Part shown: positions 1-36,913 of the stretch, piece by piece
Layout: each line of letters opens with the position of its first letter
Numbering within the stretch: position 1 is the first letter of the stretch
NCBI GenBank assembly: GCA_030430255.1
Contig: JAUIGD010000014.1
Span: 1-36,913 of the forward strand
Reading direction: 5' to 3'
Length of the DNA stretch: 36,913 bases
Source: Verrucomicrobiia bacterium
GTDB lineage: Bacteria; Verrucomicrobiota; Verrucomicrobiia; Verrucomicrobiales; DEV007
Program-made: the position numbers and the translations under genes
The notes under the pieces: generated by a model
What the model was told of the DNA's origin: nothing
What the model saw: the letters and a program-made list of their open reading frames with translations, nothing else
The model's database searches: none

Positions 1-1495
1 AGGCATGGTTTTGTGCGGCGTTGGCGCCGGTGACGCTGGCGATGTTCACGCCGGCGTCCTGCGAGGGGTTGAGCGGCTGCCACACATCGACCTCGAAGGA
101 GACATGTTCGACCGCGGCCCAGCCCTCTTCGGCGGAGGCGTGGGAGCCGGCGGCGGCGAGGTTCGCCTCGGCGGGGTTGAAGTCGGGGATCGCGCCCCAG
201 CAGAAGGCGAAGCCGTCGGCGGGGGCATTGCCGCCAACGGCGTCGGTCAGGGTGTAGTCGAAGGCGGCGACCCAGCCGGAGGAGGTCTGGCCGAGAGCGG
301 GGACTCGCAACGAGGCGCGCTGGTTGTTGACGTCGTCCTGCGTGAGTTGGAGGGCGCCGTCGATGACCTGGGCGTTCCCCGGGGTGGCGTTGTCATTGAT
401 GTTGCTGGCGATCGTGGTGCCGTCGCCGAGGTCGGTGGTGCCGTCTGCGAACGCCTCGAAGTCCTGCTCGTACTTCGTGACGAGGATGGGGTCATCGAAG
501 ACGCAGGGATCGCGGCCCGCGGCGTCCTCGAGGCCGTCGAGCAGGTTGTCGCCGTCGGTGTTGTTGTTGTTCGGGAGGGTGCCGCGTTCCCACTCCTCGA
601 AGTTCGTGAGGCCGTCGTTGTCGAAGTCGCCGTCCTCGCCCTCCAGCAGAGGATTGATGCCGCCGTCGTCGTTCGGGTCGAGACCGTAGAAGGTCTCGTA
701 CGCGTCGGACATGCCGTCGCCATCGGAGTCGGTGACCCCGGTGGTGATGACGAGGTTGTCGATGAGCACCTCTTCGTTGGCCCCGCCGGTGCGGCCGGCG
801 ATAGCGAAGGTATAGGTGTCATCGCCAGCGAAGCCCTTGGTCGAGACGTTGACGAAGTCGGCGTTGGTGGCAAATCCGGTGGTGCTGAAACTGGCGCCGA
901 GGCCGCGATCCCAAGAAATGGTGACCGAGCCGGAACGCGATTCCTCGTCCGTCAGGATCGGACCGTTGGTGAAGGCTAAACTCGATTCGTGCAAGCTGTT
1001 GCCGATAGCACCGATCGAGGCGGGGCGGTTCAGGCCGATTGCTGGACCGACTTCGGTATCGCCTTGGTTCCACGTATCGATCTCGAAGGAAAGGACATCG
1101 GGGGACCCGGGCCAGCCCTCTTCGGCCTGTGGGGACAACTGGGCAAAGGGGATGGCCCCGTATGAGAACGCGATGCCGTCCGCCGGCGGATTGGCGGTGT
1201 TGTCCGTGATCGTGAGATCGAAGGTGACGGTAAAGCCCTCGGAAGATTGTGGGACCGCGGGGATGTGAAAGGCCGCGCTGTTGCTATTGGTGTTCTCAGT
1301 GAGGCGGAGTTGCTCACCGATCACCTGCGGGGTGCCGTTGGCGTTGCCGATCAAAACCGACCCGTCAGCGAGGTCGGTGGTTCCATCGGCGAAGCCGGTG
1401 AAGTCTTGGGTGTAGGTGTCGGCTTTGCTCGGGAGACAAAAGACGAGGGCGCCAAGAGACAGCGCCACATTGGCACCTTGGAGGCGGATGCGCAT
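1..1495 (-). CDS. Exported lectin-like (ConA-fold-like) repeat protein with TSP3/EF-hand-like Asp-rich segment; 3' end truncated by window
   Basis: Read directly on the minus strand from ATG at 1495: MRIRLQGANVALSLGALVFCLPSKADTYTQDFTGFADGTTDLADGSVLIGNANGTPQVIGEQLRLTENTNSNSAAFHIPAVPQSSEGFTVTFDLTITDNTANPPADGIAFSYGAIPF... then DSDGDGMSDAYETFYGLDPNDDGG...DFDNDGLTNFEEWERGTLPNNNNTDGDNLLDGLEDAAGRDP and a second QDFEAFADGTTDLGDG... copy. Open to the left window edge, so absent from the ORF track. Confidence 0.85.
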   Translation of the reverse strand, partial: MRIRLQGANVALSLGALVFCLPSKADTYTQDFTGFADGTTDLADGSVLIGNANGTPQVIGEQLRLTENTNSNSAAFHIPAVPQSSEGFTVTFDLTITDNTANPPADGIAFSYGAIPFAQLSPQAEEGWPGSPDVLSFEIDTWNQGDTEVGPAIGLNRPASIGAIGNSLHESSLAFTNGPILTDEESRSGSVTISWDRGLGASFSTTGFATNADFVNVSTKGFAGDDTYTFAIAGRTGGANEEVLIDNLVITTGVTDSDGDGMSDAYETFYGLDPNDDGGINPLLEGEDGDFDNDGLTNFEEWERGTLPNNNNTDGDNLLDGLEDAAGRDPCVFDDPILVTKYEQDFEAFADGTTDLGDGTTIASNINDNATPGNAQVIDGALQLTQDDVNNQRASLRVPALGQTSSGWVAAFDYTLTDAVGGNAPADGFAFCWGAIPDFNPAEANLAAAGSHASAEEGWAAVEHVSFEVDVWQPLNPSQDAGVNIASVTGANAAQNHA

Positions 1496-1598
1496 GGTGG
1501 GAGTTTGGGTGGAGGTTGAGAGGTTTTCCGCACGTCCGAAAACGCGCTATTTCAACGCTTCAAAGTGTGCCGAACACAGCAGGGAGTCAATCCCCAAT

Positions 1599-4500
1599 TC
1601 ACGGTCCCGTTGCCCCCGGCGCTCGTCGGGCGACCGTTCTCCTCACATTCGGCGGAATCGTGCTGATCACAGAGTCGCCATCGGGCCAACGCACCGTAAT
1701 CTGGGCGTCATCTTCATCCGAATCTTGGCCCAACCCGAACCAGAGGGCGGCCTCGCCTTGGCCCAGGTAGCCGCTGCCGGCGGTGATTTCTTTCGTCTGC
1801 GAGCGACCGCGATGCTCCACCGTGACGCGGGCGCCGACCGCGTGCGGGTTGCCCGGTGCGCCGGCGACGCGCACCTCGAGCATGCGGTTCGGGGCGTCCG
1901 CGCTGCCCGGCTCACCGAACAGGTAGACGGGGCCGTTGTTGGTGGCGAAGGCGAACTCGGGGCGGGCGTCGCGGTTGAGGTCGACCAAGGTCGCGGCGGT
2001 GACGCCGGCGCGGATCGCCAGGCCGCTCTCCGTCGGGCCGACCTCGGCGAACGTGCCATCGCCATTGCCGCGCAGGAGGGTGCTGAGACCGGCGTCCAGC
2101 CAACCGATCTCTGGCTGGGCACCGTAGAAATTCTGCCCCAGCAGGGCGTCGATGTGACCGTCGGCGTCGAGGTCGGTCAAGATCACGCCCTGCACGGTCG
2201 ACATCTGCGCCGCGCGCGGCAGCGGTCTGAGTTCGAAGGTCGCGCCCCCGTCGTTGATCAGCACGCAGGTCTCCAGGGTGTTCGCCTCGAGCCGCAGCGA
2301 GGTGTCGAGGCGGGTCTCGGTGTAGAGGTCAGCGAGACTCGAGCTGGCGAACTGGTGGAACGTCCCGAGCCGCTCGCGCAGGCCGGGCATGGCGAGGCTC
2401 GAGCAGCTGAGCCCGCGGCGCGGGTAGCAGGTCTCGCCCTCGAACTTGGCCTCGATGACCTGTTTGCGGCCGGAGCCGTCGAAGTCGCCGTAGAAGAGGA
2501 GTTCGGGCTTCTCTGGCGTCGCCTTGTAGGGGGTGTTCAACCCCTGGTTGCCGACCAGATAGTCGAGGTCGCCATCGCCGTCGAGGTCGGCGCCGGCGAT
2601 GCTGCGCCACCAGCCGAGGCGGTCGGCGATCCCGCTCTCGGCGGAGGCGTCCTCGAGGCTCCCGCCGCGGTTGAGGAAGACTTTGACCGGCCCCCACTCG
2701 CAGCAGATGAGGAGGTCGATCCAGCCGTCGCCGTCCGCGTCGGACCAGAGGGCGGCGGTGACGAGCCCGGCGCCGCGCAGGCCCTCGGCGGTGGCGGTCA
2801 CGTCGGTGAACTTCGGCCGGCCAGGGGTGGAGTCGTTGCGCAGCAGGGCGGAGGCGGGCGTCTCCGGGTAGGCGCCCGGGACCACGCGCCCGCCGACGAA
2901 GAGGTCGAGGTCGCCGTCGCGGTCGTAGTCGGCGGCCACGACGCAGGAACCGCTGTCGCGGCGGTCGGGCAGCGCGCCCTCCGGGGCTTTGGCGAAGGTG
3001 CCCGAGCCGTCGTTGAGATACAGGCGGTCGCGCAACCGCTCGCTACCGGGCTCGCACTCGACGCCGCCGGAGACGGCGTACAGGTCGGGGTCGCCATCGC
3101 GGTCGGCATCGAAGAAGAGCACGCCGAGATCTTCGGAAGCGGCGTCCGCAGCGAAGGTTTCGACGCCGGTCGGGACGAAGCGGGCGCCGCCTTCGTTGCG
3201 GGCGATCCGGCCGCCCTGCCCGGCGGCGGCGGCGAGGTAGAAGTCGGGGTCACCGTCGGCATCGACGTCCGCCCAGGCCATGCCCGGGCCGAGGACGGAG
3301 TGTTGATAGGGCAACAGGGTCTGGCGTCCGTAGTCGTCGTAGGGGGTCTCGCGATGGGTGAGCGCGGCGAGCGAGGGCGAGGCGATGTTGGCGAACCGTG
3401 GCCGCGGACGCGCCGGCGGCACCGGGGCGGGAGCGGGCTCCCCCGGCTGGGCGAGGGTGTGGGTGCGGCGCCCGGCCAGCGCGGCGAACTCCCCCACCCC
3501 GCCGTCTGGCCAGATGACGGTGGCGGAGGCCGTCGCCGCGCCGGCGGGCATGGCGAAGACCAGTTCCGGAGCATCGCAGGAGAGGAAGCCGGCGACCGGC
3601 TGCAACACGCCGATCTGGGTGGTCGCGCCGGCGGCGTCCGGGCGCAGTTCGACCCGGGCGCCGAGGGCCCCGCGGTTGCCGCCGCGGCCGGCGAGCTCGA
3701 TCTTGATCCAGCCGGTGTCGGCGTGGTTTTGATAGATCCTGACCGGCTCGTCGAGGCAGGCGGTGACGAGGTCGAGGTCGCCGTCGCCATCGAGGTCGCC
3801 CGCGGCGCCCGCGTAGCTCATGCCGAGGTGGTCGAGCCCCCAGGCGGCGCCGACGTTCTCGAAGCGGAGGCCGCCGCGGTTGGCGAAGGCGAGGTCGCGT
3901 TCCCTCCGCGGCGGCATGGGCTCATAGAAGTCCCACTCCTCCTGACCGATGTAGTCTCCGGGGGCGCGCTGGACGTCGGAGTTGTTGAAGCTGCGGGCGA
4001 CGCCGTTGGTGAAGTAGGCGTCGGGGCGACCGTCGAGGTCGAAGTCCTTCAGTTTCACCGACCAGCACCAGTCGCTGCTGGCCAGCCCCGCCAGGTAGGC
4101 GGCGTCGCAGAGCTGGCCGCTACCGTTGTTGAGGTAGAGGACGTTGTGCATGTACTGGCGCGGCACGGCCGAGGTGAGGAAGGGGCGGATGGCGCCGATC
4201 TCGCCCATGGTCGTCTTCGAGCGGTAGTGGTTGGTGCCGGCCATGTCGGCGACCAGCAGGTCGAGGCGGCCGTCGCCGTCGAGATCGGCGACGTCGCTGC
4301 CCATGGAGAACCACGGGGTGTGGGGCGCCACCGTCTCGATCACGTCAGTGAAGGTGCCGTCGCGGTTGTTGCGGTAGAGCCGGTCGGGGTCTTTGAAGTC
4401 GTTGGCGACGTAGAGGTCCGGCCAGCCGTCGCCGTCGTAGTCCCACCAGATCGCGGAGTTGCCGCGGTCGCGGCCGACCAGGCCGGAACCTGCCGTGATG

Positions 4501-5240
4501 TCCTCGAATTTGCCTCCGTTGTTTTGCAGGAGGACGTCCTCCCTACCCGCGTTGACGTAGGCGAGGCCGCCGCCCGGCTTCGGCACGAGGGCGTAGTAGC
4601 GGTCGAAGGGCGGCGTGATGCGGTACTCGCCATCGACCTCCTCGATCGGGTGTTCGGCGGGCCGGCCGCCGGCGCGTTCGAAGTCGCGCGTCAGCAGGAA
4701 GCAGTCGAGGTCGCCGTCGCGGTCGTAGTCGCAGAACGAGGCCGACAGCGAGGCGTCGGCGATCGCCAGGCCGAACTCCGCCGCGCGCTCGGTGAACTTC
4801 GCCCCGCCGCCGTTGACCCAGAGCTGGTTCGGGCTGTCGTAGCGGCAGACGTAGATGTCGAGGTCGCCGTCCGCGTCGATGTCCACCAAGGTCGCGCCCG
4901 CCGACCAGCGGTCGTCCTCCGGATCGGACAGAGCGAGCCCCGCCGCGCCGGTGATGTCTTCGAAGCGCATGCCGCCGAGGTTCCGGTAGAGCCGGTCGGG
5001 GCGGGGCCCGGAGGTGAGGAAGAGGTCGTGGAGGCCGTCGCCATCGAGGTCGCCCACCGCGATCCCTCCGCAGGCGAAGGCGCCGATGTAGAGGCGGTCG
5101 AGCGGGTGTTCGGTGTCGATCGGATTGACGAAGTCGACGCCCGTCCGCGCCGGCGGGAGCGGGGTGAACAGGGTTTCGGCGGAGGGGGCCGCGGCCGTGA
5201 GGCACGCGACGGCGAAGGCGGTGGGGACGCGTTTGGCCAT
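1599..5240 (-). CDS. VCBS/FG-GAP repeat-containing CRTAC1-like protein with ASPIC/UnbV domains (paralog 1)
   Basis: 1213-aa ORF; many DLDGDGDLD-type repeats (VGDLDGDGLHDLF, WWDYDGDGWPDLYVANDF); mid and C-terminal ASPIC/UnbV-like segments (GARVTVEHRGRSQTKEITAGSGYLGQGEAALWFGLG...ITVRWPDG); hydrophobic N-terminus. Confidence 0.9.
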   Translation of the reverse strand: MAKRVPTAFAVACLTAAAPSAETLFTPLPPARTGVDFVNPIDTEHPLDRLYIGAFACGGIAVGDLDGDGLHDLFLTSGPRPDRLYRNLGGMRFEDITGAAGLALSDPEDDRWSAGATLVDIDADGDLDIYVCRYDSPNQLWVNGGGAKFTERAAEFGLAIADASLSASFCDYDRDGDLDCFLLTRDFERAGGRPAEHPIEEVDGEYRITPPFDRYYALVPKPGGGLAYVNAGREDVLLQNNGGKFEDITAGSGLVGRDRGNSAIWWDYDGDGWPDLYVANDFKDPDRLYRNNRDGTFTDVIETVAPHTPWFSMGSDVADLDGDGRLDLLVADMAGTNHYRSKTTMGEIGAIRPFLTSAVPRQYMHNVLYLNNGSGQLCDAAYLAGLASSDWCWSVKLKDFDLDGRPDAYFTNGVARSFNNSDVQRAPGDYIGQEEWDFYEPMPPRRERDLAFANRGGLRFENVGAAWGLDHLGMSYAGAAGDLDGDGDLDLVTACLDEPVRIYQNHADTGWIKIELAGRGGNRGALGARVELRPDAAGATTQIGVLQPVAGFLSCDAPELVFAMPAGAATASATVIWPDGGVGEFAALAGRRTHTLAQPGEPAPAPVPPARPRPRFANIASPSLAALTHRETPYDDYGRQTLLPYQHSVLGPGMAWADVDADGDPDFYLAAAAGQGGRIARNEGGARFVPTGVETFAADAASEDLGVLFFDADRDGDPDLYAVSGGVECEPGSERLRDRLYLNDGSGTFAKAPEGALPDRRDSGSCVVAADYDRDGDLDLFVGGRVVPGAYPETPASALLRNDSTPGRPKFTDVTATAEGLRGAGLVTAALWSDADGDGWIDLLICCEWGPVKVFLNRGGSLEDASAESGIADRLGWWRSIAGADLDGDGDLDYLVGNQGLNTPYKATPEKPELLFYGDFDGSGRKQVIEAKFEGETCYPRRGLSCSSLAMPGLRERLGTFHQFASSSLADLYTETRLDTSLRLEANTLETCVLINDGGATFELRPLPRAAQMSTVQGVILTDLDADGHIDALLGQNFYGAQPEIGWLDAGLSTLLRGNGDGTFAEVGPTESGLAIRAGVTAATLVDLNRDARPEFAFATNNGPVYLFGEPGSADAPNRMLEVRVAGAPGNPHAVGARVTVEHRGRSQTKEITAGSGYLGQGEAALWFGLGQDSDEDDAQITVRWPDGDSVISTIPPNVRRTVARRAPGATGP

Positions 5241-5303
5241 TTCGGGAAGGGGGCAAGGGGAGGCTAGCCGAGGGGGGAGCCGCTTGGCAATCCTGACAAG
5301 AAG

Positions 5304-5333
5304 GAGGGCGACCCCGGTCCCGGGGCCGCCCTC
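5304..5333 (-). terminator. Candidate hairpin terminator between PEP-CTERM gene and VCBS paralog 1
   Basis: Inverted repeat gagggcgaccccgg-tc-ccggggccgccctc; on the minus-strand transcript the single non-Watson-Crick position is a G-U wobble. Lies 3' of the stop at 5371 (minus); only a weak T-rich tail (CTTCTTGT). Confidence 0.45.
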
Positions 5334-5370
5334 GACGTTGATCAGGGGGTGATGGGCGGATGCGCTCCCA

Positions 5371-7062
5371 TCACTTCCGCCGGCGGCGCAGCAGGAGCGC
5401 GCCCACGGTGAGGCCGAGGAGCGAGGCGGAACCAGGTTCGGGGACCGCGAACAGGATATTCACGTTATCGAGCGAATACTCGTCGAAGGCGCCGCCGGTG
5501 CGGGCGGAGAAGACAGCGCGGGCGCCGCCGTCGAAGTCCATGCCCGGGATGAAGAAGTCGTCGTAGATGGTGCTGACGCTGCCGTCCGTCCCGTCGGTGA
5601 CGGTGAGGTCGAGCTCGTAGCCTCCGGCGACTTCGGTGAGGGTGAAATCGACGGTGTTGAACTCGCCGTTGACGATGTCGAAGGCGGCGGGGTCGGTCTC
5701 GTCGATATTGACGACGCCGAGGAGGTTGCCGTCGTAGCGGATCGAGATGTGGTTGCCGTAGTTGCCGGCGTCATCATCGAGCACGTCGTCGCCACCCGAC
5801 TTGTAGGTGTCGAAGCCGATGCCGAAGGCGTCGGCCAAGCCGCCCTCTTCGATGCTGTTGTCGCCGACGCTGCCGGTGGTGCCATAGGTGGCGGCATCGA
5901 CGAGGAGGAATCCGAGGCCGTCGGCGCGGCTGGCCTCGTTGCTGATGCCGCGGAGTTCGAAGCTGCCGGTGATGATGCCGCTCTCGATGGAGGTTTGATC
6001 GAAGGAGACGATGTTCCGCTGGTCGCCGGCCTCGGTGGTGAGGCGCAGGGCGCCGGGCTCGACCCCCGCCCCGTGCTCGGTGTTGGCGCCCTCGGTGACG
6101 AGGGTGGCTGGGGTACCAGCGATGGTCTCGACCGTGTAGGCCGTGCCGCCGGTGGCCACAGCGGGCACCTGCATCGGCGTGCTCGGCGCCGATGAGAAGT
6201 CTTCGTCGATGACGACGCCGCCGGTGTCGGTGGTGGCGCGGATGTTGTCGAACTGGATGAGTTCGTTGGCGCCACCGGTGCGGCCGCGCAGCGCGACCCG
6301 GAAGTCATCTGCGGCGAGGCCGGCGATGGGGACGTTGTTGTATTGGGTGAGGACGTTGGTGCCGATGCCATCCTGCGCCGAGTCGAGGGTCAGGGAGACG
6401 GTGCCGGCGGTGACATCGAGGACGAGTTGGCCGCGGATGTAATCGCTCGTGCCGTTGCCGAGGAGGAATTCAGGCACCACCGAACCGAGCGTGGTGTTCG
6501 AGGAGATGGTCGCACCATTCCAGTGCAGGGAAGTGTGGTTGCCACCCGCGCTCGCCGGCTCGTCGCCGAGACCGGTCTCATCGCCGTTTGCCCACGTGTC
6601 CAAACCGAGGCCGAAGCTGCCTGCGACGTTGGGCTCTTCGGGCTGCCAGTTCGGAGGCGCCGTGGTGGTGTCGGCGCCGAGGGAAGTCGGGAACAGCAGG
6701 ATGCCGAAGCCGTCCGCGCCACCCGCCGCCCCGATCGAGCCGCGGAAGTCGAAGTCGAGGGTCAGCGTGTTCCAGCCGGCCCCCGTGCTGTCGTTGATGG
6801 AGATCGCGTTGTTCTGACTGTTGACGGCGTCGGTGAGCTGCACGTAGCCGCCGTCCCAGCCATCGACGGTACCGTCGAACCACGCCGCAGGCGGGTTCGA
6901 TCCGGACTGATCGAAGCGGGTGTTCACCGAAGGCGGAAGCGGCGAAAAGGTCGCTTCGAAATCTTGGATGGTGTTGGCGCAGACGGAGGAGGCGCCCAAG
7001 CCGAGGGAGAGGAGCAGAGTTCGGGTAGGAGTCATCAAAAAAAACAGGGATTTACGAGCCAT
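5371..7062 (-). CDS. PEP-CTERM sorting domain protein with two lectin-like (ConA-fold-like) domains
   Basis: C-terminus VPEPGSASLLGLTVGALLLRRRRK is a PEP-CTERM tripartite signal; N-terminal signal peptide (MTPTRTLLLSLGLGASSVCA); two ADGFGILLF/ADGLGFLLV...GLGLDTW/GIGFDTY...NHTSLHWNG/NHISIRYDG units. ORF track starts at a TTG (7116) overlapping the upstream stop; ATG at 7062 or 7035 is more plausible. Confidence 0.88.
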   Translation of the reverse strand: MARKSLFFLMTPTRTLLLSLGLGASSVCANTIQDFEATFSPLPPSVNTRFDQSGSNPPAAWFDGTVDGWDGGYVQLTDAVNSQNNAISINDSTGAGWNTLTLDFDFRGSIGAAGGADGFGILLFPTSLGADTTTAPPNWQPEEPNVAGSFGLGLDTWANGDETGLGDEPASAGGNHTSLHWNGATISSNTTLGSVVPEFLLGNGTSDYIRGQLVLDVTAGTVSLTLDSAQDGIGTNVLTQYNNVPIAGLAADDFRVALRGRTGGANELIQFDNIRATTDTGGVVIDEDFSSAPSTPMQVPAVATGGTAYTVETIAGTPATLVTEGANTEHGAGVEPGALRLTTEAGDQRNIVSFDQTSIESGIITGSFELRGISNEASRADGLGFLLVDAATYGTTGSVGDNSIEEGGLADAFGIGFDTYKSGGDDVLDDDAGNYGNHISIRYDGNLLGVVNIDETDPAAFDIVNGEFNTVDFTLTEVAGGYELDLTVTDGTDGSVSTIYDDFFIPGMDFDGGARAVFSARTGGAFDEYSLDNVNILFAVPEPGSASLLGLTVGALLLRRRRK

Positions 7063-7112
7063 AGGGTGGCGGAGGCGAGCCCCTCTCGTCAAGCGTGGAT
7101 GACGCCCGACCC

Positions 7113-10100
7113 TCAACGCAGGAACGCTTTGATTGTCAACCCATTGCGTAAAAAGACGAGGTCGGCCACGCCGTCTCCGTCGAGATCCGGAGAGGCGGCC
7201 CCGCTGGCCTGGCCGGTGACGACCACGCCGCTGGCGGTCGGGGGCGAGGCGGTGAAGCCGCCACGGCCGTCGCCCAGGAGCAGCACTCCGAGGCCACCGT
7301 CGAGGTGGCCGACTTCGGGCTGCGCGGCGAAGGAGTTCTGCGCCAGGACGGCATCGAGCTTTCCATCGCCGTCGAAGTCGCGCAGGGCGATGGCGTTGAC
7401 CGGGGCGAGCTGGGCGGCGAGGGGCAGCGGGTGGGGGGTGAACACGCCGGCGCCCTCGTTCCGCAGGACGACGCTCTCGAGCGTGTGTGCCTCGAGGCGG
7501 AGGGCATCGGCGAGGCCGGTGTCGCCGTAGAGGTCGGCGAGGGTCGAAGTGGCGAAGTTGTGGAAGGTGCCGACCCGCTCGCGCAATCCGGGGATGGCGT
7601 GTGACGAGCAGCTCAAGCCACGGCGGGGGAAGCAGATCTCGCCCTCGAACTTGGCCTCGATGAGGTTCGGACGGCCGGCGCCGCCGACGTCGCCGTAGAA
7701 GAGCAGTTCCGGTTTGTCGGGTTCGGGGTGGTAGGGGGTGTTGGTGCCGAAGTTGCCCGCGAGCAGGTCGAGATCACCATCGCCGTCGAGATCCCCCGCG
7801 GCGAGGGCCGACCACCATCCGTGGCGCAGCTCGGCCTCGCCGGCGTTCCGCGCCCGGAGCGGTGCGGCGTTGTCGCCGGTGTTGTACCAAAATTGCACCG
7901 GCCCCCATTCGGTGGCGAGCGCGAGGTCCGGCCGCGAATCGCCATCGAGGTCCGCCCAGAGCGCCGCCGCCACGAGGCCGGCGCCGCCGAGGCCGGGGAC
8001 GGAGGCGGTGATGTCGGTGAACTTCGGCGCGCCCGGCGCGGAGTCGTTGCGCAGCAGGCGAGATGCGGGGGGTTCCGGGTAGCGGCCGGGGACGACGCGG
8101 GAGCCGACGAAGAGGTCGAGGTCACCATCGCCGTCGAGGTCGCCCGCAGCGATGCAGGAAGAGCTGTCGCGGTGGTCGGGCAGCGCGGGGGAGGCGTCGA
8201 CGAAGCGGCCGCTGCCGTCGTTGAGGTAGAGGCGGTCGCGGTAGCGCCGCGAGCCAGGCTCCGCCTCGACCGAGCCGCTGGCGACGAAGAGGTCGGGCGC
8301 GCCGTCACCGTCGGCGTCGAAGAACAGTGCGGCGGAGTCTTCCGAAGCGGCATGGGCATCGAAGGGCCTGCTCGACTTCATGACCATCGCGCCGCTGCCG
8401 CGGTGGAAGTAGAGCCGCCCGGCGATCCCCGCCGAGCCGCCGAAGTAGAGGTCGTCGCGCCCGTCGGAATCGACGTCCGCCCAGGCCATCGCCGGTCCGA
8501 GCCGCGAGTGCTGGTAGGGCAAGAGGGGCTGGCGCGCGTAGTCGTCGAAGGGTGGCTCCTCGTGTTCCAGCCGCACCAGCGAGCAATCCGGCATCGGTCG
8601 GAACAAGGGTTCGGCGGCCGGTGCCGGCGGGGCGGGGCCGCCCTCGGCGGGTGCCAATGCGCGCGCCTCGCCGGCCTTGAGCGCGGGGTGGACGGTGGTC
8701 GCTCCATCCGGCCACGTCACGCGCAGCTCCCCCGCCCCGGCTCCGACCGCGAGGCAGAGCTCCATCGGCCCGCTCGAGAGAAACCCCGCGCCCGGCCGCA
8801 GCACCTCCGCCGCCCCGTCGCCGGGGCGCACGGTCGCACCGTGGGCCGACCCGCCCGGGAAGGTCACTTTGGCCCACCGGGTGCCGCCCTCCGCGCTCGC
8901 GTTCTGGTAGATCGCCACCGGCTCGTCGAGCGAGGCCACGACGAGGTCGGGGTCGAGGTCGCCGTCGAGGTCCGCCGCGACCGCCGCATAGCTCATCCCG
9001 GGGTGTTCGAGCCCCCAGGCGGCGGTGGCGTCCTCGAAGTGCAGCCCCCCGGCATTGCGGAAGGCGAGGTTCCGCTCCGGCCGGGGGGGCAGATCCTCGA
9101 AGTAGTCCCACTCCGGCTTGCCGATGAAGTCCGCGGCGGTGCGCTGGATGTCGCTGTCGTTGAAGTTGCGCGGCACGCCGTTGCTGAAGAAGACATCCTC
9201 GCGCCCGTCGCCGTCGAAGTCCTCGGCCACGACCGCCCAGGTCCAGTCGGAGTTCGCCAGCCCCGCGTGCAGCGCGGCGTCGGTGAGGATCCCGGTTCCG
9301 GTGTTCATGAGCAGGGCGTTGCGCATGTACTGGCGCGGCTCGGCGGTGAGCAGGAACTCGCGGCTGGCGCCCATCTCACCCATGGCGGTCTTCGACTTGT
9401 AGTGGCTGGTGCCCGCCATGTCGGCGACCAGCAGGTCCGGGCGCCCATCGCCGTCGAAGTCGCCGAGGTCGCAGCCCATCGAGAACCAGGTCGTGTGCGG
9501 GCAGGCCACCTTGATGACGTCGGTGAAGGTGCCGTCGCGGTTATTGCGGTAGAGCCGGTCGGGGTCTCTGAAGTCGTTGGCGACGTAGAGGTCCTGCCAG
9601 CCGTCGCCGTCGTAGTCCCACCAGATACAGGAATTGCCGCGGTCGCGGCCGACCAGGCCGGAACCCGCCGTGATGTCCTCGAAGCGCCCGCCATCGTTGC
9701 GCAAGAGGTAGTCCTCGCGGCCGGCGTTGATGTACTCGTACTTCCCGCCGGGCAACTCGCGCACGGCGTAGTAGCGGTCGAAGCCCTCCTTCACCCGCCA
9801 CCCGCCGCCGGCGAACTCCACGGGCGGCTCGGCGGGCCGGCCGCCGGCGCGCTCGAAGTCGCGCGTGAGCAGGAAGCAGTCGAGGTCGCCGTCGCGGTCG
9901 TAGTCGCAGAACGAGGCCGACAGCGAGGCGTCGGTGATCGCCAGGCCGAACTCCGCCGCGCGCTCGGTGAACTTCGCACCGCCGCCGTTGACCCAGAGCT
10001 GGTTCGGGCAGTCGTAGCGGCAGACATAGATGTCGAGGTCGCCGTCCGCGTCGATGTCCACCAAGGTCGCGCCCGCCGACCAGCGGTCGTCCTCCGGATC

Positions 10101-10412
10101 GGACAGAGCGAGCCCCGCCGCGCCGGTGATGTCTTCGAAGCGCAGGCCGCCGAGGTTGCGGTAGAGCCGGTCCGGCACCGGGCCGCCGGTGAGGAAGAGG
10201 TCGTGGAGGCCGTCGCCATCGAGGTCGCCCACCGCGATGCCGCCGCAGGCGAAGGCGCCGATGTAGAGGCGGTCGAGCGGGTGTTCGGTGTCGACCGGGT
10301 TGACGAAGTCGACCCCGGTGCGCGCGGCTGGGAGCTTGGCGAAAAGCGGTGCGGCCGGCGCGGCGACGGTCGGGCAGACGGCGGCGGTGAGGGCGTAGGC
10401 GAGGAGTCGCAT
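7113..10412 (-). CDS. VCBS/FG-GAP repeat-containing CRTAC1-like protein with one ASPIC/UnbV-like domain (paralog 2)
   Basis: Paralog of 1599..5240 with the same N-terminal TGVDFVNPVDTEHPLDRLYIGAFACGGIAVGDLDGDGLHDLF; start moved to ATG 10412 (MRLLAYALTAAVCPTVAAPAAP, signal-like). Ends without the C-terminal ASPIC domain of paralog 1. Confidence 0.88.
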   Translation of the reverse strand: MRLLAYALTAAVCPTVAAPAAPLFAKLPAARTGVDFVNPVDTEHPLDRLYIGAFACGGIAVGDLDGDGLHDLFLTGGPVPDRLYRNLGGLRFEDITGAAGLALSDPEDDRWSAGATLVDIDADGDLDIYVCRYDCPNQLWVNGGGAKFTERAAEFGLAITDASLSASFCDYDRDGDLDCFLLTRDFERAGGRPAEPPVEFAGGGWRVKEGFDRYYAVRELPGGKYEYINAGREDYLLRNDGGRFEDITAGSGLVGRDRGNSCIWWDYDGDGWQDLYVANDFRDPDRLYRNNRDGTFTDVIKVACPHTTWFSMGCDLGDFDGDGRPDLLVADMAGTSHYKSKTAMGEMGASREFLLTAEPRQYMRNALLMNTGTGILTDAALHAGLANSDWTWAVVAEDFDGDGREDVFFSNGVPRNFNDSDIQRTAADFIGKPEWDYFEDLPPRPERNLAFRNAGGLHFEDATAAWGLEHPGMSYAAVAADLDGDLDPDLVVASLDEPVAIYQNASAEGGTRWAKVTFPGGSAHGATVRPGDGAAEVLRPGAGFLSSGPMELCLAVGAGAGELRVTWPDGATTVHPALKAGEARALAPAEGGPAPPAPAAEPLFRPMPDCSLVRLEHEEPPFDDYARQPLLPYQHSRLGPAMAWADVDSDGRDDLYFGGSAGIAGRLYFHRGSGAMVMKSSRPFDAHAASEDSAALFFDADGDGAPDLFVASGSVEAEPGSRRYRDRLYLNDGSGRFVDASPALPDHRDSSSCIAAGDLDGDGDLDLFVGSRVVPGRYPEPPASRLLRNDSAPGAPKFTDITASVPGLGGAGLVAAALWADLDGDSRPDLALATEWGPVQFWYNTGDNAAPLRARNAGEAELRHGWWSALAAGDLDGDGDLDLLAGNFGTNTPYHPEPDKPELLFYGDVGGAGRPNLIEAKFEGEICFPRRGLSCSSHAIPGLRERVGTFHNFATSTLADLYGDTGLADALRLEAHTLESVVLRNEGAGVFTPHPLPLAAQLAPVNAIALRDFDGDGKLDAVLAQNSFAAQPEVGHLDGGLGVLLLGDGRGGFTASPPTASGVVVTGQASGAASPDLDGDGVADLVFLRNGLTIKAFLR

Positions 10413-10613
10413 GCGACCCGGACTATGGCCCCGGCGTGACGCGAGGGGCAAGCCGCTCCTGCTCGCCGGGCGGGGTGGCCCCCGGGGGGCTCGCCGGGCT
10501 TCCACCCGGTCCGATCGCGGCCCGTGTGGACGCCTGCCCCGATTCGGGGTGAACCGGGTCCGTTGCGGCTCCCCTTGACCTCGCGCCGAGGTCGGCGATG
10601 GTCGCGCCCGTCG

Positions 10614-11750
10614 ATGGCACTGCTCATCTTCTACGTCCTACTGGCGCTCGGCGTCTCCTTCCTGTGCTCGATCCTCGAGGCGACGTTGCTTACCGTGACG
10701 CCGGCGAACCTCGCTGCCGCCCAGACCAAGGGGGCGCGCTGGGCGCATAAGATGACCGAATTGAAGGAGGACATCGAGCGCCCGCTGGCGGCGATTTTGA
10801 CCCTCAACACGGTCGCCCACACCATGGGTGCGGCCGGCGCCGGGGCGCAGTGGGCGAAGATCACCGGCAACACTTACGAGGCGGTGTTCTCCGCCGCCCT
10901 GACCTTGGCGGTGCTGGTGTTCACCGAGATCATCCCCAAGACGCTCGGCGCCCGCTACGCGATGTTCTTCGCGCGGCCGGTGGCTCACCTGCTGCCCGTC
11001 ATGCAGGTCGCGCTGGCGCCGTTGGTGGTGGTCTCCAAGTGGATCACGCGCCTCATTACCTTCGGCAAGGCCGCCGCGGCGGAACCGATGCACCGCGAGG
11101 AACTGCTCGCCGCGACGCAGATCGGCGAGGCCGAGGGGGCGATCGGCGCCCAGGAGTCGATGGTGGTCAAAAACATCCTGCGCCTGCACGAGATGCCGGT
11201 CTCCTCGATCATGACGCCGCGCACGGTGTTGTTCGCGCTGCCTCAGTCGCTGAGTTTGGAGGAGTTCGTCGACCGCGCCGCCGATCGCCCGTTCTCGCGG
11301 GTGCCGATCTACGGTGAAAACCGCGATGACATCACCGGGGTCGTGCTGCGCACGGACGCCTTCATCGCCCGCCTGCGCCAGGTGGAGGGCGAAGCGGAGG
11401 TGCCGGCGACGGTCGAGTCGCTGAAGAAACCCGTCGAGCTCGTCCCGGCGACGATGACGGTCGATACGCTGTTCCAAACCTTCGCCGACCGCGGTAGCCA
11501 CCTCAAGCTGGTGGCGAACGAGTTTGGGGTATTGGTAGGGTTGGTCACCCTCGAGGACGTCCTCGAGACGATCGTCGGCGTCGAGATCATCGATGAGACC
11601 GACGAGGTCGCTGACCTGCAGAAGTTCGCCCGCGACCTGTGGCGCAAGCGGGCTTCGACCAAGGGCATCGAGCTCCCGGACGAAGACGAGGAGGAGGGCG
11701 CCGACGGTGGCTCGGGCGAGGGCTCGGGGGCGACGCGCGGGGAAGCTTAG
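10614..11750 (+). CDS. CNNM/CorC-HlyC family membrane protein (DUF21 plus CBS pair)
   Basis: MALLIFYVLLALGVSFLCSILEATLLTVTPANLAAA... hydrophobic DUF21 region, EIIPKTLGARYA motif, VSSIMTPRTVLFALP and VANEFGVLVGLVTLEDVLETIVG CBS motifs. ATG at 10614 preferred over the upstream start. Confidence 0.9.
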   Translation: MALLIFYVLLALGVSFLCSILEATLLTVTPANLAAAQTKGARWAHKMTELKEDIERPLAAILTLNTVAHTMGAAGAGAQWAKITGNTYEAVFSAALTLAVLVFTEIIPKTLGARYAMFFARPVAHLLPVMQVALAPLVVVSKWITRLITFGKAAAAEPMHREELLAATQIGEAEGAIGAQESMVVKNILRLHEMPVSSIMTPRTVLFALPQSLSLEEFVDRAADRPFSRVPIYGENRDDITGVVLRTDAFIARLRQVEGEAEVPATVESLKKPVELVPATMTVDTLFQTFADRGSHLKLVANEFGVLVGLVTLEDVLETIVGVEIIDETDEVADLQKFARDLWRKRASTKGIELPDEDEEEGADGGSGEGSGATRGEA

Positions 11751-11929
11751 CCCGAATCGATCACCAAGCTCCGGGCTGCGGCTCGCCCTCGTTGACGCTG
11801 AGGGTGTTGGCGTTGGGAACGGCTCGGGCAGGGTGTCCACCCAGCCGCTTCGCCGATCCCTGCCGCCGCCTACTCAGCGTTAACAAATGGCAGCGCCTCG
11901 CCTGCGAATGTGGTGATCGATCCGGGCTA
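11748..11929 (+). mobile_element. MITE-like 182-bp element, copy 1 (TIR GCCCGAATCGATCACCA / TGGTGATCGATCCGGGC, flanked by TA)
   Basis: About 94% identical by eye (11 differences in about 180) to the reverse complement of 23127..23308; terminal inverted repeats; TA at both ends; internal CGTTGACGCTGAG...CTCAGCGTTAAC inverted repeat. Confidence 0.7.
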
Positions 11930-11987
11930 GGGCGTGTTCGAATGCGCTTCGAGGCGCCAAATCTTGAGGGAGGAAGTGGTCCGTGGG

Positions 11988-12093
11988 GTTCCGCCCGGCC
12001 GCCTCGACATGGCTCTGGCCTCTTGCCATACGATCGGGGGGGCGCGGAGGCGGGACGCCTCCGGCACGGACATCGGCGGGACGCCGATGCCAC
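11988..12093 (+). repeat. 106-bp dispersed repeat, copy 1, ending in a double stem-GGA-stem hairpin
   Basis: gttccgcccggccgcctcgacatggctctggcctcttgcc...ggaggcgggacgcctccggcacggacatcggcgggacgccgatgccac; repeats at 12325..12430 with about 4 differences. Confidence 0.85.
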
Positions 12094-12267
12094 ATCCGCG
12101 CCGCCGCCAGCCCGCATGGCGCTTGTTAAAGCCGAATCTTCGGTGGATTGGGTCGGAAAATGAGGAGCGATGCCCGCTCCAGGCGCCCCCAGGTGCTGTC
12201 GATTTAAGCGTGCGCCGAAGGGCCCGCCGAGTCGAGTTCGCAAGCGAACCCACGGGGAGCTGGGGTC

Positions 12268-12320
12268 AGGAGAGGCGCCGCCATCCGTTGGCGGCGCCCG
12301 GAGCTTGGTGAGCGAGATCG
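12268..12320 (+). repeat. Degenerate, internally deleted relic of the 182-bp TIR element
   Basis: ggagaggcgccgccatccgttg|gcggcgcccggagcttggtgagcgagatcg joins the two ends seen in 23127..23308 (gcgaggcgccgccattcgttg ... cccggagcttggtgatcgat). Confidence 0.5.
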
Positions 12321-12324
12321 CGCC

Positions 12325-12430
12325 GTTCCGCCCGGCCGCCTCGACATGGCTCTGGCCTCTTGCTGTACGGTCGGGAGGGCGCGGAGGCGGGACGCCTCCG
12401 GCACGGACATCGGCGGGACGCCGATGCCAC
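12325..12430 (+). repeat. 106-bp dispersed repeat, copy 2
   Basis: Direct repeat of 11988..12093; ends 12 bp before the DUF1501 stop (12443). Confidence 0.85.
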
Positions 12431-12442
12431 CTCGCGACTCCG

Positions 12443-13711
12443 CTACACGAACAGCTCGGAGACGGGCTGGGCGCCTTTCTTGACCAGCTCCATGGGGCGG
12501 CCGAGCGGGGTGGTCATCGTCTTCGTGTAGTCGATGCCCAAGGCGTGGCAGACGGTGGCGTGGAGATCTTGCGGGGCGACCGGGCGCTCGGCGGGCAGGA
12601 TGCCGTCTTCGTCGGAGGCGCCGACCAGGGTGCCCCCCTTGATCCCGCCGCCGGCCATGAGGCAGCTGAAGCAGCGCGCGTGGTGGTCGCGCCCGCCGCC
12701 GTCGTTGACGCGGGGCGTGCGCCCGAACTCGGACAAGACCATGACCAGCGTGCGGTCGAGGCGGCCGTCGGCGGCGAGGTCTTCGATCAGCGTGCCGATC
12801 GCCGGGTCCATCACCGCACCGTGGCCGCGCATGGCCGTGAAGATGTCGCTGTGGTTGTCGAAGCCGCCGCGGTTGACCTGGACGAAGCGCACCCCGGTCG
12901 AGGTCAGCTTGTTCGCCAGCAAGGTCGCGCGGCCGAACTCGGTCTCGCCGTAGCGGGCGAGCGCCCGGTCGTCGTCGTCGGTGAGGTCGAAGGCCTTCAA
13001 GGCCGGGCTGCGCATGAGCGCGACGGCGTCCTCCAGCGCGGTCTCCGTGGCCTTCAGTTCGCGGCTGGAGAGATCGCGGCTCATCTTGCCGTTCATCTTC
13101 GCCAGCAGGTCGAGGCGGCGGTTCCCCTGGACTTTGGTGATGCCTTCGGGGAAGGCCAGGTAGGGGTCGCGCTCACCGGGCTGGCCGACGTAGTAGGCCT
13201 CGACCTTCTGCCCGAGGTAGCCCGCGCGGGGGGCCATGCCGCCGATGCTGATGTAGCTCGGCAGCGCGCCGAGCGGCTCGCATTCGTGGGCGATGATCGA
13301 GCCGATGCCCGGGTGGACGATGTTCGGGTTCTGCCCGTAGGAGGTCTGCAACTCGTAGGTGGCGCGGCCGTGGTCGCCGTTGGTGCCGGCGACCGAGCGG
13401 ACCAGGGCGGAGTGCTTCATCTGCGACGCGACCTTGGGGAACACCTCCGCGATCTCGATGCCGTCGACGCTGGTCTTGATCGGGCTGAAATCACCGGCGG
13501 TCGGCCGCCCCGGCTTCGGGTCCCAGGAGTCGATGTGGCTCATGCCGCCGCCGAGCCAGAACAGGATCACGTGGTCCGCCATCGGCGCGTGCGCTTTGCC
13601 GTACTCGGCGAACAGGCGTTGCAGGGGCATGCCCAGCACTGCGGCGGTCGTGCCGGTGGCGGCGGCGAGCATCTTGCGGCGGGTCAGGTAGTAGTCTCGG
13701 CAGGCGGACAT
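12443..13711 (-). CDS. DUF1501 domain-containing protein (sulfatase-like fold, exported)
   Basis: MSACRDYYLTRRKMLAAATGTTAAVLG leader followed by HVILFWLGGGMSHIDSWDPKPGRPTAGDFSPIKTSVDGIEIAEVFPKVASQM, ...LVMVLSEFGRTPRVNDGGGRDHHARCFSCLMAGGGIKGG; hallmark DUF1501 motifs. Confidence 0.93.
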   Translation of the reverse strand: MSACRDYYLTRRKMLAAATGTTAAVLGMPLQRLFAEYGKAHAPMADHVILFWLGGGMSHIDSWDPKPGRPTAGDFSPIKTSVDGIEIAEVFPKVASQMKHSALVRSVAGTNGDHGRATYELQTSYGQNPNIVHPGIGSIIAHECEPLGALPSYISIGGMAPRAGYLGQKVEAYYVGQPGERDPYLAFPEGITKVQGNRRLDLLAKMNGKMSRDLSSRELKATETALEDAVALMRSPALKAFDLTDDDDRALARYGETEFGRATLLANKLTSTGVRFVQVNRGGFDNHSDIFTAMRGHGAVMDPAIGTLIEDLAADGRLDRTLVMVLSEFGRTPRVNDGGGRDHHARCFSCLMAGGGIKGGTLVGASDEDGILPAERPVAPQDLHATVCHALGIDYTKTMTTPLGRPMELVKKGAQPVSELFV

Positions 13712-13768
13712 GGTGTTGGAGTCGGGTGCGAAGGTTGGGATGTGGAGGGCGCGGAGGCGCGGCGGTTC

Positions 13769-14512
13769 TCAGCCGAAGGTGGGTTTCGGGGCTTGCGAGC
13801 GAACGACGACGAAGGCGGCGGCCGCGGCGGCGATGACGCCGCCGAACACCGCCCAGAAGAGCCAGCCCGCCGGCGCACCGGGCTTGAACACGCCCTCGAT
13901 GTTCTTCGCCTTGCCGGTCAGGATGTCGGTCATGGAGTACTCCCAGACGACAGCGCCATCGACGACCTCGCCGTTGTGGGACACGGGATCCGCGTGGACG
14001 CGGACGGTGATCCCGCTGCCCTCCAGCATCTGGGCGAACATCGCCGCCCCCGCGGCTGCCTCGGGGTCGGCGGCATCGGCGAGCGGCATCGACAGTTTGT
14101 AGTTGCCGTCGGGGGTCTTCGTGATCGCCATGTCGGGCTCGTCACCCCCGCCGCCGCCGCCGCCCATCTCCTCGCCCAAGGCCGCTCCGGGGTCCTCGAG
14201 TTTCGTGACGTCCTTCACCTGGGCATCGATGATGATGTACTCGTGCGTGTCGTCCTCCTCCTCGCGGATCGTGTAGGACTTCACGTTCGGATCGTTCTTC
14301 ATCTCCTCCTCGATCTCCTTGACGTCGAGCGGGTTCTCCTCCCCATCCCCCATGCTCGCCGCCATCTCGAGCATCGCTTTGGAGACGCCCATCTTCATCA
14401 GCATCCGCCCGCTGCCGTCGTCGTGGATCCAGATGTCCTGCTCCACCTTGATGCAGGCGGGGAAGAAGACCGCGACCAAGGCGGCGAGACAGAGCAGGGG
14501 CAGGCGGCGCAT
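13769..14512 (-). CDS. Lipoprotein with C-terminal transmembrane helix (tandem paralog A)
   Basis: MRRLPLLCLAALVAVFFPACIKVEQDIWIHDDGSGRMLMKMGV: lipobox-like Cys; C-terminal WLFWAVFGGVIAAAAAAFVVVRSQ helix. Confidence 0.8.
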   Translation of the reverse strand: MRRLPLLCLAALVAVFFPACIKVEQDIWIHDDGSGRMLMKMGVSKAMLEMAASMGDGEENPLDVKEIEEEMKNDPNVKSYTIREEEDDTHEYIIIDAQVKDVTKLEDPGAALGEEMGGGGGGGDEPDMAITKTPDGNYKLSMPLADAADPEAAAGAAMFAQMLEGSGITVRVHADPVSHNGEVVDGAVVWEYSMTDILTGKAKNIEGVFKPGAPAGWLFWAVFGGVIAAAAAAFVVVRSQAPKPTFG

Positions 14513-14563
14513 GGGCTGGCGGGTGGAGGCGGGGCCGATGGAGAGCGGGATCGGGCGGCGCGT

Positions 14564-15199
14564 CTAGGGGTTGACCTCGGCGTCGATGGCGAGCCGCTCG
14601 CCGGTGGCGAGGTCGATGAGCTTCATCGACCAGACCGCGACGTCGCCGTCGAGTTCGCCGTTGTGCTTCTCCAGGGGACCGTGCAGGCGGAAGGTCATCG
14701 CGGCGTCGCCGAAGAGGGGTTCCATGAAGGCGCGGGCCTCTTTGTCGGCGACCTGGTCCTCGGGCGAGGCGATGTCCGCTTTGACCTGGAAGTTCCCGTT
14801 GTCGAGCTTGGTGATCTCGAAGCCGGCGTCGCCACCGAAGGGGTTGTTGTCGGCGTCCTCGAGCGGGACGGTGACGTCTTTGATCTCGACGTCGTAGATG
14901 AAGTGGATCTTGTCGCCGACCGCCTTCTCCTCGAACTTGACCGACTTCACGTTGGGGTCGGCCTCGAGTTTCTTCTTCTGGGCGGCGGTGTCGAAGGGGT
15001 CTTCGCCAGCCTCGCCGGCTTGGGCGGCGAAGCCCTTCATGGCCTCGATCGTCTCCTTGGCGACGATCATCTCGGAGACCGTCCGCCCGGAGCCGTCGGC
15101 GTTGATCCACATCTCCTGGTTGATGGTGATGCAGGAGCTGAGGGTGAGGGCGGCGAAGGCGGCGCCCACGAAGGCGGTGAATCGGCGGAGGGTGTTCAT
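14564..15199 (-). CDS. Lipoprotein (tandem paralog B)
   Basis: MNTLRRFTAFVGAAFAALTLSSCITINQEMWINADGSGRTVSEMIV: lipobox LSSC and the same C-I-x-x-x-Q-x-x-W-I-x-x-D-G-S-G-R signature as the downstream gene. Confidence 0.8.
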   Translation of the reverse strand: MNTLRRFTAFVGAAFAALTLSSCITINQEMWINADGSGRTVSEMIVAKETIEAMKGFAAQAGEAGEDPFDTAAQKKKLEADPNVKSVKFEEKAVGDKIHFIYDVEIKDVTVPLEDADNNPFGGDAGFEITKLDNGNFQVKADIASPEDQVADKEARAFMEPLFGDAAMTFRLHGPLEKHNGELDGDVAVWSMKLIDLATGERLAIDAEVNP

Positions 15200-15274
15200 G
15201 GTGATCGGGTTTCTAAACGTGGTTTCTAAATCGCTCTTTGATCGCGACAGGTATCGAGGTGAAGCGGGTGACGG

Positions 15275-17851
15275 CTAAGGGAGATAGCGGAACTCGTGGC
15301 AGTTGAGAAGCGCCCAGCGCAGGTCCGACATCCCCTCCTCGGGCGCCGCGGCCTCGGCGAGCAGCGCCGCGGCGACCGCGAGTTCGTCGGCGTCGGGCCG
15401 TCGGGTCAAGGTCTCCAAGTAGGCGTGCCGGACAGCGGCGGTGAAGTCCCCTCCGGTGCCGGCGTCCGCCAACAGGGCGCCGAGCGGTTCCAGTGGACCG
15501 ACGCGGGCGGCCTCGTGGGTGGCCTTGCCATTGACCAGCATCAGGGCCTGGCGCAGCGAGGGCGACTCGTCGCGAAACTCGCCGAGGCCGGCGCGCGAGG
15601 GCTGGCCGAAGACACGCAGGAAGTGCGAGGGCGGCGCCGGCGAGGGCACCAGCAGGCTGCTGTCGAAGCGCGGGTTGTCATCGACCGTCTCCTCGACGGT
15701 CTCGACGCGGTAGCGCATGGGCCGGTTTTGGCGGGAGCGCATCTCGGCGGCCATCCTCTCGGCCTCGATGCGCGCGTCCGACATCTGCTTCATGGCGGCC
15801 AGATCCGAGGCTTCGGCGTCGGCTTTGGCGAGGATGTCGGCAAAGTCGAGCCCGATGCCGCTCTCGAGGTCGTAGCCGCCCGCGCCCTTCCTCGCTTCGG
15901 CGACCATCCGCATCGCCATCGCCGCCGGGTCGGGCGCCGGTTCGGGGGCCGCGGTGCTCTGCCCCGCGCCGGCGGCGCCGTCGTCGATCGGCACGCGCAC
16001 CTGGCGCTCGACGGTGCGGACATTGGCGCCGGCCGGCCACTTGTGGTCCTCGAGGTGGCCGGCGGCCACGACGCTGTCGAACAGTGCCTCGGCGAGCATG
16101 CGGCGGGTGCGGGTCGCTGCGAAGTGCGACTCCGCGGCTTCGGCGGCGCCGGGGTCGATGCCGGCCGGCAGCGGCCCTCGCGCATAGGGGGCGCTGAGGA
16201 CGACGGTCTTGATCAGCGTCCGCAAGTCGTAGCCGGAAGCGATGAACTCACCGGCCAGGAAGTTGAGCGTCTGCGGGGCGCGGATGCCGTTGTAGTCGGA
16301 GAAGTTGTCGAGCGGTTCGACGAAGCCACGGCCGATCAACTCGGCCCAGACGCGGTTGGTGAAGGCGCGCGCGAAATAGGGGTTGCGCGGGTCGGTGATC
16401 AGGCCGGCGAGCTTGCCGCGCAGTTCGCTGGGGCGGTAGAGGTCGCCCTCGACCTCCAGCGCGGCGCTCTCCCTCCGCGCCTCGACCAACAGCTCGGCCG
16501 CGCCCAGGCCGTCGCCCCCCGCGGCGGCGCCGGCGTCGATGTCGAGGAGGGCGTCGAGCGGATCGGCGGCTTCGGCGGTTTCGGCTTTGTTGCCCACCGT
16601 TTTATTAGCGGCGACCGCGCCGGGTGCGGCGCCGCTCTGGCCCTGTCCGCCGCGCCTCTGCTCCAGCCGCGCGATGTGGTGGGGTTTGGAGTCGTAGGAG
16701 ATGAGTTCGAAGGGGAACCGCGGGCGGACCGGCTCGCGGGAATCGGGCTGCTCCCGCTCCGGCGGCCATTGGACCGCCATGTCGTGGGCCTCGGTGGTGT
16801 AGACCGAGCGGGCGAAGCGGTTCTCCATGCGGCGCGTCTTGCCGAAATAGCTGGCGAACTCGTAGAATTCCTTCTGCTTCCAATCGTCGTAAGGGTGGTC
16901 GTGGCACTCCGCGCACTGCAGCCGCACACCGAGGAAGATCTGCGAGGTGGCGCCGGCCAGGGCCATGGGGTCGACCTCGTCGTTGAGCACGAAGCCGACG
17001 GCGGGGTTCTTGCCGACTTTGCCGTTGGAAGCGATGAGCTCGCGGACGAGTTCGTCGTAGGGTTTGCCTTCGGCGACGGCCCGGTGGACGTAGGCCAGCA
17101 GCGCGCGGCCGCCGTCGGCATTGGCGCGGATGCGCAGCATGTCGGCAAAGAACACGGTCCAGCGTTCGGCGAAGCGGGGTTCGGCGAGCAGGGCGTCGAC
17201 CAGGTCCTCGCGCCGCGTCGCAGCGGGCGCGGCTTCGAACTTCTCGATCTCGGCGACGGTGGGGATGCGGCCGATGAGGTCGACCGAGGCCTTGCGCAGG
17301 AAGGCGAGGTCGGAGATCGGCTCGGTGTAGACCAGCTCCGGCGCGGCGGCGGCGTTCTCTTTGCGCAGGATGCGATCGACGCGGGCGGCGGCTTCCGCGA
17401 CCGAGGCGGGCGGCGTGTCGGGGATGATGTCGTCGGCGACCGCGGCGGCGAGCGTGCGGGCGTTGCGTTCCTTCTGTTGCAACACGACGCCTTCCGGCCA
17501 TTCGGCGCCGGCCTCGATCCAGTCGCGCAAGATGGCGATCTGCGGGTTGCTGAGCGGGTCGGCCTCCTGCGGCATGATGTCGTCATCGTCATGCGGCAGC
17601 GACACGCGGGCGATCAGCTCACCCTCGTCGGGCATCCCCGGGACGACCGCGGCGCCCGAACTGCCGCCCTGCATCAGCGCCTCGCGCGTGTGCAGCATGA
17701 GGTCGCCTTTGACCTTCTGGGGATTGTGGCAGCGGACGCAGGCGCCTTCGAGGATCGGCTGGATCTGCGCTGAGAAATCGGTGGCCGATGCGGTGGGGGC
17801 GCCCAGCGCCAAGGCCAGCGCGGCGAGCGTTACGGTGCGGGGGCGATCCAT
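15275..17851 (-). CDS. DUF1549/DUF1553 domain protein with planctomycete-type cytochrome c (PSCyt1-like) N-terminus
   Basis: ACVRCHNPQKVKGDLMLHTREALMQGG (CxxCH), CAECHDHPYDDWKQKEFYEFASYFG, FTNRVWAELIGRGFVEPLDNFSDYN, LNFLAGEFIASGYDLRTLIKTVVLSAPYARG. Confidence 0.92.
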   Translation of the reverse strand: MDRPRTVTLAALALALGAPTASATDFSAQIQPILEGACVRCHNPQKVKGDLMLHTREALMQGGSSGAAVVPGMPDEGELIARVSLPHDDDDIMPQEADPLSNPQIAILRDWIEAGAEWPEGVVLQQKERNARTLAAAVADDIIPDTPPASVAEAAARVDRILRKENAAAAPELVYTEPISDLAFLRKASVDLIGRIPTVAEIEKFEAAPAATRREDLVDALLAEPRFAERWTVFFADMLRIRANADGGRALLAYVHRAVAEGKPYDELVRELIASNGKVGKNPAVGFVLNDEVDPMALAGATSQIFLGVRLQCAECHDHPYDDWKQKEFYEFASYFGKTRRMENRFARSVYTTEAHDMAVQWPPEREQPDSREPVRPRFPFELISYDSKPHHIARLEQRRGGQGQSGAAPGAVAANKTVGNKAETAEAADPLDALLDIDAGAAAGGDGLGAAELLVEARRESAALEVEGDLYRPSELRGKLAGLITDPRNPYFARAFTNRVWAELIGRGFVEPLDNFSDYNGIRAPQTLNFLAGEFIASGYDLRTLIKTVVLSAPYARGPLPAGIDPGAAEAAESHFAATRTRRMLAEALFDSVVAAGHLEDHKWPAGANVRTVERQVRVPIDDGAAGAGQSTAAPEPAPDPAAMAMRMVAEARKGAGGYDLESGIGLDFADILAKADAEASDLAAMKQMSDARIEAERMAAEMRSRQNRPMRYRVETVEETVDDNPRFDSSLLVPSPAPPSHFLRVFGQPSRAGLGEFRDESPSLRQALMLVNGKATHEAARVGPLEPLGALLADAGTGGDFTAAVRHAYLETLTRRPDADELAVAAALLAEAAAPEEGMSDLRWALLNCHEFRYLP

Positions 17852-18003
17852 CGGTCGGAAGGGTAGCAGGCTTAGGGGGTGGAGTCAGGCGGTTTTGCGG
17901 AGGAAACGGGGCGGCCGGGGGCGGCCTTTCGCCGACTCTGCGGTTTCGCGTCGCCACACGTGCCGATCCGGGAAGCAGGGGGGGCGGCAAGGAGGCGGGC
18001 AGG

Positions 18004-18906
18004 CTACGCGGCGGCGGCCCCGCAGCGCCCGCCCATCTTCGCGTAAACCTCGCGGCCGGCGGCCGAGTGCTCGACCAGGTCGGCGTCGAACCGCACCCGG
18101 CCGGGTTCGAAGAGCAGCACCGTCATCGAGCCGCCGAAGTGGAAGTAGCCCTTCTCGTCGCCCTTCCCGACCGCGCCCGGGACGTAGGTCTGGACGATGC
18201 CGCCGACGCAGGTGGCGCCGATCTCTAACAACTGCACGGCGCCGAAGAGCGGCGACACCAGCTCCGCGCGGACGCGCTTGTTGCGCCACAGGTAGGCGAC
18301 GTCGCGCCGCAGGGCGATCGGGTTGACGGAGAACAGGTCGCCGTTGATCAGCTCGGGCGGCCCGGCCTCGCCCGCGCAGGGGAAGTGGTAGCGGTGGTAG
18401 TCGGTCGGGCAGAGCCGCGAGACCAGGGCGGAGCCACCGGAGTAGCGCGCGGCGAGGTCCGCGTCGCCGAGCAGTTCGGCGAGTTCCAGATGTTGCCCCT
18501 TCGCCCACAGGCCGTCCACCGCCGCCAGGTCGGGCACGGCCAGGTGGCGGCCGTCCGCGGGGAAGGACAGGCTTTGCACCTCGCCGTCGACCGGCCGCGC
18601 GCCGGGGCGGAGCTTGCGCGTGAAAAAGGCGTCGAAGTGCCCGAACTTCCGCACCGGCGTCGCGAACTCCTCGGGGTCGAGCCCGTACGCCTTCACGAAG
18701 GGGCGCACCCGCCTCGCCGAGCCCGGCAGCCGCATGCGCCAACCGTACCAGCGCGAGAACCAGGCGCGCTTGACCGCCCCCCAGAGCGCGACCGCGCCGA
18801 GCGGGTTGCCGTAGACGAAGCGCAGGAAGCCCTCGCCGTAGATGGCTTCCTGCTCGATCTCGCCGGTCTCCCGGTTAAAGTATTCGACCGGCTCTTGGTT
18901 CGGCAT
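18004..18906 (-). CDS. psd: Phosphatidylserine decarboxylase
   Basis: MPNQEPVEYFNRETGEIEQEAIYGEGFLRFVYGNPLG..., FARKLRP-type segment FFTRKLRPGARPVD, HRYHFPCAG, KGYFHFGGSMTVLLFEPGRV around the GGS processing site. ATG at 18906 preferred. Confidence 0.9.
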   Translation of the reverse strand: MPNQEPVEYFNRETGEIEQEAIYGEGFLRFVYGNPLGAVALWGAVKRAWFSRWYGWRMRLPGSARRVRPFVKAYGLDPEEFATPVRKFGHFDAFFTRKLRPGARPVDGEVQSLSFPADGRHLAVPDLAAVDGLWAKGQHLELAELLGDADLAARYSGGSALVSRLCPTDYHRYHFPCAGEAGPPELINGDLFSVNPIALRRDVAYLWRNKRVRAELVSPLFGAVQLLEIGATCVGGIVQTYVPGAVGKGDEKGYFHFGGSMTVLLFEPGRVRFDADLVEHSAAGREVYAKMGGRCGAAAA

Positions 18907-18978
18907 GCGTCCCGTTAGCGCAGGCCGCCGCCGCCCGCAAACCGCCGCCAACGGAACGCCTCAACCCCCTTCACCGCC

Positions 18979-19926
18979 ATGATTCCCCTCCCCCACCACC
19001 TCGCTGCTTTCGCCGTCGCGCTGGGCTCCGCCGCCGGCGCTCCCACGGCGATGGCGGCGCCCGCCGACGACGGCCCCGCGCCGGCCCTGACCTTCACGGC
19101 GATGGGCTGCGGCCCCTACAACGCCGCCGATATGGCCGCCGCGCGCTTCTACATGGAGCGCGAGAACGCGCTGCCCGCGGGCGGGCGATCGGCCTTCGTC
19201 GTCCACCTCGGCGACATCTGTGCCGGCGCCGACGCCAAGGCCGGCCGGCTCACGGAGGCGACCTACAGCGACATCCGCGACCTGCTCGTGCGCCGCAACA
19301 CCCTGCCCGCCTACATCGTCCCCGGAGACAACGAATGGAACGACCGGCCGGACCCCGACGCCGGCTGGGCGCTGTGGAGCAAACACCTCATCGACACCGA
19401 GACCGCCAACCCGCCCGCCTGGGAGACCGAGCGCCAGGACGTGCGCGGCGAGAACTTCGCCTTCGTCGCCAACGGCGTGCTGGTGATCGGCATCAACCTC
19501 GTCGGCGGACGCATCCACGACCACGCCGAATGGCTGCGGCGCTTCGGCGAGGACAACGATTGGGTCGAGGCGCAATTCGCGGAGCACCGCGCCGACGCCC
19601 GCGCCGCGGTGGTGTGCTGCCAGGCGAACGTGGTCGGGCAGGGCAAAGTGAAGCCCGCCGTGAACACGGTCTTCCTGCCGTTCCGGAAGCGCTTCGGCGA
19701 GCTGGCGGCGGAATTCGGCAAACCGGTCCTGTTCCTGCACGCCGACGGCCACGTGTGGACGGTCGACAACCCCTGGAGCGACGCGCCGAACATCACCCGC
19801 GTGCAGGTCGATCGCCTCGAGCCGCGCTTCCCGCCCGTGCAGATCCGCGTCTTCCCCGAGGACGCCGAGCAGCCGTTCCGCTTCGACCGGCGCCTCGACG
19901 ACCCGGCCTGGAAGGCGCCGAAGTAG
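18979..19926 (+). CDS. Exported calcineurin-like metallophosphoesterase-type protein
   Basis: Signal peptide; VVHLGDICAG, IVPGDNEWND, VLFLHADGHVWTVDNPW motifs resembling GD/GDN/GH metallophosphoesterase motifs. Confidence 0.65.
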   Translation: MIPLPHHLAAFAVALGSAAGAPTAMAAPADDGPAPALTFTAMGCGPYNAADMAAARFYMERENALPAGGRSAFVVHLGDICAGADAKAGRLTEATYSDIRDLLVRRNTLPAYIVPGDNEWNDRPDPDAGWALWSKHLIDTETANPPAWETERQDVRGENFAFVANGVLVIGINLVGGRIHDHAEWLRRFGEDNDWVEAQFAEHRADARAAVVCCQANVVGQGKVKPAVNTVFLPFRKRFGELAAEFGKPVLFLHADGHVWTVDNPWSDAPNITRVQVDRLEPRFPPVQIRVFPEDAEQPFRFDRRLDDPAWKAPK

Positions 19927-19934
19927 GCAAGTGG

Positions 19935-19953
19935 CATCGGCGTCCCGCCGATG
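19935..19953 (+). repeat. Hairpin CATCGGCG-TCC-CGCCGATG (GGA loop on minus strand)
   Basis: Perfect 8-bp stem, 3-nt loop; same unit in inverse orientation at 12071..12089 and 12408..12426, same orientation at 20058..20076. Confidence 0.85.
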
Positions 19954-19972
19954 TCCGTGCCGGAGGCGTGCC

Positions 19973-20045
19973 GATTCGCCGATGCGGGCAGGATGCCCGC
20001 GCTCCATCAACGCACGCGCTCCATCCTTCACTCGCGCGCCCGGCT
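19973..20045 (+). repeat. 73-bp direct repeat, copy A, containing hairpin GCGGGCA-GGA-TGCCCGC
   Basis: gattcgccgatgcgggcaggatgcccgcgctccatcaacgcacgcgctccatccttcactcgcgcgcccggct; recurs at 20161..20233 with about 3 differences. Confidence 0.9.
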
Positions 20046-20057
20046 AGCGGATCGTGG

Positions 20058-20102
20058 CATCGGCGTCCCGCCGATGTCCGTGCCGGAGGCGTCCCGCCTC
20101 CG
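20058..20102 (+). repeat. Double hairpin CATCGGCG-TCC-CGCCGATG / CGGAGGCG-TCC-CGCCTCCG
   Basis: Two perfect 8-bp stems with TCC loops separated by TCCGTGC; reverse complement of the double hairpins in 12045..12089 and 12382..12426. Confidence 0.9.
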
Positions 20103-20160
20103 CGCCTCGTTCGGAGCGCGAGCGTCGCCCGCCGTCCAGATCGTCCCGCCGCGCCCCCCC

Positions 20161-20233
20161 GATTCGCCGATGCGGGCTGGATGCCCGCGCTCCGTCAACG
20201 CACGCGCTCCGTCCTTCACTCGCGCGCCCGGCT
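20161..20233 (+). repeat. 73-bp direct repeat, copy B, overlapping the 3' end of dtd
   Basis: Near-identical to 19973..20045; includes the dtd stop (20216..20218). Confidence 0.9.
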
Positions 20234-20668
20234 GTCGATCCAAATCGTCACCGGACCATCATTGGTCAGCGTCACTTGCATGCCGGCGCCGAACTCTCCG
20301 GTGGCGACCGCTTTGCCCGTCTCGCGCTCGAGCGCCGCGACGAAGGCTTCATAGAGGGGCACCGCGTGCTCCGGCCGTGCGGCGCGGATGAACGACGGCC
20401 GGTTTCCTTTTTTAGTACTGGCGTGCAGCGTGAACTGGCTGACCACCAGCAGCTCGCCATCGACGTCGCCGAGCGCGAGGTTCATGTTCCCCTCGGCGTC
20501 GCCGAACACCCGCATGCGCGCCACCTTGCCCGCCAACCACGCGACATCCTCCGGACCGTCAGCGTCCTCGATGCCGAGCAGCACGGCGAAGCCGCGGCCG
20601 ATCTCGGCGCGGGTTTGGCCGCCGATGGCGACATCGGCGCGGGAGACGCGTTGCAGGAGGGCTCGCAT
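20216..20668 (-). CDS. dtd: D-aminoacyl-tRNA deacylase
   Basis: MRALLQRVSRADVAIGG...LLVVSQFTLHASTKKGNRPSFIRAARPEHAVPLYEAF...FGAGMQVTLTNDGPVTIWID: full-length Dtd with the SQFTL and NDGPVT motifs. Confidence 0.97.
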   Translation of the reverse strand: MRALLQRVSRADVAIGGQTRAEIGRGFAVLLGIEDADGPEDVAWLAGKVARMRVFGDAEGNMNLALGDVDGELLVVSQFTLHASTKKGNRPSFIRAARPEHAVPLYEAFVAALERETGKAVATGEFGAGMQVTLTNDGPVTIWIDSRARE

Positions 20669-20755
20669 GGCGCCCCGCTAACCCGAGCGGGCGCCCGCCG
20701 CAAGGCGCGGCACCTGTTGACGCCGCCGCGGCGCCCCGGGTAGTCTCCGCACCGA

Positions 20756-21472
20756 GTGCCATCCGAACCGAGAGGCGCCGAGTTCCCGACCACGCGTTGG
20801 AGCTTGGTGGTGGCCGCCTCCTCCGACGAGGGGCGGGCACGCGCCGCGTTGGGGGAACTGTGCGGGATCTACTGGGCGCCGGTGTACGGCTTCATGCGCT
20901 CGCGCTGCCGTTCGCGGGAGGAGGCGGAAGACCTCACCCAAGGCTTCTTCGCCTCGCTGCTCGAACGCGAGAGCTTCGCCGCCGCGGACCCCGAGCGCGG
21001 CCGCATGCGCGCGTTCCTGCGGGTCGCCGCGAAGCGCTACTCGATCAACCAGGCGCAGCGCGGCAGCGCGGCGAAGCGCGGCGGCGGGGCCGTGGCGATC
21101 CCCATCGACGGCGAGGCCTTGGAGCGACAGCTCACCGACACCGCGGGCGAACCCCCGGAGCGCGCCTTCGACCGGCGCTGGGCATTGACCTTGTTGGAGA
21201 CGGTGCTGGCATCGCTGCGCCGCGAGTACGTCGAGGCGGGCAAAGCGGCGCTCTTCGACGCCCTCAAGCCCGCCCTCTCCCCGGACGGTGCCGGAGCCCC
21301 TGCGGGCGCCGCCTTGCCCGCCACCGACGGTGCCCGGCGGGTGGCGGTACACCGCCTGCGCAAGCGCTTCCGCGAGCTGCTGCGCGCCGCGGTCGCCGAC
21401 ACGGTCCAGACCCCCGCCGAGATCGACGGCGAGATCCGCTACCTGATGGAGCTGTTCGCCGGTGCGGCGTAA
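20756..21472 (+). CDS. ECF-type RNA polymerase sigma factor
   Basis: FPTTRWSLVVAA, YWAPVYGFMRSRCRSREEAEDLTQGFFASLLERESFAAADPERGRMRAFLRVAAKRY; family commonly adjacent to Ser/Thr kinases in PVC and Acidobacteria genomes. Confidence 0.85.
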   Translation: MPSEPRGAEFPTTRWSLVVAASSDEGRARAALGELCGIYWAPVYGFMRSRCRSREEAEDLTQGFFASLLERESFAAADPERGRMRAFLRVAAKRYSINQAQRGSAAKRGGGAVAIPIDGEALERQLTDTAGEPPERAFDRRWALTLLETVLASLRREYVEAGKAALFDALKPALSPDGAGAPAGAALPATDGARRVAVHRLRKRFRELLRAAVADTVQTPAEIDGEIRYLMELFAGAA

Positions 21473-21504
21473 CGCGGCGGCGGCGGCCCGGAACTGCATA
21501 GGAC

Positions 21505-23061
21505 ATGCCCGAAGAAGAACCCCTCACCGGCCTGTCGCCACGCGACCTGCTCGCGGGCGGCCTGCTCGACGACGCCCCCGGCGGGGGCGAGCGGCTCGGC
21601 GCCTACGAGCTGGTGGCGCCGATCGGCGAGGGCGGGATGGGCGTCGTCTACCTCGCCGAACAGCACGAGCCGGTGCAGCGCGAGGTGGCGCTGAAACTGG
21701 TCAAGCGCGGCATGGACACCGACGCGCTGTTGGCGCGCTTCGAGATGGAACGCCAGACCTTGGCAGCGCTCGACCACCCCGGCATCGCCCGGGTCTTCGA
21801 CGCCGGCGCCACGCCGGAGGGGCGCCCCTACTTCGTCATGGAGCTGGTCGAGGGCGAACCGGTCACCGCCTACTGCGCTAGCAAAAATCTGGAACCAAAC
21901 GATATCCTCTCGCTGTTTCTCGAGGCCTGCTCGGCGGTGGAGCACGCGCACCGCCGCGGCGTCATCCACCGCGACCTCAAGCCCTCGAACCTGCTCGTCA
22001 CCGCCGACGGCGCGGTGAAGGTGATCGACTTCGGCCTCGCCAAACTGGCGCGCCCGGGGGCGTCGTCGGCGCGGACCCTCGCCGGCGAGGTGTTCGGCAC
22101 CCCGGGCTACATGCCGCCGGAACAGGAGCGGGGCGGCGAGGTCGACACCCGCGCCGACGTCTTCGCGCTGGGCAAAGTGCTCGCCGAACTGCTCGGCGAC
22201 CCGCGCGGCGAACTGCGCTGGGCGGTGGCGAAGGCGACCGACGAAGACCCCGCGCGCCGCTACGGCTCGGTGACCGCGCTCGCCGACGACCTGCGCCGCT
22301 TCCTCGACGACCGCCCGCTCGCCGCCGGGCCGCCGACCGCGGGCTACCGGCTGGGAAAATTTGTCCGCCGCCACCGCACCGCCTGCGCGGCGGGCGCGGC
22401 GCTCGCCTTGGGCGGTTCGTTCGGCGTCTGGAAGGCGGTCGAGTCGGCTCGGTTCCAGCGGGAGGCGGGCGCCGCCGTCGAGAACACCCAGCGCGAGTGG
22501 CAGAAGGCGCACGTGGCGACCATGTTCGTCCACGAATTGCTGGTGGCGCTCGACACCGATGACCCCGAACGGCGCCGCGAAGAGCTGCGCACCGCCGTGC
22601 ATTTCTTCGAGGAGAACCTGCTGCCGCCCGGCGGCGACCCCGAGGGCGAGTTCCTCGCCATGGAGATGCTCGGCATGAGCTACAAGGCGCTCGACGAGTT
22701 CGCCGACGCCGAGCGCTGCCTCGGCCGCGCCGCCGGTCTGGCGCGCGAACTCTACGGCGCCGACATGGCGCGGGCGACCCACCTCGACGGCGAGCTGCCG
22801 CCCTGGCACCCCGCCGAGTTCGCGCTCGGCCAGACCTTGTTCGCCGCCGGCCGCACGCACGAGGCCGCCGGCATGCTGCACGCGCTGGACGTCGAGACCT
22901 GCCGCCTCGTCGGCCCGACCTACCGCGAGCGCGAGGTGCTGCTCATCGAGCTCGCCCACGCCTTCGACGCGAGCGGGCTCCGCCACGAGGCGGACGCGAT
23001 CCAGGCGGGGCTCGACGACCTGGCAAACTTCCGCCTGCCGCCGATCGAGCCGATCCGGTGA
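21505..23061 (+). CDS. Membrane-anchored Ser/Thr protein kinase
   Basis: Glycine loop IGEGGMGVVYLAEQ, VALKLVKRG, IHRDLKPSNLLV, VIDFGLAKL, GTPGYMPPEQ; TM-like ACAAGAALALGGSFGVW after the kinase domain; short TPR-like C-terminal part. Confidence 0.95.
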   Translation: MPEEEPLTGLSPRDLLAGGLLDDAPGGGERLGAYELVAPIGEGGMGVVYLAEQHEPVQREVALKLVKRGMDTDALLARFEMERQTLAALDHPGIARVFDAGATPEGRPYFVMELVEGEPVTAYCASKNLEPNDILSLFLEACSAVEHAHRRGVIHRDLKPSNLLVTADGAVKVIDFGLAKLARPGASSARTLAGEVFGTPGYMPPEQERGGEVDTRADVFALGKVLAELLGDPRGELRWAVAKATDEDPARRYGSVTALADDLRRFLDDRPLAAGPPTAGYRLGKFVRRHRTACAAGAALALGGSFGVWKAVESARFQREAGAAVENTQREWQKAHVATMFVHELLVALDTDDPERRREELRTAVHFFEENLLPPGGDPEGEFLAMEMLGMSYKALDEFADAERCLGRAAGLARELYGADMARATHLDGELPPWHPAEFALGQTLFAAGRTHEAAGMLHALDVETCRLVGPTYREREVLLIELAHAFDASGLRHEADAIQAGLDDLANFRLPPIEPIR

Positions 23062-23075
23062 GCGAAGGACGAGGC

Positions 23076-23092
23076 GGAGGTTTCCAACCTCC
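23076..23092 (+). repeat. Hairpin GGAGGTT-TCC-AACCTCC
   Basis: Perfect 7-bp stem with TCC loop, 14 bp after the kinase stop. Confidence 0.7.
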
Positions 23093-23126
23093 ATGCCCCA
23101 CCCCGCCCTGCCCTCCGACTCGGAGC

Positions 23127-23308
23127 TAGCCCGGATCGATCACCACATCCGCAGGCGAGGCGCCGCCATTCGTTGACGCTGAGTAGGCGGCGGCAGGGAC
23201 AGGCGAAGCGGCTGGGTGAACACCCTGCCCGAGCCGGTCACCACGCCAACACCCTCAGCGTCAACGAGGGCGAGCCACAGCCCGGAGCTTGGTGATCGAT
23301 TCGGGCTA
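23127..23308 (-). mobile_element. MITE-like 182-bp element, copy 2 (inverse orientation to 11748..11929)
   Basis: TA-GCCCGGATCGATCACCA...TTGGTGATCGATTCGGGC-TA; same length as copy 1 and about 94% identical by eye. Confidence 0.7.
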
Positions 23309-23398
23309 GGAAAGCTCCGCCACTTTCCGGTAACGCCGCGCATGCCTCTCGGAACTGTCCGTCAGAAACACCAAAACCTCCCTGACCCTCGACCGGAC

Positions 23399-26300
23399 AT
23401 GAAATCGATCCTCGCGCCCCTCCTCGCCGCCTTCGCCCTCGGCGGCGCCGCCTCCGCGGCCGACGCCGAACTGCGCGGCCGCGTCACCGATTCCGTCACC
23501 GGCGCCAGCCTCGACGGCGCGGTGGTCACGCTCGACCCCGACGCCCCGGGCGAGCCGGACCTGAGCTCGGTCGCCGACCTGTTCGGCTTCTACGAGTTCG
23601 AAGCCGTGCCGCCCGGCGGCTACTCGCTCGGCGCGACGCACCCCGGCTACGCCCCGTTCGCCGAGGCCCGCGCCTACGCCGCCGACGAGATCGCGAACGA
23701 GAACATCGCCCTCGTCCCACTCGCCCCCGCCGGGTCGAGCATCGACATCCAGATCCAGCTGCTCGACACCCGCACCGACGTCCCGCTCTCGGGCGTCCCG
23801 GTGCGCGTGCAGCGCTTCACCAGCGCCGGCGACGCGACCGCCGCCGAGACCATCACGCGGGCGACCGACATCAACGGCTACGTCCTGCTCTACAACCAGC
23901 CGAAGGACTACTACGAGTTCCGGTTCAACCACGCCGACGACGGGCCGGCGCTGAAGTTCTACGAACCGCTCGACCCCGGGACGCGCTCGCACCTCGAACT
24001 CGACCACGCCGCGGTCGCCAAGCTGCTCCCCAAAAAACAGGCCACCACGGTCGTCGTCTCCGGGCCCGACCCCGCCGACCCCGAGACCTTCCCGCTGTTC
24101 CTCGAAGGGTTCTACGTCGAGCTCATGCCCGTCACCTCCACCTTCGTGCCGCCGTTCGGCTTCGACCCCGAGACCGACGACCTGCGCGACTTCGCGGTGA
24201 AGCTGAACCCCGAGTTGAGCGGCCGCACCGACGCCACCGGCTCCTTCGCCTTCGGCGGCCTGCCGCCCTACACCTACATCTGCACCGCGACCAAGCTCGG
24301 CTACAAGCTCGGCCAGTCGATCATCACCCCTGCCGCCGACGGCACCTTGCCCGCCTTCCACGTGCAGGATGTCGATGTCGACCCCGGCACCACGATCTCG
24401 GTCGTGCTCGAGAACCCGCACTACCCGAAGGCCCTGCTCGCCGGCCTGCCGGTCAAACTCGAGGGCCTGCCGGGGACGAACACCGAGGGCATCGAACGCG
24501 AGGCGATGTCGATGCCGATGCCGCCCGAGGTCGTCGCAGACTTCCCACCCGGCCTGCTGCCCGGCCGCTACCGCGTCTGGGTCGACGCCCCCAAGTTCAC
24601 CCCGCCGACCCCGGCGGGCGAGGCGGCGATGGCCTCGATCCACATCGACTTCGCCGCCGAGCGCGTGTTCGAGGTCGCCCAGGGCATCGGCAACACGGTG
24701 GCGCTCGAACTCGAGCCCGTGCCGGCGAAGATCCGCGGGCGCTTCTTCAAAGCGGACGCCCGCGGGAGCCTCGACGCCGACCCCAACCCGGCCGGCGCCC
24801 CGGTCCCGTTCGACCGCTGGCACGGCCCCGCCTACGCCTTCGCCGAACAGGCGGGCATCGAGTTCACCCAGAGCGCGCTCGCGCCCTACCTGATGCCCGG
24901 CGCCGCGGTCGTCTCGGTCGACACCGACGCCTTCGGCAACTTCGAGCTCACCGTGCTGCCGAGCTTCTACGGGGTCGCCATCCCTTCGCTAGACGGCTAC
25001 TGGGGCAGCAACTACCGCAGCGTCAACCGCACCACCGGCGAGACCCTGGCGCTCGGCTGGCCGTACGCGGTCGACCCCGCAGCCACCGGCGGCCTGCCGG
25101 CGCACCCCTTCGCCTCGCTCGGGATCCCGGTCAGCTCCGGCGACGAGTTGGAGATGGGTCTGTTCGTGCGCAAGCAGACCTACTTCCTCGACGGCACCGT
25201 GCTCGCCGACACCGACTGCCCGCTGCTCGACCTCGTCGTCGCCCGCACCGACACCACCGAGTTCACCTACGACTTCAGCCACGTCGCCGCCACCGGCGAG
25301 GTGAAGTTCGACAAGGACGCGGACGGGGGCATCGACTCGACGACGATGCTGGAGCCGGGCTTCAGCGTGCTGCCCGACGGCTCACGTAAGTCGAACATCA
25401 ACGCCCGCTTCGAGATCGAGGCCCCGCCCGGCACCCACAAGGTCGAGGTCGCCACCCCCGACTACGCGCAGACCGCCGGCCTGTTCGAGATCGTCGGCCT
25501 GCCGGACTACGGCTACGTCGGCTCCGGTGACGCCGGCGCCGGCGACGGCATCATCCCGATGGAGGACAACTGGGTCCAGCTGGCCGCCGCGGCAGGCGCC
25601 ATCGACCCCTGGGTCTCCGACTACAAAGGCGACCACCACCTGCTGATCGAGTTCATCGGCGACGACGGCGGCGAGGAGGTGGTGCGTTCGACGCGCGCCT
25701 TCCCCGACTACGTCGAGAACGCCGCCCTGCCGGGCAAGCTCTTCGCCACCGGCGCCCCCTTCGAGATGGCAGCCGGCACCTGGACGATCTACGCCTTCGA
25801 GGGCGGCGAGTGGTACCGCGACACGATCACCGTCGGCGGCGCGCCCTCGACCGAGGTGGTGAAGTTCTACCTCGTGAGCGAGTTCATCATCGGCGGCCCG
25901 CTCGGCGCCCCGCCGAAGCCAAAGTACGACATCGAGGTCACGGCGGTGAACGCGGCCGACCCGACGATGACCGTGCCGAGCATCGCCATGGCCTTCGAAC
26001 CGCCCACGGGCTCGGGCGCCCCCTACTACCTTGGCACCGCGCCGGGCAACACGTCGTCGGTGACCGACTACGACGGCGGCTTCCTGCCGCTCTCGCTGCT
26101 GAGCGACGGCTCGGCGCGCGCGGCCGGCGCCGACAAGTGGTTGCCCGCGACGGGTTCGAAGTCGCCCTTCAGCAGCTACGTCGTCGACATCGACCCCTCC
26201 GGCGCGAAACCGAAGGTCGAGGTCACCGGGCGCTTCGAGCGCGGATCCGCGGTGCACGGGGTGGTGCTCGCCGAACAGACCTACACCGACGGCGAGGGCG

Positions 26301-29300
26301 AAGAGCAGTCGGCGAGCCTGCCGCTCGACGGCGTGCAGGTGCAGATCTGGGACCGCTTCGGCGGGGTGGAGCTGCGCACGCTCACCACCGACGCCTCGGG
26401 CGCGTTCAGCACCGGCGGCACCCCGCTGGAAGCCACCGGCGTCCTCTTCATCAACGTCGAGGTGCCCGGCTTCAAACCCTTCTTCCAACGCTTCACCGCC
26501 AACGACGGCGACGGCGCGGGGCTGCTGCTCGACTTCGACCTCGCCACCGACGACGCGGACCGGATCAAACTGGAGCCCGTCCCGGCGCCGGACATCCTCG
26601 CCGTCCCGGACATCTTCAACCGCGCCGGCCCGTTCCTGCGCGGCGTTCGCAAGGGCGCGGGCGCGGTGTTCGAAGACGACCCGGACGTCACCATGACCTA
26701 CACCGTCGAGACGCGCTCGGCCGCCGGCTGGGAGCTGACGCGGGCGAACTTCGACACCCCGGCCGGCGCCGCGGCGGCGGAGGCGACGGCGATGATCGAG
26801 GATCCCGTCACCAGCGTTTGGATCGTCAACTCGCGCTACTTCCCCGGCCCGGTCACCTGGGATGCCGCCGCCGAAATCGCGCCGCTCCCTGAGCGGCTCT
26901 CCGCCGAGGGGGTCCCCGACCCGCTCTACAACCGCAAGATGCGCGCCCGCCTGCGCGCCCTGCTCTCGACCGACAAGAAGCCGAACCACCTGATCGCCCG
27001 CCGCTACGACCTGGCCGAAGCCACCGAGGCCGGCACCGGCAAGCTGCTGCGCACCGCGACCGGCACCCTCGAACTGCCGGACCTGCCGCCCGGGCGCTTC
27101 GACCCCTACATCATCGCCGAGACCCGCGCCGGCGCCTACCACCACATCCTGAAAAAGCCGACCGGAACCGACCCGCAACACCTGTCGCTGTACGGCATGG
27201 AGCTGCCGCCGTGGCTGGCGCGGGTCGCCGACTCGATGGCCACCATCGCCGCCGTGGACAAGGCCACCTCGCCAGCGCCCTTCGACAAGCTGTTCCCCAA
27301 AGGCCTCATCACCTGGCTGCCGGAGATCGAGGGCGACATCAGCCTCAACCCCGCGCCGGCGAACACGCTGAAGTACGAGTACATGATCGGCTCGACCCTG
27401 CGCGAGGGGTCCGACATGCCCCCCGGAGGCTTCCTCGGCTGGATGGGCTTCGGCGGCTTCGACCTGCGCGGAGACGTCACCCTGACCCTCGACGGTTCAC
27501 GCCCGACCGAGGTCGACCTGATCGGCAAGCCCGTCGTGTCGCTGCGCGGCGGTGCCTCGTGGAACGCCAAGACCCCGACGCTCAGCGAGAAGATCAACAC
27601 CGCCTCGTACAAGTCGGCGCTGATCCGCAACGTGGCCGGGGTCCGGTTCGACCTCGAAGGCAGCGCCGGCGCGACGGTGGTATCGCTGGGCACCCTGAAG
27701 GTCCCGACCCGGACGGGCGACACTTTGGACGAACTCCAGCGGGTTGTGAGCGTGTCCGCCGGGGGCAAGGTCGAGCCGAGCTTCGGCCTCGACATCAGCA
27801 ACGCGCTCGCCCTCGTGCCGCCGCCGGCCGGCCCCTACCTGATCGCCGCCAAGCGCTACATCGGCTTCGGCATCTGGCTCGGCTCGAAACAGACGGTCGG
27901 CGGCGAGGTGACGGGCCAGATGACCACCCGCAACCGCGAGGAGATCGGCGCCTTCAAGACGAACCTGGAGGACAACACCGCCGGCGCCGCGCGCCTCACC
28001 GCGGTCGGTGAAGACGTGCTGCCGCTGCCGACCTCGACCAAGACCAGCGCCCGCATCTTCCTCGGCCAGGAGTACTCGCTCTCGGCCGAGGCTTTCCGCG
28101 GCAAAGGCAAGCTGGAGGGCAAGATCGGCGTCACTGGCCCCGAGGTGACCATCCCCGGAGGCGACAAGTTCAAAGCCCTCACCGTCCACCTCAACCGCTT
28201 CCCGGATAAGCCGAACGTCAACCTGATCGAGGGCGCCTTCGCCGGCTCGATCGAGGCGACCGCCGACCTCTACATCACCAAGTTCAAGAAGACGCTCGGC
28301 GGCTTCACCGTGCCGATCCACGTGCCCTTCAACACCGACGCGAAGTTCTTCCTCATCCCCTACACCGAGACGGAGAGCTCGCTGACCCCCGCGACCTCCC
28401 CCGCCGCGACCTGGCTCGGCAAGTTCCCGCACCTGGTCGGCGACTACTACGGGCTGTCGCGCTACGCCGCCGCCTCAAGCGCGGCCGGCGCGGGCGCGCT
28501 CGTCTACCTCGAGACGGTCCCCGGCACCGGCGGCACGGTGCTCAAATTCTCGCCGCGGGCGGGGTCGACCGCCTGGTCGGCGCCGGCCGAGATCGCCTCC
28601 GTCGCGGGCGGCGTGCTCGGCCTCGACCTCCACGAACTGCCGGGCGGCGGCTGGATGGTCGCCTGGAGCGAGATCGCGCCCGCCGACTTCGGCGCCTTCG
28701 CCCCGGCCTCGACCGTCAAGGCGGCGACCTCCGCCGACGGCGTCACCTGGGGTGCGCCGGCGACGGTCGCGAGCTGGCCTTCGACGGCCTTCGACCTGCG
28801 GCTGGCGCCCATGCCGGGCGGCGACCTCGGGCTGCTGTTCCTCGCCAGCGAGCGCGGCCCCGGCGCCGACGTGGCCGACCTCGGCGCGGCGCTGTTCGAC
28901 GGCGCCACCTCGACCTGGGGCGCGGCGGCGAACCTCTTCCCCGGCGGCGCCTCGATCAGCGGTTGGGACCTCGCCGGCCCCGGATTCGCGGGCGCTGGCG
29001 AGGCGCAGATCGTCGCCTTCACCGATGTCGGCGGGCTCGTCGCCGCCGGCTGGGCGGGCGGGGCGGCACCCACCGGCGTCGTCTCCATCGACGCCGCCGC
29101 GACGCCCGGCCTCTGCGCAGTCGCGGGCGGGCCGGACGACACCTTCACCGTGCTCCACGGGGTCGCTGGCGGTGGGCTCGCGGGCTATCGCAAGGTCGGC
29201 GCCGGCGGGTGGTCGCCGCTGCCGGGCTTCGACGCCCTCCCCGGCGACGCGGTCGGCTCGCTCGACATCGCCCCGGTCGGGGCCGGCGGCGCGGCGACCC

Positions 29301-30481
29301 ACCTCGTCGCCTTCGCCGGGCGCGAGCTCGACAACGCGGTCGGCTTCTTCTACCTCGGCGCCGGCGGCGCACCGCTCGCGCGGCACGAGATCAACCCGGG
29401 CTCACCGGGCCACTACTCCGACCTCCGCGCCGTCCCCGCCCCGGGCCCCGGCGCGGGCGACATCACCGCCCTGTTCGACGACGGCGGCGGCGGCCCGCTC
29501 GAGCTGCGCGCCTTCGAGACCACCGCCGGCGGCGGGGTCACCGCCACCGACCGCGACGCGGACAGCCTCGACGACCTCGCCGAACTGCGGATCGTCGATG
29601 CCGACCCCGGTGACGCGCTGGCGCTGATCGACGACGTTCTCGGCGGCGACGACTTCGACGGCGATGGCTCTAGCAACGCGGCGGAGCTAAGCGCCGGCAC
29701 CGACCCGACCGACCCGCTGAGCTTCCCCGGCCAGGTCGTGGGCACCTACATCTCGGTCGCCGAGGCGCACGAGTTCGGCTCGCAGCCCGCCGTGCTGTTC
29801 CTGCAGCGCTCCGGCGAGACCGGCGCCGCGCTGACCGCGACCTACACGGTCGGCGGCACCGCGACCCCCGGCGTCGACTTCGCCGCCCTCTCCGGGACCG
29901 TGAGCTTCGAACCCGGCCAGACCGCCGTGCCGGTGCAGGTGCTGCCCTTGCCCGACACCGAGGCCGAAGGCGACGAGAGCGTGATCGTGACGGTCGCCGC
30001 CGGCGCCGGCTACACCGTCTCCGGGGCCGCCGCGATGTTGACGATCAACGACCTGCCGCTCGACGCCTGGCGCTTCGAGAAGTTCACCGCCGCCGAGCTG
30101 GCGGACGAACTGCTCAGCGGCGAACTCGCCGACTTTGAGTCCGACGGTTGGCCGACGCTGATCGAGTACGCCTTCGACTCCGAACCGAAGGACGGCGCCC
30201 TCACCGAAGCGCCGACCACCGGCAGCGTCGTCCACCCGACCACCGGCGATGCCCACCGCGCGCTCGCTTACCTGCGCCGCAAGAGTGACCCCGAACTGCT
30301 CTACGAGATCGAGGTCACCGACGACCTGGTGACCTGGACGCCCGGCGCGGGCGAGGTCGAAGAGATCTCGGTGATCGACCACGGCGACGGCACCGAGACC
30401 GTGACCGTCCGCGACCTGACCCCGCTGGGCGACCACAGCCGCCGCTTCCTGCGCGTCACGGTCACCCGCGTGAGCGGATAG
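23399..30481 (+). CDS. Very large exported multidomain protein: carboxypeptidase-regulatory-like N-terminal domains, beta-propeller-like region, TSP3/Ca-binding segment, Calx-beta domain
   Basis: Signal peptide MKSILAPLLAAFALGGAASA at ATG 23399; ELRGRVTDSVTGASLDGAVVTLDP...FGFYEFEAVPPGGYSLGATHPGY (CarboxypepD_reg-like); SADGVTWGAPATV/TSTWGAAANLF repeats; DFDGDGSSNAAELSAGTDPTDPLSFPG; ATYTVGGTATPGVDFAALSGTVSFEPGQTAVPVQVLPLPDTEAEGDESVIVTV (Calx-beta). Confidence 0.9.
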   Translation: MKSILAPLLAAFALGGAASAADAELRGRVTDSVTGASLDGAVVTLDPDAPGEPDLSSVADLFGFYEFEAVPPGGYSLGATHPGYAPFAEARAYAADEIANENIALVPLAPAGSSIDIQIQLLDTRTDVPLSGVPVRVQRFTSAGDATAAETITRATDINGYVLLYNQPKDYYEFRFNHADDGPALKFYEPLDPGTRSHLELDHAAVAKLLPKKQATTVVVSGPDPADPETFPLFLEGFYVELMPVTSTFVPPFGFDPETDDLRDFAVKLNPELSGRTDATGSFAFGGLPPYTYICTATKLGYKLGQSIITPAADGTLPAFHVQDVDVDPGTTISVVLENPHYPKALLAGLPVKLEGLPGTNTEGIEREAMSMPMPPEVVADFPPGLLPGRYRVWVDAPKFTPPTPAGEAAMASIHIDFAAERVFEVAQGIGNTVALELEPVPAKIRGRFFKADARGSLDADPNPAGAPVPFDRWHGPAYAFAEQAGIEFTQSALAPYLMPGAAVVSVDTDAFGNFELTVLPSFYGVAIPSLDGYWGSNYRSVNRTTGETLALGWPYAVDPAATGGLPAHPFASLGIPVSSGDELEMGLFVRKQTYFLDGTVLADTDCPLLDLVVARTDTTEFTYDFSHVAATGEVKFDKDADGGIDSTTMLEPGFSVLPDGSRKSNINARFEIEAPPGTHKVEVATPDYAQTAGLFEIVGLPDYGYVGSGDAGAGDGIIPMEDNWVQLAAAAGAIDPWVSDYKGDHHLLIEFIGDDGGEEVVRSTRAFPDYVENAALPGKLFATGAPFEMAAGTWTIYAFEGGEWYRDTITVGGAPSTEVVKFYLVSEFIIGGPLGAPPKPKYDIEVTAVNAADPTMTVPSIAMAFEPPTGSGAPYYLGTAPGNTSSVTDYDGGFLPLSLLSDGSARAAGADKWLPATGSKSPFSSYVVDIDPSGAKPKVEVTGRFERGSAVHGVVLAEQTYTDGEGEEQSASLPLDGVQVQIWDRFGGVELRTLTTDASGAFSTGGTPLEATGVLFINVEVPGFKPFFQRFTANDGDGAGLLLDFDLATDDADRIKLEPVPAPDILAVPDIFNRAGPFLRGVRKGAGAVFEDDPDVTMTYTVETRSAAGWELTRANFDTPAGAAAAEATAMIEDPVTSVWIVNSRYFPGPVTWDAAAEIAPLPERLSAEGVPDPLYNRKMRARLRALLSTDKKPNHLIARRYDLAEATEAGTGKLLRTATGTLELPDLPPGRFDPYIIAETRAGAYHHILKKPTGTDPQHLSLYGMELPPWLARVADSMATIAAVDKATSPAPFDKLFPKGLITWLPEIEGDISLNPAPANTLKYEYMIGSTLREGSDMPPGGFLGWMGFGGFDLRGDVTLTLDGSRPTEVDLIGKPVVSLRGGASWNAKTPTLSEKINTASYKSALIRNVAGVRFDLEGSAGATVVSLGTLKVPTRTGDTLDELQRVVSVSAGGKVEPSFGLDISNALALVPPPAGPYLIAAKRYIGFGIWLGSKQTVGGEVTGQMTTRNREEIGAFKTNLEDNTAGAARLTAVGEDVLPLPTSTKTSARIFLGQEYSLSAEAFRGKGKLEGKIGVTGPEVTIPGGDKFKALTVHLNRFPDKPNVNLIEGAFAGSIEATADLYITKFKKTLGGFTVPIHVPFNTDAKFFLIPYTETESSLTPATSPAATWLGKFPHLVGDYYGLSRYAAASSAAGAGALVYLETVPGTGGTVLKFSPRAGSTAWSAPAEIASVAGGVLGLDLHELPGGGWMVAWSEIAPADFGAFAPASTVKAATSADGVTWGAPATVASWPSTAFDLRLAPMPGGDLGLLFLASERGPGADVADLGAALFDGATSTWGAAANLFPGGASISGWDLAGPGFAGAGEAQIVAFTDVGGLVAAGWAGGAAPTGVVSIDAAATPGLCAVAGGPDDTFTVLHGVAGGGLAGYRKVGAGGWSPLPGFDALPGDAVGSLDIAPVGAGGAATHLVAFAGRELDNAVGFFYLGAGGAPLARHEINPGSPGHYSDLRAVPAPGPGAGDITALFDDGGGGPLELRAFETTAGGGVTATDRDADSLDDLAELRIVDADPGDALALIDDVLGGDDFDGDGSSNAAELSAGTDPTDPLSFPGQVVGTYISVAEAHEFGSQPAVLFLQRSGETGAALTATYTVGGTATPGVDFAALSGTVSFEPGQTAVPVQVLPLPDTEAEGDESVIVTVAAGAGYTVSGAAAMLTINDLPLDAWRFEKFTAAELADELLSGELADFESDGWPTLIEYAFDSEPKDGALTEAPTTGSVVHPTTGDAHRALAYLRRKSDPELLYEIEVTDDLVTWTPGAGEVEEISVIDHGDGTETVTVRDLTPLGDHSRRFLRVTVTRVSG

Positions 30482-30581
30482 CGGGCACGATGGAGCGATT
30501 CCCGCCCGCCCCCCGGAGGGCGGAGCCCCGTCCCCGCGGTGACCGCCCGGCGGCAGCTTGCCCACGTTGAGCCGCCCCCCC

Positions 30582-33500
30582 TCAAAGCTCGCGCAGCTTC
30601 CCGTTGAGGCCGATCACCCGCATCGCGCCGGGTTGGGCGCTGCCGGCTGTCCAGTAGATCATGCGCACGTCGGCGGCCTCCAACTCTGCCAGCTGCGCGG
30701 CGCTGATGCCCTCCTCGAGCCGCGGCTCGAAGACGAAGTCCTCGGTGAAATTGTGGTGGCCGGGCCGGTAGGTCTGCGAGTAGTAGCCGCGCAGCACGAC
30801 CGGCTCCGAGGTCAGGCCGGTGATGGTGGTTTGCTCCCACTTCTCCAGCGGCGCGGTGTAGCCAGCGACCGGCCCGTTCGGCGCCGGTGGCCAATAGAAC
30901 TCGACCCGCAGGTTGATACCGCCCGCGCTCCCCTCGCGCACCTTCAGCTCACTGCCCTCCTGGGGCGGGTCATCGGGGTGCCCCTCGACCAACAGCACGA
31001 CGTCGCCGCGGGTCACCGAGCCGTTCCACGGCTCGCCGGGCTCGAGGACATCGACCGGGTAGTCGGCGCCGAAGTAGACCGTCAGGTCACCGAACGAGCG
31101 CAGCGGGTCGCCGGCGATCGCGCCCTGCTCGGGGAGCAGCGCCTGCAACCACATCCGTGTCGCCCCCGCCTCGGTCGACCAATCCCACGAGTCGCGGGCG
31201 TAGTGCGCGTTGCCCTCGATCTGGACGGTGAAGCCGTGGCCTGGCCAAATCGCCGGCGGCCCGACTTCGGTCGCCAGACCTCCCGGGATCGCGCTCTCGA
31301 CCTCGGCCGCGGCCAGCAGCGATCCGCCCGGTTCGGCACGCGGCACCCAGCGGTCGTCCCCGCGCACGCCCCACAGCGACTTGAGCCGGTGGTTGCCCAT
31401 CGCGGTGCCGGTCTCGCCTTGAAACACCTCCAGGGTCGCCGGGCTGCCGATCAGCGCCATCGCCGTCGCCTCCCCGGCCGGCGCCGCGGGCACCTCGCGC
31501 ATCTGTTTGATCACCAGGCTCCCGTCGGTCAGCTTCTTGTATTCGTACTCGAGCAGCGGCCTCGGGTTCTCGGGATAGCGTGCGACGAAGGCCTCGCCGA
31601 GCGCGTGGAACTTCCCCGCGAAGTCCAGGTAGTCGTCCTGCCAGCCCATCACCGCCTCCTCGCCGAGCAACAGAAGCGACGACCGCTGCACCAGGTCCGC
31701 TCCCTCGAAATTGAAGTTGCCGCGGTAGAACGTGGTGCGCACCACCTCGGGCACGGCGCCGCCCTCGGGGTTGGTCACCGACACCGCGCCGAGCTGGCTG
31801 ACCAGGTCGCCCTCGGTGTAGACGCTGCCGCCCGACGGCCGCCGCTCGACCGTCGCCACGCCGTTGGCGGCCTCGATCTCGTCGGGGAACGAGTGGTGGA
31901 CTAACAAAGCCATGCCGACCTGCGCCTCGTCGACCCCGTGCCGCAGGCGCTCGAGGTAGGCGTTGCGGTTGTAGAAGCTGGCGTAAACTTTGCGCATCGC
32001 CCGGAACACCCCGCGCTCCTCGGGCTGCTGGGGGTCGCAGTGCGAGGGCCCGGCCTCGTCGCCGTCGGTGTCGTCCATCACGCAACCGCTGAAGCTGTCA
32101 TAGAGCCCGGCGCCGACGAAGACGCCGCTGTCCTCGACGTTCGTGCTGCTGCGGAAGCGGAGTTTGCGCATCGGGTCGAAACCCGCCAGCGCGGCGAGGA
32201 TCCCGGCGCGCTGGGGGGAGGTGAAGTCGGCCTCGTCCTCGATCAGGTCGCGCACCCCCGCCAGCGTCGCGTCGAGCCCGGCGATGTCCGGCGGCCACGA
32301 GGAATAGGGCGCCAGGCGCGCGGCGATCTCCGCCCGCAGCGACCGCTCGCCCAGCGCTTGATCGAGATACCCGTCCCACAGGTCGAAGGTGAACGCCACC
32401 GCCTCCGGCGAGTTCGCCGGCACCCCGCGGCGCAGGAACCCGAAGTTCGCCGCCTTGCCGCCGATCGTGCCGATGTCTTCAGGCCAGACCCCGGAGAGGT
32501 CGGCCACCGCGATCGCCCCGGCCGCCACCTTCGGCGTGATCGCCAGCGGCGGCGGCGCTTTGAGCGCCAGGATCTCGTCGCGGTAGGCGTCCGACATCGC
32601 GCCCGCGTCCAGCAGGCGGATCGCGCAGTCGTAGAAGCCCTCGCTGATGCGCAGGGCGACCTGATGCCCGTCGAGCGCCAGGGCGGCCTGCCGCTCCGGC
32701 TCGGTCGCGAGGTATCCAAATGACACACCGTACGACTCGGCGAGGATGGCCACGTGGGAATTGGGGGTGCTCGGGGAGAGGCTCAAGATCCCGGCCAGGA
32801 ACGGCAGCTCGGCGGGCACCCAATCGGTCACCAAGATGTCCGTCGGCAGCAGCGCGCCCGACAGGTAGGCGGCTTCGATCCCATCGTGCGCCACATAGCG
32901 CAGCCGCCCCAGCGCCCATCCCTCGACGTAGCACCCGCCCTGGCCGGACCAGCGGTCGGGCTCGGCCAAGGGGATCCCCGCCGCCTCGAACCAATCGGCG
33001 TCGCGGCGCAGGGCCGCCGCGTGGGCCGGCACCGGCATCAGGTAGCCGCGCCACTCCCCGCCGCGGTCGAGCTTCGCCTCCACCGTGTGATAGAGGAAGC
33101 GCAAGGACTCGCGCGGGAACGGCTCGTCGCCGACGACCTGCACGGCGAACTCCTTCCTGAACGGCGCGACCAGGACCGCGCCGAGCAGCGCCCTCCGCCC
33201 GCGCACGGGCAGGGTCGCGGCGTCGAACTCCGCCGTCGTCATCCCCGCGAAGGGCGCCAGCCGTTCGGTCGCGAAATCGTAGTGGAACAGGTAGCGCCGC
33301 GAATCTTGGAAATAGACCTCGGTGGCGTCGTCGAGGAGGACGGCAAACTTGCACCACCGCACGGTCTCGAAGGACTCGCCGAGGTTTTCGGAGAGGAACG
33401 GCTCGTCGGCCAGATCGAGGCGCGCCTTCCACGCCTCGTGCGGGGCGATGGACGGCGGCGCCGCCTCGGCTGCGCGGAACAGGCGGGCGGGGCCGGCCCC

Positions 33501-33743
33501 GTCGTGCGCCGCCTCCCAGCTGGATTCCCCCTTCCCCGCATCGATCACCCACCAGTCCCCATCTCCATCAACCGCCATCTCCAGCCGCTGCGAACGGGCG
33601 GGGTCGCCGGCGACCGCGAACGCCATCCCGCCCGCGGGCGAGGCCTCGATCTGCAAGCTCGGCTCGGCCCCGAGCGGGAGGCTGAAACCGATACCGATCG
33701 CCACCAGCGCGGCAGCCGACGTCTTGGGGGAACGCGGTCGCAT
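30582..33743 (-). CDS. Exported PEP/pyruvate-binding (PPDK/PEP synthase ATP-grasp N-domain) protein
   Basis: Signal-like MRPRSPKTSAAALVAIGIGFSLPLGAEPS; IGTIGGKAANFGFLRRGVP; LRFRSSTNVEDSGVFVGAGLYDSFSG; MRKVYASFYNRNAYLERLRHGVDEAQVGMALLVHHSFPDE. Confidence 0.85.
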   Translation of the reverse strand: MRPRSPKTSAAALVAIGIGFSLPLGAEPSLQIEASPAGGMAFAVAGDPARSQRLEMAVDGDGDWWVIDAGKGESSWEAAHDGAGPARLFRAAEAAPPSIAPHEAWKARLDLADEPFLSENLGESFETVRWCKFAVLLDDATEVYFQDSRRYLFHYDFATERLAPFAGMTTAEFDAATLPVRGRRALLGAVLVAPFRKEFAVQVVGDEPFPRESLRFLYHTVEAKLDRGGEWRGYLMPVPAHAAALRRDADWFEAAGIPLAEPDRWSGQGGCYVEGWALGRLRYVAHDGIEAAYLSGALLPTDILVTDWVPAELPFLAGILSLSPSTPNSHVAILAESYGVSFGYLATEPERQAALALDGHQVALRISEGFYDCAIRLLDAGAMSDAYRDEILALKAPPPLAITPKVAAGAIAVADLSGVWPEDIGTIGGKAANFGFLRRGVPANSPEAVAFTFDLWDGYLDQALGERSLRAEIAARLAPYSSWPPDIAGLDATLAGVRDLIEDEADFTSPQRAGILAALAGFDPMRKLRFRSSTNVEDSGVFVGAGLYDSFSGCVMDDTDGDEAGPSHCDPQQPEERGVFRAMRKVYASFYNRNAYLERLRHGVDEAQVGMALLVHHSFPDEIEAANGVATVERRPSGGSVYTEGDLVSQLGAVSVTNPEGGAVPEVVRTTFYRGNFNFEGADLVQRSSLLLLGEEAVMGWQDDYLDFAGKFHALGEAFVARYPENPRPLLEYEYKKLTDGSLVIKQMREVPAAPAGEATAMALIGSPATLEVFQGETGTAMGNHRLKSLWGVRGDDRWVPRAEPGGSLLAAAEVESAIPGGLATEVGPPAIWPGHGFTVQIEGNAHYARDSWDWSTEAGATRMWLQALLPEQGAIAGDPLRSFGDLTVYFGADYPVDVLEPGEPWNGSVTRGDVVLLVEGHPDDPPQEGSELKVREGSAGGINLRVEFYWPPAPNGPVAGYTAPLEKWEQTTITGLTSEPVVLRGYYSQTYRPGHHNFTEDFVFEPRLEEGISAAQLAELEAADVRMIYWTAGSAQPGAMRVIGLNGKLREL

Positions 33744-33817
33744 ATCTGAACCGTAGCAGGTCCACCAAGCCGAGGGGAACCCAAATCACCTCCCTTCCCC
33801 ACCGCCCGGCGTCGCCT

Positions 33818-34504
33818 TCAGCCGCGGAACCGATAGCCCACCCCGCGCACGGTCTCGATGATCTCCGGCGCCGCGGGGTCGCGCTCGATGCGTTTGCGCA
33901 GCTTCGCCACGTGCTGGTCCAGCGTCCGCGACTCGGGGTAGTAGTCGATGCCCCAGCAGCGGTCGAGCAAGGCATCGCGGTGCACCGCCTCGCCGCGCCG
34001 CTCGTGCAACAGGATCAGGATCTTCACCTCGCGCGGCGAGAGGTCGATCGATCCCCCGTCGCGCTCGGCGCGCAGTTCGCGCGGGTAGACCCGCAGCGCG
34101 CCCATCTCGAACACCTCGCCCTCCCGCCCCACGCCGGCCGTCGCCACCGAGCGCCGCAGCGCCGCGCGCACCCTGGCGAGAAACTCGCGCGTCCCGAACG
34201 GCTTGCGCACGAAGTCGTCGGCGCCGAGCTCGAGCCCCACCACCACGTCGATCTCTTCCGACTTCGCCGACAGGAACAGCAGCGGCACCGCCGCGTCCTG
34301 CGACCGGATCCTCCGGCAGACCTCGAAGCCGTCGGCACCCGGCATCATGATGTCGAGGCACACCAGGTCCGGCTTCCTCTCGCCGAACAGCTCGATCGCA
34401 CGCAGACCGTCCGGCGCCGCCGCCACCTCGTAGCCCTCGCCCTCGAGGCAGGCCGTCAGCGACTCCAGCGTCACCGGGTCGTCCTCGGCGAGCAGCACCC
34501 TCAT
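33818..34504 (-). CDS. OmpR/PhoB-family response regulator
   Basis: MRVLLAEDDPVTLESLTACLEGEGYEVAAAPDG...PDLVCLDIMMPGADGFEV...LGADDFVRKPF; winged-helix C-terminus (LSPREVKILILL...SRTLDQHVAKLRKRIE..IETVRGVGYRF). ATG 34504 overlaps the kinase stop. Confidence 0.95.
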   Translation of the reverse strand: MRVLLAEDDPVTLESLTACLEGEGYEVAAAPDGLRAIELFGERKPDLVCLDIMMPGADGFEVCRRIRSQDAAVPLLFLSAKSEEIDVVVGLELGADDFVRKPFGTREFLARVRAALRRSVATAGVGREGEVFEMGALRVYPRELRAERDGGSIDLSPREVKILILLHERRGEAVHRDALLDRCWGIDYYPESRTLDQHVAKLRKRIERDPAAPEIIETVRGVGYRFRG

Positions 34505-36057
34505 GAGGCCAGCCGATCTCCCAACGCCACCACATTCGCGGGCGCCGCCGGCAATTCCAAGACAAAGCGAGCGCCGCCCCCGTCGCGCCGGGCGCAACGC
34601 AGCTCACCCCCCATGCGCCGCGCGAGGTCGCGGGCGATCGCCAACCCCAGACCGGTGCCGCTCGAACCCTCGTCGACGCGCTCGCTCAAGCGCTCGAAGG
34701 CGCCGAAGATCCGCTCCTCCGCCCCCGCCGGGATGCCTGGGCCGCGGTCCTCCACCGACAACCACACCGAATCCCCGCCCGCCGCCAGCCCACCGGCCAC
34801 GCGCAGCTCGCCGCCCGCAGCGGCGTACTTCTCAGCGTTCGAGATCAGGTTGGTCAACACCTGCGAGCAGGCGTCGGGGTCCGCCAGCGCCGCGGCGCCT
34901 GATTCGACCTCAACCGACATCCGCATCCCGCGCCGCCGCAGCGCCGGGCGGAACGGCGCCAGCGCCGCCTCGGCCAGCCCCTCGAGGCGCACCGGCTCCG
35001 CGGCGAGCTCCAACTCGCCCCGCTCGGAGCGCGCGAAGCTCAACACGTTGCCGATCAAGCGCGCCAAGCGCCCCGCCTCCTCGCGCACCAAGCCCAACCG
35101 CCTCCCGCTCGCCGCCGCGTCGGTATCCAGGGCCTCGCTCGCGAGGTCGGCGTTGAGCAGGATGTTGGTCAAGGGCGTGCGCAGCTCGTGCGAGACGCGG
35201 TTGACGAACGACACCCGCCGCTCCGCCAGCCTCGCCCAGCGGCGCTGGTGGGCGAACATCGCGAAGCCCAACAGCCCGACCAGCAGCGCCCCGACCGAAG
35301 CCGCGGCCACGGTCGGCACATCGTAGCGCACGACGGCCTCCACCTCGTCCCAGGCCGCCACCCGCCAGCGCCCGAAACGCGTCGCCACCGGTAATACCAG
35401 ATCGGGCTGCCTGGTCCCCACGCCCGCCGCCAACACCGCGCCGCCCGGCCCCTCGATCGCCGCCAGCGCACCGGCCGCCGCCGCGGGCTCGAACGGGACG
35501 CCATACCAGCGCCCGAGGTGACCGCGCACCGCCGCCGCCACCTCGGCCCGGTCGACCGCGAAGACCACGAACGCCCTTTTGTCTCCACTCCATTGATAGA
35601 AAAAATCGCCCTCCCAGCCGCCGGGGAAACCCAGGTCCAGCTCCAGCACGGGACGGCTACCGCGCTCGGCGCCGGCGTTCCCGCGCGCGACCGGAACCGG
35701 AGTCCGAGCGCCCCCGGAACCCGGCCGCAGCGGGTATTCGGCGTGCGTCCCCCGCCCCTCCCACGGCACCCACGAGATCTGCCGCAGGCCGATCAGGTGC
35801 TCGCCGGATTCGCGCATGGCGATCTCGCTCCCGCGCGGAACGCGCTCCGCCAACATCTCGAGGTGCCGGTCGTAAAGCGCCTCCAGCCGCCGCAGCTCGC
35901 CGGCCAGTTCCGCTGAGAACGCCTCCAGCTCCTCCCGCCCGACCTGCCGGCGCTCCTCGTCCACCCGCCGCGCCGACAACACCCCGCCGCCCAGCACCGC
36001 CGCCGCGGCGGCGGTCAAGGCGACCAAGGTGAAGAGGGGCGCGCGGGAGGGCTGCAT
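34501..36057 (-). CDS. Sensor histidine kinase with extracytoplasmic sensor domain
   Basis: FVNRVSHELRTPLTNILLNADLA (HisKA), LTNLISNAEKYAAAGGE, VEDRGPGIPAGAEERIFGAFERL, SGTGLGLAIARDLA; TM near N-terminus and VAAASVGALLVGLLGFAMFA. Confidence 0.95.
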   Translation of the reverse strand: MQPSRAPLFTLVALTAAAAAVLGGGVLSARRVDEERRQVGREELEAFSAELAGELRRLEALYDRHLEMLAERVPRGSEIAMRESGEHLIGLRQISWVPWEGRGTHAEYPLRPGSGGARTPVPVARGNAGAERGSRPVLELDLGFPGGWEGDFFYQWSGDKRAFVVFAVDRAEVAAAVRGHLGRWYGVPFEPAAAAGALAAIEGPGGAVLAAGVGTRQPDLVLPVATRFGRWRVAAWDEVEAVVRYDVPTVAAASVGALLVGLLGFAMFAHQRRWARLAERRVSFVNRVSHELRTPLTNILLNADLASEALDTDAAASGRRLGLVREEAGRLARLIGNVLSFARSERGELELAAEPVRLEGLAEAALAPFRPALRRRGMRMSVEVESGAAALADPDACSQVLTNLISNAEKYAAAGGELRVAGGLAAGGDSVWLSVEDRGPGIPAGAEERIFGAFERLSERVDEGSSGTGLGLAIARDLARRMGGELRCARRDGGGARFVLELPAAPANVVALGDRLAS

Positions 36058-36115
36058 GGAATTCCGTCTGGGTGGCGCACGAGCATCGGCTCCACCTCAC
36101 CGAGCGGCAAGCCCC

Positions 36116-36913
36116 CTACCTCCCCGCCCCTTCTGCCGGTTGGTCCTCGATGCCCACGGCGGGACCGGGGACGAACATCGTGTCTGCCTGCACGAACAGC
36201 AACACCCTCCTGGCCTCTTCCTTCGGCTTCAACACGCTCACCAGCTCCGGGACGCCGGACCGCAACGACATCGCGGTCGTCGCCTTGATCGCGAAGAACT
36301 GCGGCATCCAAAAATCGGCGATCTCAAAGTTCTCCGTCCCTTCGCGGGTCTGGTAGCTACGCCCCAAGTATTCGACCCACTCCGGGGCGATGTTGATCTC
36401 GATGAGCGAGCTGTCGGGACCGATCACCGGATCCACTTCGACGGTTGGCCCGACGTTCCTCGTCTCGAAGGCGGTCGGGTTCGCGGGCGTCGCCTTAACG
36501 CCGGAGCCGCCCTCCAGGGTGAGCGTCTGCGGGATCTCTGGCGGATCGTACTCGGTCGCGTAGATCACCTCGTCGATCGATTCCACCTTCGCCCGCTGGC
36601 CGCTCTTCGTGATGACGTAGCTCGTATCGAGCAACACCGCCGCCTCCGCATCGATCATCGCCTCGACCTCCTCGCGCATCGCCGCCGCGCCGCTCCTCGC
36701 CGCATGTTTGCGCACCAGTTTGTTCGCGTCTCGCGCATCGAGCTCGATCCACTCGACGAGGATCCCCACCTGCTTCGGCCCCTCGAGCATCGCCGCCCGC
36801 GTTGCACCCAGCCCCAATCCCCCGGAGGCCGCCGATGTCCGGAGGAACGGGTCGGGCAGGGCGGCCTCCGTGACACCCGTGGCACTGCTGGTGGCCGCGG
36901 CATGGGCCTCGCC
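36116..36913 (-). CDS. Secretin-like / hypothetical protein, 5' end beyond the window
   Basis: Frame open to the right edge: GEAHAAATSSATGVTEAALPDPFLRTSAASGGLGLGATRAAMLEGPKQVGILVEWIELD...; NVGPTVEVDPVIGPDSSLIEINIAPEWVEYLGRSYQ resembles the secretin-domain NVGxxLxVxPxIxxDxxxIxLxLxPE pattern. The listed TTG start at 36817 is probably not the real start. Confidence 0.55.
   Translation of the reverse strand, partial: GEAHAAATSSATGVTEAALPDPFLRTSAASGGLGLGATRAAMLEGPKQVGILVEWIELDARDANKLVRKHAARSGAAAMREEVEAMIDAEAAVLLDTSYVITKSGQRAKVESIDEVIYATEYDPPEIPQTLTLEGGSGVKATPANPTAFETRNVGPTVEVDPVIGPDSSLIEINIAPEWVEYLGRSYQTREGTENFEIADFWMPQFFAIKATTAMSLRSGVPELVSVLKPKEEARRVLLFVQADTMFVPGPAVGIEDQPAEGAGR

Follow-up and report, generated by a model that had tools for sequence, protein, structure and literature searches.

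RAYTs are viewed as domesticated transposases retained for an unknown benefit. In relatives of the enzymes considered here, TnpAREP binds folded single-stranded DNA, reads the foot and the loop of a hairpin (or a bulge in its stem) and cuts by means of a tyrosine.

REP elements of the GTAG superfamily were described by Di Nocera et al. 2013 (PMC3733652). Head-to-tail dimers are rare among the described REP families, and REPs lying in frame inside proteins are known (PMC3733652). The rule for REPtrons is that each REP family is paired with its own RAYT, and unusually long TnpAY1 proteins were dropped from an earlier survey as fusions or annotation errors (PMC6006769). According to PMC8266576, a REP composed of GTAG, an 8-bp perfect stem and a 3-nt loop is cleaved by its TnpAREP only if foot and loop are correct; cleavage drops severely or is lost once the loop is reversed or the foot altered, and GTGG feet are cleaved by a different TnpAREP.

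Hairpins with a common loop

The window, that is, the whole stretch of DNA that was analyzed, comprises 36,913 nucleotides of a Verrucomicrobiia bacterium (GCA_030430255.1, contig JAUIGD010000014.1). A preliminary description of this sequence listed six hairpins enclosing GGA (TCC on the opposite strand), and all six were found where it had placed them. Four further hairpins with this loop were absent from that description (19935-19953, 20058-20076, 20084-20102 and 31017-31035; TCC on the plus strand). Of the 14 perfect hairpins in the window (3-nt loop, stem of at least 7 bp), 10 have the GGA/TCC loop, compared with a mean of 0.25 and a maximum of 3 such hairpins in second-order Markov sequences (n=200). 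The predicted enrichment of GGA/TCC over other 3-nt loops was borne out in a genome sample of 60 contigs (463,992 bases) picked regardless of hairpins. GGA/TCC was the commonest loop there (14 versus 2.6 expected), while the next loops reached at most about 2-fold over expectation, none being clearly enriched. The Markov controls, run for both the window and the 464-kb sample, rule out chance in GC-rich DNA. In the complete 6.63-Mb genome the GGCGGGACGCC core occurs 244 times versus 36 for the reversed control.

Most of these hairpins could be assigned to two putative REP families.

12041..12093, minus strand: family 1 head-to-tail doublet, recognized by exact copies elsewhere in the genome and by its borders; foot GTGG 12090-12093, hairpin 1 (CATCGGCG-TCC-CGCCGATG) 12071-12089, hairpin 2 (CGGAGGCG-TCC-CGCCTCCG) 12045-12063, tail reaching 12041
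12378..12430, minus strand: family 1 doublet identical to that at 12041..12093; foot 12427-12430, hairpin 1 12408-12426, hairpin 2 12382-12400
19931..19973, plus strand: partial family 1 copy; foot and hairpin 1 (19935-19953) intact, hairpin 2 broken (CGGAGGCG then TGCCGATTCG)
19984..20005, minus strand: family 2 copy; foot GGAG(C) 20001-20005, hairpin GCGGGCA-TCC-TGCCCGC 19984-20000
20054..20106, plus strand: family 1 doublet; foot GTGG 20054-20057, hairpin 1 20058-20076, hairpin 2 20084-20102
20172..20193, minus strand: second family 2 copy with one stem mismatch (GCGGGCATCCAGCCCGC), in a 75-nt direct repeat of the first copy
23076..23092, plus strand: hairpin GGAGGTT-TCC-AACCTCC, one of the six described earlier, without the foot of either family and left unassigned
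31017..31035, plus strand: hairpin CGAGCCGT-TCC-ACGGCTCG, without a REP foot; it lies within an ORF with a PPDK_N domain and may be due to chance

Two families of dispersed repeats

Read on the TCC strand, the family 1 unit is a 53-nt doublet, GTGG-CATCGGCG-TCC-CGCCGATG-TCC-GTGC-CGGAGGCG-TCC-CGCCTCCG-CGCC. It behaves as a dispersed, high-copy palindrome: the genome contains about 70 doublets (49 bases, at most 3 mismatches) versus 0 in the control, and hairpin 1 alone is present in 116 copies at no more than 1 mismatch. The borders are sharp in 43 distinct copies, which start with GTGG (contained in the pattern used for their retrieval) and end with CTCCGcGCC. Such abrupt borders between unrelated flanks are expected of a mobile unit. 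The folded 49-mer of the doublet is much more stable than its shuffled versions on both strands. All six frames of its consensus are free of stop codons, which is unremarkable at 70% GC; the copies of both families in the window fall outside Pfam-supported ORFs. Family 2 (consensus GGAGC-GCGRGCR-TCY-YGCYCGC) has 30 genome copies with up to 3 mismatches, and the control has none.

An unpaired GT[AG]G foot at the 5' side is present in family 1 (GTGG), while family 2 has GGAG. Judging from these features, family 1 appears to be a new REP family of the GTRG kind. Two other identities were rejected. In a REPIN, inverted REPs form one long hairpin, whereas the dispersed unit is a direct, head-to-tail repeat of two hairpins; and CGTC, which would define a CGTC REP, occurs only at the stem-loop junction, never at the foot.

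Two other kinds of repeats were observed in the window. The first is a 183-nt inverted repeat (94%; 11748-11930 on the plus strand and 23126-23308 on the minus strand), a second dispersed repeat that is more abundant than the doublet, its core CGGCTCGCCCTCGTTGACGCT occurring 321 times in the genome (at most 2 mismatches) versus 0 in the control. The second involves two large FG-GAP/UnbV_ASPIC repeat proteins (1599-5240 and 7113-10505, both on the minus strand), which resemble paralogues arranged in tandem with an offset of about 5.2 kb.

Variable stems and constant loops

The preliminary description spoke of several different stems sharing one loop. The four hairpins at 12 kb are not independent stems, because they belong to two copies of one 53-nt unit; both doublets sit in a 109-nt local direct repeat. 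Genome-wide, however, stem covariation was found. Copies were chosen solely on the left arm of their first hairpin before hairpin 2 was examined, so that the pairing of the latter was not selected for. Among 20 distinct second hairpins, bases paired in 93.1% of cells, compared with 84.4% after shuffling and at most 64% in slid controls, and two-sided changes were seen at four base pairs. The stem is thus kept by compensatory change. Family 2 stems show compensated changes too.

A rival view is that one ancestral repeat was multiplied by segmental duplication, the loop being constant through common descent without structural selection. The 109-nt repeat would fit, as would a locus (L120) where four units are spaced about 215 nt apart. 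Yet the flanks of the 43 copies are otherwise unrelated, stems have been altered on both sides with pairing retained, and what family 2 and the REPs of other genomes have in common is foot and loop, not the stem. We regard simple duplication as extremely improbable.

Termination had also been suggested for these hairpins. In this case they would be transcription terminators or stabilizers of mRNA 3' ends, their common loop reflecting RNA folding or protection from RNase. Two doublets do lie between convergent ORFs, the one at 12378..12430 ending 13 bp away from the DUF1501 stop codon, and REPs can take on such roles in other bacteria (PMC3733652). But the T-run that accompanies the GC-rich hairpin of an intrinsic terminator is missing 3' of the hairpins, the terminator scan picks other sites, and Rfam gives no matching family. 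Nor would such a role explain the sharp borders typical of mobile elements, the inverted copies around RAYTs or the copies inside coding sequences. We consider it highly improbable. As a separate observation, terminator-like sites are located near the doublets, but distinct from them, at 12454-12472 (plus strand) and 12180-12164 (minus strand) of the window.

It had further been proposed that GNA trinucleotide loops form unusually stable DNA mini-hairpins, making the two strands unequal. The foot-bearing strand has TCC, and the complement of the second commonest loop, TCT, is AGA, which is not of the GNA type. Nearest-neighbour energies of the two hairpin strands are equal, as computed with a model that may omit the GNA bonus. 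This idea may hold, and our explanation does not depend on it.

RAYT genes associated with the repeats

The search for a Y1 (REP-associated) transposase, which the preliminary description recommended, was successful: the genome codes for RAYTs, and each REP family flanks its own. The genome has 12 matches to PF01797. The RAYT at C590 has the window's doublet on each side in inverted orientation, and that at C494 lies between family 2 type hairpins. The NCBIfam profile REP_Tyr_transpos (NF047646) gives 89.2 bits for C494 and 79.8 for C590, just under the cut-off of 80. In a PDB search the sole credible match was TnpAREP (4ER8, 1.7e-6), and HxH, W and Y of the motif are invariant across 17 relatives. 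Motif, single catalytic Tyr and profile score are those of RAYT/TnpAREP, with C590 at the borderline (79.8 vs 80), and each gene flanked by its own REP family has the organization of a REPtron; two families, each with its own RAYT, agree with the REPtron rule (PMC6006769).

Two other candidate partners were rejected, as no window-type REPs adjoin them: an IS200-like gene at C425 and a group of eight Y1 genes. The latter are near-identical, code for 360-420 aa (L035-L042; C167, C332, C436, C293, C32, C641, C91 and C390) and are possibly of the TIR-flanked (TIRYT) type.

Of the 388 genomes searched within the phylum, 195 contain RAYT relatives; a separate collection yielded relatives from Verrucomicrobiota, Planctomycetota, Acidobacteriota, Chloroflexota, Bacteroidota, Proteobacteria and others. 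Inverted GT[AG]G hairpins bracket most of the closest RAYTs, with stems that differ by genome and loops that are mostly TCC or TCT. In a second RAYT set, searched with loops of 2-6 nt of any sequence admitted, TCC accounted for 38 and TCT for 13 of the 92 flanking hairpins. The exact first stem of the window is present in just 3 of the 388 genomes. Likewise, the REP stem flanking the RAYT of genome G320 is multi-copy there and absent from the five other genomes compared.

Recognition by a RAYT-like single-strand transposase, one of the possibilities raised earlier, is therefore supported by RAYTs flanked by both families and by loops constant across genomes, and it fits the published role of foot and loop (PMC8266576). 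Since flanking REPs elsewhere share TCC/TCT loops and not stems, the stem-variable, loop-constant pattern is, by this comparison, a property of the RAYT enzyme family. Taken together, the hairpins are very probably REP elements and substrates of a RAYT (TnpAREP) HUH/Y1 transposase, with one family 1 copy nested in ispG. Counting against this reading is the head-to-tail doublet, given the rarity of such dimers in described REP families (PMC3733652).

RAYTs nested in frame in host genes

At C590 the RAYT lies in frame inside ispG, within an open frame of 1108 codons without a stop. The order is the N-terminal part of IspG, the translated doublet (GIGVPPMSVPAASRR), the RAYT, the translated inverted doublet (RRDADAT) and the C-terminal part of IspG. 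At C627 a RAYT is in frame in metH (1506 codons), between the B12-binding and activation domains. For the metH-nested RAYT, a relative of that at C590, no recognizable upstream REP was found. The RAYT-bearing ispG and metH are the only ones found in this genome. IspG similarity to named Akkermansiaceae MAGs suggests that the genome belongs to Verrucomicrobiota, in the order of Akkermansiaceae, and not to a planctomycete, as its DUF1501/PSCyt1 genes might indicate. The assembly is fragmented, 89% complete and has an estimated contamination of 6.75%, so that a further copy of ispG or metH may have escaped assembly; more complete relatives nevertheless repeat the pattern.

Using Pfam scans, we identified the hosts of 44 long-frame RAYT proteins from this and other genomes. 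Hosts include IspG, MetH, ValRS, LeuRS, AlaRS, CarB, PriA, HsdR, a DinG-like helicase, GH38, creatininase, DUF1156 and Eco57I methylases; in TatD, fumarase and NT5C the RAYT is C-terminal. The ends of the insert are translated REPs (GIGVPPMSVPAASRR... and ...RRDADAT), and no Pfam intein domain was detected in the scanned host-RAYT fusions. DUF1156 DNA methylases with an in-frame RAYT were seen at L212, L216, L222, L228, L233 and L239, in several phyla and with at least two insertion sites, judged from the length of the N-terminal part. Bacteria carrying a nested RAYT include Chloroflexales bacterium ZM16-3 (L220) and Viridilinea mediisalina (L239).

Recognizable parts of one host were present on both sides of the RAYT at 42 of 112 loci. 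In 41 of these 42, a count that includes related insertions and covers only host families with at least one in-frame case, both parts share the strand and frame of the RAYT. In the remaining one the C-terminal part is off frame, and no antisense case was found. Independent assemblies with different REPs show nesting in one and the same host. The ispG gene exists only in interrupted form in three genomes, and metH likewise in three, while relatives have uninterrupted ones. An IspG alignment revealed reciprocal empty sites: the insert in the present genome occurs where the sequences of G320 and G244 are continuous, and vice versa. In G255 (L154), which belongs to the same genus as G244, ispG is uninterrupted and has GATGCCCCAGCCAC at the site of the G244 RAYT, possibly a scar of the right end left by excision or deletion. 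Nested RAYTs have diverged almost to saturation at synonymous sites, too far for dating the insertions or for telling selection before nesting from selection after it.

The in-frame RAYTs might instead be pseudogene-making insertions or assembly chimeras from which no fusion is made. The examples do come mostly from metagenome assemblies, and the earlier survey took overlong TnpAY1 proteins for fusions or annotation errors and left them out (PMC6006769). This is hard to reconcile with 41 of 42 cases being sense and in frame on both sides and none antisense, or with the same host appearing in independent assemblies with different REPs. Moreover, the interrupted ispG or metH is the sole copy in five genomes, one of them assembled as a single contig, and the IspG sequence flanking the RAYT retains the conserved Cys and C-terminal motifs. 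We find this explanation distinctly unlikely.

No ATG occurs within 45 codons 5' of the core in 35 of 44 nested RAYTs compared with 8 of 32 stand-alone ones (Fisher P = 2.4e-6; rows are not independent and GTG/TTG starts are left out of the count). The simplest reading is that nested RAYTs would be translated as part of the host protein. At C590 an IspG-RAYT-IspG fusion is most likely made, and IspG most likely still works in it, as no other ispG was found. Modelling an IspG-RAYT fusion from Akkermansiaceae with AlphaFold (five-sequence alignment) gave a mean pLDDT of 50, too poor for use.

If fusions are made, the RAYT domain might have been domesticated as a working part of the host enzyme and no longer be a mobile passenger. 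Nested RAYTs retain their catalytic residues and mostly lack a nearby ATG, and DUF1156 and Eco57I-type DNA methylases are recurrent hosts in several phyla, all of which would suit this possibility. However, the hosts have no common function (isoprenoid and methionine synthesis, tRNA charging, carbamoyl phosphate), insertion sites vary within one host, and the same-genus relative lacks the insert and has a possible scar. We therefore think domestication unlikely.

Proposed mechanism

We infer binding, cleavage, mobility, and the expression and function of the fusions from sequence evidence. REPs would be short non-autonomous repeats consisting of a GTRG-type foot, a perfect 7-9 bp stem and a TCC loop. 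The RAYT is predicted to bind single-stranded DNA in its folded form by contacting foot and loop, the GTGG...TCC strand being the substrate; this mode of binding would explain the conservation of foot and loop and the drift of a stem that stays paired. By nicking near the hairpin with its tyrosine, the RAYT would enable copies to spread, probably from single-stranded DNA exposed during replication. The autonomous form of family 1 would be the copy composed of doublet, RAYT and inverted doublet, in frame in ispG, and the dispersed doublets would be non-autonomous ends of this ispG-type element. Insertions into genes would survive only if they are in frame and in a tolerant loop. Once nested, the RAYT may be protected, as its imprecise loss would break a needed gene.

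We lean towards an in-frame passenger lifestyle of RAYTs, in which REP ends are open in the host frame, insertion is into a linker or loop of an essential enzyme, the RAYT has lost its own start and host expression is used. If true, it would help to explain the retention of RAYTs, their vertical inheritance and their usually low copy number, a frameshift or imprecise RAYT loss being damaging to the host gene, and why the loop and foot of the hairpins are fixed and the stem is not. RAYTs in frame in conserved, often essential genes (IspG, MetH, ValRS, AlaRS, LeuRS and CarB) would offer a testable reason for RAYT persistence, and could be why some enzymes in public databases are oddly long. REP/RAYT pairs with free stems and fixed loops may also serve as a natural series for testing how hairpins are read.

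In the freely searchable literature we found no report of RAYT genes nested in frame in housekeeping genes. The arrangement is found in many bacterial phyla and has apparently been overlooked so far. While REPs, RAYTs and in-frame REPs in proteins are already known, the in-frame passenger state of RAYTs is the novel part.

Comparison with known systems

Compared by description, the GTAG-20 family of Opitutus terrae (PMC3733652) is similar in its GTRG foot (GTGG in most copies), 6-9 bp stems, 2-3 nt loops, subfamilies with complementary stem changes and high copy number, with some copies in frame inside genes. The differences here are the TCC loop, the fixed head-to-tail doublet with a GTGC second foot, and a second family with the GGAG foot. 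REPtron Sm of S. maltophilia (PMC8266576), which has a group 3 TnpAREP, also resembles our system. Its 23-nt REP consists of a foot, an 8-bp perfect stem and a 3-nt loop, and loop and foot are the recognition determinants. In that REP, however, they are GCT and GTAG, whereas in the window they are TCC and GTGG, and the accessible part of its description says nothing of its RAYT being nested in another gene.

As in REPIN/BIME, paired REPs would spread as one unit mobilized in trans by a RAYT. REPIN pairs are inverted, whereas those described here are direct (head-to-tail), inverted pairs being mostly those formed by the two ends of the RAYT element. Rickettsia palindromic elements (RPE) are likewise palindromic repeats that lie in frame in housekeeping genes and are translated. 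We know of no RPE carrying a transposase gene; here, in contrast, the transposase itself is the in-frame insert. Finally, the Y1 HUH enzyme, the subterminal hairpins and the foot as a guide are shared with IS200/IS605. Unlike in IS200/IS605, the protein is of the RAYT type, inverted REP doublets form the ends of the element, and most nested cases have no nearby ATG.
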